Position numbers and translations under genes: made by a program
Notes under the pieces: model-generated
Seen by the model: the letters and a program-made list of their open reading frames with translations, nothing else
Databases searched by the model: none
What the model was told of the DNA's origin: nothing
Assembly: GCA_022447625.1 (NCBI GenBank)
Contig: JAKVAX010000011.1
Span: 1 to 64,000, forward strand
Source: Flavobacteriales bacterium
Lineage (GTDB): Bacteria > Bacteroidota > Bacteroidia > Flavobacteriales_D > Sanyastnellaceae
Length of the DNA: 64,000 bases
Direction: 5' to 3'
In this document: positions 1 through 64,000 of the stretch, one piece after another
Numbering within the stretch: the first letter of the stretch is position 1
Layout: every line of letters starts with the position of its first letter

Positions 1-127
1 CTATGCAAAGACATTCAGTGGCTTCTTGACAAGAATCGCTTCTAAGTTGGCAGCAATCGCTGTACTGCAAAGAGTTAACTTAGAAAAAGGCAGGTCCATA
101 AATCATCTCAAACATGCATGGAGTTAA
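1..127 (+). mobile_element. C-terminal end of a transposase, probably IS982-like (partial)
   Basis: An open frame enters from the left edge and ends at TAA (125-127), giving 41 residues that begin YAKTFSGFLTRIASKLAAIA. A short basic tail with a 'TRI-SK--A' pattern and an 'LKHAWS'-type ending resembles the C-terminus of IS982-family DDE transposases of Flavobacteria. The family call is from memory of such tails and is tentative. No catalytic residues lie in the visible part, and no terminal inverted repeat could be recognised downstream. Confidence 0.4.
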
Positions 128-427
128 TAGCACAACGCGTTAGCTTATAGCTATGCCTTTACCTCCGTTCCCGTGCTCATTTTTAGAATTCGATTCGGTT
201 CAGAGTTAGAGGAACGAAGGATACTTACTCTTCTCAAAATGAACACCCAACAAAGCACCATTAACCCTTCTTAACCCTCTGCCACCCAAATTTTCGCCAT
301 CTTCTCTCTACTAACACTATTGGCCTTGCTTTTTACCCGAATTCAGCTTCTGACAATCGATATTTTGTTTGGCCTAGAGATTAGCTCAAAGAGCCGAACT
401 TAGTTAACCCTGAAATGAATACCTCAA
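128..427. other. Intergenic region, no gene seen
   Basis: This 300-base stretch between the transposase tail and the first membrane protein has only very short open frames. If the upstream frame belongs to an insertion sequence, its right end should lie here, but no inverted repeat can be identified without the left end. The piece at 136-147 holds CGCGTTAGC, a partial match to the dispersed 15-base motif described elsewhere. Confidence 0.5.
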
Positions 428-961
428 ATGAATAACATACTTGATAGTGAGGATTTAGACATTCCGGAAGACTTGCTGAAACGATTCATGAGAAGGACCT
501 TCTTTAATGCAATCATCTCTTACATCATCAGCCTGGTATTTTTGTATGCTTTTATGAGGATCGCATTTGGTGACAGCTCAATCGAGACTTGGATTAACAT
601 CATCTTGCACTGGCACTCTCTAATATTCTTTCCTATGTTGATTCTCGCCACAAGAAAGACAAGTAACTACATAGGCAAGTTGATCGCCTTTCGTAAAATC
701 AACTCCTTCGTAGGGTTCTTAGGGATCCTTTACACATCTATGTTTATAACAGCCATATCAAGCTATTTGATATTCTATGCTATCCATGAGCTTTTTGTTG
801 GGAACACTGGAGGAGTCGAGATTTATCTCCGTTTTTTTGTCATGAATGCCTTGCTCGTTCTTTTTCCATTTCTCTTCTTGGCCATCATCCTCGGAGAAGA
901 TCTTCGTACGAAACGAAATGAACTATCCTCCAGGTTACAAAACCCGAAAAAAGATTCGTGA
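428..961 (+). CDS. Hypothetical four-helix membrane protein, paralogue 1 of 3
   Basis: The 177-residue product has about four hydrophobic segments (roughly 28-50, 60-80, 95-118 and 137-157) and a charged C-terminal tail. The N-terminus (ILDSEDL, then a short amphipathic stretch before the first helix) matches the layout of the next two genes (ILDNEQV and LLDEQEI). All three also end in a hydrophobic helix followed by a basic tail, so they appear to be tandem duplicates; this copy is the most diverged. No known domain was recognised. An ATG at 415 leads to an immediate stop, so 428 is the first usable start. Confidence 0.7.
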   Translation: MNNILDSEDLDIPEDLLKRFMRRTFFNAIISYIISLVFLYAFMRIAFGDSSIETWINIILHWHSLIFFPMLILATRKTSNYIGKLIAFRKINSFVGFLGILYTSMFITAISSYLIFYAIHELFVGNTGGVEIYLRFFVMNALLVLFPFLFLAIILGEDLRTKRNELSSRLQNPKKDS

Positions 962-1065
962 ACTCATTTGTTCCCTCAAAAACTCCAAATCCCCCCACGA
1001 ATTCTCCTTCACCTCATCCAACAGAATATCCTTCCTTTACTTAGCCTCAAAATCAAGCTTATCTC

Positions 1066-1599
1066 ATGGAAATCCTCGACAACGAACAAGTCACCTCCTC
1101 CATTACACCCGAGATGCGCAGCCAACTTTCAAATCTGATTGTTGTTAGAAGCGCCATCTTTTGTGGGGTGGGATTCTTTGCAGCTATCCTAATCTGTGTG
1201 GCTTTTCTTGGCGCCAGTTTCTTGACCGAGCTCTGGAATGAACTCGGCATCGTGGTTCTAGGGGTTTTGGTTGGATTGATCGTCACCCTACTGACCACCA
1301 CGCGATTCTTTGCACGCGTCATCTCTGAACAAAAACTCAATTCCTTATTAGGTGGAATTCTAATTGCAATTGTGACAGTCATTTTCGGACATTTTTTCGG
1401 ATTCCTTGGCTTCATCATTGAGAATATGATGAAGGATTTCTACGACTTCCCAGGCTTTGAAGGCTATATCGCTACGCTTGGGTTAACAGCTGCATTTGGT
1501 GGCCTACCATGTATCATCCTCGGTGTGATCTTTGGGTTGAATGTAGGGTATAAGAAGCGCGAAATCTATCCACGGTTGGCGGGACGCCGTAGGCAGTAG
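1066..1599 (+). CDS. Hypothetical four-helix membrane protein, paralogue 2 of 3
   Basis: This 177-residue integral membrane protein has helices near 25-50, 57-80, 92-115 and 140-162, and a basic C-terminus (YKKREIYPRLAGRRRQ). It aligns along its whole length with the next gene: EILDNEQVTSSITPEMRSQL against DLLDEQEITTEISPSLREAM, then the R-x-x-A/V-R-x-(I/V)-(S/A)-(E/H)-(E/Q) stretch after helix 2, and G-x-P at the last helix. Identity looks to be around a third, so the duplication is old. No function can be assigned. The protein is probably in the inner membrane, since no signal peptide or lipobox is present. Confidence 0.7.
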   Translation: MEILDNEQVTSSITPEMRSQLSNLIVVRSAIFCGVGFFAAILICVAFLGASFLTELWNELGIVVLGVLVGLIVTLLTTTRFFARVISEQKLNSLLGGILIAIVTVIFGHFFGFLGFIIENMMKDFYDFPGFEGYIATLGLTAAFGGLPCIILGVIFGLNVGYKKREIYPRLAGRRRQ

Positions 1600-1608
1600 G
1601 CTGATCTT

Positions 1609-1706
1609 TAGTTATTAGTTCTTAGTCTTTGGTTATTGGTTCTAGATTATCGATTCTAGATTATCGTCTATCAGTTATCGTTTATAGATTATCGTTTATA
1701 GATTCG
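1609..1706. repeat. Degenerate heptamer array (14 units)
   Basis: The gap between paralogues 2 and 3 is almost entirely a tandem array with an exact period of 7. Its units include TAGTTAT, TAGTTCT, TGGTTAT, AGATTAT, CGATTCT, CAGTTAT and CGTTTAT. Units differ at the first two positions and are usually (G/A)(T/A)TTAT-like after that. The period never slips over 98 bases, and the array stops five bases before the next ATG. Confidence 0.85.
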
Positions 1707-1710
1707 TTCC

Positions 1711-2238
1711 ATGTCCGATCTTCTCGATGAACAAGAGATAACTACCGAAATCTCCCCCTCCTTGCGTGAGGCGATGATCAGTTCTGTGATCATGCGCGGA
1801 ATGATCTTCATCGTCATCGGTGTAGCACTGGCTATTGCCATCATGCTCATGTTGAGCGGCCCAACCTCTTTTACCAACCTCTTTAGAAACGAACGAGGAA
1901 TGATCCTCGGTATCATCGTCGGACTCATCTTTTGTGTCTTGGTAGTGGTGCGTTTGGTAGCACGATGGGTGGCTCATGAACAACTGGCGAGCATATTCGC
2001 AGGCTTAATCATCGCCTTCGCCACCCTCCTTCTAGCCCATACCTTCGGATACCTCGGATACGAAGCACAACACATTAGCGACCCACCACCAAACCACGAA
2101 CAAGTCTACATCATCGAACTCGACTACGGCAGTACACTATTTTTCACCATGCTCATCGGAGGACCGCCGGCGCTAGTGCTCGGACTTATTTTTGGAATTG
2201 GTATAAAACGAAGGAGAGTTGTTCTTTATGGGAGGTAG
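1711..2238 (+). CDS. Hypothetical four-helix membrane protein, paralogue 3 of 3
   Basis: The 175-residue product has hydrophobic segments near 28-48, 63-85, 95-115 and 143-165, and ends in a basic tail (IKRRRVVLYGR). It is the closest relative of the preceding gene. A soluble loop of about 25 residues rich in acidic and proline residues (SDPPPNHEQVYIIELDYG) separates helices 3 and 4. The gene starts directly after a heptamer array and is followed by palindromes and a second array, so it is framed by repeats. No known domain was recognised. Confidence 0.7.
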   Translation: MSDLLDEQEITTEISPSLREAMISSVIMRGMIFIVIGVALAIAIMLMLSGPTSFTNLFRNERGMILGIIVGLIFCVLVVVRLVARWVAHEQLASIFAGLIIAFATLLLAHTFGYLGYEAQHISDPPPNHEQVYIIELDYGSTLFFTMLIGGPPALVLGLIFGIGIKRRRVVLYGR

Positions 2239-2240
2239 GG

Positions 2241-2270
2241 GTTAGCATGATTAGGCCGCCTGCGGCGGAT
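2241..2270. repeat. Hairpin plus CTAATCATGCTA word, copy 1 (inverted)
   Basis: TAGCATGATTAG (2243-2254) is followed by the hairpin CCGCC-TGC-GGCGG (2257-2268). The same combination occurs in the opposite orientation at 53214-53240, and in a weaker form at 14453-14477. This ties the gap to a dispersed family of intergenic words. Confidence 0.65.
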
Positions 2271-2281
2271 AGGATGGTTAG

Positions 2282-2346
2282 GGGTACGCACACGTGCCCT
2301 TATCCAAGGGCGCACCACGTACCTCTAGGGGCACGCATGCGTGCCC
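2282..2346. repeat. Cluster of related palindromes
   Basis: Bases 2329-2346 form a perfect 18-base palindrome (GGGCACGCA, then its complement). Two imperfect copies of the same design precede it, at 2282-2299 (GGGTACGCA-CACGTGCCC) and about 2308-2323. The three copies fill the gap before the heptamer array. No T-run follows, so a simple intrinsic terminator is not indicated. Confidence 0.7.
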
Positions 2347-2351
2347 TTAAC

Positions 2352-2414
2352 TTATCGGTTATCAGTTATAGATTACCGATTACCCCTAGACCCTCGTCTC
2401 TCGACCCTCGACCA
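2352..2414. repeat. Degenerate heptamer array (9 units)
   Basis: The array reads in register as TTATCGG, TTATCAG, TTATAGA, TTACCGA, TTACCCC, TAGACCC, TCGTCTC, TCGACCC and TCGACCA, moving from the TTATcgr word to the TCGACCC word. It abuts the stop codon of lptD (2415-2417, minus strand). The segment around 2393-2408 reappears with one mismatch at 53124-53139. Confidence 0.85.
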
Positions 2415-5027
2415 CTAGAACAAAAGCCCGTTCGGACCGCCCCTCGCTTGCAACTTCAAGTCTTGAAGGAGTGATGACTTCACATTCAGCTGAATGCTGA
2501 AGCTTTGTCGGACACCAAATGGAATCCAGTTGAAGGTGAATTCCCAGCAGTGGAGATCCCAGTAGAGATTGAGCGTGGTTGGAGTGAAGTCCTTTTCTGT
2601 GAAATCGTACCCGGAATCGAAGCCGATTTTCCATTTTTCGAAGAGACTAAAATCTCCACGGAACAGCACCGTTTGGGCGATGACATCTTCATCTGCCTGG
2701 GTTTCGGTGTTCCAGTTGCGACGCAAGTTGAGCGTGTAGCTGAGGTTCAAAGACCAAGGAACATTGAAATCGACAAAAGCGCCTGGGTTGCGTTCAATGA
2801 CTTCAAGTTCTTCCTCTGTGGCATTTTCTGTATTGCGAGTACCCGTGCGCTGCTTGCTTCGCAGGTTCATGTTCACCGAACCGGTCAAGCTCTCGAGACG
2901 TAGGAGTCGTCCTTGAGATTGGGATAGGTAGGTGTTGATTTCACGTCCTGTGGAATCGCGGTCGTAGGCGCTGTGGCTGCTGTTGGCGCTCAAGCTGATG
3001 TTATTCCAAAGCGTGGTAAATCCACGCATGGAGATGTTCGATAGATTCAATGAATCCGCCATCATATTATAACTACCTGAAATGATATAGTTATCAATGA
3101 TCTTCTGCTTCTTCGTCGCGCCTCGTTTGCCCTTCTTATCACGCACCTTCACCTCGAGGTTGTTAGCCAAAGAGAAGTTCACGTTGAACTGCTCACTGGT
3201 GCTTCCCGGACGGAATCTAGCGGCATCAAATGTGGTATATGAATTCAGATCTCCTGCCGTGTCGTAGTAAAAGAGATTGCGGTTCACAGCCGGCACATAT
3301 GACAATCCTGCCTGTGGGGTTACCACATGGCGAATGGCCTTGAGGTTCTTGAACTTGCGGAAGTTCTTGATCCCATAGAATCGGGTATTCAAACTACCAC
3401 TCACACGCCAATCACGCGCAGAGCGGAATCCATTCAAGGTATCTGCCGCGAGATCTCCTGAATTTTGCTCAACTAGGTCGAGGTATTTGAAAGTCCAGTA
3501 CTCGTTGTAGTTGAAAGAGGGTGTGAAGGTCACAAAGCCCAGACGTGCCTGCGTAGATACGCTGGCGGTCTGGCGAATTCCATTCTGTGCTTGACGATTC
3601 AACTGCGCTGTTTCATCCCAGCGGAAGAGACTTTGACTTTCCGAAATGAAGTTCTCGAAGTTGGCTGAATAAGTCACACCAATCTGATCGTACCACTTAT
3701 TCGAACTCACCTTGCTCCCAAGCCATTTGGAAATTGGTAGGTTCGTACGGTTGCGGTTGAAGGTGATTCCAGGCAGCGTCAACTGTACATTTCCCGTCTG
3801 CGAGTTTTGTGAGTGTCGTGCATTAACGGCTAACGAATATGGTTTCCCTGGGAAGCTCTTATTCCATTGCACACTCGAGCTGAAAGTATTCGATAGGTAA
3901 TCCGTCTGCGAGCTGTTCAGGTTATTCCGGAAGTTATTCGTCGTACCAAAGTTGATGTTGGCTGTGAATCGACTATTCGGACGAGCTTTAGGGTCTTGGT
4001 TGTGTTGCCAGCGGACAAAGAATTCCGTGCTCTTCGAGAAGTCTGAAAGCTCTGGAATACTCTGTTTCACCACCGTACGAGATATGTTGAAGCTTCCTGT
4101 ATATCTATAGCGCTTCCGGTAATTCGTTAGGTTTTTAATACTCCAGCTACCGCGGGAATAGATATCTCCCAGTAGCCGGGTATCCAAATTCCGACCGAGA
4201 GGGAGATAATAACCCCCATCTTTTAAGAAATACCCCAAGCTATTCGCATTACCATAACCCGGAAGAATCACCCCATGGCTCGACTCATTCTTGGTCGGGA
4301 ACCATGCAAAAGGCAAGGCCAGAGGCAATGGTACCTTCCTGACCTTCATGTACAACGGACCGGAGACCACCTTCTCATCAGGGATCAAGATCGCCTTACT
4401 CAAATGGAAGTGATAGTGAGGGTTCTCAGCATCACAGGTCGTGAACTTCCCTCCTTTCACGTGAATCCATTCGTTTTCGTGTAGTTTCGAGGTATTGGTA
4501 TGGAAAACCGCATCCCCTTCTTGTGTCACTGCGATCTTGCTGTACCCTTGCTGGGTGCGGAAGTTGTAACACATGTACTCCTGAGTGAACGATTGTCCGG
4601 CGTCATCTAGGACCGGCTTGCCCATCAACACTCCCGTTGAATCCGGAACACCTGACGCGCAGGCCTCATTATTCGTGAAATCGTATTCGACGTAATCAGC
4701 CGTTAAGGTGAGGGTTTCAAACTTCACAATAGCCCCACCATATAAGAGAACACGGTTATTGATGGCATCGAAGATCATCGAATCTTCGGCATCGTAGAAG
4801 ATGCTTGAATTGATCGCATCTACACTTTCGGTACTATCTGGCACTTCTTCCACGTTAGTGAAGGAAAGCGTGTCAGTTGGCACGATGGTTGGGTTATTAG
4901 GATCAGAAACCTGTAACGAATCCTCTTGACCTGCAAGGGAAAAGCATGTCATTATCAACACGGCCGCGAGGAAAAAACCGAGCGTGGTTGCTGATAGTCC
5001 GAGAGTGTTCGTTATACCTTTGGTCAT
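2415..5027 (-). CDS. lptD: Outer-membrane LPS assembly protein LptD, Bacteroidota type
   Basis: LptD inserts lipopolysaccharide into the outer leaflet of the outer membrane at the end of the Lpt bridge. The 870-residue product has a hydrophobic N-terminus (about 9-33) and an OstA/LptA-like N-terminal region (about 75-200). In that region SIFYDAEDSM, LTLTADYVEYD and TSKLHENEWIHVKGGKFTTC are typical of the family. A long barrel region of alternating Asn/Arg/Ser-rich strands runs to the C-terminus. The sequence around PFAWFPTKNESSHGVILPGYG is the usual junction to the barrel. The gene diverges from an amidase gene, a common arrangement in Flavobacteria. Its stop codon touches a heptamer repeat array. 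Confidence 0.88.
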   Translation of the reverse strand: MTKGITNTLGLSATTLGFFLAAVLIMTCFSLAGQEDSLQVSDPNNPTIVPTDTLSFTNVEEVPDSTESVDAINSSIFYDAEDSMIFDAINNRVLLYGGAIVKFETLTLTADYVEYDFTNNEACASGVPDSTGVLMGKPVLDDAGQSFTQEYMCYNFRTQQGYSKIAVTQEGDAVFHTNTSKLHENEWIHVKGGKFTTCDAENPHYHFHLSKAILIPDEKVVSGPLYMKVRKVPLPLALPFAWFPTKNESSHGVILPGYGNANSLGYFLKDGGYYLPLGRNLDTRLLGDIYSRGSWSIKNLTNYRKRYRYTGSFNISRTVVKQSIPELSDFSKSTEFFVRWQHNQDPKARPNSRFTANINFGTTNNFRNNLNSSQTDYLSNTFSSSVQWNKSFPGKPYSLAVNARHSQNSQTGNVQLTLPGITFNRNRTNLPISKWLGSKVSSNKWYDQIGVTYSANFENFISESQSLFRWDETAQLNRQAQNGIRQTASVSTQARLGFVTFTPSFNYNEYWTFKYLDLVEQNSGDLAADTLNGFRSARDWRVSGSLNTRFYGIKNFRKFKNLKAIRHVVTPQAGLSYVPAVNRNLFYYDTAGDLNSYTTFDAARFRPGSTSEQFNVNFSLANNLEVKVRDKKGKRGATKKQKIIDNYIISGSYNMMADSLNLSNISMRGFTTLWNNISLSANSSHSAYDRDSTGREINTYLSQSQGRLLRLESLTGSVNMNLRSKQRTGTRNTENATEEELEVIERNPGAFVDFNVPWSLNLSYTLNLRRNWNTETQADEDVIAQTVLFRGDFSLFEKWKIGFDSGYDFTEKDFTPTTLNLYWDLHCWEFTFNWIPFGVRQSFSIQLNVKSSLLQDLKLQARGGPNGLLF

Positions 5028-5046
5028 TAGGGGATAAACGGGCGCC

Positions 5047-5054
5047 CAAAGCTA
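5047..5054 (-). promoter_or_regulatory. -7 promoter element for lptD
   Basis: On the minus strand the octamer is TAGCTTTG, a full match to the Bacteroidota -7 consensus TAnnTTTG. It would place the transcript start about 14 bases before the lptD ATG. No good -33 TTTG is seen at the expected distance. Confidence 0.5.
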
Positions 5055-5100
5055 CAATAGTTTCCCTATTTGCATCAGAGGCACGCAATGAGTTTAGAAC

Positions 5101-6291
5101 ATGAAGACGCATAGTAAACGTATAGCGATTCTTTTTCTTGTTCTGACCTTCGGAGTTTTTGTTGGCTTTACGCCAGAAACTCCTCAAGGGGTCATCCAAA
5201 CTATCGTGCTCGACGCCGGACACGGTGGTAGCGATCCAGGTAATTTGGGAACAGGTCGTTACAAGACTACTGAGAAAGATATTACCCTTGACGTCACCCT
5301 CCGTGTCAAGAAATACATCGAGGAAGCTTTCCCGAATGTAAACGTGATTCTAACGCGTGACGATGACTCCTACCCTACGCTCGAAAAGCGTGTCGAAATT
5401 GCGAACACTTCTGAAGCAGACTTATTCCTTTCGATTCACTGTGATGCCTTCACGAAAGAAAGTGCTCACGGTTCTGGAACCTATGTGATGGGAATGCACC
5501 GCTCAGATGAAGCGCTGCGTATCGCCATGAAGGAGAATGCAGCCATTTACAATGAAGAGAACTATCAGGAACGTTACAGCTTTGACCCGAAAGATCCTGA
5601 TACCTACATCGCATTGACGCTTCGTCAGAACACTTACCTCGATCAGAGCTTGAAGCTTTCGCAAAATATTCAAGACCAATTCCGCGATCGCGTGGGAAGA
5701 GTAGACCGTGGTGTTAGACAAGCAGGATACTATGTGATCTGCTTCACTAACATGCCGAGTGCCTTGGTTGAGCTCGGTTTCCTGACCAACAAAAAAGAAG
5801 AAGACTTCCTCAACACAGAAGATGGTAAGAGCTACATGGCTTCGGCAATCTTCCGTGCAGTGCGTGATTATAAGTCAGACATTGATGGAGTCCAGTATAC
5901 AACGGTAGAGGAAGAGAAAGAGGAAGAATTAGAATCAGAGGGAGAATTAGAATTAGATGAAGAAGTAGAAACTGCAACGCCGCATTCATCGGCTTGGAAG
6001 GAGAAGATTTGTTATAAGGAAATTAAGCGCGGAGTGAAGTTCCAGGTACAAATTGCTACCTCTTCAACTCAAGTGGCCACTACTCCTACTAACTTTAATG
6101 GGTTGGATAGAGTGGACGAATATTTCAGCAACGGACTTTACAAGTACGCCGCTGGAAGCACTAAGAAATACAAGCATGCCCTTGAGATGAAGGATGTGCT
6201 TCGAAATAACGGCTTCGATGGAGCATTTGTGATCGCGTTCAAAGATGGCGAACGGGTGACGCTCGAAGAAGCAATGAACGAACAGCCATAA
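5101..6291 (+). CDS. N-acetylmuramoyl-L-alanine amidase with C-terminal SPOR-like domain
   Basis: This zinc amidase (Amidase_3 family) cleaves the bond between muramic acid and the stem peptide during cell-wall turnover and division. A signal peptide (about 1-24) is followed by the catalytic domain (about 33-255). The zinc and catalytic residues are visible: His41 in DAGHGG, a Glu near 58, His113 in SIHCD, and Glu224 in VELGF. A strongly acidic linker (about 269-291) leads to a C-terminal region (311-383) with the shape of a SPOR peptidoglycan-binding domain (VKFQVQIATSS...YKYAAGS...FVIAF). Closely followed by the MCE gene, 13 bases downstream. Confidence 0.88.
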   Translation: MKTHSKRIAILFLVLTFGVFVGFTPETPQGVIQTIVLDAGHGGSDPGNLGTGRYKTTEKDITLDVTLRVKKYIEEAFPNVNVILTRDDDSYPTLEKRVEIANTSEADLFLSIHCDAFTKESAHGSGTYVMGMHRSDEALRIAMKENAAIYNEENYQERYSFDPKDPDTYIALTLRQNTYLDQSLKLSQNIQDQFRDRVGRVDRGVRQAGYYVICFTNMPSALVELGFLTNKKEEDFLNTEDGKSYMASAIFRAVRDYKSDIDGVQYTTVEEEKEEELESEGELELDEEVETATPHSSAWKEKICYKEIKRGVKFQVQIATSSTQVATTPTNFNGLDRVDEYFSNGLYKYAAGSTKKYKHALEMKDVLRNNGFDGAFVIAFKDGERVTLEEAMNEQP

Positions 6292-6304
6292 GACCAGATA
6301 TAGT

Positions 6305-7351
6305 TTGAAAGGCGTCTCTAAAGAATTTAAAATTGGTGTGATCGTGGTGGTGAGCCTTACCCTGCTCATCTTCGGGATCAACTACCTCAAGGGAATCAAC
6401 ATCTTCGTTCAGCAACGAACCTTCTTCGCTGTGTACGACGATGTTGATGGATTGAGTGTGGCCAATCCGGTGATCTTGAATGGATTTAAAATCGGTCAAG
6501 TGAAAACTGTTGGATTCCACCCGAAGGGTGATGGATCACTGATGGTTGAATTCAGCATTGATCAGAAAGACCTCAACGTTCCAGTAGACTCAAAAGCCAA
6601 GATCTTTAGTTCTGATCTGTTCGGTTCAAAAGCAATTAAGATCATCATGGGTGACTCGACTTTGATGGCCAATCCAAAAGACACCTTGGAGTCTGAGATT
6701 GAAATGGGCCTCGCCGAATCCGTTCGACTTGAATTGATGCCGTTGAAGAACAAAACCGATGAATTGATCGCCGGTGTTGACGACATCGTAGAAAACCTGA
6801 AGACGGTATTTGATGATGACGCTACGCAAGGACTTCCGAAAGTATTCGAAAGTCTGCAGCGTACAATGGAGACCTTGGAGAAGACAACCCTGCGACTTGA
6901 CGAAACTATCGCAGATAATAGCGACCGTATCGATGGCATCTTCGCCGATGTGCACTCGATTACGACGAACCTCAAATCAAACAACGAGAAGCTCAACAAC
7001 ATCATCTCGAACTTTGATACAGTAAGTGATAGCCTCGCAAAACTCGAACTTTCTACTACCCTGAAAAAAGCTGATGTAGCCCTCGGTGAATTCGCTGATA
7101 TCATGACGAAGATCAACGAAGGTGAAGGTACAATGGCCCAGCTGATCAACAATGATTCATTGCATACATCCCTCCTAAATACAAATCAGGAACTGCAATA
7201 CCTCATCAATGATCTTTACATGAACCCTTGGCGATACGTTCATGTTTCTATCTTTGGCAAGAAACCGAAGGAGAAATTCTCTAGACGTGAACTCGAACAG
7301 CTTCGTGAATTGATTGACGAGCAGCTCGACGAACCGTCATCGGAAGAGTAA
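6305..7351 (+). CDS. MlaD/MCE-family lipid-transport protein
   Basis: MCE proteins sit in the inner membrane and carry phospholipid between the membranes. The 348-residue product has one N-terminal helix (about 10-29, FKIGVIVVVSLTLLIFGINYLKG, here given over its span only) and an MCE domain (about 36-118) with VNPVILNGFKIGQV-like features. A long coiled-coil-prone region follows (about 140-300). The start is a TTG (6305-6307): the KGVSKEFKIGV N-terminus is typical of Bacteroidota MlaD, and no ATG lies nearby. The order amidase, MCE, Fe-S protein, Fe-S protein is common in this phylum and suggests an operon. Confidence 0.85.
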   Translation: MKGVSKEFKIGVIVVVSLTLLIFGINYLKGINIFVQQRTFFAVYDDVDGLSVANPVILNGFKIGQVKTVGFHPKGDGSLMVEFSIDQKDLNVPVDSKAKIFSSDLFGSKAIKIIMGDSTLMANPKDTLESEIEMGLAESVRLELMPLKNKTDELIAGVDDIVENLKTVFDDDATQGLPKVFESLQRTMETLEKTTLRLDETIADNSDRIDGIFADVHSITTNLKSNNEKLNNIISNFDTVSDSLAKLELSTTLKKADVALGEFADIMTKINEGEGTMAQLINNDSLHTSLLNTNQELQYLINDLYMNPWRYVHVSIFGKKPKEKFSRRELEQLRELIDEQLDEPSSEE

Positions 7352-7360
7352 AAGGGTAAT

Positions 7361-8422
7361 ATGATCGCTCAAATCGCATTTGTGCTTGCATTCGCTGCAG
7401 GCATCTTCCTCTTTGCACGACGGGTGCGAGAGATCAGACGTAACATTAGTATCGGACAAGCAGTCGACCGCACGGATCGCAAGAATGAGCGTTGGCGCAC
7501 AATGACCATGGTAGCCCTCGGGCAATCGAAAATGGTTGCTCGTCCAATCGCTGGATTCCTCCACCTCTTGGTATACGTAGGGTTCGTCTTAATCAACATC
7601 GAAGTACTAGAGATTGTCCTTGACGGTATTACTGGACATCACCGACTCTTCGCGAGTTTCGGCGGCCGTGTTTACGACGCGCTCATTGGAGCTTTTGAAA
7701 TTCTGGCGGCATTGGTATTGATTGCCTGTGTGGTTTTCTTGATCCGACGAAACGTGATCAACATTCGCCGTTTCCGCATGAAGGAAATGGACGGATGGCC
7801 GAAGTCAGATGCCAACATCATTCTAGTGGCAGAAGTGCTCTTGATGTTCGCTCTGTTGAGCATGAATGCCTGCGACGCTTTGTTGCAAGGAAAAGTGGCT
7901 GAATTGATGGCTGCAGGACAAGAAATCCCTGAAGCACTTTCACATTACATTGAAGCTGGGTCGTTCCCTGTGAGCTCTATGCTGCAACCACTGTACGCTG
8001 GCATGGACGTTGACGGTCTGATCATGACTGAGCGCTTCATGTGGTGGTTCCACATTATCGGAATCCTCGCCTTCCTAGTGTACGTGCCTTACTCTAAGCA
8101 CTTCCACATTATCATGGCGTTCCCAAACACTTGGTACAGCAAGCTGGAACCTAAGGGACAAATGACCAACATGGAAGCAGTGACCAACGAGGTGAAGCTG
8201 ATGCTTGACCCTTCTGCTGATCCATACGCAGCGCCACCCGCTGATGCGGCTCCTGTGAAATTCGGAGCGAAGGATGTGCAAGACTTGACTTGGAAGCAGT
8301 TGTTCGACTCATATACATGTACTGAGTGTGGTCGATGCTCAAGTGAATGTCCTGCAAACCAAACAGGAAAACTACTTTCTCCACGTAAGATCATGATGGA
8401 TACACGTGATCGACTGGAATAA
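7361..8422 (+). CDS. Membrane-bound (Fe-S)-binding protein, N-terminal part, cut by an in-frame TAA
   Basis: The visible 353 residues contain four to five membrane helices (about 3-20, 63-85, 108-128, 152-170 and 228-248), resembling the NarI/HdrE-like membrane domain. The first 4Fe-4S motif follows at Cys330, 333, 336 and 340 (CTECGRCSSECP). The frame then meets TAA at 8420-8422, right after RDRLE. The same frame continues past the stop with VGKNIQSDGSIKDDGKSLL and a second 4Fe-4S motif. In relatives this is one protein of about 450 residues, and the stop sits where a Glu (GAA) is expected. A point nonsense change or a sequence error is most likely. Confidence 0.8.
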   Translation: MIAQIAFVLAFAAGIFLFARRVREIRRNISIGQAVDRTDRKNERWRTMTMVALGQSKMVARPIAGFLHLLVYVGFVLINIEVLEIVLDGITGHHRLFASFGGRVYDALIGAFEILAALVLIACVVFLIRRNVINIRRFRMKEMDGWPKSDANIILVAEVLLMFALLSMNACDALLQGKVAELMAAGQEIPEALSHYIEAGSFPVSSMLQPLYAGMDVDGLIMTERFMWWFHIIGILAFLVYVPYSKHFHIIMAFPNTWYSKLEPKGQMTNMEAVTNEVKLMLDPSADPYAAPPADAAPVKFGAKDVQDLTWKQLFDSYTCTECGRCSSECPANQTGKLLSPRKIMMDTRDRLE

Positions 8423-8722
8423 GTTGGAAAGAATATTCAAAGCGATGGCAGCATCAAAGACGACGGCAAGTCGCTGCTTCGCGATTACATCTCTGAAGAA
8501 GAATTGTGGGCGTGTACTACATGTAATGCTTGTACAGAGGCTTGTCCGGTCAACATTGATCCGGTAAGCATCATCCTTGATCTACGTCGTCACTTGATCA
8601 TGGAAGAATCGAAATCACCAGAGTCGATCACCTCTATGTTTAACAACGTAGAAAACAACGGAGCACCATGGGCCTTCCCTGCTGCTGATCGAGGAAAGTG
8701 GATCGAAGAACTTAACGCGTAA
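8423..8722 (+). pseudogene. C-terminal part of the same (Fe-S)-binding protein, downstream of the in-frame stop
   Basis: Read in the same frame as the upstream part, this stretch encodes 99 residues with the second 4Fe-4S motif (CTTCNACTEACP). They include the conserved NGAPWAFP stretch usual at the end of this family. There is no ATG near the break; the first possible start in frame is a TTG at 8504, which would drop the linker but keep the cluster motif. Six bases separate it from the CCG-domain partner gene. Conservation right up to the break suggests that the damage is recent, that the stop is read through, or that the base call is wrong. Confidence 0.75.
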
Positions 8723-8727
8723 GAAAG

Positions 8728-9531
8728 ATGGCTGAACATATTAACGTACCAACCGTAGCGCAAATGGTCAGCGCTGGAGAAGTGCCTGAAATCCTATTCT
8801 GGGTAGGCTGCTCTGGAAGTTTTGATGACCGCGCAAAGAAAATCACCAAAGCGATCGTTCGCATTCTTCATCATACTGGTGTCAAGTTTGCCGTGCTTGG
8901 AGCTGAGGAGACGTGTACTGGTGATCCTGCAAAGCGTGCTGGAAATGAATTCCTTTTCCAGATGCAAGCCATGCAGAACATCATGGTCTTGAACGGCTAT
9001 GAGATCAAGAAGATCGTCACTGGTTGTCCGCACTGCTTCAACATCTTGAAGAACGAATATCCTGAGCTCGGAGGTAACTACGAGGTCATGCACCATACAC
9101 AACTCATTAACGACCTGATCAAAGAAGGAAAGCTTGCCATCAAAGGCGGTGAATCTTTCAAAGGTCGTCGTATCACATTCCACGATCCTTGTTACTTAGG
9201 ACGTGCAAATGACGTATACGAAGCTCCGCGTGAAGCGCTTCAAGCCTTGGATGCTGAGCTCGTTGAAATGCGTCGTTGCAAGCAGAAAGGGTTATGCTGT
9301 GGTGCCGGTGGTGCTCAGATGTTCAAAGAAGCTGAACCTGGCAACAAAGAGGTCAACGTAGAGCGTACTGAAGATGCGCTTGAAGTGAAGCCGAATGTTA
9401 TTGCTACGGGTTGTCCGTTCTGTAACACTATGATGACTGATGGTGTGAAGAATTTCGAAAAAGAAGACAGTGTAGAAGTAATGGATGTAGCGGAGCTGAT
9501 TGCTGAAGCTGCAGACCTCCTTCCATCCTAA
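8728..9531 (+). CDS. (Fe-S)-binding protein with two CCG domains (HdrB/GlcF-like)
   Basis: This 267-residue soluble protein carries two cysteine-rich CCG repeats, as in heterodisulfide reductase subunit B and glycolate oxidase subunit F. The first has Cys28, Cys63 and C100-PH-C103. The second has Cys155, C190-C191-G and C229-PF-C232. It should hold a cluster at an interface with the preceding membrane Fe-S protein and pass electrons to or from the quinone pool; the physiological donor is unknown. The gene pair stands next to cell-envelope genes in many Bacteroidota. Because its partner is broken by a stop codon, function of the pair in this strain is uncertain. Confidence 0.85.
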   Translation: MAEHINVPTVAQMVSAGEVPEILFWVGCSGSFDDRAKKITKAIVRILHHTGVKFAVLGAEETCTGDPAKRAGNEFLFQMQAMQNIMVLNGYEIKKIVTGCPHCFNILKNEYPELGGNYEVMHHTQLINDLIKEGKLAIKGGESFKGRRITFHDPCYLGRANDVYEAPREALQALDAELVEMRRCKQKGLCCGAGGAQMFKEAEPGNKEVNVERTEDALEVKPNVIATGCPFCNTMMTDGVKNFEKEDSVEVMDVAELIAEAADLLPS

Positions 9532-9544
9532 CGTTTTTTTAGCC

Positions 9545-9573
9545 TTTTGAGGTAGTCAATTTGGCTATCTTTA
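9545..9573 (+). promoter_or_regulatory. Probable promoter of fabG
   Basis: TTTTG (9545-9549) and TATCTTTA (9566-9573) are separated by 16 bases and resemble the Bacteroidota -33/-7 pair, with one mismatch in the -7 element. The implied transcript start near 9579 lies after the TTG at 9561, which supports ATG 9594 as the fabG start. Confidence 0.45.
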
Positions 9574-9593
9574 CCCATTCCAAAATCAACTTG

Positions 9594-10340
9594 ATGAAAT
9601 TACTTGAAGGAAAGGTGGCGATCATCACTGGTGCCTCTCGCGGTATCGGAAAAGGAATCGCTGAATCTTTTGTTGCCCATGGGGCTAAAGTCGCTTTTAC
9701 TTACCTCTCTAGCGAGGAAAAGGCGCGTGCCCTTGAAGCTGAGCTCTCTGCAAATGGCGTAGAAGCGAAAGGTTTCCGCTCAGATGCTTCGAAATTCGAT
9801 GAAGCACAGAAGCTTGTAGAAGAGGTAGTTGCCCACTTCGGTACGGTAGATATCCTAATCAACAACGCCGGAATCACTCGTGACACACTCTTGATGCGTA
9901 TGAGCGAAGAGCAGTGGGACGAAGTAATGGAGATCAACTTGAAGTCTTGTTTCAACCTGACGAAGGGTGTGTTGCGTACCATGCTTAAAGCGCGAAGCGG
10001 TAGCATCATCAACATGAGCTCTGTGGTTGGAGTAAAAGGAAACGCTGGACAAGCGAACTACGCAGCATCAAAGGCTGGAATCCTCGGATTCACGAAGTCT
10101 GTAGCTGCTGAGCTTGGTTCTCGTAATATCCGTTGCAATGCCATTGCTCCTGGATTCATTGAAACTGAAATGACAGGCGCCTTGGATGAGAAGGTAGTAC
10201 AGGAATGGCGTGAAGCAATTCCATTGAAGCGTGGTGGTTCGCCTGAAGACGTTGCCAACCTCGCCATCTTCCTTGCATCAGATATGAGCGCATATATCAC
10301 TGGTCAGACGATCAACGTCGACGGTGGAATGTTGATGTAA
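9594..10340 (+). CDS. fabG: 3-oxoacyl-[acyl-carrier-protein] reductase
   Basis: FabG reduces 3-oxoacyl-ACP to 3-hydroxyacyl-ACP with NADPH in each round of fatty-acid elongation. The 248-residue short-chain dehydrogenase shows the nucleotide motif GASRGIG (13-19), NNAG (90-93) and the catalytic Ser143, Tyr156 and Lys160 with the spacing of the E. coli enzyme. The C-terminus ends in the usual NVDGGM pattern. A longer frame begins at a TTG at 9561, but the ATG at 9594 gives the standard N-terminus and fits the promoter upstream. The next gene begins only six bases after the stop, so the two are probably co-transcribed. Confidence 0.93.
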   Translation: MKLLEGKVAIITGASRGIGKGIAESFVAHGAKVAFTYLSSEEKARALEAELSANGVEAKGFRSDASKFDEAQKLVEEVVAHFGTVDILINNAGITRDTLLMRMSEEQWDEVMEINLKSCFNLTKGVLRTMLKARSGSIINMSSVVGVKGNAGQANYAASKAGILGFTKSVAAELGSRNIRCNAIAPGFIETEMTGALDEKVVQEWREAIPLKRGGSPEDVANLAIFLASDMSAYITGQTINVDGGMLM

Positions 10341-10346
10341 GCGCCG

Positions 10347-12434
10347 TTGGATATCCTGTTTGAACAACCGAATTGGCTCATTGCCGTGTGTCTGCTTCTA
10401 GCAGCACTGTTCGCTGTGTTCTTATACAGGAAAGATCGACTGAACCGTCACCTTTCAATTGGTACCAGAGCTTTCCTTGGGGTCCTTCGATTTGTTGCAC
10501 TTTTCTTGCTTTCTCTATTCTTGCTGCACCCCTTGGTGCGTACCATTAATCGAGAAGTAGAAGAACCGTTAGTTGTGGTTGTTCAAGACAATAGTGAATC
10601 ATTGGTTATGGCCAAAGATTCAGCCTTTGTCAAGAACGAATGGCCTGCGCAACTCGATGATCTTATCAGTCAGATTGGCGATAAGTATGAGGTACGTCCA
10701 TACACTTTCGGAAGCACGCTTCGCGAGGGCATTGACAGCATTTCATTCACTGAGAAGTCAACAGACATCTCTAAGCTCTTTGATGGCATCTACAATCGAT
10801 ATAGCAATCGTAACATAGGCGCTGTCATCATTGCCTCTGATGGCATCTACAACGAAGGAGCCGATCCACGTTACCAAAGTCGGAAGCTGGATGCTCCCGT
10901 CTTTACGATTGCGCTTGGTGATACCAGTGTGAAGCGCGACATGCGTATAGCGGAAGTCGCGAATAACCGATTGGCTTACTTGGGCAATCAATTCCCTATT
11001 GAGATTACCACAGAGGGTAAGAAAGCGGCCGGTGAAACGGTTCGTATTTCTGTTTCCCACAAGGGAAATCAAGTTTGGAGCGAAAGCCTGACCATTGCAG
11101 ATGATTACGTCTTGGATACACGTCGTGCAGTGCTCGAAGCCAAAGAGGCTGGACTGCAGCGCTACGTGATTACTGTTTCCACGATAGACAATGAGGTAAC
11201 AACTGCGAATAACCGCTGGGAGGTCTTTATTGATGTTTTGGAGACTCGTCAGAAGATCTTGATCCTTGCAGAAGCTCCGCACCCAGATGTGGCTGCTTTG
11301 CGAAGTGCGATTAGCTCGAATCTGAATTACGAAGTCGAGAGTGTCATCGCTGAGAACTATGAAGGAGATCTAGAAGACGAAAGCTTAGTCATTTTCCACG
11401 GCATTCCGGTTTCCAATAACACTGGGACCAAGATGCTTTTGAAAGGGCTCAAGGAAGGCATTCCTTCCCTGGTCGTGCTTACTCAGCAGACCAACATGAC
11501 CGCCTTCAACAACTTGAAGATGGGCTATGCTTTGAGAGCATACAATGGCACCAGCAATGATGTTGGTGGAACATTCTCTAAGGGCTTCCCCTACTTCCAG
11601 GTTGATGACGAAACACAGGCGCTGATTCGTGAGCTGCCTCCGCTAGCTGTTCCTTTCGGAGATCTTCAATCGGTTGAGGGTTCGGTGAATATGATCAGCC
11701 AGCGTGTGGGGAACATTGAAACGGATCTTCCTTTGATTTCATTCAACCAAGTCAACGGTACGAAGGTGGGTGTTATCACTGGTGAAGGCATTTGGCGTTG
11801 GAGAATGGTAAGTTACCTCAAGCGAGATAACCACGAAGCATTTGATGGCTTGATCTCAAGTATAGTTCAATACATGGCCAACCGCGAAGACCGTCGTCAA
11901 TTCCGTATTGACGCGCCACGTGATCTCCTAGAGAATGAGCGCATGGTGTTCAATGCTGAGGTTTACAATGACAGTTACGAAGCCATTACTGATCCTGAAG
12001 TTGCATTGACCTTGACTTCTGTTGAGGGTATCAATTATGATTTCGCCTTTGGGCGGAACGGCGATTTCTATCGCCTTGATGCTGGCCTTCTTCCCGTAGG
12101 AGACTATAACTGGGAAGCTACAACCATCATCGGCGGGAGAAACTACTCCGAACGCGGAAGCCTCTCCATTGCTCCTGTTCAACTCGAAATGGCCACCACT
12201 ACGGCTGACCACAAACTCCTTTACCAACTCGCCATCGACAACGGCGGTGACATGGTGTATCCAGATCAGGTAGCACAACTCGCCACTATGATCGAAGAAA
12301 GCGGCAATGCCGTCGCTGTTTCTTACGAGCGCAAAAAGCTCTCAGACCTCATCAACTTGCCATGGATTTTGGGGTTGATTCTACTGCTACTCAGTCTGGA
12401 GTGGCTCTTAAGAAAACGTTCGGGATCTTATTAG
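10347..12434 (+). CDS. Large membrane protein with VWA-like domain
   Basis: The 695-residue product starts with two transmembrane helices (about 9-27 and 42-61) and ends with one (about 669-687). Between them is a large periplasmic or cytosolic region. Residues 76-85 read VVVVQDNSES: an Asp81-x-Ser83-x-Ser85 triplet like the metal-binding MIDAS of von Willebrand A domains, followed by an IIASDGIYNEG strand near 160. The layout matches Bacteroidota membrane proteins with a BatA-like helix pair and a VWA or glutamine-amidotransferase-like fold. Their role is unknown. The start is a TTG at 10347; the N-terminus LFEQPNWLIAV fits a membrane start. Probably in an operon with fabG. Confidence 0.75.
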   Translation: MDILFEQPNWLIAVCLLLAALFAVFLYRKDRLNRHLSIGTRAFLGVLRFVALFLLSLFLLHPLVRTINREVEEPLVVVVQDNSESLVMAKDSAFVKNEWPAQLDDLISQIGDKYEVRPYTFGSTLREGIDSISFTEKSTDISKLFDGIYNRYSNRNIGAVIIASDGIYNEGADPRYQSRKLDAPVFTIALGDTSVKRDMRIAEVANNRLAYLGNQFPIEITTEGKKAAGETVRISVSHKGNQVWSESLTIADDYVLDTRRAVLEAKEAGLQRYVITVSTIDNEVTTANNRWEVFIDVLETRQKILILAEAPHPDVAALRSAISSNLNYEVESVIAENYEGDLEDESLVIFHGIPVSNNTGTKMLLKGLKEGIPSLVVLTQQTNMTAFNNLKMGYALRAYNGTSNDVGGTFSKGFPYFQVDDETQALIRELPPLAVPFGDLQSVEGSVNMISQRVGNIETDLPLISFNQVNGTKVGVITGEGIWRWRMVSYLKRDNHEAFDGLISSIVQYMANREDRRQFRIDAPRDLLENERMVFNAEVYNDSYEAITDPEVALTLTSVEGINYDFAFGRNGDFYRLDAGLLPVGDYNWEATTIIGGRNYSERGSLSIAPVQLEMATTTADHKLLYQLAIDNGGDMVYPDQVAQLATMIEESGNAVAVSYERKKLSDLINLPWILGLILLLLSLEWLLRKRSGSY

Positions 12435-12438
12435 GCAC

Positions 12439-12532
12439 GCGGATTGCAGAACGCAGATCGCGGTGTGGAATGTGGAATGAATTTATCGAAACCAGAATCC
12501 ACTAACTTACACCTATAGCCTAACGCCTCCCC
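12439..12532. repeat. Heptamer words, including a 28-base block shared with 14365-14392
   Basis: Six in-register heptamers (GCGGATT, GCAGAAC, GCAGATC, GCGGTGT, GGAATGT, GGAATGA) run from 12439 to 12480. A unique ATTTATCGAAAC piece follows, then a CCTATAG/CCTAACG word (12512-12525). Bases 12465-12492 are identical to 14365-14392, and the CTATAGCCTAACGCCT-like word follows at a similar distance in both places. The two gaps therefore share a common ancestor sequence. Confidence 0.8.
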
Positions 12533-12634
12533 AAATCCCACCATTCACCTTGCTCCGGCTCCCGTTCCCCATACTTTGAAACAAACCGACGTGTTCTGGG
12601 CTTAATTTGATGGTATCTATTAAACCCTCACATC

Positions 12635-13465
12635 ATGGCGAACAATCCTAATACACGACTCTTAAAATTCGGGATACCTGTTATTGCTGGTATCGTGATT
12701 CTTGTGGTCTTTTGGTCATCATTTACAGTAACTATCCCGTCTGGTCATGCTGGATTGATGTTCCACACCTTTGGTAGTGGTATCAATACAGAAGAAGCTC
12801 CGCTTGGACAAGGATTCCATTTTAAAGCTCCTTGGAATAAAGTGATCCAGTACGAGGTGCGACAGCAGCAGCGTATGGAACATTTGAGTGTCCTCTCATC
12901 GAATCTTTTGAAGATTGAGATGGACTTGACTGTATTCTTTCAACCGATATATGATAAACTCGGTTACTTGGAAGTAGAACGTTCTAAAGAGTATCAAGAT
13001 AAAGTGATCGTTCCAGCTATGCGGTCAGTTGCCCGCGAAGTCATTGCCAAGTATTTACCTGAAGAGATCAATACAACCAAGCGCGAGCAGATTCAGAATG
13101 AGATTACCTCCGCTTTGGCTGCGAAATTTGAGGACAATTACGTCCAGTTGAATGACGTACTTCTTCGCAACATCAAGCTACCGCCGAAATTGGAAGAGGC
13201 CATTGAACGGAAACTACAGCAAGAGCAAGAAAGCCTAGAGTACGAATTCCGCATTGAAAAAGCGAGAAAAGAAGCAGAACGCAAGCGCATCGAAGCAACA
13301 GGTATTCGTGATTTCCAAGACATCGTATCTGATGGTGTAACAGATGATCTACTCAAGTGGAAAGGAATCGAAGCCACCCAAGCACTAGCTGAATCCGAAA
13401 ATGCGAAGGTCATTGTCATCGGTTCAGGTGAAGATGGGTTGCCGATTATTTTAGGAGGAAACTAG
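12635..13465 (+). CDS. Prohibitin-like SPFH-domain membrane protein
   Basis: The 276-residue protein has one N-terminal helix (about 10-30) followed by an SPFH/band-7 domain (about 30-200) with prohibitin-like features (VTIPSGHAGLMF, GLGQGFHFKAPW-type, VIVPAMRSVAREVIAKY). The C-terminal part is charged and helical (KARKEAERKRIEATG), as expected for ring-forming prohibitins. Such proteins assemble into large rings on the membrane and often work with FtsH-type proteases; ftsH is in the same window, but not adjacent. The ATG at 12635 gives a normal-length protein. The gaps on both sides are filled with heptamer words. Confidence 0.85.
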   Translation: MANNPNTRLLKFGIPVIAGIVILVVFWSSFTVTIPSGHAGLMFHTFGSGINTEEAPLGQGFHFKAPWNKVIQYEVRQQQRMEHLSVLSSNLLKIEMDLTVFFQPIYDKLGYLEVERSKEYQDKVIVPAMRSVAREVIAKYLPEEINTTKREQIQNEITSALAAKFEDNYVQLNDVLLRNIKLPPKLEEAIERKLQQEQESLEYEFRIEKARKEAERKRIEATGIRDFQDIVSDGVTDDLLKWKGIEATQALAESENAKVIVIGSGEDGLPIILGGN

Positions 13466-13471
13466 TTTTTG

Positions 13472-13541
13472 GGCTTATGGCTTAAGGCGTAAGGCGGAGT
13501 GATGATGCTGTTTCCGGCGTCCGGTATCCGGCGTCCGTATA
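13472..13541. repeat. Two heptamer arrays (GGCTTAA word and CCGGCGT word)
   Basis: GGCTTAT, GGCTTAA, GGCGTAA and GGCGGAG occupy 13472-13499. CCGGCGT, CCGGTAT, CCGGCGT and CCGTATA occupy 13514-13541. The GGCTTAA word recurs at 19000-19027 and 52797-52817 and, inverted, at 19699-19726. The CCGGCGT word recurs at 14480-14486. Confidence 0.8.
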
Positions 13542-13640
13542 ACCTCGCATTACTAACGCCTAGCCATGCCCACAAGGCATTGTGAGTTCTTCTCGTACAC
13601 AGTACGATTAACGACGCAAGTTTCCCCCTACCTTCCATCT

Positions 13641-14270
13641 ATGGAAAGAAGCTGGCGCTCTAGACGACGTATTCGAAGACTTGCTATTGTATTGGGAGTG
13701 ATTGTGCTCCTTGGGGCTTTGCACAAACCTATTCTGCGTGGAATGGGGTCTTTTTTGATTGCAGAAGATCCGAAGACGCCGAGTTCGGCTCTGATTGTCT
13801 TGGGTGGAAATAGCTTTGAACGTGGAATTGAAGCAGCGAAGTTGTATGAAGAAGGCTTAGCTGATCACATTGTTTGTACCGGAGGAAACATCCCTACCGT
13901 GCTTTCTGCACTCGACAACGAGATGTACGAATCAGAAGTAACCCGAATCTACCTTGGGAACAATAACGTACCTATAGACAAGATTACGGCGCTTACGGGT
14001 AGCACCAGCACCAAGGAGGAGTCATACGAGGTCAGAGAATGGTGTGATGCCAACAACGTGGAATCGATCACCGTCATCTCCAGCTCGTTTCATTTAAGAA
14101 GGGTACGTATGGTCTTTGAACAATCCTTTGAAGACAGCAACACCGAGGTCTATTATCGAGGAGCCTCACCTCAGAACTACGAAGTAGAAGAATGGTGGAA
14201 AGCCGAAGGCGGATTGATCTTCGTGTTTAACGAGTATGCGAAGTACGCGTACTACCTGATTAAGTTTTAG
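13641..14270 (+). CDS. DUF218 (YdcF/SanA-like) membrane-anchored protein
   Basis: The 209-residue product has a basic N-terminus, one transmembrane helix (about 15-32) and a DUF218 domain. The domain shows the usual sequence of LIVLGGNSFERGIEAAKLY, VCTGG, the TSTKEESYEV stretch and VISSSFHLRRVRMVF. YdcF and SanA proteins are linked to envelope function in E. coli, but their biochemical activity is not settled. The frame could start earlier at 13566, but that extension reads through a heptamer-rich gap and has no family resemblance, so ATG 13641 is preferred. Confidence 0.8.
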   Translation: MERSWRSRRRIRRLAIVLGVIVLLGALHKPILRGMGSFLIAEDPKTPSSALIVLGGNSFERGIEAAKLYEEGLADHIVCTGGNIPTVLSALDNEMYESEVTRIYLGNNNVPIDKITALTGSTSTKEESYEVREWCDANNVESITVISSSFHLRRVRMVFEQSFEDSNTEVYYRGASPQNYEVEEWWKAEGGLIFVFNEYAKYAYYLIKF

Positions 14271-14296
14271 CGCAGGCGGTAGGCAGTATGCCGGAT

Positions 14297-14380
14297 GGTT
14301 CGTGGTTCGTGGTTCGTGGTTCGTGGAATGTGGAATGTGGAATGTGGAATGTGGAATGTGGAATGTGGAATGTGGAATGA
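14297..14380. repeat. Heptamer tandem array: 4 x GGTTCGT, 7 x GGAATGT, 1 x GGAATGA
   Basis: Twelve perfect 7-base units run without slippage. Two related words (GGTTCGT and GGAATGT, differing at three positions) are each internally uniform, unlike the more degenerate arrays elsewhere. Runs this uniform suggest recent expansion by slippage or copying and should vary in number between strains. Confidence 0.95.
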
Positions 14381-14405
14381 ATTTATCGAAACTAGTCTGC
14401 GCATA

Positions 14406-14440
14406 CTAACGCCCATAGCCTAACGCCTAAAGCCCGCTGA
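14406..14440. repeat. Heptamer array (CTAACGC word, 5 units)
   Basis: CTAACGC, CCATAGC, CTAACGC, CTAAAGC and CCGCTGA follow each other in register. The same words occur at 12512-12532 and, loosely, at 56185-56207 between two genes of the S51 operon. Confidence 0.75.
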
Positions 14441-14572
14441 GCACGCTACCCAGCCGAAGGCGAACTAATCATGCTAATTCCGGCGTCCGAAGTTTTGGCC
14501 ACACCTTCAAATTATGAATTTCCTTAACCCCTTTTGCCATTTCGCCTTTTCGCCATTTAGCCCTTTAAGGAC

Positions 14573-14602
14573 AAAAAAACGCCCTACCATTCGGTAGAGC
14601 GC
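14573..14602 (-). terminator. Intrinsic terminator of rpmB
   Basis: Reading the minus strand, a GCGCTCTACC stem, a GAAT loop and GGTAGGGCG are followed by seven T. It lies 29 bases beyond the rpmB stop codon. Confidence 0.85.
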
Positions 14603-14630
14603 AGAATATATTGGTTGGTTGGTAAGGTTC

Positions 14631-14873
14631 TTACTCTCCAGTATATACTCCTTCAGTCTTAGCGCGTTGAATCGCTGCTTCGATACCGATCTTATTCACG
14701 GTGCGAAGTGCTGAAGTTGAAATACGTAGTTTCACCCAACGATCCTCAGATGGGATGTAGAATTTCTTGTCTACAAGGTTTGGGTAAAAACGGCGCTTCG
14801 TTTTACGGTTCGAGTGGGAAACGTTGTTTCCTACCATCATTCGCTTTCCAGTAAGCTGACATACTCGTGCCAT
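14631..14873 (-). CDS. rpmB: 50S ribosomal protein bL28
   Basis: This 80-residue basic protein matches bL28: MARVCQLTGKRMMVGNNVSH at the N-terminus, then SNRKTKRRFYPNL and the SALRTVNKIGIEAA segment. It is a structural protein of the large ribosomal subunit. It follows cinA by 72 bases on the same strand, an order seen in Flavobacteria. There rpmG (bL33), a DUF4295 gene and ftsY usually follow. Here a strong terminator comes immediately after rpmB and none of those genes is nearby, so the string has been broken. Confidence 0.95.
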   Translation of the reverse strand: MARVCQLTGKRMMVGNNVSHSNRKTKRRFYPNLVDKKFYIPSEDRWVKLRISTSALRTVNKIGIEAAIQRAKTEGVYTGE

Positions 14874-14945
14874 CGTCTTCTTCTTTTACTAGGTTCCTTA
14901 AAAGGGAGTGCAAAGAAACGCAATTTCTTACGAACCGCAAAGGTT

Positions 14946-16187
14946 CTACCCTAAAATTTCGTCCCTTACCATCGATAAAGCCATGTGTACGGCTCGATCT
15001 ATATTTCTAGCCCGGTCTTTTCCGAATCGGAACTCCTTGGCAATCGTTCCTTTAGCTGAGCTTACGGCAATCCATACCAGTCCTACTGGCTTTTCATCTG
15101 AACCTCCTGAGGGTCCGGCTACTCCACTTGTCGCTACGGCGTAATCGGTTCCGAATTTTGATCGGGCTCCTTCGGCCATTTCACGAACTATCGCTTCACT
15201 CACCGCCCCGTGCGCCAAGAATGTTTCGTGCTTCACTCCAAGCTCGCCTTCCTTAATGTCATTGTGATAAGCAATGGTTGACCCCATGAAATACGCTGAG
15301 GCACCTGGTATCGCTGTTAATGCAGAAGCAATCCGTCCTCCTGTGCAGCTTTCCGCGCTAGCGACAGTCAAGCCTTGGTTTGTCAAAAGACGAGACAAAG
15401 TAAACTGAATCGCTTCGTCTTGCTCAGCGTAGACATATTTCCCTGCAAGGGAAATAAACTCATCCGCTTTACGACGCACCTTCGCCTTGATCGCCTCTGC
15501 GTCAGGTCCGATAGAAGTTAGGCGTACTTTCACACTTGTATACGAAGGCAAGTAAGCAATGCTGATCCTCTCAGCCTCCAGTGAATCTTCCCAGTCTTGC
15601 ACCATATCTGACAAACGACTCTCCCCTATTCCTTGGGTCATCATCGTCAAGTGCTCAATGTGTGGCGTCTCAAAGCGCTCCTGAATCATGCGCAAGAGGT
15701 GGTTGTCGACAATACCCTTCATCTCAAAAGGAACGCCAGGCATGGAAACGAACACTGTTCCTTCATGATCGAACCACATTCCTTGGGCAGTTCCTCGAAG
15801 GTTTTCTACCGGAGTGCATTTCGCTGGCAAGGCCGCTTGTTGGCGGTTCACTTCTAGAATTGGAATTCCGCGACCAGCGAAATAAGATTCAATACGCTCA
15901 CGAATATCATCGTGCATGACCAACTCGGTATCAAAGTACTCGCACAAGGTCTTCTTAGTGATGTCATCTCGGGTTGGACCTAATCCACCAGTCATCAGAA
16001 TCAAATCAGCACGTTCACTTGCTTCTTTCAAAGAAGAAAGAATGTGTTCTCTGGTATCTGCAATGCTGGTGATCTGTGCCACGCTGACCCCAATGCTATT
16101 GAGGCGTTTAGCCAACCAGGCTGAATTGGTATCTACGGTTTGTCCGATGAGGATCTCATCTCCGATGGTGATGATCTCTGCGCGCAT
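14946..16187 (-). CDS. cinA: CinA-like protein (nicotinamide-nucleotide amidase, competence/damage-inducible A)
   Basis: The 413-residue product has the full two-domain layout. The N-terminal MoaB/MogA-like domain (about 4-170) shows the GDEILIGQTVDTNSAWLA and LILMTGGLGPTRDD motifs. The C-terminal CinA domain (about 255-410) shows VASAESCTGGRIA and ATSGVAGPSGG. The C-terminal domain deamidates nicotinamide mononucleotide in the pyridine-nucleotide salvage cycle; the N-terminal domain may act on ADP-ribose. The AESCTGG codons contain one copy of the dispersed 15-base motif (15351-15365). Confidence 0.93.
   Translation of the reverse strand: MRAEIITIGDEILIGQTVDTNSAWLAKRLNSIGVSVAQITSIADTREHILSSLKEASERADLILMTGGLGPTRDDITKKTLCEYFDTELVMHDDIRERIESYFAGRGIPILEVNRQQAALPAKCTPVENLRGTAQGMWFDHEGTVFVSMPGVPFEMKGIVDNHLLRMIQERFETPHIEHLTMMTQGIGESRLSDMVQDWEDSLEAERISIAYLPSYTSVKVRLTSIGPDAEAIKAKVRRKADEFISLAGKYVYAEQDEAIQFTLSRLLTNQGLTVASAESCTGGRIASALTAIPGASAYFMGSTIAYHNDIKEGELGVKHETFLAHGAVSEAIVREMAEGARSKFGTDYAVATSGVAGPSGGSDEKPVGLVWIAVSSAKGTIAKEFRFGKDRARNIDRAVHMALSMVRDEILG
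15351..15365 (+). repeat. Dispersed 15-mer TTCCGCGnTAGCGAA, in cinA
   Basis: TTCCGCGCTAGCGAC matches 14 of 14 fixed positions but the last. On the gene strand it encodes V-A-S-A-E. Confidence 0.7.
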
Positions 16188-16248
16188 GCTCTTCTATAAT
16201 TAGGCGCTGCAAGTTACCGCCTTTAGATAAAGCAGCACAATTTCTGCG

Positions 16249-16256
16249 TACGTTTG
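16249..16256 (+). promoter_or_regulatory. -7 promoter element of the DUF4197 gene
   Basis: TACGTTTG is a full match to TAnnTTTG. The transcript would start about 12 bases before the ATG at 16274. Confidence 0.5.
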
Positions 16257-16273
16257 ACTAACAAAATAACCCC

Positions 16274-17005
16274 ATGAAAAAGCTATTGTTTCCTTTTGCC
16301 TCACTCCTTCTATTCTCCGCTTGCGATACGCTTCAGGATATTAGTGAAGTGATCTTGGAAGAACCGATTGCTACGCAACCTTCATTGACCAATGCAGAGG
16401 TGATCTCCGGACTAAAAGAAGCGCTGAAGATTGGTGCAGAAAAGGCTGGAGACTTAGCTTCGGCTACAGACGGGTTTTACAAGAATGAGTTGCTATTCAT
16501 TCCCTTTCCAGAAGAAGCGCAGAAAGTAAAAGAAACAGCTCTTCAGTATGGATTTGGATCACAGGTTGAACAGTTCGAAATGACTCTCAATCGGGCTGCA
16601 GAGGAAGCCGCTAAGGAAGCTACTCCCATCTTCGTAAACGCTATTTCACAGATGACAGTGGCCGATGGATTCGCCATTCTCAATGGAGAGAAAGATGCGG
16701 CTACGAAATACCTAAAGGACAAAACCACAGCCGAACTGACCGAGAAGTTTCGTCCGAAAGTTTCTCAAGCCATTGAAACGGTCAACCTCACTGCCTACTG
16801 GGAGCCCATCATCACCAAGTACAATACAGTCAACATCTTAACAGGTGGAGATGATATTAATCCAGACCTCGAAGCTTACGTGACAGAACGCGCAATCCAA
16901 GGATTGTTCGTCCATGTAGAAGCTGAGGAAGCTGCGATTCGTGAGAATCCACAGGCAAGAGTCACCGAATTGCTAGAGAAAGTATTCGGAAGTCTTGACA
17001 ATTAA
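16274..17005 (+). CDS. DUF4197 lipoprotein
   Basis: The 243-residue product begins with a lipoprotein signal ending LLLFSAC, so Cys17 would carry the lipid. The mature part follows the DUF4197 pattern: ISGLKEALKIGAEKA, then FYKNELLFIPFPEEAQKV, then a helical body with PIFVNAISQMTVADGFAIL and a conserved C-terminal helix (TERAIQGLFVHVEAEEAAIRENP). The family is widespread in Bacteroidota and Proteobacteria, with no assigned biochemical activity. It is transcribed away from cinA and has its own promoter element. Confidence 0.85.
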   Translation: MKKLLFPFASLLLFSACDTLQDISEVILEEPIATQPSLTNAEVISGLKEALKIGAEKAGDLASATDGFYKNELLFIPFPEEAQKVKETALQYGFGSQVEQFEMTLNRAAEEAAKEATPIFVNAISQMTVADGFAILNGEKDAATKYLKDKTTAELTEKFRPKVSQAIETVNLTAYWEPIITKYNTVNILTGGDDINPDLEAYVTERAIQGLFVHVEAEEAAIRENPQARVTELLEKVFGSLDN

Positions 17006-17071
17006 GCGTGTGGAATAGAGTCTTTGTTGTGTATATTAGGTCGTTGTTTTGACCTAAACCTTCTGAGACTT

Positions 17072-18949
17072 ATGAAAAGATTCTATGCACTCTTGTTAGT
17101 GGGCCTTTTTGCTATGCCAGCCTTTGCGCAAAATGGTAAAGCACCCCAACTACCTGTAGAAAAGCGTATTCCGCAACCAATGCCGGAGAAAAGCTACACC
17201 GGCGATGAGTACATCCCTCAAGTACCTTATGACACCCGTCCAGATAACGAGCTGACCTTCTCGAATGACCGTGAAGTTGTCATCTCTGAAGCTATAATCG
17301 GTATCACGCAGTATGATCTTCAAAGTAATGCTGCCGTGGATAACCGTGCACTTCTCTCTGGAGATGATTTTAGAGGCGCTTGGACTATGAGTTTAAGCTC
17401 AGGTTCATTCGACGACCGTGGTACGGGATTCAACGAATACGTTGATGGCGCATGGGGACCAGAACCGATCGATCGCATCGAGAGTGTTCGTATTGGTTGG
17501 CCATCGCTCATCGAAACTGCTAGTGGACGCGTTCTCGCGATTTCACATGCAGGTATTGACACTCCATTACACGTAGCTTACCGCGACGATTCTTCTTGGG
17601 AAGAATACGACATGAACCTCGGCGACCTTCCAGGGCATCTTTGGCCACGCGCTGCGGTAGGTGGAGACGATGGAACCACGATTCACGTGGTTTGTATTTC
17701 GACTCCTGAAGCCAACGGCGGAGCCCTTTATGAAGGGCAAGATGGAGCGATCCTTTACTTCCGTTCTACGGATGGTGGAGATACCTGGGATATCGAAAAC
17801 ATGATGTTCCCTGAATTGAACTCTGATAACTTCCTTGGATTCGACGGAGACATCTACCAGATCTCTGCTCGCGGAAATCAAGTAGCCTTCGGTGTATTCA
17901 ATGACCTTGGAGATAGCTTCGTTATGATCTCAGATGACAATGGAGATACTTGGAGCTACAACAGCTTGGTTGACTTCCCAGTTGACAACTACGTTGTTGA
18001 TTCTGGTTTACCAGATGATCAAGGAGACGACTTCGATGAAGACGGCGTTTTCCAAGAGTACTTCAACACGGATGGTGCTGGATCTGTACTCATCACACCT
18101 GATGGTACCGTTCACGTATTCTACGGTGAGATGTACTACATGGATGCTGACTTGACGGACACGAATTTCTCATACTTCCCTGGTGTGAACGGACTCGCTT
18201 ACTGGAACGACACAATGGAAGAGAACACTTTCGAGACAATTGCTTACGCATACGACCTTGATGAAAGTGGTACGTGGGACATCGATGAGATCGCGCTTTA
18301 CTTCGTGAGTGGAGCGGGAATGCCAAGCGCAAGCCACGATGCTGATGGAAACATCTACGTATCATACAGCGCCTTGATGGAATCACACTCTTCAGGTGTA
18401 CAGAGCTACCGTCACATTTACATCGTTCGTTCTGAAGATGGCGGTGTAACATGGAACTCTGACAACGCTTGTAACGTGACTCCAGATGCTGATTTCGACT
18501 TCTACGAAGCCGTATTCGCAGCACAAGCTCCAGTGATTGACGATGAGATTCACTTGATCTACCAACGCGATTTCGAACCAGGTCTGCACGTCCGGGGAGA
18601 TGAGGATCCAATCGATGTTAATGACATTGTTTATCTTGGCATCGAAACTGACCAGCTATTGGTTTGTGATGAAGACCCAGAGATCGAGATTGTATCTGTA
18701 GACGAACCTCTTGAAGATGGTGACCTCGAGATCTACCCGAACCCAGCGTCGGATCGTGTCAACCTCATCCTAAACAAGCGAGGATCTACTACAATCCAGA
18801 TCTTCAACATGACTGGACAAGAAGTATTCAATGAAACAGTGAATACGAGTCTACGAGTACTAGACGTGTCAGATTTCGCCTCAGGTGTGTACGTTATCCA
18901 ACTCACACTCAACGGCAGCCAACTCACGGAAAAATTAACAATCGAGTGA
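17072..18949 (+). CDS. Secreted BNR/Asp-box repeat protein with T9SS type A sorting domain
   Basis: A signal peptide (MKRFYALLLVGLFAMPAFA) starts at ATG 17072; the frame is open upstream to 17024, but that part has no signal-peptide character. The body (about 130-520) contains several Asp-box motifs of the S-x-D-x-G-x-T-W type (STDGGDTW, SDDNGDTW, SEDGGVTW), as in sialidase-like beta-propellers. The C-terminus (about 550-625) is a T9SS type A sorting domain with YPNPASDRVNL and ASGVYVIQL. The protein is therefore exported and probably cell-surface attached. Whether it is an enzyme or a binding protein is unknown, since no sialidase arginine triad is evident. Length 625 residues. Confidence 0.85.
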   Translation: MKRFYALLLVGLFAMPAFAQNGKAPQLPVEKRIPQPMPEKSYTGDEYIPQVPYDTRPDNELTFSNDREVVISEAIIGITQYDLQSNAAVDNRALLSGDDFRGAWTMSLSSGSFDDRGTGFNEYVDGAWGPEPIDRIESVRIGWPSLIETASGRVLAISHAGIDTPLHVAYRDDSSWEEYDMNLGDLPGHLWPRAAVGGDDGTTIHVVCISTPEANGGALYEGQDGAILYFRSTDGGDTWDIENMMFPELNSDNFLGFDGDIYQISARGNQVAFGVFNDLGDSFVMISDDNGDTWSYNSLVDFPVDNYVVDSGLPDDQGDDFDEDGVFQEYFNTDGAGSVLITPDGTVHVFYGEMYYMDADLTDTNFSYFPGVNGLAYWNDTMEENTFETIAYAYDLDESGTWDIDEIALYFVSGAGMPSASHDADGNIYVSYSALMESHSSGVQSYRHIYIVRSEDGGVTWNSDNACNVTPDADFDFYEAVFAAQAPVIDDEIHLIYQRDFEPGLHVRGDEDPIDVNDIVYLGIETDQLLVCDEDPEIEIVSVDEPLEDGDLEIYPNPASDRVNLILNKRGSTTIQIFNMTGQEVFNETVNTSLRVLDVSDFASGVYVIQLTLNGSQLTEKLTIE

Positions 18950-18972
18950 TCGATTGAACTATCTAAATAAGG

Positions 18973-18999
18973 AGACCCGCGGAAGTGGGTCTTTTTTTT
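18973..18999 (+). terminator. Intrinsic terminator
   Basis: AGACCC and GGGTCT pair around a GCGGAAGT loop and are followed by eight T. It lies directly before a heptamer array. Confidence 0.85.
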
Positions 19000-19027
19000 G
19001 GCTTAGGGCGTAAGGCATAAGGCGTAA
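19000..19027. repeat. Heptamer array upstream of the RAYT gene
   Basis: GGCTTAG, GGCGTAA, GGCATAA and GGCGTAA follow in register. The inverted form of the same word lies just after the RAYT gene (19699-19726), so the gene sits between inverted copies. Confidence 0.8.
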
Positions 19028-19191
19028 GTTTGGGATTATGAATGGCCTAAGGGTAATTTCTAACATTGCCTTTGGCAACTATGAGACATGCGCCCGGCGC
19101 AGTTCTTGCGTTTATAAAGTTTTGGTTTGCGGCTGTAAAGTTGATGTTGAAGAGGCGCTTTTTCATGTGATGTTTGAAGAAATAGACTACC

Positions 19192-19674
19192 ATGAAAAAC
19201 TCTTTAAGAAGAAGGGGATGGAAGTATTACACCTCTGCCTCCTACTTCATTACCATCAATATCAAACCGAGGAAACAGTGGTTTGGATCACTAACAGAAA
19301 AAGGAGTTCATCTTTCTCCAACAGGAACCATCGTTCTTGATCGATTACAAGCGACCAATGAGATGTACTCCCATGTGTCCTTAGACCACTTCATCATTAT
19401 GCCAGATCACATCCATTTCATTCTTCAATTTGATCCTTCAACCGATCATTTCGCCTTCGGAAACGGTGAATTTGGACCTCAGAAAGGAAATCTTGGAAAC
19501 GTCGTTAATAGCTTCAAAAGGAAAACAACAAAACTCGTCAGAGAAATTCATCCTTCATTTAAATGGCAAAAGAACTACCATGACAAGGTCATTCATGACC
19601 ATGACACCCTTGTAGAACTTCGCCGATACATTCAACAAAAACCCCGAAGAGAATGGGAACGATTAAAAGACTAA
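19192..19674 (+). CDS. REP-associated Y1 transposase-like protein (RAYT / IS200-like)
   Basis: The 160-residue protein belongs to the Y1_Tnp fold of HUH single-strand DNA endonucleases. The metal-binding His-Ile-His is visible in MPDHIHFIL, and a candidate nucleophile Tyr lies in FKWQKNYHDKVI. The N-terminal YFITINIKPRKQWFG strand and the C-terminal helix (IQQKPRREWERLKD) match RAYT proteins, which move or maintain short dispersed palindromes rather than whole insertion sequences. Terminal imperfect inverted repeats of the genome's heptamer word (19000-19027 and 19699-19726) flank it, a plausible substrate. An overlapping frame at 19038-19340 has no family resemblance. Confidence 0.85.
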   Translation: MKNSLRRRGWKYYTSASYFITINIKPRKQWFGSLTEKGVHLSPTGTIVLDRLQATNEMYSHVSLDHFIIMPDHIHFILQFDPSTDHFAFGNGEFGPQKGNLGNVVNSFKRKTTKLVREIHPSFKWQKNYHDKVIHDHDTLVELRRYIQQKPRREWERLKD

Positions 19675-19698
19675 TGGTTTGCCCCTGAGCAATCCAAA

Positions 19699-19726
19699 CC
19701 TTACGCCATAAGCCTTAAGCCCTTAT
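19699..19726. repeat. Heptamer array downstream of the RAYT gene (inverted word)
   Basis: CCTTACG, CCATAAG, CCTTAAG and CCCTTAT follow in register. The last unit runs into the stop codon of psd (19723-19725, minus strand). Confidence 0.8.
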
Positions 19727-20373
19727 TTAAACTTCGCAATCACCGTCCGCTTCCCCTGCACCTTGTCGCCAATTTTGACTTGAATGTCAGCGTCTAGAGG
19801 AAGGAAGATATCGATGCGGCTTCCGAATTTGATGAATCCGCATTCGTCGCCTTGGGCTACTTTATCGCCCTCTTTGATGTAGTATTTGATGCGTCGTGCA
19901 ACGGCGCCAGCGATTTGCCGGAAGAGGATCTCATGCTTCTTCCCTTTAATCACCAAGGTGGTGCGTTCGTTGTCTGTTGACGACTTTGGATCCCAAGCCA
20001 CAAGGAATAGCCCCGGGTGGTACTTCGTGTAGCTCACCTCACCTTCAATGGGTGTCCATTGAGCATGGACGTTGAGGGGTGACATGAATACCGATACCTG
20101 AATGCGTTTGTCTTTGAAGTATTCACCTTCTTCGGTCTCTTCAATGACTACCACTTTTCCGTCTGATGGTGAGATGACGTGATCTTCACCTACATTCACT
20201 TCACGTTTTGGAATACGGAAGAACTGCGCAAAAAGCAGGAATCCTCCGAATAGAATCGGAAGTGAAACGTAGAATAACCAAGACGGTGTATAGAAGTAGA
20301 GTACAGTTCCGAGCGCTGCGAGAAAAAGAAACCAGACGGTCAGAATAACATTGCCTTCGCGGTGTAAATACAT
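19723..20373 (-). CDS. psd: Phosphatidylserine decarboxylase family protein
   Basis: Psd converts phosphatidylserine to phosphatidylethanolamine. This 216-residue short form has two N-terminal membrane segments (about 8-27 and 32-52), the HVISPSDGKVV and FMSPLNVHAQ motifs, and Gly184-Ser185 in KFGSRID. Self-cleavage at that Gly-Ser would make the pyruvoyl cofactor from Ser185. The compact architecture matches the archaeal-type or group II Psd used by Bacteroidota. Its ATG overlaps the TGA of cdsA (TGATG), so translation of the two phospholipid genes is probably coupled. Confidence 0.92.
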   Translation of the reverse strand: MYLHREGNVILTVWFLFLAALGTVLYFYTPSWLFYVSLPILFGGFLLFAQFFRIPKREVNVGEDHVISPSDGKVVVIEETEEGEYFKDKRIQVSVFMSPLNVHAQWTPIEGEVSYTKYHPGLFLVAWDPKSSTDNERTTLVIKGKKHEILFRQIAGAVARRIKYYIKEGDKVAQGDECGFIKFGSRIDIFLPLDADIQVKIGDKVQGKRTVIAKFK

Positions 20374-21194
20374 CAGAGCAGGTTTGAGATCAGCAAATAT
20401 GCCAAGATCACGGGAATTGACAGCAATACTCCATCAAATCGATCCAAAACTCCTCCGTGACCTGGTAATAGGTTCCCAGAGTCTTTAACCCCAGAAGAAC
20501 GCTTAAGCAGGCTCTCCACAAGGTCTCCAGCGTTAGAGAACACACCAATGATTGCCGCAATTACGAGCCATTGATTTCGTGAATACATTCCGGAAATATC
20601 TCCCATAAACCAGGCGAGTACCATAGCTAAGACTACTCCACCAAGAAAACCTTCAATGGTTTTTCCAGGAGAGATCTTTGGCGCAAGTTTATGTCGTCCA
20701 AAGGTTCTTCCGGTAACATATGCACCCGTATCGTTGGTCCATAGAATCATGAAGAAGCCGAGGACAGTCCAACCATTGTACACGCCTCCTAACGAAGAAG
20801 CAGTCACTAATAATGAAAAAGGAACAGTGATCCACAACTGCCCCGTGAACGCATTGGTGACACGTACAAAGGCGTCTTCCGTTTTTCCTCGGAATAATTC
20901 TGCAATGGGTAGAAAGGCGATGCTAGCGAAGCCGATGGCCATTCCAGCCGTAGGGATGATATCCGCTGCCGCCAAGACCGAGGAGGTATAACAGATCGTA
21001 GCAACGAAAAAGCCCATCATCCTTGAGGGAAGGGGCTTTTTTCCTTTGTTTAATATGGTATGATATTCATTGATCCCGATGAGGGTCACTAAGAGGAATA
21101 GTCCGCTTAGGGTCCATAGGTCAATGAGGATTGACGCTGCGAGAATGATCACAAAGAACACCCCAGTTATTGCTCGTTGCCAGAAGTTACTCAC
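20373..21194 (-). CDS. cdsA: Phosphatidate cytidylyltransferase
   Basis: CdsA makes CDP-diacylglycerol from phosphatidic acid and CTP, the branch point of phospholipid synthesis. The 273-residue product has about seven to eight hydrophobic segments. It ends with the family signature (about 195-255): KISPGKTIEGFLGG, then NAGDLVESLLKRSSGVKDSG and LPGHGGVLDRFDG. The gene overlaps both neighbours: eight bases with the DUF2007 gene upstream and one base with psd downstream. The three form a tight unit after ftsH. Confidence 0.95.
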   Translation of the reverse strand: MSNFWQRAITGVFFVIILAASILIDLWTLSGLFLLVTLIGINEYHTILNKGKKPLPSRMMGFFVATICYTSSVLAAADIIPTAGMAIGFASIAFLPIAELFRGKTEDAFVRVTNAFTGQLWITVPFSLLVTASSLGGVYNGWTVLGFFMILWTNDTGAYVTGRTFGRHKLAPKISPGKTIEGFLGGVVLAMVLAWFMGDISGMYSRNQWLVIAAIIGVFSNAGDLVESLLKRSSGVKDSGNLLPGHGGVLDRFDGVLLSIPVILAYLLISNLL

Positions 21195-21390
21195 GCTCGT
21201 GTTTTTCGATCAGCCTTACGGCCTTAATCACGTCTTCTGCTTTCACATGTAGTTCATGATCTCCGAAAAGGTACGCACTATCTTGCTTACTGAGCACAAG
21301 GGCCGCAATCTCATTACTCTCGAGCAGGTGCTTCAGCAATGAAACGTACTGCAAATTCCCACTCGAATAAATGCGTCTCCAGCCCTCCAT
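21187..21390 (-). CDS. DUF2007 small protein (putative signal-transducing)
   Basis: This 67-residue protein fits the DUF2007 fold: WRRIYSSGNLQYVSLLKHLLESNEI, then ALVLSKQDSAYLFGDHELHVKAED and a last helix. DUF2007 resembles the small alpha/beta domain of PII-like or GlnD-related proteins and is labelled putative signal transducing, without experimental support known to me. It lies between ftsH and cdsA, as in many Flavobacteria, and overlaps the start of cdsA. Confidence 0.82.
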   Translation of the reverse strand: MEGWRRIYSSGNLQYVSLLKHLLESNEIAALVLSKQDSAYLFGDHELHVKAEDVIKAVRLIEKHERE

Positions 21391-21393
21391 TGG

Positions 21394-23403
21394 CTACTCC
21401 TTTGTTGGCTCCTCGCTCGATGCTGCTGCATCATCAGCCGGAGCTTCCGTAGAAGAAGGAATATCATCTGAAGAAGTTTCCGCTGCTTTTTCCGCCATAA
21501 GAGCATCGGCCTCAAAAGGTCGTTTCCCCATAATCTCTACCAGGTCTTCTTTGAAGATGACTTCTTTCTCGAGCAACTTGTTCGCGAGTGTTGTTAGCTT
21601 GTCATTGTTGATCGTCAGCAACTCCTTCGCACGATCGTATGCTCGCTCGATGATCTTGCTTGCTTCCTCATCAATGATCTTTGCTGTCTCTTCGCTGTAT
21701 GGCTTTGTGAAGTTTGATTCACCTGATGAATCATAGTAGCTACGGTTACCGATACGCTTGTTCAAACCGTACACAGAAACCATGGCATAGGCTTGCTTTG
21801 TCACCTTCTCAAGGTCACTCAACGCACCTGTACTGATCTTCCCGAAAGTGATTTCCTCTGCTGCTCGTCCACCAAGTGCTGCACACATCTCATCAAAGAT
21901 CTGCTCAGTAGTCGTAATCGAACGTTCCTCTGGGAGGTACCAAGCTGCCCCGAGGCTCTGACCACGTGGTACGATTGTCACCTTTACAAGCGGTGAGGCG
22001 TGTTCCAACAACCAGCTTACAGTCGCGTGACCTGCTTCGTGGAATGCAATCGTTTCCTTCTCGCGAGGAGAGATAATCTTGTTCTTCTTTTCTAGTCCAC
22101 CGATCACACGGTCAACAGCGTCCAAGAAATCTTGGCGTGTTACTAGATCGCGGTTCTTACGTGCTGCAATCAATGCGGCCTCGTTACAAATGTTCGCGAT
22201 GTCTGCACCCGAGAATCCTGGAGTTTGACGGGCCAAAAAGTCAACGTCGATTGAGGTATCCGCTTTGATCGGACGAAGGTGTACTTCGAAGATGGCTTTA
22301 CGCTCATTCAAGTCTGGCATATCAACGTAGATCTGACGATCGAATCGTCCGGCACGCATCAAGGCCTTATCAAGGATATCTGCACGGTTTGTTGCTGCGA
22401 GAATGATAACTCCAGAGTTCGTTCCGAAACCATCCATTTCAGTCAGCAGCTGGTTCAATGTATTCTCACGCTCGTCATTCGAACCGAGATTTACATTCTT
22501 ACCACGCGCTCGTCCAATCGCATCAATCTCATCAATAAAGATGATGGCTGGTGCTTTCTCTTTCGCTTGCTTGAAGAGGTCACGAACACGGCTGGCACCT
22601 ACCCCAACAAACATCTCTACGAAGTCAGAACCACTCAATGAGAAGAATGGTACTTGCGCTTCACCTGCAACGGCTTTCGCCAAGAGTGTTTTACCCGTTC
22701 CTGGAGGTCCTACAAGTAGTGCTCCTTTTGGGATCTTCGCTCCAAGTTCAGTGTATTTTTTGGGGTTCTTAAGGAATTCAACGATTTCCTGAACTTCTTC
22801 CTTCGCTCCGTCAAGTCCAGCTACATCACTGAAGTTCACGTTGGTTCCTTTGCCCTTTTCAAAGAGCTGGGCTTTCGATTTTCCAATGTTAAAGATTTGG
22901 CCTCCGCCAGCTCCACCGCCACCGAGGCGCCGCATGAGGATAATCCAAACGAAGATCAAAATACCTAGGAAGATGCCCCAGGTGAAAATCTGTTGACCTA
23001 GGTCATTGACCGGCTGGTATACCAATTCAAAGCCCTGACTACGCTGGAGTTCTTTGATCTCTTTCGCATACTCATCACCTGGTGGCATGTAAAAACTGTA
23101 ATCAGGACCAGAGTAAATGCGTTGAAGGAATTGATCTTCCCCTTTTGATTTCTGCAGGCTATCTCGAGCTTCTGGCTTGAGAAATACTGAAACGCGCTCA
23201 CCCGTTTGGTTGATGCGTTTTACTTTTCCGTCTTCTGCGAGTTCACGGAACTCTGCGTAGGATATATCATCGCCATTTGACCCACTGTTGAACATGAGCA
23301 TGGCGATTAACACCGCTCCAATCACGGCGTAAATCCAATAGAAGTTCATCTGCTTTTTAGGCTGATTTCCTTCGGGTGTTTTTTTGTCTTGTTCTATTGA
23401 CAT
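21394..23403 (-). CDS. ftsH: ATP-dependent zinc metalloprotease FtsH
   Basis: FtsH is the membrane-bound AAA protease that degrades misfolded membrane proteins and short-lived regulators. Counting from the ATG at 23403 (669 residues), there are two membrane helices (about 18-37 and 139-157) around a periplasmic domain. Walker A GPPGTGKT lies at 232-239, Walker B IIFIDEID follows, then the second region of homology ([17 protein letters not shown]) and the zinc site HEAGH at 455-459. The frame is open to 23511, but that extension would overlap rsfS, whose stop is at 23423, so 23403 is chosen. The C-terminal tail is rich in Ala, Ser and Glu. Confidence 0.95.
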
Positions 23404-23422
23404 ATTCTTTTCTCTGCGAACC

Positions 23423-23797
23423 TTAAACCTCGTATTCGTACTCCTTGACTTCAGCATCTGCCCAGAGTTCTTCAAGAGCGTAGAACTCACGTGCCTCTTT
23501 GTAGAAAACATGCACCACGATGTTGGAGTAATCCATCAGGATCCATTCTGCGTTGCGGACACCTTCTGTGTGCCAAGGACGGTCATTGAATGCTTCGATC
23601 GTGTCTTTTTCTACTCGGTTGGCGATCGCTTGGACTTGTGTATTCGAGTTACCGTGACAGACTACAAAAAAGTCTGCTACTGAGTTTGGAATATCTCTTA
23701 GATCCAGGCTTCTAATCTCCTCGCCTTTCACCTCTTGTATGGCATTAACTACCACTTCGAGTAAATGTTCTGACGACGCTTGTTTAATTTTCTTCAT
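23423..23797 (-). CDS. rsfS: Ribosomal silencing factor RsfS
   Basis: RsfS binds ribosomal protein uL14 on the large subunit and blocks subunit joining when nutrients are scarce. The 124-residue product shows the family pattern: VVNAIQEVKGEEIRSLDLRDI, ADFFVVCHGNSNTQVQAIANRV, and WILMDYSNIVVHVF near the C-terminus. It lies 19 bases upstream of ftsH on the same strand, in the phylum's usual order, and has a clear promoter element in the divergent gap to birA. Confidence 0.93.
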   Translation of the reverse strand: MKKIKQASSEHLLEVVVNAIQEVKGEEIRSLDLRDIPNSVADFFVVCHGNSNTQVQAIANRVEKDTIEAFNDRPWHTEGVRNAEWILMDYSNIVVHVFYKEAREFYALEELWADAEVKEYEYEV

Positions 23798-23819
23798 TCA
23801 GGGCCCCTTAGGTTGGGTA

Positions 23820-23827
23820 CAAAAGTA
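23820..23827 (-). promoter_or_regulatory. -7 promoter element of rsfS-ftsH
   Basis: TACTTTTG on the minus strand matches TAnnTTTG fully; the transcript would start near 23814. A plus-strand TACTTTTA (23829-23836) right beside it may serve birA, so the two promoters are back to back. Confidence 0.55.
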
Positions 23828-23886
23828 ATACTTTTAGCTAATTGATTTTTAACACGAAAACCGCACCAGTTGCGACTTCTAGCATA

Positions 23887-24636
23887 ATGAACACCCTATT
23901 CGTCGGCCAACAAGTCATTCGTTTACGTGTTGTTGATAGTACCAACAACTATGCTGCCAAGATGGTCAAGATGCCAAAATGGATAGAAGGAACGGCCATT
24001 GTGGCAGACTATCAGACATCCGGCAAGGGTCGAAATGGCAACGTGTGGCGTGGCAGTGCGGGTGACAACCTTTTTGTCAGTTTCCTTTTCAAACCCACGC
24101 ACATTCCACTTCAGCATTCATTCCTATTGAGCATGGCCGCTGCTTTAGCAGTTCAATACACCATCAAGGAACTCTTGAACACTGACGATGTCACCGTGAA
24201 GTGGCCCAACGATGTCTTTGTCAATGACCGCAAGGTCTCGGGAATTCTCATCGAGAATCAGGTGCGTGGCGGACAAATATCTTCCGCCATTGTCGGTATC
24301 GGAATCAATGTCAATGAGTTGGAATTTGGGGAGCTTCGGGCTACTTCGCTAAACGCGGAAACGGGTAGCTCCTTTGATCGAGAGGACGTGCTTCAGAGTC
24401 TAAGTCGCCATCTAGAAGCCCAATACCTTTTGCTTCGCTCGAAGTCAATGCAAATTCTGGAGAATTATCAGGCAAGTTTGTATGGCAAAGATGAAATCAG
24501 AAACTACATCTTCCCCGATGGTGAAGACCAAGGGGTATTGCAACGTGTAGCCATTGACGGCTCGGCAACATTCGCCCGAAACTCGGGAAAACACAGTTAC
24601 ACGATTGACCACGTAAAGTGGTGTTGGGAAGACTAG
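23887..24636 (+). CDS. birA: Biotin--[acetyl-CoA-carboxylase] ligase
   Basis: BirA attaches biotin to the carboxyl-carrier protein of acetyl-CoA carboxylase. The 249-residue product has the catalytic domain only, with no N-terminal DNA-binding domain, so it is not expected to act as a repressor. Motifs visible are DSTNNYA, ADYQTSGKGRNGNVW (the biotinyl-AMP loop), VKWPNDVFV and KVSGILIE. A TTG start at 23842 would add 15 residues without family resemblance; ATG 23887 is preferred. The 3' end overlaps the convergent SRPBCC gene by four bases. Confidence 0.92.
   Translation: MNTLFVGQQVIRLRVVDSTNNYAAKMVKMPKWIEGTAIVADYQTSGKGRNGNVWRGSAGDNLFVSFLFKPTHIPLQHSFLLSMAAALAVQYTIKELLNTDDVTVKWPNDVFVNDRKVSGILIENQVRGGQISSAIVGIGINVNELEFGELRATSLNAETGSSFDREDVLQSLSRHLEAQYLLLRSKSMQILENYQASLYGKDEIRNYIFPDGEDQGVLQRVAIDGSATFARNSGKHSYTIDHVKWCWED
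24345..24360 (-). repeat. Dispersed 15-mer variant, in birA
   Basis: On the plus strand TTCGCTA-AA-CGCGGAA is the inverted motif with one extra base. The GCG-GAA half keeps the usual codon phase (N-A-E). Confidence 0.45.
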
Positions 24637-25034
24637 TTGAACTTCTCCTGGAGGCGATCAGCGATGTAATCAAACAGGTTTCGGAGTGGCTTCTCTACCA
24701 TCATTTTCATGAATGGATTCACATCCAAGTTGCTCACCATACCTGCTCTAGTTCCATTTTCCGTTTCCGCGATAGCGATATTAAGATCAAACTTCACAGG
24801 AGAAGGAGCTTCAGACTCCAGTACAATGCGGTTAGGTGCCTCAACAGAAGACTTCTTCAGACCGATCGTGTACGCACCAGCCACCTTAAATGAACAGCGA
24901 TCAACCTCACCACTCCAGTCAGAAATCTTATCTTGCGGAAGTAGTTCTTTGAGATTCGTAAGGTCTTGAACAAAATCAAACACCTCTTGTGGAGAGCTTG
25001 TGAGCTCTACCTTCTTGCTTTCAATCACTGCCAT
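24633..25034 (-). CDS. SRPBCC-family protein
   Basis: This 133-residue protein fits the START/SRPBCC helix-grip fold. It has an N-terminal strand (IESKKVELTSSPQEVFDFVQDLTNLKELLP, spanning about 4-33), a central beta-sheet and a long C-terminal helix (MVEKPLRNLFDYIADRLQEKF). Such proteins bind hydrophobic ligands or membranes; the ligand is unknown. It is part of the conserved string Nudix-pyrE-SRPBCC-birA and lies nine bases after pyrE, so it is probably co-transcribed with pyrE. Confidence 0.82.
   Translation of the reverse strand: MAVIESKKVELTSSPQEVFDFVQDLTNLKELLPQDKISDWSGEVDRCSFKVAGAYTIGLKKSSVEAPNRIVLESEAPSPVKFDLNIAIAETENGTRAGMVSNLDVNPFMKMMVEKPLRNLFDYIADRLQEKFN
24765..24779 (+). repeat. 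Dispersed 15-mer, in the SRPBCC gene
   Basis: TTCCGCGATAGCGAT, with a mismatch only at the last base; it encodes I-A-I-A-E on the gene strand. Confidence 0.7.
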
Positions 25035-25043
25035 ATTGATAGA

Positions 25044-25685
25044 TTATTTGCCCCACTCAGACGGATTCTCACGCCACTGGCGCAACAAATCAATCTGCTT
25101 TTCATTGATGTATTCAGAGTTCAAGGCTTGCTTGATCAATGTCTCGTAGTCTGTCAACGTGTGTAGGGTAACGTTGGCCTCCTCGAAATTTTTTCGTGCT
25201 ACATAAAATCCGAAGGTGAAGATGGCTACCATACCTTTCACATTGAGATCAGCTTCACGCAACACCTCTACGGCAGACAAACTGCTTCCGCCTGTTGAAA
25301 CAAGATCTTCGATAACTGCGATGTTCTGGCCACTTTCAACAACCCCTTCGATGCGGTTTTGAAGACCGTGCCCTTTTGAAGAAGAGCGCACGTATGCGAA
25401 TGGTAGTCCCAAATCTTGTGCTACCAATGCACCTACAGCAATTCCACCAGTTGCTACACCTACGATCACGTCTGGTTTTCCAAACTGTTCGTTAATGGTA
25501 TTCACAAACTCCTGGCGGATGTAGGTTCTCACCGCCGGAAACGACAATGTCTTGCGGTTGTCACAGTAAATTGGCGACTTCCAACCTGATGCCCACGAGA
25601 AAGGAGCATTAGGACTTAATTCTATCGCCTTAATCTGAAGCAGAAATTCTGCTACCTTTAGTCCGGACTCCTCTTGTACGTTCAT
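25044..25685 (-). CDS. pyrE: Orotate phosphoribosyltransferase
   Basis: PyrE transfers the phosphoribosyl group of PRPP to orotate, the fifth step of pyrimidine synthesis. The 213-residue product shows SGWKSPIYCDNRKTLSFP at the orotate end and the PRPP loop IAVIEDLVSTGGSSL. The frame is open to 25709, but the ATG at 25685 gives the normal N-terminus (MNVQEESGLKVAEFLLQIKAI, residues 1-21). The -7 element TACATTTG ends only four bases before this ATG, so the mRNA may be leaderless. It overlaps the divergent Nudix frame if the latter starts at 25684. Confidence 0.94.
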   Translation of the reverse strand: MNVQEESGLKVAEFLLQIKAIELSPNAPFSWASGWKSPIYCDNRKTLSFPAVRTYIRQEFVNTINEQFGKPDVIVGVATGGIAVGALVAQDLGLPFAYVRSSSKGHGLQNRIEGVVESGQNIAVIEDLVSTGGSSLSAVEVLREADLNVKGMVAIFTFGFYVARKNFEEANVTLHTLTDYETLIKQALNSEYINEKQIDLLRQWRENPSEWGK

Positions 25686-25689
25686 GCCG

Positions 25690-25697
25690 CAAATGTA
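25690..25697 (-). promoter_or_regulatory. -7 promoter element of pyrE
   Basis: TACATTTG on the minus strand matches the consensus fully. With four bases between it and the pyrE ATG, the transcript start would coincide with the start codon. Confidence 0.5.
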
Positions 25698-26313
25698 TAA
25701 AGTTTTCATATCGGAACGCCCTTTAATTATTCGACCTCGTGAAGGGGCTGATGTGGAATTAAAGGGAGGTGAACTTCATTTTCATTGCTCTGAAAATAAA
25801 GACATTATCCAACTCACTTCGCTCTTAGAAGACAATCCACAGGTCAAAAGTGTTCACGCTTACAACAACGAACCCGATGTTCTTTTTTCAACATTGAAGT
25901 CACATTTTTCAGTAGTCGAAGCTGCTGGGGGCTTAGTACAGAACAAAAACGGGGCCTATCTCTTCATTTTCCGACGGGGGAAATGGGACCTACCCAAGGG
26001 TAAAATCGATAAGGGAGAGTCACAAGAGCATGCTGCAGTGCGAGAGGTATCCGAGGAGTGTGGTATTCCATTACCAGAACTTCAGGAGCCATTGCAAACC
26101 ACTTATCATACCTACGAGCACAAAGGCAAGAAGATCTTAAAGCCAACCTACTGGTACCACATGTGCTCGAGTTTTGAAGGGGAATTAGTTCCTCAAACAG
26201 AAGAAGACATTACCGAAGTAAAATGGGTTGCTGTAGATGGATTAGACGAAATCTTAGCCAATACCTTCCCGAACATTCGAGAGTTGATCGAGCATCACAT
26301 TCTCAACAAGTAA
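25693..26313 (+). CDS. Nudix hydrolase family protein
   Basis: The 206-residue product has an N-terminal region of about 65 residues without a known domain (strands of a small mixed fold). The Nudix domain follows, with the complete box G-x5-E-x7-R-E-x2-E-E-x-G in GKIDKGESQEHAAVREVSEE. It should hydrolyse a nucleoside diphosphate linked to another moiety; the substrate is unknown. ATG 25684 is also possible, but MYKVFISERPLII at 25693 is the more usual N-terminus and reduces the overlap with pyrE. The association with pyrE on the opposite strand is conserved in Flavobacteria. Confidence 0.87.
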   Translation: MYKVFISERPLIIRPREGADVELKGGELHFHCSENKDIIQLTSLLEDNPQVKSVHAYNNEPDVLFSTLKSHFSVVEAAGGLVQNKNGAYLFIFRRGKWDLPKGKIDKGESQEHAAVREVSEECGIPLPELQEPLQTTYHTYEHKGKKILKPTYWYHMCSSFEGELVPQTEEDITEVKWVAVDGLDEILANTFPNIRELIEHHILNK

Positions 26314-26318
26314 TACAA

Positions 26319-27773
26319 CTACAGGCGGCGAAACAGGTCTTCAATCCCTTCCGAAGGAGATTTAGTGTAATCATTGATCAATCGTCCGTCAGGCCCAATC
26401 AAATAGAAGGTAGGGATCGTTCGCAAACGCAACTCATGCTTCAACTTTGGGTTTCCTCCGCCTAACAGGAAAGTCCATTCTTGATCTCGGGCTGACGCTA
26501 GGTAATTGGTTAGTTCTTTCGAAGTCTCATCCATCACAAGGGTAACGAAGTGGATTGAACGACCATAGGTACGTTCCAGACGCTCCATAACCATCAATTC
26601 ACGTTGGCAGGTGAGACTACCTGTTTGTACCACACTGAGATAAACAAACTCTCCAGAAAAAGAAGAGAGCTCCACACGATCTCCTTTGTGGTCAACCAAG
26701 GTCACATCAGGAAGGAATTGCTCAGCTCGACGCGTGCCTCTTGTCAATTCACCTTTCATTGACGTTGCAATCTCCCCTACTTCTAACTCTGCCAGTGTAT
26801 TTAATACAATTGTACATCCGTAGCGTGCTTCAACGTCTTCAAACCACAATCGCTTTACCGTGGCCAAGGTCATCAACTGGGCGAGTACTTGGTCTCCATC
26901 AGTGAACGTATTGGCGAACACTTCAATGAGTTGCTCTACTTCACCTAGAACCATTGTGCGATTTGATGCTGCACGTGCAGCGTCATTGTGCAGGAGAAGC
27001 ATTTCAGTCAATTGCTCAAGAAGCAAGACCTCTTCTGGATTATTCAAATTGATGTTCTCTGGCAGGTACTCTTCTTGCACGTAGACCGGGTCGTCTCCTA
27101 ATGTCAGAGCCACTTGGCCGAATACTGAATGCACAGCACGTCTCGAATAATCATTCAATGGTTTGTTTGACCACTCCAACTCCAGAGCTTCAAATCGAAT
27201 GGCCAGACTATCAAGGGACGATTTGCGGCTAACGCTGTCTTCTTCCGTCACCATGTTGGTCATTTCCAATTCTTCGCGATTGGCCCTTTTGTAAGCCGAT
27301 GAACCTCGTCCAAAAAACTTCGCAAGATCCAAAGACGATGATGCAAAGAGGGCATCAATATCCTGTTGCACTTTGATCATAGTTTGATTGAGATTGATTG
27401 AATCAGAATCCGTAAAGCGAATTCCGAATTCATTGTCTCGGTACGTATGAAATCTACCTGTCGGCACAATCGCCAATTCAATCTCCATGTCAACTCCAGG
27501 CTCAACAAAAAACTCTGTGAAAAAGGGGCCCGAAACAAATCGGTAATAACTGGTCTCTGTTATATCAATGTTGAATTCCAAATTGCCATTCTTGGAGCAG
27601 GATTCTTGGGCCAATACTACCCACGATAGTGACAGCTGATCATTAAAGTCTAATAGATAACATTCTCTATCAGATAGATCTTTACTCTGAATACGAATAG
27701 AAGTCGATGCCCCTTGTAAATCAAGGAGCAGTAACGTGAATAGAAGAAGGTATAAACTGCGTAACATCACCAT
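26319..27773 (-). CDS. Secreted protein with C-terminal TlpA-like thioredoxin fold lacking CxxC
   Basis: The 484-residue product has a signal peptide (about 1-22) and a long helical middle region. Its C-terminal domain (about 353-484) has the AhpC/TlpA order: FLPDVTLVDHKGDRVELSSF, a beta strand, then the active-site helix, the cis-proline TIP (453-454) and FYLIGPDGRLI. The active-site CxxC is replaced by Ser386-Leu-Thr-Cys389, so a dithiol exchange is not possible; a single-cysteine or structural role is more likely. Bacteroidota often carry such proteins for redox or metal handling in the periplasm. The 5' end overlaps coaD by up to 53 bases; an ATG at 27767 would shorten the overlap slightly. 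Confidence 0.75.
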   Translation of the reverse strand: MVMLRSLYLLLFTLLLLDLQGASTSIRIQSKDLSDRECYLLDFNDQLSLSWVVLAQESCSKNGNLEFNIDITETSYYRFVSGPFFTEFFVEPGVDMEIELAIVPTGRFHTYRDNEFGIRFTDSDSINLNQTMIKVQQDIDALFASSSLDLAKFFGRGSSAYKRANREELEMTNMVTEEDSVSRKSSLDSLAIRFEALELEWSNKPLNDYSRRAVHSVFGQVALTLGDDPVYVQEEYLPENINLNNPEEVLLLEQLTEMLLLHNDAARAASNRTMVLGEVEQLIEVFANTFTDGDQVLAQLMTLATVKRLWFEDVEARYGCTIVLNTLAELEVGEIATSMKGELTRGTRRAEQFLPDVTLVDHKGDRVELSSFSGEFVYLSVVQTGSLTCQRELMVMERLERTYGRSIHFVTLVMDETSKELTNYLASARDQEWTFLLGGGNPKLKHELRLRTIPTFYLIGPDGRLINDYTKSPSEGIEDLFRRL

Positions 27774-28185
27774 TGTTTCTCAAAATCTCACGTACAACTG
27801 TTGAATTTATTGCCGACAGCTCTGGATCCGTGAACAAAATCACTGTCTCCAAATGTGGTACCATAAATTTCGTCATCTGTGCAATGGTGCGTTCGTATTC
27901 GAAGTCACTTCCATTACGAACACCGCGGAGCATAAAGCCTGCGTCTACTTTCTTGCAGTAGTCCATGGTCATCCCTTCATAGGCATCTACCTTGATATTG
28001 TCGATGTCACCGAATACCTCTTCCAACCATTGCTTGCGTTGCTCCAATGAGAACATGCTTTTCTTGGAAGAATTGGAACCGATGGCAACAATGATCTCAT
28101 CAAAGATAGAGGCTGCACGGCGAACGATGTTCTCGTGCCCTCGGGTAATTGGGTCAAACGATCCGGGGAATACTGCTCTTTTCAT
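27721..28185 (-). CDS. coaD: Phosphopantetheine adenylyltransferase
   Basis: CoaD makes dephospho-CoA from phosphopantetheine and ATP. The 154-residue product has the nucleotidyl-transferase signature GSFDPITRGHENIVRRA (8-24), the MLRGVRNGSDFEYE loop and INSTVVREI near the end, in place of the more usual SSSLVRE. Its ATG overlaps the end of rsmD by four bases, an order (rsmD then coaD) common across bacteria. Its 3' end overlaps the next gene, so the cluster is tightly packed. Confidence 0.93.
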   Translation of the reverse strand: MKRAVFPGSFDPITRGHENIVRRAASIFDEIIVAIGSNSSKKSMFSLEQRKQWLEEVFGDIDNIKVDAYEGMTMDYCKKVDAGFMLRGVRNGSDFEYERTIAQMTKFMVPHLETVILFTDPELSAINSTVVREILRNNGDVTQFIPSSIHVTAP

Positions 28186-28724
28186 TCTTCCTCGAAGGTA
28201 AAAAAACTGAAGTGGACATGCCCATACCGCCGCTCCTCTTCAAAACCTTCTGCCTCATCAAAGTGATGTTCAGGGCCGTGTTCTAAGACGAATAGCCCAT
28301 CTGGAGCGAGTAGATTCGTTTTTTGAATGAACTCAGGAAGCTTCGGCAATCGCTCCAAAGCGAAGGGTGGATCCGCAATGATCAAGTCGTACTGACGAGG
28401 TGCCTTCTTGATGAATTTGAAAACATCTCCGGTGACGACCATTCCGTTTTCAATCCCCAAGTCGTTCATGTTTTTGCGGATACTCATCGCTGAAGGACGA
28501 TTCATTTCCACGCTAGTGACACTCAGGGCACCATGACTAGCAGCTTCGAGAGACATCGCTCCTGTTCCTGAAAACAAATCAAGCACATGCATCTCCGTCA
28601 AATCAACTCGATTTCGAAGAATGTTGAAGAGGCTTTCGCGACCAAAATCCGTTGTAGGTCTTCCTTTAAACTTAGAAGAGGTGCTGATCTTACGACCTTT
28701 GAGTCGTCCGCCTATGATACGCAT
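28182..28724 (-). CDS. rsmD: 16S rRNA (guanine(966)-N(2))-methyltransferase
   Basis: RsmD methylates G966 of 16S rRNA in the assembled small-subunit head. The 180-residue product shows the RsmD N-terminal signature (MRIIGGRLKGRKI, GRPTTDFGRESLFN), the SAM-binding motif DLFSGTG at 49-55 and the catalytic DPPF at 118-121. It overlaps both neighbours (13 bases with the DUF3822 gene, four with coaD), which indicates a single transcript of DUF3822, rsmD, coaD and the TlpA-like gene. Confidence 0.93.
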   Translation of the reverse strand: MRIIGGRLKGRKISTSSKFKGRPTTDFGRESLFNILRNRVDLTEMHVLDLFSGTGAMSLEAASHGALSVTSVEMNRPSAMSIRKNMNDLGIENGMVVTGDVFKFIKKAPRQYDLIIADPPFALERLPKLPEFIQKTNLLAPDGLFVLEHGPEHHFDEAEGFEEERRYGHVHFSFFTFEEE

Positions 28725-29566
28725 GGGTACTGATTGAGCAATGACATGAATCGCTGCTTGCGCAGTGAAGAAAGTCCGCCTGCTACCTTCGGCATATCGA
28801 AGCCAAAGTTCATCTGCAGTTTCGGAAAGTACTTTTTGAAGAGCTTGTACGTATCGCTCGTTAGTTCAATATCACCAGCGAGGTAAAGCTGAATCTCTTG
28901 TGCTTCGATTGATAGCGTTTTGATGCTATTCGAGATATGATACAAGGCGTCTTCCGCGGTAGCGATGTCAAAGTAATTGGCCATCAACAATTGCTTGTGC
29001 CCTGCAACGATCAATTCCATGAAGGAATCAGACATGTCTATGTAGAGCTGCAATGGTCGTTCAAAGCGATTCTTTGCCATCACTGAAGTGAGGTTCAACA
29101 ATAAGTTTGGATACACCTGCACCTCTGGAAAGATTCGATTCACCGTTTCTACCACAGCTGAGGGAAAATTACTCACCATTATCGCATCCACGGCACTTAG
29201 CTGGTGACTTTCGATGCGGTCTGGTTTTTCCGGACTTGTCAGTTGTATGATTTCTTTCGCTCGCGCGGAATCGTATAGTCCCTTTGGAATTAGCGTTGAT
29301 GGAATGGCGCGCAGAGCTAAAGACACTGCACCATAGTTCCATTTATTCTTATCCCATTGCGAAAGGAAGTCACCGAGCTGGTCGTCTTTCGATTCACGAT
29401 CGAAACGTTGATCACCAACTTCGAGGATGTATGAATCAGACTTACGCGTAATGGCATAAGTCAATCCATCTCGATCAACAAGTAAACTTAAATGATAGTC
29501 AGCCGCATTTGATTCAAGCAGGCTATCGTCAGTAAGAAGGAATGTGAGATTACTTCCAGTTACCAT
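28712..29566 (-). CDS. DUF3822 family protein
   Basis: This 284-residue soluble protein of the Bacteroidota-specific DUF3822 family lies next to rsmD and coaD, as is typical. The layout (YHLSLLVDRDGLTYAI near the N-terminus, then a FtsA/actin-like alternation of strands, AQEIQLYLAGDIE near 230) suggests a divergent actin-like ATPase fold; that is inference from pattern only. It contains one copy of the 15-base motif at 28952-28966. Function is unknown. Confidence 0.78.
   Translation of the reverse strand: MVTGSNLTFLLTDDSLLESNAADYHLSLLVDRDGLTYAITRKSDSYILEVGDQRFDRESKDDQLGDFLSQWDKNKWNYGAVSLALRAIPSTLIPKGLYDSARAKEIIQLTSPEKPDRIESHQLSAVDAIMVSNFPSAVVETVNRIFPEVQVYPNLLLNLTSVMAKNRFERPLQLYIDMSDSFMELIVAGHKQLLMANYFDIATAEDALYHISNSIKTLSIEAQEIQLYLAGDIELTSDTYKLFKKYFPKLQMNFGFDMPKVAGGLSSLRKQRFMSLLNQYPCVS
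28952..28966 (+). repeat. Dispersed 15-mer, in the DUF3822 gene
   Basis: TTCCGCGGTAGCGAT, with a mismatch only at the last base; encodes I-A-T-A-E on the gene strand. Confidence 0.7.
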
Positions 29567-30437
29567 CAGTGATCGGTTCAGTGAGGGAACCGAAACGCAG
29601 CGTATCTTTCTTCACTTTCTCACGATCGAACGGCGTCGGATCCATCACAAGGATCGTTGGCTTGTCTAGTCCACTCTGTTCTACCGTACCTGTTGTAACA
29701 AGGAACTGCTTCCCTTCTGATGGAGAAATAGGTAGTGAGTCAAGCGACACTGGAGGAAGTTTCTTCGACTTGCGTACTTCTGGGGTGAAGTTCTCATCGT
29801 AGAAAGAAGTGTAAAGCGTATCAATCACTTTGTACGCTGTTTGGTCGCTTCCAATTTGCTCACGAAGCTCATCTGGAGACATTCCAAGTGACAATGCCAC
29901 GGAATCAACTTCATCGCGCTTTAGGATCAATCCAAGATCGCGGTAAGCTGACTCAGCCCCACCACCAATTGAATCGTGGAAAGTACCCATCTTGAATCGA
30001 ATCGGAATCACTGGCTCTTGTACCCATGCGACGAGGGTATCAAAGTTGTCAGTGAACTTACCGTTGTACTCTAGGTAAGCCTCTTCAGCTGAGCGAATAT
30101 CTTTTAGACGCTGCACTACTTTCGCGTCAATCGCTTTCTTTTTCTCTTGGAATGCGATTTCCTCGTCTACGGTGTACCAAACAGAGTATCCGAGGTAGGC
30201 AACAAGCAGTAAACCAACTCCAGCAAGAATTTTTCCTGCCTTTCCACTGAAACGTTCTAATACCGGTGGTGCAACGATGACACCAGCAGCAATCAATACC
30301 AATGATGCGACCAACATGTAGGTTGGTTGACTCTCTAGTTCATTACCACTGAGGAACTTAATAAGGAAAATGATCCCGAATGCAACGAGGATCACTGTGA
30401 TCACATATTTACCTAAGGTTTTTCCAAGATCTTCCAT
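29550..30437 (-). CDS. Hypothetical membrane protein with C-terminal soluble domain
   Basis: The 295-residue product has three N-terminal membrane helices (about 10-27, 40-57 and 68-88). A region with pilin-like spacing follows (KVVQRLKDIRSAEEAYLEYNGKFTDNFDTLVAWV). After it comes a Pro- and Asp-rich soluble domain. Similar proteins precede DUF3822-rsmD-coaD in other Bacteroidota; no function is known to me. It overlaps the DUF3822 gene by 17 bases and has its own promoter element upstream. Confidence 0.72.
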   Translation of the reverse strand: MEDLGKTLGKYVITVILVAFGIIFLIKFLSGNELESQPTYMLVASLVLIAAGVIVAPPVLERFSGKAGKILAGVGLLLVAYLGYSVWYTVDEEIAFQEKKKAIDAKVVQRLKDIRSAEEAYLEYNGKFTDNFDTLVAWVQEPVIPIRFKMGTFHDSIGGGAESAYRDLGLILKRDEVDSVALSLGMSPDELREQIGSDQTAYKVIDTLYTSFYDENFTPEVRKSKKLPPVSLDSLPISPSEGKQFLVTTGTVEQSGLDKPTILVMDPTPFDREKVKKDTLRFGSLTEPITDGNWK

Positions 30438-30478
30438 GAATCGGTTTTTAAGCGCTTATACCTTGCTTTAAAGCGGGA

Positions 30479-30486
30479 CAAACTTA
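30479..30486 (-). promoter_or_regulatory. -7 promoter element of the minus-strand cluster
   Basis: TAAGTTTG on the minus strand is a full consensus match, about 42 bases before the ATG at 30437. Confidence 0.5.
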
Positions 30487-30683
30487 CCATTTTTTCCTTT
30501 TGTGAGGAACGGCAAATTTGCGGAATCTTTTCAGCCTTCAACGTATATCTTTTCGCTCTTCTTTCCTTTCTACCCACAAAATTTGATCAATTATAACACT
30601 CACAATCAATAGTTTCAGGTGGATTTAAAAAAAATACCCCCCAGATGTGACCCCCCTAATTATTTCGCGTCACAAGAACGTAC

Positions 30684-30810
30684 CCTGCAAGCGAGCAGGA
30701 TTACGAATGCTAGTGTTTTGCCGGAACGAGACAGTTGAGGTCTGTGGCTATATGACAAAGGTCACCATTGGGAGAGAGTGGTGAACACCTCACGCTCGTT
30801 CCGGTTCTTT
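30684..30810 (+). ncRNA. Candidate structured RNA upstream of ndk
   Basis: The 454-base gap 30438-30891 has no protein gene but contains nested complementary segments. A perfect 10-base stem joins CCGGAACGAG (30721-30730) and CTCGTTCCGG (30795-30804). Inside it TGAGGT (30735-30740) pairs with ACCTCA (30787-30792), and TCACCA pairs with TGGTGA. A separate small hairpin (CCTGC-AAGCGA-GCAGG) lies at 30684-30699. The outer stem is followed by TTCTTTTA, like an intrinsic terminator. The ndk promoter lies downstream, so this is an independent transcript rather than the ndk leader. A compact 6S-like or other small RNA is possible; no Rfam-type core could be recognised by eye. Confidence 0.5.
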
Positions 30811-30855
30811 TAATCTCAGTTCAGCGCTCTGCTGATCGAATCGAGAATTAATACG

Positions 30856-30863
30856 TACTTTTG
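30856..30863 (+). promoter_or_regulatory. -7 promoter element of ndk
   Basis: TACTTTTG is a full consensus match, with a start of transcription about 23 bases before the ndk ATG. Confidence 0.55.
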
Positions 30864-30891
30864 CGCCGATTTTAGCAAACGCCCCAATATC

Positions 30892-31311
30892 ATGGCTACT
30901 AACAAGACATTCACTATGATCAAGCCTGACGCTACTGGCGCAGGTAACACTGGAAAGATCATCGACCGTATTATCGGTGCTGGATTTGAAATCCGCGCAA
31001 TGAAATTGACTCGCTTGACTCAGGCTGACGCTGAGGCATTCTACGCGATCCACAGAGAACGTCCGTTCTTTGGTGAATTGGTAGAGTACATGACGTCTGG
31101 TCCTATCGTTGCAGCGATCTTAGAAAAAGACAACGCAGTTGCCGACTTCCGCACGTTGATCGGAGCTACTAACCCAGAAGAAGCAGCAGAAGGAACTATC
31201 CGTCGCGACTTCGCAAAGTCAATCGCGGCAAACGCGGTTCACGGGTCTGATAGCGATGAGAACGCAGCGATTGAAGGCTCATTCTTCTTCAGCAATCGCG
31301 AAGAAGTATAA
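30892..31311 (+). CDS. ndk: Nucleoside-diphosphate kinase
   Basis: Ndk passes the gamma-phosphate of ATP to other nucleoside diphosphates through a phospho-histidine. The 139-residue protein has FTMIKPDAT near the N-terminus and the active-site NAVHGSD with His117. It has its own promoter and a terminator, so it is a single-gene unit. The N-terminal [13 protein letters not shown] is the standard start. Confidence 0.97.
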
Positions 31312-31331
31312 TAACCGTATTGCATTGAAAG

Positions 31332-31360
31332 CACCTCGCATTTGGCGGGGTGTTTTTGTT
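31332..31360 (+). terminator. Intrinsic terminator of ndk
   Basis: CACCTCGC and GGCGGGGTG pair around a short ATTT loop and are followed by TTTTTGTTT. Confidence 0.82.
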
Positions 31361-31462
31361 TAGAAACACCCTACCATATGAGGTAAGTGTTATTTGTACA
31401 CTTTACCTTTCTAAACTTTGCTAACAATCATACAATTCAGCAGATTATGCCGCTGGGAAGTG

Positions 31463-31470
31463 TATATTTG
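31463..31470 (+). promoter_or_regulatory. -7 promoter element of the isocitrate dehydrogenase gene
   Basis: TATATTTG matches TAnnTTTG; the start of transcription would be about 27 bases before the ATG. Confidence 0.5.
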
Positions 31471-31493
31471 TGCTCCCGTTTTTGGGAAACTGA

Positions 31494-33716
<2,223 letters not shown>

Positions 33717-33732
33717 TTGAAGATAATATCGG

Positions 33733-33763
33733 AAAAAAGCCGGCTTTTGAGTCGGCTTTTTTT
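33733..33763. terminator. Bidirectional intrinsic terminator
   Basis: AAAAAAGCCGGC and GTCGGCTTTTTTTT pair around TTTTGA; it serves icd on the plus strand and the helicase gene on the minus strand, whose stop is at 33767. Confidence 0.87.
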
Positions 33764-33766
33764 TGC

Positions 33767-35206
33767 CTAATCGGCGAAGAATGCGTCTGTAAAATTGAGC
33801 AAGTAAAGCTCAGACTGTGCACGGGTAAAGGCCGTGTAGAACCAGCGAAGCAACGAAACATCTAACATTTCTTCTGTTAAGTAGCCTTGATCAACGATCA
33901 CGGCAGGCCATTGTCCACCTTGGGATTTGTGGCAAGTGACAGCGTATGCAAATTTCACTTGGAGGGCGTTGTAGAACGGGTCTTTCATCACCGCCTCGTG
34001 AATAGCACGTTTCGTTCCTAAATGAACGTAATCAAGGGCTATTGTTTCATAGAGAATCTTCGAATCTCCGAAGCTCATGCTGGCCTGTTCGAGCATAAGA
34101 ATATCTAACATGATCTTGACCTCAAAGGGAGGAAAATCTGGGTAATCGATTAATCGGACCGACACATCGGCAAAGCGCGCACCGTAACGATCAGTATACC
34201 CTACAATCTTTAATACCTCAAGGCTGTCTCCATTGGCAATGAATGAGGTTGGTGCGTCTTTAAACTCCTCTAACCAATGATAGTTGTTCTTCACCACCAT
34301 GAGCATATCACCAGCAGCAATTTCATCTTCGCGACAAAGGATGCGTTGACGGATCTGCTGGTTGAATTGATTTGCTCGCTTATTTGAGCGTGTCACAACG
34401 ATCACTCCTTCCTCAGTGTACTTGCTGTAGAGTGACTCCAAGGTTTCTTGAAGGTCATATCCTCCTAGGCGAATCAAGTCTGGAAAATTCTCACTGTACA
34501 ATTGAGGGAATCCTTCCTGCCCCTGTTGCAACTGTACTCGTAGGGTATTTGCATTGAAGAGGATTCCAGAATCAAGCTCTTGACGGACGACTTCGTTCAA
34601 TTCCATCTCAGCTACTGTGAGGTGGTAGTTGCCTCGCAGGTAGTCTAGCCTCAACGCTGGGGAGTCATCACTTCCGACCGGAGGGAGCTGAGCGCTATCA
34701 CCAATCAAAATCAAACGACAGTTTTCACCACTGAAGACATACTCCATGAGGTCTTCCATCAAATCACGGTATTCGAACTGACCTCCTTGCATCCCAGTAG
34801 ACTCGCCAATCATCGAGGCCTCATCAACGATGAACACCGCATTCTTTCTGCGATTCGGCGCTAGTGAAAAAGAAATACCAGCACCCCCACCGCCACGCTT
34901 GACATAGATCGTTCGGTGAATGGTATAGGCAGGGTGCTCAGAAAATGAAGCCAGCACTTTTGCAGCTCGACCTGTTGGAGCCATGAGCACCGTCTTGCGT
35001 CGGAGGTCACGAAGCACTTTGACGATGGTACCGGTAATGGTTGTTTTGCCTGTACCTGCATACCCTTTGATGAGCAAGGCGCATCGTGGTTTGTCAGAGT
35101 AAAGAAACTTGGAAAAAGCATGCAGGAGATGCGCCTGACCGAGGGTCGGTTCATAAGGAAAGGCCGTCATTAGCCGTTGGCGCAACTCTACATCATCTTG
35201 CTTCAT
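33767..35206 (-). CDS. ATP-dependent RecD-like DNA helicase
   Basis: The 479-residue product is a superfamily 1B helicase of the RecD2-like, single-module type common in Bacteroidota. Walker A is GYAGTGKTT (48-56), the DE of Walker B is in FIVDEASMIG, and motif IV-VI features (VVVTRSNKRANQFNQ, AYAVTCHKSQGGQWPAVIVD, FYTAFTRAQ) lie in order. It is likely to unwind DNA in repair. The -7 element TACATTTG (35214-35221) ends seven bases before the ATG, so the message is probably leaderless or nearly so. Confidence 0.88.
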   Translation of the reverse strand: MKQDDVELRQRLMTAFPYEPTLGQAHLLHAFSKFLYSDKPRCALLIKGYAGTGKTTITGTIVKVLRDLRRKTVLMAPTGRAAKVLASFSEHPAYTIHRTIYVKRGGGGAGISFSLAPNRRKNAVFIVDEASMIGESTGMQGGQFEYRDLMEDLMEYVFSGENCRLILIGDSAQLPPVGSDDSPALRLDYLRGNYHLTVAEMELNEVVRQELDSGILFNANTLRVQLQQGQEGFPQLYSENFPDLIRLGGYDLQETLESLYSKYTEEGVIVVTRSNKRANQFNQQIRQRILCREDEIAAGDMLMVVKNNYHWLEEFKDAPTSFIANGDSLEVLKIVGYTDRYGARFADVSVRLIDYPDFPPFEVKIMLDILMLEQASMSFGDSKILYETIALDYVHLGTKRAIHEAVMKDPFYNALQVKFAYAVTCHKSQGGQWPAVIVDQGYLTEEMLDVSLLRWFYTAFTRAQSELYLLNFTDAFFAD

Positions 35207-35213
35207 GGACTAG

Positions 35214-35221
35214 CAAATGTA
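35214..35221 (-). promoter_or_regulatory. -7 promoter element of the RecD-like helicase gene
   Basis: TACATTTG on the minus strand is a full match, only seven bases from the start codon. Confidence 0.5.
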
Positions 35222-35300
35222 GGGCAAGGAATCAGCCCGAACCAGCGGTAGGAAGGGAAGTTATTGACGAAAGCTGAATGGCAGACCAAGTACGAATTCG

Positions 35301-35308
35301 TAGATTTG
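35301..35308 (+). promoter_or_regulatory. -7 promoter element of rocD
   Basis: TAGATTTG is a full match. It lies inside the extended open frame (from 35278), which argues for the downstream start at 35344. Confidence 0.5.
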
Positions 35309-35343
35309 TCGGGAATCAAATAATCACCCAAAAACGACGAACA

Positions 35344-36591
35344 ATGGCAGAAGTGATGGAAACGGGCCTGACTTCACAGCAGGCAATGGAACTGGAAAGC
35401 AACTATGGTGCGCATAATTACCATCCGCTACCCGTTGTGCTTTCGAAAGGAGAAGGAGTCTATGTTTGGGATGTAGAAGGAAAAAGATATTTCGATTTCC
35501 TGTCAGCATACTCTGCGGTGAACCAAGGGCACTGCCACCCGAAAATCACTGGAGCATTGAAAGATCAAGCAGATACACTCACGTTGACGTCACGCGCATT
35601 CTACAATGATGTGCTAGGGGTTTATGAGAAATTCATCACAGAGCTTTTCGGATACGACAAGGTGCTCCCAATGAATACGGGTGTTGAAGGAGGAGAGACT
35701 GCTAATAAACTTGCGCGTAAGTGGGGATACATGAAAAAAGGTATCGACGAAAACAAGGCGCGTATCATTTTCGCGAACGGAAATTTTTGGGGACGTACCC
35801 TAGCCGCTATCTCTAGCTCAGATGACCCTTCGTCTTATGAGGGTTTCGGACCATATATGCCAGGTTATGATCTCATCCCGTATAACGATCTTAGCGCCCT
35901 TGAAAAAGAACTTCAGGATCCCAATGTTTGCGCCTTCATGGTAGAACCAATTCAAGGCGAGGCCGGAGTCGTTGTTCCCACCGAAGGCTACTTGGCAGGA
36001 GTGCGCGATCTATGTACTAAGTATAATGTACTATTCATCGCTGATGAAGTGCAAACAGGCATTGCACGCACAGGAAAAATGCTTGCTACGGATTATGAAG
36101 ATGCGCGTCCAGATATCTTGATTCTTGGAAAAGCACTTTCTGGTGGAGTGTTCCCTGTATCTGCTGCGCTCGCTGACGATGAAGTAATGATGTGCATTAA
36201 GCCAGGAGAACATGGCTCTACCTTTGGTGGGAATCCATTGGCTTGTAAAGTAGCTATGGCTGCCCTTCAAGTAGTGAAGGATGAGAAACTTGCGGAGAAC
36301 GCCTACAAACTAGGTGAGATCTTTCGAGCTGAGATGACGAAGTTGAGCAATGAATCTGAGCTAGTAACTCTTGTACGAGGTAAGGGACTCTTGAATGCCA
36401 TTGTTATCAATGATACTCCAGACAGCTCTACTGCATGGGATATTTGCATGTTGCTCCGTGACAATGGTCTCCTCGCTAAGCCAACCCACGGAAACATCAT
36501 TCGATTCGCACCTCCTTTGGTGATGACTGAAGAGCAATTGATGGAATGCGTGGCAATCATTCGTAAGACTATCCTCGAGTTCAAGAAGTGA
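35344..36591 (+). CDS. rocD: Ornithine--oxo-acid aminotransferase
   Basis: RocD moves the delta-amino group of ornithine to 2-oxoglutarate, linking arginine breakdown to glutamate and proline. It is a fold-type I PLP enzyme; the cofactor lysine is in [15 protein letters not shown]. Other family segments are [36 protein letters not shown] and [14 protein letters not shown]. Taking ATG 35344 gives 415 residues, the normal length. The longer frame from 35278 would start upstream of the promoter element. Arginine released by the S51 locus at 54-60 kb could in principle feed this step, but the genes are far apart. Confidence 0.92.
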
Positions 36592-36593
36592 GC

Positions 36594-37661
36594 TCAGTAA
36601 ACCACTTCGATCGATGAATTTCGATCAAGCCCGGTACTAACAACAAATTCTTCCCTTCTCCAACCGCTTCGAACAAGACAAGCCGCAGTATTTGGAGATA
36701 CGGAACCTTCATTGTGTGCGATGATTATTATAGAGTTAGAGCCCTCCACTAATTTGATTTTGATCTTCTTTCGTTTATCAGTCAACGCATGTTCTTTTAA
36801 GATATAACGGCCATTAACCATGACTGATACGGTATCTCCGTCAATCGTTCCATTGTCCCATAATTTGATGACAAGACGATCCGTTTTCACTGCGATTTCC
36901 TTGGAAGGTCTGTTTTGTCTCGAGGCAAGTTCTGAATGATCCAATGGAGGCTCAACCGTTGGAGTTTGATATGGGAGATGGCCTTTCACATCATACATCC
37001 ATCGCACGCCAATCCCGAGAAAATCCATGTACCAATGGGCTTTAGCCATGATGCCATTTTGATCAAACGTTGTCTGAAGATGGGGGGCTTGTCCAAAATG
37101 ATGTTTATAAGTTAAGGCAAAGCTTATCTCTCCATTTCTCAATTGGTCCGCAAAACCAATCCCTGGAGCTATGAATGCACGGCTTTCACTCAAGACAGAC
37201 GTTGTGATAGTCCAATCATCAGCCTCTTCGCTGGTTTTGGTGGTGGTGTTATCAAAAGGCGTCCAACCTCCTTCTAGGTCTATTCGAAAGGGAGATAAAG
37301 ATTCTTTTTTTCGTGGGATTTGGAAGTGAATATTACCTCTGAATTGAAGGCCGACATATGCTATTCCGTAATCGACCTCCCTACTTGTAAAATCGTGCTG
37401 ATTCGCCAGTATACCTGCTTCAACAAGCGCACCCCAGCTTTCTTTCCAGCGTATACCAATTCCAGAACCAGCGGTAATCATTACACCAATTCCTTGATTC
37501 CATGCATTCGTTGAATCAGACTTAATGGTGGCAAAATTCACCCCTCCCTCAAGACGGAAGGGCACCGAAAGGCGCAAATTACTCTGGCTATGAGTCGCAT
37601 AACTACAGAGGAAAATTCCAGTGACGATTAAAGCCTTGAGCACATATTTAAGTCTAAACAT
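36594..37661 (-). CDS. Secreted or outer-membrane protein with barrel-like region and a C-terminal Asn-rich domain
   Basis: From ATG 37661 (another ATG lies one codon upstream) the product has 355 residues. A signal peptide (MFRLKYVLKALIVTGIFLCS, cut near THSQ) is followed by an outer-membrane barrel-like region of about 200 residues with glycine- and aromatic-rich alternating strands. The C-terminal 95 residues (RLVIKLWDNGTIDGDTVSVM...HNEGSVSPNTAACLV) match a small domain repeatedly seen at the C-termini of Bacteroidota surface proteins, where it ends 'LGxIPPNTA'. The longer frame to 37763 overlaps a terminator. Role unknown. Confidence 0.7.
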   Translation of the reverse strand: MFRLKYVLKALIVTGIFLCSYATHSQSNLRLSVPFRLEGGVNFATIKSDSTNAWNQGIGVMITAGSGIGIRWKESWGALVEAGILANQHDFTSREVDYGIAYVGLQFRGNIHFQIPRKKESLSPFRIDLEGGWTPFDNTTTKTSEEADDWTITTSVLSESRAFIAPGIGFADQLRNGEISFALTYKHHFGQAPHLQTTFDQNGIMAKAHWYMDFLGIGVRWMYDVKGHLPYQTPTVEPPLDHSELASRQNRPSKEIAVKTDRLVIKLWDNGTIDGDTVSVMVNGRYILKEHALTDKRKKIKIKLVEGSNSIIIIAHNEGSVSPNTAACLVRSGWRREEFVVSTGLDRNSSIEVVY

Positions 37662-37713
37662 CATGCCTACAAGGAGAAAAAATCGTGCCAATTTGATGTA
37701 AATCCTATTACAG

Positions 37714-37738
37714 AAAAAAGGGGAGCCAATGGCTCCCC
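37714..37738 (-). terminator. Intrinsic terminator of the CBS-like gene
   Basis: On the minus strand GGGGAGCC-ATT-GGCTCCCC is followed by six T. Confidence 0.85.
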
Positions 37739-37764
37739 GTATTATTGCTGTAGCATCCATCATC

Positions 37765-39132
37765 TTAACTAATCGCGTCGATCAAGTCATGGCGAGTAAT
37801 GATGTGATGTCCTCCATCTTCGAGGCTTACTAAAACCGCCGAGTTGTCTTTACCAATCATCTTGGAGATGGAGTCAATCGTAGCGTTTTCATCAACTACC
37901 GGGAATGGAGTTCCCATGACCTTACTCACTGGCTCAAGCAGCATCTTTGGATCATCTACAATCGCCTCGAATAACTGGCGATCATCTACCGAACCTACCA
38001 TCTTACCTTCAAGAATCACTGGCATTTGGCTGATCTTGTACTGACGCATTTTGCGAGCAACATTCTCCATCACCTCCCCTTCGTAACACATCATCAACGG
38101 AAGGTCACGGTGCTTAGCGATTAGATCTTTTGCTGTCTTCACTTCATCGTTCATGAATCCGCGATCGCGCATCCAGTCATCGTTGTACACTTTACCTACG
38201 TAGCGTGAACCGTGATCATGGAATAGAACCACTACTACGTCATCATCAGTCAACTCATCTTTCAACTGACGAATCCCCTGAAAAGCAGATCCACAAGAGT
38301 AACCAAGGAAAAGTCCTTCTTTGCGCGCAAGCTCACGAGTGGCAAGGGCTCCGTCTTTGTCAGTTACTTTTTCGAATTTGTCGATCAATGAGAAGTCAAC
38401 GTTCTTCGGTAGAATGTCTTCTCCAATTCCTTCGGTGATGTATGGGTAGATCTCTTTTTCGTCGAACTCGCCAGTTTCGTGGTACTTCTTGAAAACTGAA
38501 CCGTAGGTATCGACTCCCCAAATCTTGATGTTGGGGTTTTTCTCTTTCAAGAACTTGGCACATCCTGAGATCGTTCCCCCTGTACCAACACCAACGACAA
38601 AGTGAGTTATTTTCCCTTCTGTCTGTTCCCAGATTTCTGGTCCAGTAGACTCGTAGTGAGCTGTGCGGTTTGAGAGGTTGTCGTATTGGTTACACCAGAT
38701 ACTGTTTGGAGTCTCTTTGTGCATGCGTTCTGCAACTGAGTAGTAGCTATCTGGGTGATCCGGAGCGACGTTCGTTGGACAAACAAACACCTGAGCTCCC
38801 ATCGCTCTTAGCACATCAAATTTCTCCTTTGACTGCTTATCGTTGGAAGTACAGATCAATTTGTACCCTTTCACCACACAGGCAAGGGCCAATCCCATTC
38901 CCGTGTTACCAGAAGTACATTCGATGACTGTGCCTCCTGGCTTCAGTGCTCCGCTCTTCTCAGCGTCCTCAATCATCTTAAGGGCCATGCGGTCTTTCAC
39001 TGAGTTTCCAGGGTTGAAGTATTCCACCTTCGCAAAGACTTTCGCAGGGATGTCTTTGGCGATTTCGTTCAATCGGATCATTGGCGTATCACCAATGGCT
39101 TCGATAATGTTGTTATATACGCGCTTGCTCAT
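37765..39132 (-). CDS. PLP-dependent cystathionine beta-synthase-like enzyme with CBS domain pair
   Basis: The 455-residue product joins a cysteine-synthase-type PLP domain (about 5-320) to two CBS domains (about 335-455). The cofactor lysine is Lys46 in NSVKDRM; the phosphate loop is VGVGTGGTISG and the substrate loop TSGNTG. CBS pairs usually bind adenosyl ligands such as SAM and regulate activity, as in eukaryotic cystathionine beta-synthase. It could make cystathionine or cysteine; the substrate cannot be settled by eye. The -7 element at 39140-39147 lies seven bases from the ATG. A strong terminator follows the gene. Confidence 0.9.
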   Translation of the reverse strand: MSKRVYNNIIEAIGDTPMIRLNEIAKDIPAKVFAKVEYFNPGNSVKDRMALKMIEDAEKSGALKPGGTVIECTSGNTGMGLALACVVKGYKLICTSNDKQSKEKFDVLRAMGAQVFVCPTNVAPDHPDSYYSVAERMHKETPNSIWCNQYDNLSNRTAHYESTGPEIWEQTEGKITHFVVGVGTGGTISGCAKFLKEKNPNIKIWGVDTYGSVFKKYHETGEFDEKEIYPYITEGIGEDILPKNVDFSLIDKFEKVTDKDGALATRELARKEGLFLGYSCGSAFQGIRQLKDELTDDDVVVVLFHDHGSRYVGKVYNDDWMRDRGFMNDEVKTAKDLIAKHRDLPLMMCYEGEVMENVARKMRQYKISQMPVILEGKMVGSVDDRQLFEAIVDDPKMLLEPVSKVMGTPFPVVDENATIDSISKMIGKDNSAVLVSLEDGGHHIITRHDLIDAIS

Positions 39133-39139
39133 AGCGCGG

Positions 39140-39147
39140 CAAAGGTA
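39140..39147 (-). promoter_or_regulatory. -7 promoter element of the CBS-like gene
   Basis: TACCTTTG on the minus strand is a full match, seven bases before the start codon; this suggests a leaderless or nearly leaderless transcript. Confidence 0.5.
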
Positions 39148-39154
39148 GAAATTA

Positions 39155-40663
39155 CTAGTCGAAGCGAATAGCTTTCACCGGGGTGATCTTCGCAACATAG
39201 AGTGCTGGAAGCAACATGAATAGCACGCAGATCACGAAGGTCACGAGCTCTATCTGCAGCAAGTACATCCAATCAAACTTAATTGGAACATAATCTACGT
39301 AGTAGCTTTCAGGGTTCAGGGCGATCGCTCCAGTGGCCAATTGGAAGTAGGACAATCCAAAGCCAAGAAGGTTCCCTATGAGCATTCCCAGACCGATGAT
39401 TCGTGCTGCGTGGCGAACGAATACAAAAACCACTTCGCGGTCTTTCATTCCAAATGCCTTGAGCATCCCGATCATGTTTGTCCGCTCCAAAATGATGATG
39501 AGCAAAGCTGAAGTCATATTCACTACGGCGATGAAAATCATCATGTAGATAATCAAGTCAACGTTTAAGTCGAGCATCTCAAGCCACGAGAAGATTTCTG
39601 GATTACGATCCGCCACATTCTGCACTTGCATGTAGTAGGGCACCATATAGAATACTTCATCATCAAAGGCTCTGAGATCGTCGTAATCATCAATCAAGAC
39701 TTCGAAACCGCCAGCATACTTATCCCAGCTACCTCCAGAGGTTCTTGTTTCCGTGGTGAATACGCATGGAACGTTTTCCGCGCTAGCGAATTGAATAGAA
39801 GCCCAAGCTGTATCAGGAAGCGATCGATTTCGATCTTCAACTACAACCATGAAGGTCGTGTCACCCTTCACCTGTACGCGGTGTGGACCTCTGCCTTCTA
39901 GCTCCGTTCCTGGCCAACGGAAGGTGAGGTCAGACTTGCCGCCAAAACCTAATCCCTCAAGGCCAATGGTACCTTCATAACACGAATCCTGAACTAAGAT
40001 TTGTGCTTCGATTCCCCATTTATTGATCCGTTGAAGATGGGCGATATCTACAAAGACGAACTCTTCGTCAAACTCCTTTAAACCGGTGCTATAGATGGTC
40101 GTCACATTGAAGTTTCTCGGTCGAATATCTCCGTCGTCTAAGACAAAATAGAGCGTGACTTTATCACCAATCCCGATCTTCATGCGCTTGGCAGTCCATC
40201 GTGAGATCATTAGATCAGGTGAGGGATCGCTGCCCGCTGTTCTCAACGAATCACCTTCTTCGATTTTGTTTTGAAAAAAGCTCCAATCGAAGTCTTCACC
40301 AATTCCCTTAATCACACATCCTTGGAGATCACTTTTCGTCTCCATGATTCCCGGCTTGGTGGCGAAAATCTGAATATGTCGGATTCCAGGAGTTTCCTGA
40401 AGCGTTGGATAAAACTCTTGATCAATGGGTACGCGAGAGCTTTCTTTATTGAAGGTTTGCTGAGTGTTGACGATCTGAAAATGGGCACCAAAACCCACTA
40501 CTTTATCGCGTACTTCTTGCTGAAAACCAGTAACAATAGCTACTGAAATGATCATCAACGCCACTCCAATGGCCACCCCTGCCGTAGCGATAATCACCAC
40601 AGGCTTGGAGAGTTTACCTCCTCCAGCGCCAGACATACGAGATGCGATGAAACGAATGATCAT
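39155..40663 (-). CDS. LolC/LolE-type ABC transporter permease (FtsX-like)
   Basis: The product (502 residues from ATG 40663) has one N-terminal membrane helix (about 25-47), a large periplasmic MacB-PCD domain (about 50-370) and three C-terminal helices. These include the conserved ILERTNMIGMLKAFGM loop and the final RFD end. This is the arrangement of lipoprotein-releasing LolC/E permeases, which hand lipoproteins to LolA. The frame reaches 40702, but MIIRFIASRMSG is the normal N-terminus. No LolD-type ATPase gene is adjacent. Confidence 0.85.
   Translation of the reverse strand: MIIRFIASRMSGAGGGKLSKPVVIIATAGVAIGVALMIISVAIVTGFQQEVRDKVVGFGAHFQIVNTQQTFNKESSRVPIDQEFYPTLQETPGIRHIQIFATKPGIMETKSDLQGCVIKGIGEDFDWSFFQNKIEEGDSLRTAGSDPSPDLMISRWTAKRMKIGIGDKVTLYFVLDDGDIRPRNFNVTTIYSTGLKEFDEEFVFVDIAHLQRINKWGIEAQILVQDSCYEGTIGLEGLGFGGKSDLTFRWPGTELEGRGPHRVQVKGDTTFMVVVEDRNRSLPDTAWASIQFASAENVPCVFTTETRTSGGSWDKYAGGFEVLIDDYDDLRAFDDEVFYMVPYYMQVQNVADRNPEIFSWLEMLDLNVDLIIYMMIFIAVVNMTSALLIIILERTNMIGMLKAFGMKDREVVFVFVRHAARIIGLGMLIGNLLGFGLSYFQLATGAIALNPESYYVDYVPIKFDWMYLLQIELVTFVICVLFMLLPALYVAKITPVKAIRFD
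39776..39790 (+). repeat. Dispersed 15-mer, in the LolE-like gene
   Basis: TTCCGCGCTAGCGAA, perfect match; encodes F-A-S-A-E on the gene strand. Confidence 0.75.
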
Positions 40664-40756
40664 ACGCACAAAGATGCTTAAAAGTCCGACTTCTGTTAGC
40701 AATACGTTTGCAAATTGAGCGTGAAGTCTTGGAACAATTATTGAACTTAGTCGGCT

Positions 40757-41965
40757 ATGCGCACATTGCTCATTCTATTCTTTCTTCCCATCATCGCTTG
40801 CGGTCAAGTTGAAATGACCGAAGCCAAGATGAATGACCTCAAGCTTAACACCGAAATTAAAACCGGTGCTTCCCAGTTTGATCGCTACTTACCGCTTCTT
40901 GAAAACAAGAACGTAGGCATCGTGGCCAACCATACTTCTATCATTGGTGAGGCACACTTGGTCGACGAGCTACTCGGAAAAGGAGTTTCAATCCATGCGG
41001 TATACGCTCCTGAACATGGTTTCAGAGGTGATGCCGCTAATGGTGAAAAAGTGGAAAATGGAAAGGATCCATCCACAGGTTTGACTATTTATTCGCTCTA
41101 TGGAAAGACGAAAAAGCCTACGAAATCGATGCTTGAAGGCGTTGACGTGATGATATTTGACATGCAAGATGTAGGTGCTCGATTCTATACCTACTTGTCT
41201 ACCATGCATTATGTCATGGAGGCTAGCGCCGAATCGGACATTCCTGTTATTGTACTTGACCGTCCGAATCCGAATGGCTTCTATGTTGATGGACCTGTGC
41301 TTGAAGAAGGATATGAGAGCTTTGTTGGGATGCACCCAATTCCGATCGTTCACGGCATGACGCTCGGAGAATTAGCGCGCATGATCAATGGTGAAGGTTG
41401 GTTGGCAAATGGCATTCAATGCGAGCTCACGGTCGTCAGTTGTTCACATTACCGCAAGAGTGATTTGTACGAATTACCGGTCGCTCCGAGTCCGAACTTG
41501 CAAAGCATGGAAGCAGTCTACCTCTACCCTTCGCTTTGCTTTTTTGAACCTACCATTATCAGTATCGGGAGAGGTACCGAACAACCCTTTGAAATTTATG
41601 GTCACCCTGATCACAAGTTCGGTTCTCTGGCCTTCACTCCTGAAAGTATGCCTGGCAAGTCGCTGCATCCGAAACACGAAGGTGAAACTTGTTATGGCCA
41701 AAACTTAAAAGAGTTCGGAAGCTTCTATTTCCAAGCGAACAAACAGCTCTACTTCGGCTGGTTTATGGCGATGTATGAATCGTTTGATGTGGGTGGAGAG
41801 TTCTACACCAGTCCGAAGTTCTTTGATAAGCTTGCGGGTACCGGTTCACTTCGTCAAATGATTTCAGAAGGTGCTTCGGAATCCGAGATTCGCGCCAGCT
41901 GGAAACCGGGACTAGAAGCCTTCATGGAGCAACGAAAGCCCTATTTGTTGTACGCTGGATATTGA
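40757..41965 (+). CDS. NamZ-like exo-beta-N-acetylmuramidase lipoprotein (DUF1343)
   Basis: The 402-residue protein starts with a lipobox ending PIIAC (Cys15), so it is lipid-anchored. DUF1343 proteins (GH171) remove non-reducing terminal N-acetylmuramic acid from peptidoglycan fragments. The family landmarks are visible: VGIVANHTSI, VYAPEHGFRGDA, VMIFDMQDVGARFYTYLS, ELPVAPSPNLQS and YLYPSLCFFEPTIISIGRGTEQPFE. The gene diverges from the LolE-like gene. Peptidoglycan recycling is the most likely use. Confidence 0.87.
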   Translation: MRTLLILFFLPIIACGQVEMTEAKMNDLKLNTEIKTGASQFDRYLPLLENKNVGIVANHTSIIGEAHLVDELLGKGVSIHAVYAPEHGFRGDAANGEKVENGKDPSTGLTIYSLYGKTKKPTKSMLEGVDVMIFDMQDVGARFYTYLSTMHYVMEASAESDIPVIVLDRPNPNGFYVDGPVLEEGYESFVGMHPIPIVHGMTLGELARMINGEGWLANGIQCELTVVSCSHYRKSDLYELPVAPSPNLQSMEAVYLYPSLCFFEPTIISIGRGTEQPFEIYGHPDHKFGSLAFTPESMPGKSLHPKHEGETCYGQNLKEFGSFYFQANKQLYFGWFMAMYESFDVGGEFYTSPKFFDKLAGTGSLRQMISEGASESEIRASWKPGLEAFMEQRKPYLLYAGY

Positions 41966-41990
41966 TCAGCAATTCCCGATTGACATCCGA

Positions 41991-42005
41991 TTCCGTGCTA
42001 GCGAA
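41991..42005 (+). repeat. Dispersed 15-mer, intergenic copy
   Basis: TTCCGTGCTAGCGAA, one mismatch, between the NamZ-like gene and the next lipoprotein gene; the only copy outside a gene. Confidence 0.65.
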
Positions 42006-42057
42006 GTGCAGAGTAGCGTATTATTCTGTATTTTCACCGCTCGGAAAAAGTTGGGAT

Positions 42058-42573
42058 ATGAAACGCGTACTATTCTTTGGACTTCTTACTATCATCATTG
42101 GAGCACTTGGATGTGCTAAGAATGAGGAATTCGTAAATCCAGTTTACATGTGTGAATGCGGAAGCGTGAGCTGGCAAGGAACTGCTTACCCGCTTCAGTT
42201 AGCTGAATACGTGCAGTCGGATGAAGACAACTTCCTATCGCGTCGTTACTACCTGACTGCCGACATCCGTCTCGAAGGACAAACACAGCCGCACACACTT
42301 GCGATTACGCTTGGAACCGATAGCGTTGATCAGGTAGTGCAGTTTATCCCTGCAGACACCGTTTTCAACCTTGTAGAGGAAATCGATCAGAATAGCCAGC
42401 TCCTTCCGTACCGTACTTACGTTTGTACGAATGGTGTAGTAAACTTCAACCCAGCCTTTCTAGGTGGACGTGAGTCAGTGGCTTTTGAAATGATTTTGCG
42501 TGAAACTATTGGAACGGATACTGTTGGGTTTGACATCCCGTTCAGCGGTAGCTTTAACGTGACGATCCAGTAA
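42058..42573 (+). CDS. Hypothetical lipoprotein
   Basis: From ATG 42058 the product has 171 residues and a lipobox ending IGALGC (Cys19). The frame is open to 41962, but the upstream extension has no signal-like sequence. The mature part has two cysteines close together (YMCECGSVSW) and a beta-rich pattern. No domain was recognised. It is convergent with the S41 peptidase gene, with two bases between the stops. Confidence 0.72.
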   Translation: MKRVLFFGLLTIIIGALGCAKNEEFVNPVYMCECGSVSWQGTAYPLQLAEYVQSDEDNFLSRRYYLTADIRLEGQTQPHTLAITLGTDSVDQVVQFIPADTVFNLVEEIDQNSQLLPYRTYVCTNGVVNFNPAFLGGRESVAFEMILRETIGTDTVGFDIPFSGSFNVTIQ

Positions 42574-42575
42574 CG

Positions 42576-44024
42576 CTACTCTTTACTGAGCCATTCTTTC
42601 TTCCGCGTTCGCGCAAATTCCATGACAACATCTTTGCTGTCAGTAAATGGATTCTGATACAATTGTACATCAGGAAGTACACCTCCGTTGTGTGTTCCTT
42701 CTACGTTCAAATCAAACCAGATTCTAGGTACATGCACGATGAACCCGGTGTTCGGTAGCACTAGATCATAGTAGTAGCCTGAAGTGTGTCCTTGATAACC
42801 TCCACACGTTTCTTCGCCGATGAGGGTACAGTTTGTGCCATAGGTTTTTGCGAGTGCAGCAAATTCCGCAGCTCCAGAGAAAACATTACGGTCAATCAGG
42901 ACCGTTACTTGTCCTTCAAATCTATTTTCTGGCTCCACAAAAGTGCGAGAGAATCGGTCTCTTCGTTGCCATTCTCCTTCTTCGTCTTTTCGGAATTCAA
43001 TGAGACGGTAAACCAAATCTTCCATTCGCTTTGCGAAGGCATGATCGATATACTCGTAGTCATCGGCTTGTGGAGAACGGATCACGACCTTGTCGTACTT
43101 GGCTTCCATGGAGTTTTCGATGCAAGACAGCAGCAGATTCTCTACTCCTTCTCGTCCGCCGCCGTTTCCTCTGACATCAATAATCAGTTCTTCGCACCCT
43201 TGCACTTCCATTTCATTCAGCGCGTTAAGTAAGGTCACTTTATACTTTCTCAAGCTCCATCCGTTGAAACTAGAAACAGTGATGACACCAATATTCTGAT
43301 CAATTTCAAAGGTCATAGGCGCGTCATTATCGAATGAATAGCGGCAATAGATCTCTGAAGCATCGTTGATGAGGTCGTTCATGTAGATCGAAGGAACGAG
43401 TGCACGTTCAGCACCAGTCTTGCCTTTGTACTCAACGATATGTGACTCATGAAATCCGAAATGCAAGGCGTAGTACCACCAGAACTGGCCTTCCATTCCA
43501 CCCAATTTACCATTGAGTGAATAGCCATCAGCGGTGAAATACGGCATAAGTTCATTGACTACTTTTCGAATCGGCAGACCATTGATGGCAACGAGTTCGG
43601 TGCCTTCTTCGAGATCATAACAATCACTGAAATTCTGTTCAACGAACATTCCTCTTCCTGTCACCTTCACCGTGAAGGGCATGAATTTCTGGGTTGCGAG
43701 CAAGTATTCACTTTGCATTTCACTCGGCATGACCCAGGTATGTCCGTCGTGAATTTTGTCGATGTAGATCGCCATCTTTCGATATGCCTCAGCGAGGCTG
43801 ACCACCTCTTTTTCTGATTGCATTCCATCAAGCAATGATTGCTTGGTTTGAGCGGAAGTGTATTGATCAAAGCCGCCGTGATTTTGTATCAGGAATTCTT
43901 CCAACACCTTCATATCGGCAGCAAAGGCTTCACTAAGAAGCGCATTTTCATGCCAAATATCTCCTTGACCAAAAGTCAGAAAACAAGCGGTATAGAAGGC
44001 GCATGTCAATACAAATCTCAACAC
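42576..44024 (-). CDS. S41-family (C-terminal-processing-like) peptidase
   Basis: The 482-residue product has a signal peptide (about 1-19) and a helical N-terminal region. An S41 peptidase domain follows (about 260-465). Family landmarks are VITVSSFNGW, ELIIDVRGNGGGREGVENLL and VTVLIDRNVFSGAAEFAALAKTYG, in which the Ser of FSGAAE is the likely nucleophile; LIGEETCGGY and GVLPDVQL end the domain. A typical PDZ is not obvious. It is presumably periplasmic or surface-exposed; its substrate is unknown. Confidence 0.83.
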   Translation of the reverse strand: MLRFVLTCAFYTACFLTFGQGDIWHENALLSEAFAADMKVLEEFLIQNHGGFDQYTSAQTKQSLLDGMQSEKEVVSLAEAYRKMAIYIDKIHDGHTWVMPSEMQSEYLLATQKFMPFTVKVTGRGMFVEQNFSDCYDLEEGTELVAINGLPIRKVVNELMPYFTADGYSLNGKLGGMEGQFWWYYALHFGFHESHIVEYKGKTGAERALVPSIYMNDLINDASEIYCRYSFDNDAPMTFEIDQNIGVITVSSFNGWSLRKYKVTLLNALNEMEVQGCEELIIDVRGNGGGREGVENLLLSCIENSMEAKYDKVVIRSPQADDYEYIDHAFAKRMEDLVYRLIEFRKDEEGEWQRRDRFSRTFVEPENRFEGQVTVLIDRNVFSGAAEFAALAKTYGTNCTLIGEETCGGYQGHTSGYYYDLVLPNTGFIVHVPRIWFDLNVEGTHNGGVLPDVQLYQNPFTDSKDVVMEFARTRKKEWLSKE

Positions 44025-44064
44025 GAGAGTTAGCGGTTTTGCTAATTAAATACGTAGTATACCC

Positions 44065-44328
44065 TTAAGGGTTACCTGAATTATCAGGTAAAGGTTGCTC
44101 TTGTTGAGCGGGTTCTGGTGGAGTAGATTCCTCATCAGACTTGAGGACAAGAATCAAGATCAAAAGGAACACAAGCAACGCTAGGAATGCCTTTGGGTCT
44201 TTATAAAGCGGTTTTTTGTGCACGCGCTTCAGTGTAGACTCATAGTTAGTCACCAGCTTTCCGAAGTCTTTGTACTTCGAAGGATCTTCGTCCTTTTTCG
44301 CTTTGTTATCTAACTTATACTTCCTCAT
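44065..44328 (-). CDS. Small single-helix membrane protein downstream of the ECF sigma gene
   Basis: This 87-residue protein has a charged N-terminal half (RKYKLDNKAKKDEDPSKYKD), one helix (about 47-64, AFLALLVFLLILILVL) and a Pro/Glu/Gln-rich tail facing the other side. It overlaps the sigma gene by four bases, so the two are translationally coupled. Position and layout suggest an anti-sigma factor, but it is shorter than the known families and lacks a recognisable zinc motif, so this remains inference. The last codons form a perfect-looking small hairpin (TACCTGA...TCAGGTA). Confidence 0.7.
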   Translation of the reverse strand: MRKYKLDNKAKKDEDPSKYKDFGKLVTNYESTLKRVHKKPLYKDPKAFLALLVFLLILILVLKSDEESTPPEPAQQEQPLPDNSGNP

Positions 44329-44861
44329 TTCTCTACCCCCATCGCTATTCGCAAGGTACTCACAATGCGTGAAACCCTCATTTTCGCTGCGTTCTCGGTG
44401 ATCCCTAAGATCTCTGACAATTCCTTGAAGCTTCTGCCTTCGAAGAATCGCAATTCCATTAAGGCCAAGTGAGCTTCAGGGAGGTCGTTCAATTGAATAA
44501 TTAGTCGTTCAAGACGATCATCTTCCAGGTACTCTTCTGTTTCATCAACTAGAGACCTTAATTGATCACTAGAGATGCCCAGTTCCTTCACTTTCTTCTG
44601 CTTTCGCCACCATCCATTCACCTCATTTAAGGCTATGCGGAACAACCAAGAACGAAAGGCAATGCCTCTGATCTCGAATTTTCTGATGTGCGACATGGCT
44701 TTGAGGAAAGTTTGACTTGTGAGATCTCCTGCCGTTGGAGCGTCTGGAACACGCAGACGGATGAATCCAAAGATGGCATCGAAGTGCATCTGATACAAAG
44801 GACCAAATGCCCTTGGATCCCGCTTTGCGCGGACAATCATCTCTATTTCTTTTGGTTTCAA
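44325..44861 (-). CDS. RNA polymerase sigma factor, ECF type
   Basis: The 178-residue protein contains sigma region 2 (about 20-90: AFGPLYQMHFDAIFGFI, DLTSQTFLKAMSHIRKFE, FRSWLFRIALNEVNGWWRK) and region 4 (about 118-172: LPEAHLALMELRFFEGRSFKELSEILGITENAAKMRVSR). It should redirect RNA polymerase to a stress or envelope regulon. The downstream overlapping membrane protein is the obvious candidate partner. No autoregulatory promoter could be identified. Confidence 0.9.
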   Translation of the reverse strand: MKPKEIEMIVRAKRDPRAFGPLYQMHFDAIFGFIRLRVPDAPTAGDLTSQTFLKAMSHIRKFEIRGIAFRSWLFRIALNEVNGWWRKQKKVKELGISSDQLRSLVDETEEYLEDDRLERLIIQLNDLPEAHLALMELRFFEGRSFKELSEILGITENAAKMRVSRIVSTLRIAMGVEK

Positions 44862-44975
44862 GTCGTCAACTATTCCTTACTCCAACGTAATATTCGGCCC
44901 ATTTCGTTTCCATAAGCTAAGGAAAATGTAACCCCCCTCCCTTGTTTTCGTATTTATGAGGAGTAAAGAACAGCT

Positions 44976-45359
44976 ATGTATCGCCACCTTATCATAGGAA
45001 TGTTTCTTCTGAGCCCTCTCAGTTTCCAGCAAGGTTCAATGCAGAGACATGTAGTACGTACACATGACAATGGTGGACCGTATGTGGTTGTATACACCGT
45101 TGGAGAGTTCCATGACCGTGTAAAAGAAGAACTGTTTTACGAAAATGGGAACCTTGATTACGTAGGTCACTACAAACGTGGTGTGGAGCACGGCGAATGG
45201 GTTTACTATTGGGAAAACGGCAATATCAAATCATGGGAGTACTATGAGAAGGGCCATGAAGAAGGAACTCACTATGACTGCAACGAAAAAGGCGAAAAAA
45301 TCAAGCTGTATCACTACCGCAAAGGTGTCTTAATCAAAGAAGAAACGGTAAGTCCCTAA
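44976..45359 (+). CDS. MORN/YwqK-like repeat protein, secreted
   Basis: The 127-residue product has a signal-like N-terminus (about 1-20) and three to four MORN-variant repeats of the YwqK type (LFYENGNLDYVGHYKRGVEHGEW, then YYWENGNIKSWEYYEKGHEEG, positions about 48-95). Such repeats form beta-hairpin ribbons. Although YwqK proteins are often labelled antitoxin, no toxin partner is present, so a structural or binding role is as likely. Its stop is next to that of pdeM. Confidence 0.75.
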   Translation: MYRHLIIGMFLLSPLSFQQGSMQRHVVRTHDNGGPYVVVYTVGEFHDRVKEELFYENGNLDYVGHYKRGVEHGEWVYYWENGNIKSWEYYEKGHEEGTHYDCNEKGEKIKLYHYRKGVLIKEETVSP

Positions 45360-46001
45360 TTACACTTCCAATACTTGGTTTTCCGCGATAGCGAAGACCT
45401 TATCATGTTTAGCCGGACGAATGCAATGCGTTCCTGTGAAGTAACCGAAAGCCGGCATCACCCCCATTTTTTTAGCAAACCAAAAACACGGTAACCGAAG
45501 GTACTGTCGTGCTGCTCCTCGAAGTCCTACGGCAGGGTGGATATGTCCGCATAGGTTATAGCCCTTAAGTGCACTCTCTTCCTCGATGGGCTCATGGGTG
45601 AAATGAATTCCTTGTTCCACTTTATCATCAAAACATTTGATTCCGCTTCGTTCAAAATGGTGCTCTGGAATGATATCGTGATTCCCTCTAACCAGCTCCA
45701 CATGAAGATCATTAAAGTTAGCGAGCATATCGGCGAAATGTTCCCAGTCTTGATTGTAAGTAGAGTGAAAAAGATCGCCTAGCAATAACAGACGTTCAGG
45801 CTTCTTCTCTGAAAGTAATCCTGAGAGTGTCCACAAGATTTCAGTGTTTGTTTCTTGCGGCATCGCAATTGCATTTCTGCGGAAATGCCCTCCCTTTCCT
45901 ATGTGGAGATCGCTCACGATGAGGGTCTTCTCATCTCTCCAAAGAATGGCTTTCTCAGGAAGTAGTTCGAAAATGATATTTGGAATAGGATTGAATTGCA
46001 T
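45360..46001 (-). CDS. pdeM: PdeM-like metallophosphoesterase (ligase-associated DNA damage response)
   Basis: The 213-residue protein has the calcineurin-like phosphoesterase motifs in order: DLHIGK, GDLFHS, RGNHD and GHIHP. The C-terminal part (GAARQYLRLPCFWF, MPAFGYFTGTHC) matches the PdeM subgroup linked to ATP-dependent DNA ligase operons. No such ligase lies nearby here, so it is a stand-alone copy. The last codons contain a perfect copy of the 15-base motif (45381-45395). Confidence 0.87.
   Translation of the reverse strand: MQFNPIPNIIFELLPEKAILWRDEKTLIVSDLHIGKGGHFRRNAIAMPQETNTEILWTLSGLLSEKKPERLLLLGDLFHSTYNQDWEHFADMLANFNDLHVELVRGNHDIIPEHHFERSGIKCFDDKVEQGIHFTHEPIEEESALKGYNLCGHIHPAVGLRGAARQYLRLPCFWFAKKMGVMPAFGYFTGTHCIRPAKHDKVFAIAENQVLEV
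45381..45395 (+). repeat. Dispersed 15-mer, in pdeM
   Basis: TTCCGCGATAGCGAA, perfect match; encodes F-A-I-A-E on the gene strand. Confidence 0.75.
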
Positions 46002-46201
46002 AAAACACTGTGAGGAGGTAATATTACCCGAATATCACCCCCCATCCAAGCCAACGGGTTCAATGCTCTATTCCAAGGGTATAATCTGAACTTTCTGTTA
46101 ACTCATTTTGGCTTTTCCACAACAAATCTTTCACATGATTTTAACCTATTTATCTCAAGAGAGGTCGGATCTTTGCGGCGAAAATTTAAAACACTACTCA
46201 A

Positions 46202-46543
46202 GTGAACCGATTGATTTGTTCTTTCACTTTACTACTCACCATGGCATTGGCCTCATCAACAGCCTTTGCCGGAAGGGAACCATTTTCAACTAATGCGGAG
46301 GTCAGGAAAGAGATCTCACGAGCAATCAGCTACCCGGGGGCGATTCAACATTCGAACGATGTTGAATTCGTGCTGGTCAGCTTCCGGATCGAGCCATGTG
46401 GTTTGATCAGCATCCTCGAGACGAATGCCAGTAACAAAGCCTTTGAGCAATATGTTGTTCAGAAGCTTGAGTCTATGAACTTCGAAGGCACGCATGGTGA
46501 AGTGCATCATATGCGATTCACCTTCAGGAGCCAAGATATTTAA
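46202..46543 (+). CDS. Small secreted protein with TonB-C-like fold
   Basis: The 113-residue product has a signal peptide (about 1-23, cut after TAFA). The rest (about 35-108) has the alternation of a TonB C-terminal or energy-transducer domain: ISRAISYPGAI, VLVSFRIEPCGLISILETNAS, and AFEQYVVQKLESMNF. It has no TonB transmembrane anchor, so it resembles the many free-standing TonB_C-like periplasmic proteins of Bacteroidota, whose role is unclear. Confidence 0.7.
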   Translation: MNRLICSFTLLLTMALASSTAFAGREPFSTNAEVRKEISRAISYPGAIQHSNDVEFVLVSFRIEPCGLISILETNASNKAFEQYVVQKLESMNFEGTHGEVHHMRFTFRSQDI

Positions 46544-46545
46544 GC

Positions 46546-46572
46546 AAAAAGCCCCGCAAATGCGGGGCTTTT
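46546..46572. terminator. Bidirectional intrinsic terminator
   Basis: AAAAAGCCCCGC-AAAT-GCGGGGCTTTT forms a strong symmetrical hairpin between the TonB-like gene and the broken porin-like gene. Confidence 0.87.
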
Positions 46573-46593
46573 CATTTCAATCTTTTTGTGATC

Positions 46594-47229
46594 TTAGAAC
46601 CCATACGAGATACTTACCACGGCGAATGGGGCTGTCTCTTGTTCAATGGTAGACTCGTCGTAGTTACTAGCATCTGAGCCGTTCACTACCAACGTCTGAG
46701 TTCGGGTATAGTCGATGAATGAGTAACGATACTCAGGATTAACGTAGGCTTCAAAACCCAAACCAAATGAGGTCTACATCTGGAAGCCGGCGAGGAGACT
46801 AACTCCGATGTAGTCGTGATCCCATTTCTCTTCTGTCAATTCAAATTCATTGTTAAAGTTGCGGTCTACACTTTCCGATCGATACTTGGAGAATGCGCTG
46901 AAGAAGAATCCGGATGGCGTTTTATCGCTCGTGAATTCGCTCATGTAAACACGGAATTCAGGTGCAATGACGAAACCAGTTTTATTACGTTCATCAAGGT
47001 GTTGACCACCTTCCGTTTCTCTCTTGTACACATCGAAGGTTCCTCCAACGTTCAAATTTAGCGTGGTGTATACCCCACTAACACGTTCGTAACCAAACTG
47101 TTAGCATGAATCGAAAATACCATCGAAGTTTAGTTTCACCACATTCTTTGCTGCGTCGTCAGATTCTGACTGTGCAAAGGTGGGCAGACCCAGTACCATT
47201 GCAAACGTAATGAGAAGTAGTTTCTTCAT
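46594..47229 (-). pseudogene. Outer-membrane beta-barrel protein gene with two in-frame stops
   Basis: One frame of 212 codons runs from ATG 47229 to TAA 46594-46596. It is interrupted by TAA (47101-47103, after GIFDSC) and TAG (46774-46776, after LLAGFQM). Joining the three parts gives a signal peptide (MKKLLLITFAMVLGLPTFAQ), KLNFDGIFDSC*QFGYERV, several barrel strands, and an end (TAPFAVVSISYGF) with the terminal Phe of outer-membrane barrels. No indel is needed, so only two base changes separate it from an intact gene of about 210 residues. The gene is probably inactive. Confidence 0.82.
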
Positions 47230-47291
47230 GGTTGTCGAGTTGTCATGTTTTCGATAACCGGTTTTGGGCAAACTTCTTTCCAAAGGGGCAT

Positions 47292-47325
47292 AAAAAAGCC
47301 CCACAATTCTTATGAGGCTTCTTCA
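47292..47325 (-). terminator. Probable intrinsic terminator of aconitase
   Basis: On the minus strand AAGCCTCA and TGTGGGGCTT pair around a seven-base loop and are followed by TTTTTA. Confidence 0.6.
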
Positions 47326-47347
47326 TATATTTAGGTATGACTAGCGT

Positions 47348-49612
47348 TTATGCTTGCTCTTGTTTGATCAAGTTCAACGCTGAACCTGCCTTAAACCACT
47401 CAATTTGCTGAGCGTTGTAGGTGTGGTTCGTCTTGATCGTATCCGTGCTTCCGTCTTTGTGTGCGAGCTCGATGGTGATTTGCTTACCAGGAGCAAAGTC
47501 TTTCAAGTCTACAAAGTTGAAAGTATCGTCTTCTTGGATCTTATCGTAGTCTGCTTCGTTATCAAAAGTGATTCCGAGCATTCCTTGCTTCTTCAAGTTC
47601 GTTTCGTGGATACGAGCGAATGATTTCACAAGAACTACACGTACTCCAAGGTGACGTGGCTGCATTGCTGCATGCTCACGGCTTGAACCTTCACCGTAGT
47701 TACTGTCTCCTACAACTACCGTTGGAACGCCTGCGGCTTTGTAGCCACGTTGTACGGCAGGAACTTCACCGTAAGCAGCATCGATTTGGCTCTTCACGTT
47801 GTTTGTTTCGTGGTTGTAAGCTTTGATTGCTCCAGTAAGTGTGTTGTTCGAGATGTTGTCAAGATGACCGCGGTAACGTAGCCAAGGGCCGGCCATAGAG
47901 ATGTGGTCAGTTGTACACTTTCCGAAAGCCTTGATCAGCAGCTTCGCTCCCATGATGTTCTCACCATTCCATGGTGCGAATGGAGTCAATAGCTCTAGCC
48001 TCTCGCTTCCGTCTTTCACAACTACGTTAACACCAGAACCGTCAGCAGCTGGTGCTAGGTATCCTGCATCTTCTACATCGAATCCTTTTGAAGGAAGCTC
48101 TTCACCTACAGGCTCAGCTAGCTTCACTTCCTCACCGCTCTCGTTAATCAGTTTGTCTTTCATTGGGTTGAAGCCAAGCGTTCCCGCGATAGCGATCGCA
48201 GTTACCAATTCAGGAGAACCAACGAATGCGTGTGTATTTGGGTTACCATCAGCTCGTTTTGCGAAGTTTCGGTTAAACGAGTGTACGATGGTGTTCTTTT
48301 CTTTCTTCTCAGCTCCTTCACGCGCCCACTGACCGATACACGGTCCACAAGCATTAGCGAATACTGAGGCACCGATCTCATCAAAGATCTTGATGAATCC
48401 GTCACGCTCGATCGTGTAACGCACTTGCTCAGATCCTGGGGTGATCGTGAACTTCGCCTTTGGCTTGATGTTCATCTCGGCCGCTTGCTTGGCGATGCTC
48501 GCAGAACGAGAGATATCCTCGTAGCTTGAGTTTGTACAAGACCCGATCAATCCAACTTCTACCTTTAATGGCCATCCGTTCGCTTCAGCTACCTCACCCA
48601 TCTTAGAGATTGGTGTTGCGATGTCTGGAGAGAACGGTCCGTTCAAGTGTGGTTCGAGTTCATCAAGGTTGATCTCGATTACCTGATCGAAGTACTGCTC
48701 TGGGTTATCATATACTTCTGGATCGGCTGTTAAATGTTCTTTTACTCCATTGGCTAAATCAGCAACTTCTGCACGACCTGTAGCTCTCAGGTATCGCGCC
48801 ATACTTTCGTCGTAACCGAATGTTGAAGTTGTAGCACCGATCTCAGCGCCCATGTTACAGATGGTACCTTTACCAGTACAACTGATTGATTCAGCTCCAG
48901 GGCCGAAGTATTCTACGATAGCACCCGTACCACCTTTTACGGTGAGGATTCCAGCTACTTTCAAGATCACATCTTTAGCGCTGGTCCAACCGTTCATACG
49001 TCCGGTTAGCTTGACACCAATCAGTTTCGGGAACTTCAGCTCCCAAGGCATTCCTGCCATTACGTCTACCGCGTCAGCCCCACCAACACCGATAGCTACC
49101 ATTCCGAGTCCACCAGCGTTTACTGTGTGTGAATCGGTTCCTATCATCATTCCACCTGGGAACGCGTAGTTCTCAAGAACTACTTGGTGAATGATCCCAG
49201 CACCTGGCTTCCAGAATCCGATACCGTACTTGTTCGATACCGATTGAAGGAAGTTGAATACCTCGTTGTTCTTATTAATCGATTCTTGAAGATCTTTTCC
49301 AGCTCCAATACGTGCCTGGATCAAATGATCACAGTGTACAGTTGAAGGTACGGCTGCTTTTGCTTTTCCTGCTTGCATGAACTGCAATAGGGCCATCTGT
49401 GCTGTTGCATCTTGCATTGCAACACGGTCAGGTGCAAAATCAACGTAGCTTTTACCACGATCGTAAGGAGTTTCTGGAGTAGCGTCCCAAAGGTGGCTGT
49501 AAAGGATCTTTTCAGCTAGACTAAGTGGTTTACCTGCAACTTGGCGCGCTTTCGCGATACGCTCTGGCATTTTTGCGTAAACCTCTTTGATCATTTCGAT
49601 ATCAAATACCAT
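47348..49612 (-). CDS. acnA: Aconitate hydratase
   Basis: Aconitase interconverts citrate and isocitrate through a 4Fe-4S cluster. The 754-residue length and the segments [33 protein letters not shown] (first cluster Cys), CGPCIGQW (other two Cys) and [18 protein letters not shown] place it in the mitochondrial-type family that Bacteroidota use. It stands alone between a terminator and a promoter element and supplies the substrate for the isocitrate dehydrogenase at 31.5 kb. The gene symbol is used in the broad sense. Confidence 0.95.
48182..48196 (+). repeat. Dispersed 15-mer variant, in aconitase
   Basis: TCCCGCGATAGCGAT, with two mismatches; encodes I-A-I-A-G on the gene strand. Confidence 0.55.
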
Positions 49613-49656
49613 AGAGGCGGGATTGAATTATTATAAGAACATTTGTAACAGGGGCG

Positions 49657-49664
49657 CAAAGATA
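49657..49664 (-). promoter_or_regulatory. -7 promoter element of aconitase
   Basis: TATCTTTG on the minus strand is a full match, about 45 bases before the ATG. Confidence 0.5.
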
Positions 49665-49745
49665 AGAATTTGCTGCAAGGATACCGTACGCCATCAAGGT
49701 GTTCCGTTCGCGGAAATTCATCCTTCTGCGCTAGGATGCTTACAC

Positions 49746-49753
49746 TACATTTG
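49746..49753 (+). promoter_or_regulatory. -7 promoter element of the MacB-like permease gene
   Basis: TACATTTG is a full match and ends only four bases before the ATG at 49758; a leaderless transcript is implied. Confidence 0.5.
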
Positions 49754-49757
49754 AAAC

Positions 49758-50996
49758 ATGACTCGATCAACGATCGCTGAGAACATCAAAGTCTCCCTTC
49801 GGGCTATCCGAAGTCAATTGCTGCGTACCATTCTGACGGTATCCATCATTGCCTTGGGCATCATGGCTCTCATTGCCATGGTAACAGCTACTGAATCGTT
49901 GAAAGGCAGTATTACAGAATCGTTTTCTTCGGTCGGCACCAACACTTTCAGCATTCGAAACAAACGCAGTCGAGGACGTAGAATGGGACGCATCGAAAAG
50001 CAGACCCCTCCTATTTCTTATCGCGAAGCGAGAGAATTTAAGCGCGACCTAGATGCTGACGCTACCATTTCACTCTCTGCTATGGGATCTGGAATGGCGA
50101 CGATCAAATACAAGAGCGAAAAAACGAACCCTAACGTACAGGTGCTGGGTATCGATGAAAATTACCTCCACAATTCAGGCTACGAACTCTCTTCTGGCAG
50201 AAACTTCACCGCGAATGACCTTTCCACCCCGCAGAACCTGGTGATCTTAGGTAAAGACGTGGTTGGAAAACTCTTTGATAGTTGGGATGACCCAGTCGAT
50301 AAAGTGATATCCATCGGATCTATTCCTTACCGGGTGGTGGGTGTATTAAGTGAGAAAGGGAAGATCATGGGAATGTCCCAAGACAACCAATGCTTCATCA
50401 CCCTCACTAACCTGAAGAAACAATACGCAACGGCTAAAACCAACTACAGCATCAGCGTCATGGTTGATAAAGTAGAAGACATGGACGATGCGATTGCAGA
50501 GACGTATGGCGTAATGAAAGTTGTACGTGGCGACCGCCTTGGTGAAGATCACAGCTTTGAAGTGCAACAAAGTTCAGGTATGATGGATACTATGACCGAC
50601 GGTGTGGATTATGTGTCGTACGCTGCCGTGATTATCGGACTCATCACACTCTTCGGAGCGGGTATTGGGCTCATGAACATTATGCTGGTTTCGGTGACCG
50701 AACGAACCAAAGAAATTGGGGTTAGAAAAGCGGTGGGGGCTAACTCCCGGGCCATTATGCTGCAGTTCTTGGTTGAAGCCATCGTTATTGGCCAGATCGG
50801 TGGAATCATGGGTATTCTTCTTGGTATTGGGGTTGGAAACATTGTGGCTTCCTTCATGAATACTCCATTTGTGATTCCATGGTACTGGATCATTGTGGGT
50901 GTGACCATGTGTCTGATTACTAGCGTGGCCTCAGGAATCTTCCCTGCATTCAAGGCTGCGAAGCTCGATCCCATTGAGTCGCTTCGCTACGAGTAA
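49758..50996 (+). CDS. MacB-like ABC transporter permease (FtsX family)
   Basis: The 412-residue product has one N-terminal helix (about 20-44), a periplasmic MacB-PCD domain (about 50-280) and three C-terminal helices (about 285-310, 338-358 and 378-400). The conserved TERTKEIGVRKAVGAN loop and the end AAKLDPIESLRYE are present. Proteins of this type export macrolides, peptides or lipoproteins, or act as mechanical transducers with an ATPase. No ATPase or adaptor gene is adjacent, so the partner must lie elsewhere. Confidence 0.87.
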   Translation: MTRSTIAENIKVSLRAIRSQLLRTILTVSIIALGIMALIAMVTATESLKGSITESFSSVGTNTFSIRNKRSRGRRMGRIEKQTPPISYREAREFKRDLDADATISLSAMGSGMATIKYKSEKTNPNVQVLGIDENYLHNSGYELSSGRNFTANDLSTPQNLVILGKDVVGKLFDSWDDPVDKVISIGSIPYRVVGVLSEKGKIMGMSQDNQCFITLTNLKKQYATAKTNYSISVMVDKVEDMDDAIAETYGVMKVVRGDRLGEDHSFEVQQSSGMMDTMTDGVDYVSYAAVIIGLITLFGAGIGLMNIMLVSVTERTKEIGVRKAVGANSRAIMLQFLVEAIVIGQIGGIMGILLGIGVGNIVASFMNTPFVIPWYWIIVGVTMCLITSVASGIFPAFKAAKLDPIESLRYE

Positions 50997-51096
50997 ACTC
51001 CTTCAGAAAATATTTTCGGAGACAGTGCGTTGAGGATATGAACCAAACCCCAACGCCTATCACGTGATTCTACATGTTAACCAAACAAAAACAAAC

Positions 51097-51756
51097 ATGA
51101 GATCACTCATTTTTTTTTCACTCTCTGTCCTACTCGCCCTCTATTCTTGTAAAAAAGACGAAGAAATCGTCTGTGACCCCATTGTAAATGCGGCTCCGGT
51201 CTATCAATCCTTTTCCGAAGGAAGCTATTGGACTTATCAGAACGTCCGCATTGAAAGCGATGGGACTGAAACGATTGAGTCTGCAGTTGATAGTATTGTT
51301 GTAGCTGGAGACACCCTAATCAACGGATTGGAGTACACTGTGTTCGAAGGAACCAGCTGGCCATTCCAAGACAACGAATGGGGCATCATTTGGATTCTCC
51401 GTGAACAGGATGGTGCGTTACTTGACGAACAAGGTAATATCATCATGTCATGTTGCAACTTCACCGACACGCTGAACACCGTTGAATACCCCTCAGGAGA
51501 AGAAATTTTCGCCACCACTACTTACATGATGAGCAATGAGATCCCAGAAATCACGGTTCCAGGAGGTACCTTCGCTGGTATCGAATTGGTAGGTACCTTC
51601 ACCATTCTGAACGAACCTGAAGCACCAGACAATCCAAGGTATACATCTAGGTACTACGCCCAAGGGATTGGACAAATCCGCGATACGTGGTTCTTCGCTG
51701 CAAACACCGAGATTCGCTATGAAAAGCGCTTGTTGGATTATCATATTGGATACTAA
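51097..51756 (+). CDS. Hypothetical lipoprotein
   Basis: From ATG 51097 the product has 219 residues and a lipobox ending LALYSC (Cys18), followed by KKDEE, acidic residues of the kind that send Bacteroidota lipoproteins to the surface. The body is beta-rich with evenly spaced Trp and Tyr (YWTYQNVRIESDGTE, then IEYTVFEG-type strands). No domain was recognised. The open frame begins at 51064, but the extra residues have no signal-like character. Confidence 0.75.
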   Translation: MRSLIFFSLSVLLALYSCKKDEEIVCDPIVNAAPVYQSFSEGSYWTYQNVRIESDGTETIESAVDSIVVAGDTLINGLEYTVFEGTSWPFQDNEWGIIWILREQDGALLDEQGNIIMSCCNFTDTLNTVEYPSGEEIFATTTYMMSNEIPEITVPGGTFAGIELVGTFTILNEPEAPDNPRYTSRYYAQGIGQIRDTWFFAANTEIRYEKRLLDYHIGY

Positions 51757-51834
51757 GGTGAACAACAGTCTTAAACCAGATTAACTTTTCTCCGGTCTTC
51801 GAGTTTTATCTTTAGGAAAGATAACACGCGAGCT

Positions 51835-52797
51835 ATGCAACGACGAGAATTCATCAAGGGATCAGCGATCCTAGGACTGACCGCCATAGGTACACCAGCC
51901 ATCGTTGGTGCTAGTGGAATGTTTCACGGAACATCACAACGACGTATCCATCGTATCTTAAGTGCTGATCGCGTCAACGTTGGAACATTACCAGTGCTCC
52001 GTGCCTTTGCTGGGAATCAGCAAGACTATGTTTCGCCTTACGTTCTCTTTGATGAATTTGGCCCGGTACATGTGAACCCGGGGGTAGACCCATTGCGGGT
52101 GGATGCTCACCCTCATGCAGGAGTGACTCCAACCACTTATTTCCTTGAAGGAACAGGACATCATAAAGACAGCTTGAACTACGATTTCCAAATCGGCAAA
52201 GGCGACTTTATGATGTTCAGTTCCGGAAAAGGAGCCATCCATATGGAAGAGTCTGGGCAAGAACTCCACGAAAAAGGAGGTGATTACCACGGCTTCCAAA
52301 TCTGGCTAAACACTCCTGCCATGTACAAGTTTGATGATCCTTCCACCACCGTATTTCGCTATGCAGATATGGATATGATCAATAACGATCAATACAACGC
52401 ACGCGTGGTTCTTGGTGAACTTTACGGAGCAAAGTCGGGCATCGCCACCCAGAGTCCGGCATTCTATTATCACATCAAACTCAAGCCAGACGGTAGAATC
52501 GACATCCCAACAGATCCAACCCACAACGCCTTCGTCTACTCCATCAAGGGTACCTTGGAGATCGAAGAAGCTCGCCAGCTCAAAAAAAATCAAGTGGCCC
52601 TCTACGAACGTGGCGATTCTATCATCCAACTCTACAGCCAACAAGGTGCAGAGTTCCTCGTCCTAGGAGGTCAGCCATTGAATGAGCCGGTATATTCATA
52701 CGGTCCATTCGTGATGAACAACGAAGATCAAATTCGTCGATGCATCGCTGACTACAGGTCAGGGAAGATGGGGGATCCGGATGTGGTAAATCGCTAG
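51835..52797 (+). CDS. Pirin-family protein with Tat-type signal
   Basis: The 320-residue product starts MQRREFIKGSAILGLTAIG, a twin-arginine-like signal, so it may be exported folded, which is unusual for pirins. The bicupin follows: DEFGPVHVNPG, the metal motif DAHPHAGV with GFQIWLN and SSGKGAIHMEES, and a C-terminal cupin (VYSIKGTLEI). Pirins bind a metal; some have quercetinase activity. The stop codon (52795-52797) runs straight into a heptamer array. Confidence 0.85.
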   Translation: MQRREFIKGSAILGLTAIGTPAIVGASGMFHGTSQRRIHRILSADRVNVGTLPVLRAFAGNQQDYVSPYVLFDEFGPVHVNPGVDPLRVDAHPHAGVTPTTYFLEGTGHHKDSLNYDFQIGKGDFMMFSSGKGAIHMEESGQELHEKGGDYHGFQIWLNTPAMYKFDDPSTTVFRYADMDMINNDQYNARVVLGELYGAKSGIATQSPAFYYHIKLKPDGRIDIPTDPTHNAFVYSIKGTLEIEEARQLKKNQVALYERGDSIIQLYSQQGAEFLVLGGQPLNEPVYSYGPFVMNNEDQIRRCIADYRSGKMGDPDVVNR

Positions 52798-52865
52798 GCT
52801 TATGGCTTAAGGCTGAAACCACCAAACCGTTTTGAGACTTAGGCCTTACGCCATTCGCCATTCGC
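52797..52865. repeat. Heptamer arrays after the pirin gene
   Basis: GGCTTAT, GGCTTAA and GGCTGAA occupy 52797-52817, the first sharing its G with the pirin stop codon. CTTAGGC, CTTACGC, CATTCGC and CATTCGC occupy 52838-52865. The first words match those at 13472 and 19000. Confidence 0.78.
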
Positions 52866-53037
52866 CAGAAAGTACATGATATTTATCACCTTCCCCACAG
52901 CCCCCTCCAACCACTGAAAACCCTAATTTGAAGGGAAAGTCCATTCCCATCGAACCTTCGTTTACACATATTCGTCCGTGATTTGTATGCCTTTTTCTCA
53001 GGTGGAAGTATTGATGGTGTTTGTCAGGGAAGTACTT

Positions 53038-53072
53038 GACTAGAGACGAGAGTCTGGAGACTAGGGACTTCT
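53038..53072. repeat. Heptamer array (GACTAGA word, 5 units)
   Basis: GACTAGA, GACGAGA, GTCTGGA, GACTAGG and GACTTCT follow in register. Confidence 0.78.
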
Positions 53073-53102
53073 CGAGCAATATCATTTGATCTATATCCAA
53101 GG

Positions 53103-53137
53103 CCCTCGACACTCGACACTCGACCCTTGTCTCTCGA
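53103..53137. repeat. Heptamer array (CACTCGA word, 5 units)
   Basis: CCCTCGA, CACTCGA, CACTCGA, CCCTTGT and CTCTCGA follow in register. Bases 53124-53139 match 2393-2408 with one difference, 50 kb away. Confidence 0.82.
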
Positions 53138-53213
53138 CCACCATTGCATTCACAATTATTGTGTTGTATAACTCGTTCTAATCCTGTCTCTTAGAAGACA
53201 ACTAATCACTATT

Positions 53214-53240
53214 CCGCCTTTGGCGGACTAATCATGCTAA
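53214..53240. repeat. Hairpin plus CTAATCATGCTAA word, copy at the start of the next gene
   Basis: CCGCC-TTT-GGCGG (53214-53226) is followed by CTAATCATGCTAA (53228-53240). The first possible ATG of the next gene (53234) is inside this repeated word. Confidence 0.7.
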
Positions 53241-54019
53241 ACATGCTAAGCCTCCGTTCCCTCACCCTCCTATTCTCCCTTTGTTTTGTTTGTTTATTCG
53301 CTAGCGCGGAAACGATGACGATTCATGTTTTTGTGGCATTGTGCGATAACAAGCATCAAGGGATTGTGCCGGTGCCGGAGAAGATTGGCAATGGGAAAGA
53401 CCCGCGGTTGAATTTGTATTGGGGAGCTGGGTATGGAGTGAAGTCTTTTTTCAAGCTGAAGACGGATGATTGGGAACTGGTGAGTTCGCCGGAAAGTGAT
53501 AACCCATACATTTTGGAACGGGTGCTGTTTAAGCATGCCACACAGGATGTTTATCTGTTGGCCGACGCTTATGATGGGGAACGCATCAAAGACTGTGTGG
53601 AAGACTTCTTGCTCGCTTCGAATACGCAGAATACTGAAACGGTTACGTACAATGGGAGCTCATTGAGCTTCGGTGGCAGCTCAGATTTGGTGTCATATAT
53701 CGGACACGATGGTCTGATGGAATTCTCTGTAGACTTAGAATACATCGACCCCGTCAGTAACGGGATCGATGTGATTATTTTGGCTTGTTATAGTCATGAT
53801 TACTTTTCGCCAGAAATCGAACAAACGGGCGCCAATCCACTGCTGTGGACGACTCATCTAATGGCTCCGGAGGCTTATACTTTGAAGTCAGCCATTGACG
53901 GTTGGCTTCTCGGAGAGTCAGGGAAGCAGATTGATGAGCGTGCTGCGATTACCTACCAGAAATATCAAAAATGCAGCCTGAAAGGCGCCCACAATCTCTT
54001 TACAACTGGCTTTAATTGA
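53234..54019 (+). CDS. Secreted protein with possible caspase-like (clan CD) fold
   Basis: The 261-residue product has a signal peptide (about 1-25, cut after FASA). Its central part shows two strands ending in candidate catalytic residues: LVSYIGHDG with His158 and DVIILACYS with Cys185, 27 residues apart. Hydrophobic strand then His-(x)-Gly, and hydrophobic strand then Ala-Cys, is the pattern of caspase-, gingipain- and separase-type peptidases (clan CD). This is my inference from pattern; the family is otherwise a Bacteroidota hypothetical (DNKHQGIVPVPEKIGNGKDP is a recurring motif). An ATG at 53243 is an equally good start. Stop codons of this gene and the S51 operon are adjacent. Confidence 0.65.
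   Translation: MLNMLSLRSLTLLFSLCFVCLFASAETMTIHVFVALCDNKHQGIVPVPEKIGNGKDPRLNLYWGAGYGVKSFFKLKTDDWELVSSPESDNPYILERVLFKHATQDVYLLADAYDGERIKDCVEDFLLASNTQNTETVTYNGSSLSFGGSSDLVSYIGHDGLMEFSVDLEYIDPVSNGIDVIILACYSHDYFSPEIEQTGANPLLWTTHLMAPEAYTLKSAIDGWLLGESGKQIDERAAITYQKYQKCSLKGAHNLFTTGFN
53297..53311 (-). repeat. Dispersed 15-mer, in the signal peptide of the caspase-like gene
   Basis: Plus-strand TTCGCTAGCGCGGAA is a perfect inverted copy; encodes F-A-S-A-E at the cleavage site. Confidence 0.75.
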
Positions 54020-55309
54020 TTATTCAATCAGCACACGCGTCACCTGAGTTCCTGATTGAATCAAGTAAACACCGCTAGCCAAATCTGACAGATCCAATTG
54101 TTGAATTGGACTCATCGTTTGCAACTGTTGAATCACTTTACCACTGGCGTGGAAAATGGAAATCTGTGTTCCGATTGGAGATTCAATATTCAATACACCG
54201 GTGCTTGGATTTGGCCAAATAGCGAATTCCGCGTTAGCGAAATCAGACACTGTAATACTCACAGCACAATCTGGAGCATCACTTGCAGCTCCGCCTAAGA
54301 CGCCTGCTTCAGCCCAACCATTGAACCATTCTCCACCAGAGAAGTCAGTCCAGTTATTCAAGTTCATGTATTGATCACCGTCGAATGTTGCATTGATACG
54401 GTAAACCTTCATGGCTTCGTTGTTGTCATTCCAGGTCAACGGTTGGCCTGCTTCACAAACCTCAGGTCCAATAGGTCCATCACAATTCGGGCGAAGGAAA
54501 TACACGTAATCGTCGTACTCAGGGGCTTCACCATAGCACCAAGCAATTCCGGCATCATCGATGCATACTGCGGCATACTCGTCACAAGCAATTCCTTTCG
54601 GGTATACGCCATAATCTTGGTACATGCGGGCTAGGAATGTCGTGTGACGCCCCGCGCGATCTGGGTCATCATAGTGGGTATCTGTAATTGTGTTTTCCAT
54701 AAAAGGAGCCTCGATAAAATCGTTGAATCCAATGGTCATGTATTGATTGTATGGGTCCTCTAAGGCTTCATCGCTGTATACTGTCCCATTTTCTGCAGTG
54801 AAGTATGCATCACCCATGATAGCCATTCCTGCTGAGATACCGCCTACTACTCCTCCGCGAACGTTGAGCAAGTTGTTGATGGCGTCTTCTATGGCTGTTC
54901 CGCGCCAGTAGGATATGTAATCCCACTGATTACCTCCGGCCATCCAGATCGCCTCGGCATGTTGGACTTGCTCGATTACGTATGGATCCTCAGCTGCAGA
55001 GGCATCGTTAAATAGGATGGTCTCTACTGAGTTAATCGTTACACCAAGGTCAGAGAAAAAGTAGTCGTTGTATCCATCTGAACCGCTCGCGCGAAGAACT
55101 ACCACCTCTCCGCCATTGGCTCGCTCAAGGAACCATTTCATGGCCTCATCGTTCTCTCCTGCACCGCCCATTAGGACGACACCAAAGTTGGGTTCAACAT
55201 CTAAATCTGCTTCATCACCTGTGAAGAAGCTCTCGTATGATTGTGCCTGCATCGCTCCTGAAAGAAGCAACGCAAACATCCATGTGAAAAGTGATTTCGT
55301 ATTCATCAT
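54020..55309 (-). CDS. S51 (cyanophycinase-like) peptidase with T9SS type A sorting domain
   Basis: The 429-residue product has a signal peptide (about 1-22, ending MQAQ). The S51 domain (about 40-275) has VVLMGGAG, MAGGNQWDYI, the nucleophile in GGISAGM (Ser159), a histidine in ITDTHYDDPDRAGR (His212) and an acid in GIACDEYAAV (Glu244). The set mirrors that of the partner gene but is more diverged. The C-terminal 65 residues (WPNPSTGVLNIES, ASGVYLIQSG) form a T9SS sorting domain, so it is exported to the surface or medium. Its ATG overlaps the TGA of the upstream S51 gene (ATGA), so the two are coupled. Likely acts on Asp-containing peptides or cyanophycin. Confidence 0.82.
   Translation of the reverse strand: MMNTKSLFTWMFALLLSGAMQAQSYESFFTGDEADLDVEPNFGVVLMGGAGENDEAMKWFLERANGGEVVVLRASGSDGYNDYFFSDLGVTINSVETILFNDASAAEDPYVIEQVQHAEAIWMAGGNQWDYISYWRGTAIEDAINNLLNVRGGVVGGISAGMAIMGDAYFTAENGTVYSDEALEDPYNQYMTIGFNDFIEAPFMENTITDTHYDDPDRAGRHTTFLARMYQDYGVYPKGIACDEYAAVCIDDAGIAWCYGEAPEYDDYVYFLRPNCDGPIGPEVCEAGQPLTWNDNNEAMKVYRINATFDGDQYMNLNNWTDFSGGEWFNGWAEAGVLGGAASDAPDCAVSITVSDFANAEFAIWPNPSTGVLNIESPIGTQISIFHASGKVIQQLQTMSPIQQLDLSDLASGVYLIQSGTQVTRVLIE
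54227..54241 (+). repeat. Dispersed 15-mer, in the T9SS-S51 gene
   Basis: TTCCGCGTTAGCGAA, perfect match; encodes F-A-N-A-E on the gene strand. Confidence 0.75.
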
Positions 55310-56184
55310 TTTGCGGTCATCACCGTTATTTCGACTTCTGACATTTCGAGAAGTCCGTTTTCATTGGCCGAGCTTTCTCCTGGTGAAAATAACACCACTT
55401 GTCCAGCGCCGGCCACGCTAAATCCATTATTTGATACCACTAGGGCCGTAGACTCCCCTATTCCAAACACAGGCGTATTTGGGTGATCGTGCATCGCGGT
55501 CAGTGCACGATTATATCTGCTGCGCTCAACGAAGTGTTGATCGATGATCGCATGCTGTAGAAGGCCGAGACCTTCTGAATAGATTCCATTGTTCGCCTTC
55601 AAACGTCGGTAAGTAGACTCATATTCAGGCTCGAGTTGCTGATCGCCGGTGATCATGACTTCACTCATGACCGCTGCACCCGCGCTCGTACCCGCAATGA
55701 CACAACCGTTCTTGAAAGCCTGATGTAGGTCTTCTTTCAGATTCCTCTTTTCCACAACCTCCATGAATCGATTTTGGTCACCTCCACAAATGTAGATCAA
55801 GGAAGCATGAGGGAGTCCGCTTTTGAGACCTTCACTCTGCTCCAAACCAAAGAAGAAGCTTTCTACTTGTGTGCATCCGAGCTCTGTAAATTGCTTGGTC
55901 GCGTAGAATGCCGAAGTATCGGGTTCACTACTCGCTGAAGGGATAATGACAATCAGACTGTCTTTCGACGGCATGAGGTCAATCATCTCTTGCACCAAAG
56001 ACGGAGGTCGTTTTCCTCCACCGATGATAAATAGGCTCCCCTTCGCTTCCGGATCGACGAGCTGGAGGCTTTCGATCGAAAATGCTTGATCATCCTTCAC
56101 CTCATCGCTCACCACCGCAGGCGGTTCCGATTCCGCGCAAGCGAAAAGGAAAAAGAGCGAAAAACACATTAGAAACTGTTTCAT
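55306..56184 (-). CDS. Cyanophycinase-like S51 peptidase, lipoprotein
   Basis: The 292-residue product has a lipobox ending FLFAC (Cys16) followed by AESE, an acidic pattern of surface-exposed Bacteroidota lipoproteins. The S51 domain (about 48-270) carries IIGGGKRP, YICGGDQNRF, the nucleophile elbow GTSAGA with Ser167, His217 in IDQHFVERSRYNR, and Glu244 in GIGESTALVV. All members of the family triad are therefore present. Cyanophycinase cuts the Asp-Arg polymer cyanophycin to beta-Asp-Arg; related peptidase E cuts Asp-x dipeptides. The position directly after susC and susD suggests degradation at the cell surface coupled to uptake. Confidence 0.88.
   Translation of the reverse strand: MKQFLMCFSLFFLFACAESEPPAVVSDEVKDDQAFSIESLQLVDPEAKGSLFIIGGGKRPPSLVQEMIDLMPSKDSLIVIIPSASSEPDTSAFYATKQFTELGCTQVESFFFGLEQSEGLKSGLPHASLIYICGGDQNRFMEVVEKRNLKEDLHQAFKNGCVIAGTSAGAAVMSEVMITGDQQLEPEYESTYRRLKANNGIYSEGLGLLQHAIIDQHFVERSRYNRALTAMHDHPNTPVFGIGESTALVVSNNGFSVAGAGQVVLFSPGESSANENGLLEMSEVEITVMTAK
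56131..56145 (+). repeat. Dispersed 15-mer variant, in the lipobox of the S51 gene
   Basis: TTCCGCGCAAGCGAA, one mismatch; encodes F-A-C-A-E, including the lipid-bearing Cys. Confidence 0.65.
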
Positions 56185-56207
56185 AACTATAGTCTCTAGC
56201 CTAGCGC

Positions 56208-57557
56208 CTAATCAACATCCCACCAAACCGGCTCCTGCATGTTTGGAATCGGACTTGGGACGTTCGGGTTCAACAATCGTTCATTCTGCGGGTAGATCAA
56301 ACGCAATGGAAACTCGCCACTCGGGTTCGACGCACTCACTCCATTCTCATTCGGATCAAGTTGCGGATACCCCGTTCTGCGGTAATCAACCCATGGCTCA
56401 GTTTGCGTGAAGAGGGCAATGTACTTCTGCTCAATGAGCAACTCCAAATCACTTTCAAAGTCTCCGGAAAAGCTAAATTCACTGACAAATTCATCAATCT
56501 CTTCTTGCGTCAAGGTGCCGAAGGTGTTGTCTTCAACAGATGCTCTGATGGCGTCTTGCATACTCGCTAGCGCGGAACCGGATTGGTTGTCGCGAAGCAA
56601 GCACTCTGCCTCAATGAACTTCTGCTCAATGTAAGATACGATCTTCACTGGCGAGTCTGGTGACGCCAAGGCCTCTCCCACTTTGCTCTCACCTCCCGTA
56701 AATGGGATGATGTCAATGAAGAAATCGAAACGTGGGTCTTGAATACCCATGATTCCGATGAACTCAATATCGATCACTGCATTCGGCGTAATCTCATAGT
56801 ACTGGAAGATCGGGTTCGCATCGACATCCGTTCCGAGGTAACCGTATTGAAGGTCTTCGAAACTAGAGTTGAAACCATTCTGCGCGGCCAACAAAGCCTC
56901 ATTCACCTTCGTAGGATCCACATTGCTCTGGTGCAACAGATAGCGCGCCTTCAAGGCATACGCAGATTGAATCCAACGCGCGAGATTCCCTTGGTACATG
57001 ATATCATCATTCGCCGGAGAGAATACGCTTTCAGAAGCCTGCAAATCTTCAATAGCCTCATCTAGTAATTGATCAATCTGTTCGTAGACAAACGCTTGTG
57101 AGTCATAGATTGGCTGGACGTTATTCGCGTTAAGGGCTTCACTCAAAGGGGCATCTCCCCAAATGTCAGTGACAACTCCAATATTTGCTGCCATCAAGAC
57201 CTTTCCAACACCGGCGTAATGTGGTGCGCTTTGTTCGTTGGCTTTATCGATCATAAACCGAAGGTTGATCATCGAGCCAGCGTAAAAGTCATCCCACAAA
57301 TACCCAACGAAGAGCTCGTCTGGATTGTAATTCTCGGTATTCAGTTCCTGGTTATTCACCCCTTCGAGGTGCTGAGAAAAGATGTTGGTATAACGGAAAG
57401 CTCTTCCTCCTAAAGCCTCAGCCAAGTTGAATTGTGCAGAGGGTAATAGTGTCTCCAACGGCACATCATCTGGCACGTTAGGATTCTCATTGATCTCCTC
57501 CAACTTACACGCTGAGAAGACCATCATCACTGTGAATAGGTAGATTAAATTCTTCAT
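56208..57557 (-). CDS. SusD/RagB-like surface lipoprotein
   Basis: The 449-residue product has a lipobox ending VFSAC (Cys17) followed by KLEEINENPN, the typical start of SusD-like proteins. The body is helical with TPR-like stretches (VLMAANIGVVTDIWGDAPLSEAL, YALKARYLLHQSNVD) and ends with the usual YPQNERLLNPNVP and WWDVD. SusD proteins close over the SusC barrel and bind the substrate. The gene starts five bases after the SusC stop and is followed by the S51 gene. A heptamer-like CTATAGT/CTCTAGC/CTAGCGC stretch lies in the 23-base gap. Confidence 0.93.
   Translation of the reverse strand: MKNLIYLFTVMMVFSACKLEEINENPNVPDDVPLETLLPSAQFNLAEALGGRAFRYTNIFSQHLEGVNNQELNTENYNPDELFVGYLWDDFYAGSMINLRFMIDKANEQSAPHYAGVGKVLMAANIGVVTDIWGDAPLSEALNANNVQPIYDSQAFVYEQIDQLLDEAIEDLQASESVFSPANDDIMYQGNLARWIQSAYALKARYLLHQSNVDPTKVNEALLAAQNGFNSSFEDLQYGYLGTDVDANPIFQYYEITPNAVIDIEFIGIMGIQDPRFDFFIDIIPFTGGESKVGEALASPDSPVKIVSYIEQKFIEAECLLRDNQSGSALASMQDAIRASVEDNTFGTLTQEEIDEFVSEFSFSGDFESDLELLIEQKYIALFTQTEPWVDYRRTGYPQLDPNENGVSASNPSGEFPLRLIYPQNERLLNPNVPSPIPNMQEPVWWDVD
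56563..56577 (-). repeat. Dispersed 15-mer, in susD (opposite orientation)
   Basis: Plus-strand CTCGCTAGCGCGGAA, one mismatch; here the gene strand reads S-A-L-A-S, the alternative phase. Confidence 0.65.
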
Positions 57558-57562
57558 TGCTT

Positions 57563-60500
57563 TTAGAATGTAAGTGAGAGTTGAACTCCGTAACTACGTG
57601 TGTTCGGTGAATTGAAATAATCACGACCGAAGCTGTTTGCCGCTCCAGAAAGCGATGTCTCTGGGTCGATTCCACTGTAGTTCGTGATCAAGAATAAGTT
57701 TCGAGTGATAATGCCTACGGAAGCACCTTTGATCTTCAGTCGTTCACTCATCTCTTGAGGCATGGTCCAAGTGATTCCTAAGTCACGAAGACGAAGCCAG
57801 TTCACCTCTTCGATTCCTTCTTCACTCACGCCAACCAAACCGTAGCGGGTGTAGTAAGACTGATCAAGAGGAACAGCGATAGCATTCGCCTCTCCAGTAT
57901 TCACATTCACACCTTCGATCACCACTTCCTCGCCGCGATTCTCTGTATCAATGTGGGTTCCGTGGAAACGCATCACGTTGGCCGTTCCATTATACATATC
58001 GCCTCCTACGCGGATGTCGAAAAGGAAACTGAGCGACCACTGTCGCCATCCCAATGTGTTTCTCCAACCCGCTGTGAAGTCAGGGTTAGGATCTCCAATG
58101 ATTTGGCGTTCACTGTCAACAATTGGGTATCCTTCATCATTGATCAAGACATTACCATTCGCATCCCTCGCCCAGGCTGTGCCCATGAGAACTCCATATG
58201 GTTGTCCTGATACAACTGTAGACTGCGTACTCGCCAAACCAAAGCTCGGAAGAGGAAGCTCATCCAATCCATCAATGATCGACACCACTTCATTTCGTAG
58301 TCTGTTGAAGTTGATGCTCGTTTGCCAATCCAGCTGATTTGCTGTTTTCGCCTCAACTACTGATGCATTTAATAGGAGTTCCAGACCTGTGTTTCGAATG
58401 GGGCCTGTTCCATTCAAGACTGCCGTTGTGTAGCCTGAACTTGAAGGAATGAAGCTAATGATGATCGGATCCGTTGTCTCGCTTCGGTACCAAGTCACAT
58501 CCAGTCCGAGACGATTCTCGTAGAAGCGAAGGTCTGTTCCAAACTCAATGGTTTCCGTTGTTTCCGGACGTAAATCTGGGTTTCCGATGACACTGTTCGG
58601 TTCATAGGCCAAGTTCCCTTGTACGGGTGCTGCCGCTTCGAAGAAATTCGAGGTGAGGTAAGGACTTGGAGCCCCATTTCCAACGCTCGCGTGGCTTGCT
58701 CTGAGTTTACCGTAGCTGAATGCTTTCGAATCAATATCAAAGGCGTCCGTAAAGATGAACCCGAGGTTCACCGACGGATAGAAGAAACTGTTGTTGTCAG
58801 CTGGAAGATTGGAGAGCCAATCGTTCCGGCCGGTGAGGCCTAAGAAAAGGAACCCTTTGTAACCAACATTCGCGTCAACATATGCACCCACACCACGCTG
58901 ACGACTCAAGAAATCATCGGCAATCACGTTAATGATATCGACGTTGGAGATGTCGTAGAAATCGGGAATGATGAACCCAACTCCATCAAGTTCCACATCT
59001 GTAGTTTCGTAGTTGAAGTAGTTATGTCCAGCGGTAGCTGAGAACTCCCAATCTTCCCCAAAGTACTTTGAGTACAGGATGAAAAAGTCATTATTCAAGT
59101 TCCGCTGCACGGTGGAAGCATTGTAGATACGTCCGCCTAGGTCACGATACTCTGCCGAGCGCGCGTCCCAATATGCTTTTACCCGCTGATCGTAGAAATC
59201 TGTACTGATACGATTGACGATGCTCAGGTTCTCTGTCAGTTCAAGACGAGATTCAAAGCTAGCGATGACACGTTCAACATCTTCTCGGTTGGCGTTCTTG
59301 TTGACACTCCAATACGGGTTGTCATAAACGCTGTGGTAAGTACGCTGGGTTCCATCTGGATTCGAGTAGGCCAAGGGCTCATCTACTGGGTCTTCAAAAC
59401 CATTTGTCATATCGAAATCGGCCGGGGCACGCATCAAACCAAGCATCACCCCACTGAGGTTTGAACCGCGTTGACCGCGATCAGAACCAGAACGGATGTA
59501 GTTGATATTGGTCTGGACGAAGAGCTTTTCCTTCCAGTTCGTCTTACCTGTTAATCGCAGGTTCGTTCGTTCGTAGCGCGTATTCGGAATGATACCACGT
59601 TGCTGGCTATTTCCGATGGAAACAAGGAAGCTCGAGCGCTTATTTCCTCCTTCGAAACTGAGGTAGTTATTGGCTGTGATTCCTGTTTGGAAGAAGTTTG
59701 GTGCATGCTCGAATGACTCACCTGAGATGGCTGGTCCCCATGAGAACCGAGTGCCTTCCACGAATTCATCGAATTCTCCTTGTCCGAACGCCAACTGCGC
59801 TTCAGGGAGCTTATTCACCTGATCAAAGATCACCGTCGATTTGAAGTTAATCTTAGTCTCTTCTCCTCCGCTTTTGGTGGTGATGATCACCGCTCCATTC
59901 CCAGCTCTTACCCCGTAAAGTGCCGATGCTGGTCCACCTTTCAACACGGTGATACTCTCAATATCATCAGGATTGATATCAATTGCACGGTTTGATTGAT
60001 CAGTGAAGTTGGAACCGCGGTAGCTATCATCTACCGGAACGCCATCAATGACGTACAACGGTGCATTGCTGCCTGAGATCGATTTGTTACCACGAATTCG
60101 CACGGTGGTGCTGGCTCCTGGTGAACCTGAAGAAGAGGTGACGCTTACACCGGCTACTTTCGAGTTGAGTGAGTTCATCACATTGATCTCGCCAGAGCGT
60201 TGAAGTTCTTCTTCTTTTACTTCGGTCACTGCGTAACCGACTTTACGTTTGTCTTTTTTGATACCAATCGCTGTCACCACTGCCTCTTCGAGGAGGAGTT
60301 GCTCAGGAGTCAATGCCACGTGAATTGTGTTCGATTCCGCGATAGCGACTTCTTTAGAAGTATAACCAATGAACGAGAAGACGAGCTTACCGCTCTTAAA
60401 CTGCTCATCGGTCACTTCAATTTGATAGCTTCCATCCAGGTCAGTGAAGGCACCTTTGTTTTCGCCTTTGATCACCACCGTTACTGCTAGTAGTCCTTCA

Positions 60501-60610
60501 TTGGTCTCACTATCAGTCACTTTACCCGAAATGGTTTGTTGCGCTAACGCGGAATACGACCCGGCCAGCAACAACGCTCCCATAAGGAAGAAAGTATGTA
60601 AGGATTTCAT
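57563..60610 (-). CDS. SusC/RagA-like TonB-linked outer-membrane transporter
   Basis: The 1015-residue product has a signal peptide (about 1-23), a CarboxypepD-regulatory-like domain (about 26-105), a TonB-box region, a plug domain with the SusC hallmark PLYVIDGVPVDD (184-195), and a 22-strand barrel to the C-terminal Phe. It imports oligomers with SusD and TonB energy. Nothing in the barrel identifies the substrate; the two S51 peptidases downstream point to an Asp-rich peptide or cyanophycin-like polymer rather than a glycan. No sigma/anti-sigma pair or glycoside hydrolase is nearby. The long leader upstream may carry regulation. Confidence 0.95.
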   Translation of the reverse strand: MKSLHTFFLMGALLLAGSYSALAQQTISGKVTDSETNEGLLAVTVVIKGENKGAFTDLDGSYQIEVTDEQFKSGKLVFSFIGYTSKEVAIAESNTIHVALTPEQLLLEEAVVTAIGIKKDKRKVGYAVTEVKEEELQRSGEINVMNSLNSKVAGVSVTSSSGSPGASTTVRIRGNKSISGSNAPLYVIDGVPVDDSYRGSNFTDQSNRAIDINPDDIESITVLKGGPASALYGVRAGNGAVIITTKSGGEETKINFKSTVIFDQVNKLPEAQLAFGQGEFDEFVEGTRFSWGPAISGESFEHAPNFFQTGITANNYLSFEGGNKRSSFLVSIGNSQQRGIIPNTRYERTNLRLTGKTNWKEKLFVQTNINYIRSGSDRGQRGSNLSGVMLGLMRAPADFDMTNGFEDPVDEPLAYSNPDGTQRTYHSVYDNPYWSVNKNANREDVERVIASFESRLELTENLSIVNRISTDFYDQRVKAYWDARSAEYRDLGGRIYNASTVQRNLNNDFFILYSKYFGEDWEFSATAGHNYFNYETTDVELDGVGFIIPDFYDISNVDIINVIADDFLSRQRGVGAYVDANVGYKGFLFLGLTGRNDWLSNLPADNNSFFYPSVNLGFIFTDAFDIDSKAFSYGKLRASHASVGNGAPSPYLTSNFFEAAAPVQGNLAYEPNSVIGNPDLRPETTETIEFGTDLRFYENRLGLDVTWYRSETTDPIIISFIPSSSGYTTAVLNGTGPIRNTGLELLLNASVVEAKTANQLDWQTSINFNRLRNEVVSIIDGLDELPLPSFGLASTQSTVVSGQPYGVLMGTAWARDANGNVLINDEGYPIVDSERQIIGDPNPDFTAGWRNTLGWRQWSLSFLFDIRVGGDMYNGTANVMRFHGTHIDTENRGEEVVIEGVNVNTGEANAIAVPLDQSYYTRYGLVGVSEEGIEEVNWLRLRDLGITWTMPQEMSERLKIKGASVGIITRNLFLITNYSGIDPETSLSGAANSFGRDYFNSPNTRSYGVQLSLTF
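60335..60349 (+). repeat. Dispersed 15-mer, in susC
   Basis: TTCCGCGATAGCGAC, one mismatch; encodes V-A-I-A-E on the gene strand. Confidence 0.7.
60540..60554 (-). repeat. Dispersed 15-mer, in the susC signal peptide (opposite orientation)
   Basis: Plus-strand TGCGCTAACGCGGAA, one mismatch; the gene strand reads S-A-L-A-Q around the cleavage site. Confidence 0.65.
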
Positions 60611-61000
60611 TTGAAAAGGGATTTCTGGATCAATTCATTTCATTTCGCCAAGCGGCGGAATCGAATTGGATCTCAGCAATCGAAGATCGGTTGGAGGCCG
60701 ATCAGATGCGCAGGTTTACATGGAGTGATTGTCAACTGCATACATCAATATTACGAGTTCGAAGTTTAGCGCGCAAGTGGAAACCTAAAATCGGTTTGTC
60801 CTTTTCAAGCTGGACCTTCAAATGTTAGGGAGTTAGTCATCCCTAAAAGATTGACCCACGCACACAAAGTCAGTCCTTCTTCCATTGCCTTTCAAAAAAA
60901 TCCTTGAGAACTTGAGGTAGTTGTTGGTGCTCAGGTGGGGGTGGGCCCTGAGATTTTCACCTTCAATGAAACTGATACGGTGATTCTATGCGTTAATCCC
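60611..61000. other. susC leader and divergent intergenic region
   Basis: No gene is seen. The hairpin GATCGG-TTGGAGG-CCGATC lies at 60689-60707 and a second (CTCAGG...CCCTGAG) at about 60930-60952. The first would be in the susC leader if the promoter at 60865-60896 is used. The region otherwise looks unique, with no heptamer array. Confidence 0.5.
60865..60896 (-). promoter_or_regulatory. Possible susC promoter
   Basis: Read on the minus strand: TTTG (60893-60896), 20 bases, then TGACTTTG (60865-60872), one mismatch to TAnnTTTG. Spacing fits the Bacteroidota promoter. It implies a leader of about 250 bases before susC. Confidence 0.4.
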
Positions 61001-61008
61001 TAAGTTTG
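61001..61008 (+). promoter_or_regulatory. -7 promoter element of the patatin gene
   Basis: TAAGTTTG is a full match. It lies across the first possible start (61006), which supports ATG 61027. Confidence 0.5.
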
Positions 61009-61026
61009 AGCAGACATCAAACAGCT

Positions 61027-61971
61027 ATGAAACACCTAGGAATTTCAGGAGGAGGAACCAAGATCTCTGGCCTCTTCGGAGCAGCGGAATACGTCATGCG
61101 TGACCGCCAATATCAACCAGAGATTATCTCAGGAATTTCTGCCGGTGCCATCCTTTCCCTTCCCATGGCCTTGGGGAAGTACGATGAGATCAAACAGCTT
61201 GTACTCAACCTCGAATTTGACTCTTTCTTCAGTGAATCTCCTGTTTCAAAAAAGGGTAAAATCAGGCTCTGGAATGCCTTCAGTAAAATCTTAAACGGAC
61301 GATACTATCTGGGTGTCCAAAAGAACTTGGAAAAGACTTTAAGTACCGTCATCTCCTTTGAAGAATTTGAAGCGTACAAGACGAACGATAAGCTCCCAAT
61401 TTGCATCGTGGGAACGGTTGATTTCTATACAGGTAAACGATTTTACTTCAACCTCAAAGAGCTCACCTATGATCAAATGCTGAAGATGGTGAATGCCTCT
61501 GCTAGTCTACCCATCTTTACTCCGGGTGTTTTACTCAAAGGACCAATCAAAGACTTTGAAGGAGAAGGAAGTAAGAACGACCAACTCTTACTCTTCGACG
61601 GAGGCGTTCGTGATCATAGCCCGAGTGCGAAGGTGTTGTCAAGTAATAAGTACGACATCAAAGAATCGGCAACGATTTATAGTCGTCCGGATGATCCGCA
61701 TGACTTTATTGACCACACCAGCTTCCAACCTTCGAACCTCTTAACCATTCTCGAACGCTATGTCGATATCACCAATAATGAGATTTCGAAGAATGACGAG
61801 CTCATCGAGCAACAGGTGATGAAAGACAAGGGAATCAAAGATCACGGGACCGTCTTTTTGCCAAGAATGACGCAAGGAGTATACGATATCGATCAAGCTA
61901 GATTGAAGGCACTTTATCAAGGAGGAATTGCTGCTGCAGAGGCCGTTTGGTCAAGTGAATTGTTCGTTTGA
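61027..61971 (+). CDS. Patatin-like phospholipase
   Basis: The 314-residue protein shows the patatin elements in order: the oxyanion loop SGGGTKISG near residue 6-14, the nucleophile elbow GISAGA, and the dyad aspartate in LLFDGGVRD. No signal peptide is present, so it is probably cytoplasmic. Patatins hydrolyse acyl esters of phospholipids or neutral lipids; the substrate is unknown. ATG 61027 is chosen because the promoter element overlaps the earlier start. Confidence 0.87.
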   Translation: MKHLGISGGGTKISGLFGAAEYVMRDRQYQPEIISGISAGAILSLPMALGKYDEIKQLVLNLEFDSFFSESPVSKKGKIRLWNAFSKILNGRYYLGVQKNLEKTLSTVISFEEFEAYKTNDKLPICIVGTVDFYTGKRFYFNLKELTYDQMLKMVNASASLPIFTPGVLLKGPIKDFEGEGSKNDQLLLFDGGVRDHSPSAKVLSSNKYDIKESATIYSRPDDPHDFIDHTSFQPSNLLTILERYVDITNNEISKNDELIEQQVMKDKGIKDHGTVFLPRMTQGVYDIDQARLKALYQGGIAAAEAVWSSELFV

Positions 61972-61989
61972 CACTTAGCCAATCCAACG

Positions 61990-62011
61990 TAATCTATTGG
62001 GAATCTATTGG
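61990..62011 (+). repeat. Short direct repeat
   Basis: AATCTATTGG occurs twice in tandem (61991-62000 and 62002-62011), directly before the promoter of the next gene. Confidence 0.6.
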
Positions 62012-62028
62012 AAAATTTTGCATCTAAA

Positions 62029-62061
62029 TTTGGTATGCATTCAGATTTTACCCTATGTTTG
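62029..62061 (+). promoter_or_regulatory. Promoter of the barrel-like gene
   Basis: TTTG (62029-62032), 21 bases, TATGTTTG (62054-62061): both elements match the Bacteroidota consensus with proper spacing. Transcript start near 62068. Confidence 0.6.
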
Positions 62062-62122
62062 GTTCTAACATTAAATGACTGCCGCGTTTGCCTGTGGTAG
62101 TTCGAACATAAAACTACACGCG

Positions 62123-63022
62123 ATGAAAAAAGCAATTTTTCTATCCCTGGTTGGGTTATGCATGATTCTATGCAACACCAAAATTCAAGCTCAAGAATCT
62201 CCTACAGACACTATTCCCATTATCGAAGTTCGAATGAACAACGGTGAAGTATTTACAGGAAAAAAAGTCGAAGAGACAGACACCCAACTGATCATTCGCT
62301 CAGAGAACGGCGACCTCTATTTGGTGAAGCGTAACATCAAGAGTATTTGGCACTTGCCTATGGGGTTCAAGTATTCCTTCCGGACGCCCAATGCCACACG
62401 TTACTTCTTTTCTCCAAGCGCGCAAACGTTGCGTAAGGGCCAAGGCTACTATCAGAACATTATGGTTTCCGGGAACTTCGTCAATGTAGGTGTGACCGAT
62501 CATTTATCTCTCGGAGGTGGGTTTGAATTCATATCTACTGTATTAGGAAATCCGATTCTTTTCTTCACACCGAAAATTGGAACCCAGGTGGCAAAAGACT
62601 TCCACGTAGCTGCTGGAGTCATGTTGATTCGAGTGCCTGAGAATTACTTTGTAGGCATCGGTTATTCGAGCTTCACTTATGGCAACGACGAATCGAGTGT
62701 GACACTCAGTGTCGGCATGCCGTTTACCCAAGAAACCTTCGCAGACTACCCAGTCTTTGCGCTTTCAGGAATTCACAGAGTTTCCAATTCTATCTCCCTA
62801 GTCTCTGAAAACTATATGTTGACCATAAACAGCCGAGAACGTGTAATCAACTCAGATGGCACTAGCGACTGGGAAGATGTACCCCAACCTATCTATTTGG
62901 GTATTCAGGGGATACGAATCATGAGCAAACGAAACTCTTTTGACATTGGAGTTATTGTCAGCAGCGAGTTTGATGGAGATCTTCCGGCATTACCATTCAT
63001 TGGTTATGCACGGCAATTCTAG
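62123..63022 (+). CDS. Hypothetical secreted protein, possibly an outer-membrane barrel
   Basis: From ATG 62123 the product has 299 residues and a signal peptide (about 1-24, cut near IQAQ). A short N-terminal domain (about 34-75, VRMNNGEVFTGKKVEETDTQLIIRSENGDL over its span) looks like a small beta-barrel of the kind found in metal- or RNA-binding folds. It is followed by glycine- and aromatic-rich strands ending IGYARQF, with the C-terminal Phe of outer-membrane barrels. The frame is open to 62075; ATG 62123 is preferred for the signal peptide. No family name can be given. Confidence 0.7.
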   Translation: MKKAIFLSLVGLCMILCNTKIQAQESPTDTIPIIEVRMNNGEVFTGKKVEETDTQLIIRSENGDLYLVKRNIKSIWHLPMGFKYSFRTPNATRYFFSPSAQTLRKGQGYYQNIMVSGNFVNVGVTDHLSLGGGFEFISTVLGNPILFFTPKIGTQVAKDFHVAAGVMLIRVPENYFVGIGYSSFTYGNDESSVTLSVGMPFTQETFADYPVFALSGIHRVSNSISLVSENYMLTINSRERVINSDGTSDWEDVPQPIYLGIQGIRIMSKRNSFDIGVIVSSEFDGDLPALPFIGYARQF

Positions 63023-63036
63023 TAACCGTTTAAATG

Positions 63037-63066
63037 AAAAGGGACGCTTTACGGCGTCCCTTTTTT
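63037..63066. terminator. Bidirectional intrinsic terminator
   Basis: AAAAGGGACGC-TTTAC-GGCGTCCCTTTTTT lies between the convergent barrel-like gene and ligA. Confidence 0.87.
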
Positions 63067-64000
63067 AATTGATCATATCAATAAAGTCTTGCTCTGAAAT
63101 AATCGGAATCCCAAAGTCTTCAGCTTTCTTTAGCTTACTTGGTCCCATCTTGTCACCAGCCAATACGTAATCTGTCTTCTTAGAGATAGAACCTACGTTC
63201 TTACCACCATTCGCCTCAATGGCTGCCTTAATCTCATTGCGTGAATACTGAGTAAATACGCCTGAGACTACGAAGCTCTTTCCTTCCAACAATGCGCTTG
63301 TTGGTCCTTCACTTTCTTCAGCTTCGAATTGCAATCCAGCTTCTCGAAGTGAAGCAACAATTTCTTGGTTATTCTCTTGAGCGAAGAACTCAATAACACT
63401 CTCCGCAATACGTTCACCGATCTCATCTGCGGCAACTAATTCCTCCAACGATGCGGCTTGGAGCGCATCGATCGTTTTGAATTCTTTCGTCAGTTTCTTT
63501 GCTACCGTCTCCCCAACATATCGAATACCTAATGCGAAAAGCACCTTAGCAAAAGGACGTTCTTTCGAGGCGGTCAATCCTTCAAGAAGCTTTTCTACTG
63601 AACGCTCTCCCATGCGCTCGAGAGGAAGAACATCCTCCGCTTCGAGCTGATAGAGTGAAGCCGCATTCTTCAGTAGGCCAGCCTCCCAAAGTTGGTCAAT
63701 GGTCTCTGGTCCGAGTCCATCAATATTCATCGCCTTGCGTGAAATGAAGTGTTCCATGCGCCCCTTGATCTGTGGCGGACAGCCCGTTTCATTCGGACAA
63801 TAATGTTGAGCTTCTCCTTCCTTGCGGATCAACTCAGTACCACATTCAGGACAATGGGTAATGTAAACATGCGGTTTTGAATCAGCAGGACGTTTCGATA
63901 GCTCCACTCCTGTGACCTTAGGAATGATCTCACCTCCTTTCTCCACAAACACGTAGTCTCCTTCTCGGATATCGAGCTTTTCAATTTGGTCAGCGTTGTG
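63065..64000 (-). CDS. ligA: NAD-dependent DNA ligase, C-terminal part (runs off the window)
   Basis: LigA seals nicks during replication and repair using NAD. The 311 visible residues begin HNADQIEKLDIREGD at the window edge and cover four regions. These are the end of the OB domain (EKGGEIIPKV), the zinc finger (CPECGT, then C..C in HYCPNETGC), the helix-hairpin-helix region (LDGLGPETIDQLWEAG-type, RYVGETVAKKL) and the BRCT domain (about the last 75 residues, FVVSGVFTQYSRNEIKAAIE). The adenylation domain lies outside. No break is seen. Confidence 0.95.
   Translation of the reverse strand, partial: HNADQIEKLDIREGDYVFVEKGGEIIPKVTGVELSKRPADSKPHVYITHCPECGTELIRKEGEAQHYCPNETGCPPQIKGRMEHFISRKAMNIDGLGPETIDQLWEAGLLKNAASLYQLEAEDVLPLERMGERSVEKLLEGLTASKERPFAKVLFALGIRYVGETVAKKLTKEFKTIDALQAASLEELVAADEIGERIAESVIEFFAQENNQEIVASLREAGLQFEAEESEGPTSALLEGKSFVVSGVFTQYSRNEIKAAIEANGGKNVGSISKKTDYVLAGDKMGPSKLKKAEDFGIPIISEQDFIDMIN

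What the first reader, a model, noticed from the sequence alone, without database searches (positions are those of the whole stretch)
54020..60610. SusC-SusD operon with two S51 peptidases: a candidate uptake locus for cyanophycin or Asp-rich peptides
Seen: four minus-strand genes in a row with gaps of 5 and 23 bases and a 4-base overlap: SusC, SusD, a lipoprotein S51 peptidase with Ser167/His217/Glu244, and a second S51 protein with Ser159, His212, Glu244 and a T9SS tail. Known: SusC/SusD pairs import oligomers, mostly glycans, and S51 includes cyanophycinase and peptidase E. Inference: one enzyme is anchored at the cell surface and one is secreted by T9SS, so the polymer is cut outside and fragments enter through SusC. 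This is a polypeptide counterpart of a polysaccharide utilisation locus, and cyanobacterial cyanophycin would be a natural substrate in water.
Basis: partly seen in the sequence, partly recalled or inferred. Interest (0 to 1): 0.72.

Follow-up and report, generated by a model that had tools for sequence, protein, structure and literature searches.

The report
SusC–SusD operon for scavenging cyanophycin
A Bacteroidota bacterium carries a four-gene operon that looks built to cut up and import cyanophycin, the arginine-rich nitrogen store of cyanobacteria, using the kind of outer-membrane importer best known for sugars; related operons occur elsewhere in the phylum, but no activity has been tested.

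Summary
S51a scores above the curated cyanophycinase cut-off, has the catalytic triad residues and all six published pocket residues, and its model matches solved cyanophycinases best. S51b has the triad residues but Pro where cyanophycinase has Arg178. The linkage is conserved: the four close SusD relatives found by a genome-collection scan adjoin S51 genes, against 0 of 25 distant ones. In other class members S51a sits in runs with SusC/SusD, often with isoaspartyl aminopeptidase (the next pathway enzyme), a DcuC-type carrier or arginine-catabolism genes. The three held genomes of the genus have only one or two SusC genes over the cut-off and no cyanophycin synthetase. Most exported S51a enzymes, though, lie without SusC/SusD. 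The kind is not new: a Bacteroidetes "cyanophycin utilization locus" was described in 2017 (paper not held), and a TonB receptor near cyanophycinase in 2012. This is a SusC/SusD, double-S51 variant.

The parts
57563..60610 (-). SusC/RagA-family TonB-dependent transporter, 1015 aa; closest solved relative BT_2264 (of a peptide-binding SusCD)
   Evidence: TIGR04056 583.8 bits over cut-off 368.25; PDB 5fq6_B E 2e-101, next 8aa4 7.6e-57
56208..57557 (-). SusD-like lipoprotein lid, 449 aa
   Evidence: PF12771 SusD-like_2 197.7 bits; the only PF12771 match in this genome, and likewise one each in G047 and G048
55306..56184 (-). S51a: lipoprotein cyanophycinase, 292 aa (lipobox Cys16; Ser167, His217, Glu244; pocket Gln137, Asp215, Gln216, Arg221, Arg223, Arg226)
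   Evidence: TIGR02069 144.7 bits over cut-off 126.6; residues; lipobox by simple pattern; best fold matches are cyanophycinases
54020..55309 (-). S51b: secreted S51 protein, 429 aa (Ser159, His212, Glu244; Pro216 in place of Arg178), type A T9SS tail near residues 363-428
   Evidence: PF03575 37.9 bits, PF18962 41.8 bits; TIGR02069 49.7 bits, below cut-off; residues

Best explanation
A cyanophycin-scavenging (uptake and degradation) operon. Proposed route: extracellular cyanophycin from lysed cyanobacteria or other producers is bound and trimmed at the surface by the T9SS-secreted S51b and perhaps by the lipoprotein S51a; short chains or beta-Asp-Arg units are imported through SusC/SusD; S51a, on the surface or in the periplasm, removes beta-Asp-Arg dipeptides; these cross the inner membrane (in some relatives a DcuC-type carrier is encoded next door) and a cytoplasmic isoaspartyl aminopeptidase (in this genome at G000:C3:84222-85169, about 24 kb beyond the SusC end and outside the window) releases Asp and Arg. 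Shown here: gene content, operon layout, conserved residues, linkage conserved across genera and in other families, co-location of dipeptidase, carrier and arginine-catabolism genes in relatives, and no synthetase over cut-off in three genomes of the genus. Inferred: substrate, direction of transport, location of S51a, role of S51b.
For: S51a passes the cyanophycinase equivalog cut-off. It has all six residues that a paper calls critical for cyanophycinase activity (passage of PMC3235067); across 75 S51a rows only position 173 of the nine checked varies. Its model (pLDDT 70.8, pTM 0.74) matches cyanophycinases 7uqv/3en0/7uqw at E 1.5e-16 to 2.2e-15, peptidase E at 1.4e-11 or weaker. Linkage: 4 of 4 close SusD relatives (46-77% identity) adjoin S51 genes, 0 of 25 distant ones do; two further families of the order (L239, L240) have SusC-SusD-S51a-S51b-DcuC. 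In the phylum 9 of the 20 regions of the first, higher-scoring batch have SusC, SusD and S51a in one run, 6 of these 9 with IaaA or DcuC in it; L256 continues into arginine-deiminase and DDAH family genes. CphA over cut-off: 0 of 3 genus genomes, against 4 of 4 other family genomes, these four picked because one search showed an ~880-aa neighbour. Closest solved SusC is that of a peptide-binding pair (PMC7782687 passages).
Against: No activity or growth data. Most exported S51a enzymes seen are not in a SusC/SusD run: 16 of 56 distinct rows are. In the window's family 38 of 114 genomes match S51a at E <= 0.001 (some of these matches are S51b or CphB), and I found SusC-SusD-S51 in 4 of the 34 of these whose regions I read; G016 has S51a-S51b without SusC/SusD. 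The second batch of 20 phylum regions has 0 with SusC. 18 of 20 S51b regions in the order have no SusC at 100 bits or more. S51b has Pro at Arg178. L239 and L240 S51a score 120.8 and 116.6 bits, just under the cut-off. The window's operon itself holds no IaaA or DcuC. An exo-acting enzyme outside would give dipeptides, which hardly need a SusC/SusD pair. SusD's best solved match is not BT_2263.
Confidence: 0.72

Rival explanations
1. The operon imports and cuts isoaspartyl or Asp-rich peptides in general (damaged protein, poly-aspartate-like material), and cyanophycin is at most one of several substrates.
For: S51 also contains peptidase E and other Asp-specific enzymes (fold matches; PMC9239234 passages); an IaaA and an IadA from cyanophycin clusters proved promiscuous (PMC10206079 abstract and passages); S51b departs from the pocket.
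Against: S51a is over the cyanophycinase equivalog cut-off and far under that of PepE (40.8 against 156 bits); full cyanophycinase pocket; arginine-catabolism genes next to homologues.
Confidence: 0.17
2. The SusC/SusD pair imports an unrelated substrate (a glycan or ordinary oligopeptides) and the S51 genes merely share the transcript.
For: SusC/SusD pairs mostly serve glycans (general knowledge); most exported S51a and S51b genes seen live without SusC/SusD.
Against: SusC-SusD-S51 kept next to SusDs of 46-49% identity and in three families of the order; SusDs of other Pfam families (PF14322/PF07980 in L252 and L256, against PF12771 here) are also found with S51a; no glycoside hydrolase in the operon.
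Confidence: 0.08
3. The S51 proteins turn over the cell's own cyanophycin.
For: Relatives in the same family do carry CphA beside a CphB.
Against: No CphA over cut-off in 3 of 3 genomes of the genus; S51a has an export signal and S51b a T9SS tail, and the CphA-linked enzymes are in a separate signal-less group.
Confidence: 0.03

Closest known systems
Cyanophycin utilization locus of Bacteroidetes strain L21-Spi-D4 (Ben Hania et al. 2017, not held; known here only as described in passages of PMC10206079)
   Same: Cyanophycinase genes clustered with a transporter for scavenging outside cyanophycin, in a Bacteroidetes, with an isoaspartyl dipeptidase
   Different: That locus is said to have iadA and a transporter whose type I could not check. 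Here the transporter is a SusC/SusD pair, there is a T9SS-tailed second S51 protein, and the dipeptidase is IaaA, about 24 kb away in this genome and close by in L134, L136 and L240
TonB-dependent receptor near cyanophycinase in Citromicrobium sp. JLT1363 (PMC3400609, passages read)
   Same: TonB-dependent uptake of cyanophycin inferred from a nearby cyanophycinase gene
   Different: An alphaproteobacterium (recalled); the passages mention no SusD, second S51 protein or T9SS tail
Extracellular cyanophycinase CphE of Pseudomonas alcaligenes (PMC3235067, passages read, abstract in part)
   Same: Exported S51 enzyme with Ser-His-Glu triad and the conserved pocket
   Different: Sec signal peptide, Thr at position 173; S51a is a lipoprotein with Gln at 173. 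No operon is mentioned in the passages
BT_2263/BT_2264 and RagA/RagB peptide-binding SusCD pairs
   Same: BT_2264 is the closest solved relative of this SusC; oligopeptide ligands in the structures (PMC7782687 passages)
   Different: No S51 enzymes known to me beside them (recall, untested); ligands are ordinary oligopeptides

Membership tests
Cyanophycinase (TIGR02069, S51) | Score above the curated equivalog cut-off | tested here: met
   S51a 144.7 against 126.6 bits; S51b fails at 49.7
Cyanophycinase (TIGR02069, S51) | Ser-His-Glu triad and pocket residues Gln101, Asp172, Gln173, Arg178, Arg180, Arg183 | tested here: met
   By alignment: S51a has all (residue list from PMC3235067 passage). 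S51b does not meet it: Pro at 178, Thr at 173
Cyanophycinase (TIGR02069, S51) | Fold closer to cyanophycinase than to peptidase E | tested here: met
   S51a model. S51b not searched, model too poor
Cyanophycinase (TIGR02069, S51) | Hydrolysis of cyanophycin to beta-Asp-Arg | not testable with these tools
   Needs an enzyme assay
SusC/SusD import system | SusC-type TonB-dependent receptor next to a SusD lipoprotein | tested here: met
   TIGR04056 and TIGR04057 over cut-off, PF12771 over cut-off, gap 5 bases
T9SS cargo (S51b) | Signal peptide and C-terminal type A sorting domain | tested here: met
   Sorting domain over both curated cut-offs; hydrophobic N-terminus read by eye, no signal-peptide program run
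Cyanophycin utilization locus (as described in PMC10206079) | Cyanophycinase clustered with a transporter, no synthetase in the genome | tested here: met
   Operon; no CphA over cut-off in 3 of 3 genus genomes
Cyanophycin utilization locus (as described in PMC10206079) | Isoaspartyl dipeptidase clustered (within 5 kb, the paper's rule) | tested here: not met
   In this genome the nearest PF01112 gene is about 24 kb from the operon; iadA was not searched for. In the same run in L248, L251-L253, L255, L256; near SusC on the other strand in L134, L136, L240
Polysaccharide utilization locus | Glycan-active enzymes in the locus | tested here: not met
   No CAZyme-type family among the four operon genes or the five neighbours scanned

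The most novel reading that the evidence does not exclude
SusC/SusD machines have been recruited more than once in Bacteroidota as dedicated importers of a non-ribosomal polyamide, cyanophycin, together with a distinct exported class of cyanophycinase and a second T9SS-secreted S51 protein that binds, solubilises or endo-cuts the insoluble granules so that chains fit the SusC/SusD cavity; in the window's genus, with only one or two SusC genes per genome, this is the main or only use of the machine.
Probability: 0.45. Interest if true: 0.65.

Novelty: new variant of a known kind. Interest (0 to 1): 0.5.

Why it matters
SusC/SusD pairs are usually read as sugar importers. If this reading is right, a recognisable set of them takes up a nitrogen-storage polyamide, so Bacteroidota around cyanobacteria could recycle fixed nitrogen as well as glycan carbon, and annotating such loci as PULs would mislead. 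It also gives testable markers: export signal, Gln at 173 and a SusC/SusD, IaaA or DcuC neighbour for scavenging enzymes, against signal-less, Thr/Ser, CphA-linked enzymes for storage turnover. PMC10206079 (passage) says that the isoaspartyl dipeptidases of Bacteroidota cyanophycin clusters remain undiscovered; the IaaA-bearing loci here bear on scavengers rather than on that gap.

Tried and rejected
Rejected: own-cyanophycin turnover (no CphA over cut-off in three genomes of the genus). Rejected: chance neighbours. Led nowhere: the S51b model, from only three sequences (pLDDT 44.8), so no fold search was run with it. Rfam and tRNA scans of the window gave nothing. A plasmid search with S51a gave 25 records, all under 60% identity.

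Limits of the counts: the 40 S51a regions were picked mainly by score from the 94 matching genomes, not at random (G499 and much of the second batch out of order, several matches skipped); the 20 S51b regions were picked mostly from the top. My simple ORF caller found no S51 in L039, L053, L270 and L274; they count as misses. Seven S51-labelled frames were left out of the residue and tree sets for length or score: L054, L134 S51b, the second S51b-like frames of L248, L268, L269 and L273, and L267. Duplicates (L034 = L133, L119 = L135) were dropped from the tree but not from the residue counts. In the tree the signal-less group holds 15 CphA-linked rows plus L059, L280 and L281, which I put there for their Thr/Ser and lack of signal. 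L243-L247 and L254 have a SusC in the fetched region but not in the S51a run; I counted them as not linked. Contig ends cut L134 and L136, and the L239 contig stops before any IaaA. The SusD scan uses two peptide patterns and is not exhaustive: L239 and L240 were not among its hits. SusDs of other loci were called by phmmer; only L252 and L256 were checked in Pfam. The tree is a quick one, with long branches flagged.

Literature: searches. One search found two papers with cyanophycin, SusC and SusD; in the passages read (PMC11573002; PMC10100682) the topics are separate. Passages only were read of PMC3400609, PMC3235067, PMC12661447, PMC10206079 (with abstract), PMC9239234, PMC8880816, PMC12590107 and PMC7782687; all other papers were seen as listings. 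Ben Hania 2017, the PNAS paper on cyanophycin dipeptide hydrolases and one cyanophycinase structure paper were not held.
Full report
Observation. Family scans agree: SusC over the TIGR04056 cut-off, SusD over PF12771, two PF03575 (S51) proteins, and a type A T9SS sorting domain on the second. Tight spacing suggests one transcript (inference). The operon holds the only two PF03575 matches of the genome.

What the enzymes are. S51a scores 144.7 bits against the cyanophycinase equivalog (cut-off 126.6) and 40.8 against PepE (cut-off 156). Its nearest solved sequences are cyanophycinases (7uqv 1.3e-22, 3en0 7e-18). Its model (pLDDT 70.8, pTM 0.74, four-sequence alignment) matches 7uqv, 3en0 and 7uqw at 1.5e-16 to 2.2e-15, ahead of peptidase E at 1.4e-11 or weaker. 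7uqv is titled "pseudo-CphB" in that list; I could not read why. A paper lists Gln101, Asp172, Gln173, Arg178, Arg180 and Arg183 as critical around Ser132 (passage of PMC3235067), and another says that Arg178 is needed for substrate binding (passage of PMC12661447). In a joint alignment of 113 sequences S51a has all six plus Ser, His and Glu; over 75 S51a rows only position 173 of these nine varies. S51b rows keep Gln101, Ser132, His174, Arg180, Arg183 and Glu201 in 38 of 38 and Asp172 in 37 of 38, but Arg178 is Pro in 34 of 38, the window's included; the four with Arg are L238 and L251-L253.

Two classes of S51a-type enzyme. Rows with Gln at 173 number 57: none has CphA in the fetched region, and 56 have a hydrophobic N-terminus (the last, L271, probably has a misassigned start). 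Rows with Thr or Ser number 18: 15 have CphA in the region and none passes the hydropathy threshold. That threshold (1.6) is mine, set on these data; the nearest values on either side are 1.54 and 1.71, L271 apart, and no signal-peptide program was run. In the tree of 110 rows the 18 form one side of a branch with support 100, the S51b rows another. The window's S51a is of the exported class, with a lipobox at Cys16.

Linkage. A scan of genome contigs with a SusD profile gave 29 loci. The four close ones are L133 (Flavobacteriales M30B41), L134 (ALOHA_ZT_11), L135 (UBA4660) and L136 (Cryomorphaceae T3Sed10_241). All adjoin S51: L133 SusC-SusD-S51a-S51b; L134 the same with S51b cut by the contig end; L135 SusC-SusD-S51b; L136 SusC-SusD-S51a, cut by the contig end. 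None of the 25 distant SusD loci has an S51 gene at 60 bits or more (L147 has a 33-bit match in a 91-aa frame; some contigs end soon after SusD). In the order, 105 of 399 genomes match S51b at E <= 1e-30; of 20 regions fetched, L239 and L240, from two other families, have SusC-SusD-S51a-S51b-DcuC, and 18 have no SusC at 100 bits or more. In the phylum, 94 of 395 genomes match the S51a profile at E <= 1e-30. Of the 20 regions of the first batch, 9 have SusC, SusD and S51a in one same-strand run (L242, L248, L251, L252, L253, L255, L256, L257, L258), and 15 have a SusC somewhere in the region; of the 20 of the second batch, none has. In all, 16 of 56 distinct exported S51a rows sit in a SusC/SusD run and 0 of 18 signal-less ones. 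The label needs 9 changes on the tree, at least 6 forced by well supported branches, gains and losses not told apart.

Pathway context. Isoaspartyl aminopeptidase (IaaA, PF01112) is in the same run as S51a in L248, L250-L253, L255, L256 and L266, and near SusC on the other strand in L134, L136 and L240. The ~460-aa genes beside S51 in L239, L240, L256 and L260 are PF03606 (DcuC) carriers. L256 continues into arginine-deiminase (PF02274) and DDAH (PF19420) family genes; L243 lies beside an Lrp/AsnC regulator and a class III aminotransferase. In the window's genome a matching IaaA, with no signal by eye, lies at C3:84222-85169, next to a T9SS-tailed companion; proteins alike by eye sit between IaaA and SusC in L134, L136 and L240. 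A DcuC lies on another contig. So the set is present in the genome but split.

Genome context. CphA over cut-off in 0 of 3 genomes of the genus, and in 4 of 4 others of the family, the latter picked because they showed an ~880-aa neighbour. SusC over the curated cut-off: 2 in G000, 2 in G047, 1 in G048; PF12771: one each. In G048 the S51-linked SusC is the only one over cut-off. So this pair is not one of dozens.

Transporter. The closest solved SusC is BT_2264 (2e-101, next 7.6e-57), whose complex holds oligopeptide (PMC7782687 passages). SusD's best solved match is another protein, 5j5u; BT_2263 is further down (4.7e-19).

Mechanism. See the best explanation. Open points: exo-cyanophycinases give dipeptides (PMC10206079 passage), so an enzyme acting only outside would leave little for SusC/SusD; this favours periplasmic S51a, or S51b making or presenting short chains. 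A surface-export motif after Cys16 was not tested.

Against. Most exported S51a and nearly all S51b regions fetched lack SusC/SusD in the run. In the family 38 of 114 genomes match S51a at E <= 0.001 (some matches being S51b or CphB); of the 34 whose regions I read, 4 have SusC-SusD-S51. L239 and L240 S51a score just under the cyanophycinase cut-off. I found no wet evidence.

Known or new. PMC10206079 (abstract and passages) credits Ben Hania et al. 2017 with a "cyanophycin utilization locus" (cyanophycinase genes, iadA, transporter), found in Bacteroidetes strain L21-Spi-D4, and reports that 45 of 52 genomes with cyanophycinase and dipeptidase but no cphA1 have them clustered. PMC3400609 (passages) inferred TonB-dependent cyanophycin uptake in Citromicrobium. 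So the kind is known; the SusC/SusD pairing, the second T9SS-tailed S51 protein and the two-class pattern are what this adds, as far as searches show.

Noticed in passing
S51 rows: Residue 173 separates exported cyanophycinase-type enzymes (Gln, 57 rows, no CphA in the fetched region) from signal-less ones (Thr/Ser, 18 rows, 15 with CphA in the region) in the Bacteroidota sampled.
   Followed up: partly
G000:C3:84222-86059 (L128:4222-6059), outside the window: IaaA overlaps by one base a T9SS-tailed protein with a weak cleaved-adhesin match; proteins alike by eye stand between IaaA and SusC in L134, L136 and L240, so the companion may be a cyanophycin-binding surface protein.
   Followed up: partly
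window 54278-54484 (S51b residues about 276-344): A conserved stretch between the S51 domain and the T9SS tail (W and G motifs in alignment A2) has no Pfam or NCBIfam match; perhaps a binding module.
   Followed up: no
L222-L238, L241: S51b is found in 105 of 399 genomes searched in the order, once per genome in all but one (two fragments), and 18 of 20 regions read have no SusC, so it probably has a role of its own.
   Followed up: partly
L260, L264, L272, L275, L277: A second type of locus: S51a, a DcuC carrier and a protein of about 820 aa in one run; in L264 the latter is a TonB receptor, with an RpiR-type regulator and an M20-like peptidase nearby. Possibly closer to the published cyanophycin utilization locus.
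   Followed up: partly
L243-L247: S51a is followed by a protein of about 730 aa that matches the PvdQ acylase model weakly in L243, where an M28 peptidase and an Lrp/AsnC regulator precede it; a SusC lies a few kb away but in another run.
   Followed up: no
G000, G047, G048: The genus has only one or two SusC genes over the curated cut-off, few for Bacteroidota by general knowledge.
   Followed up: partly
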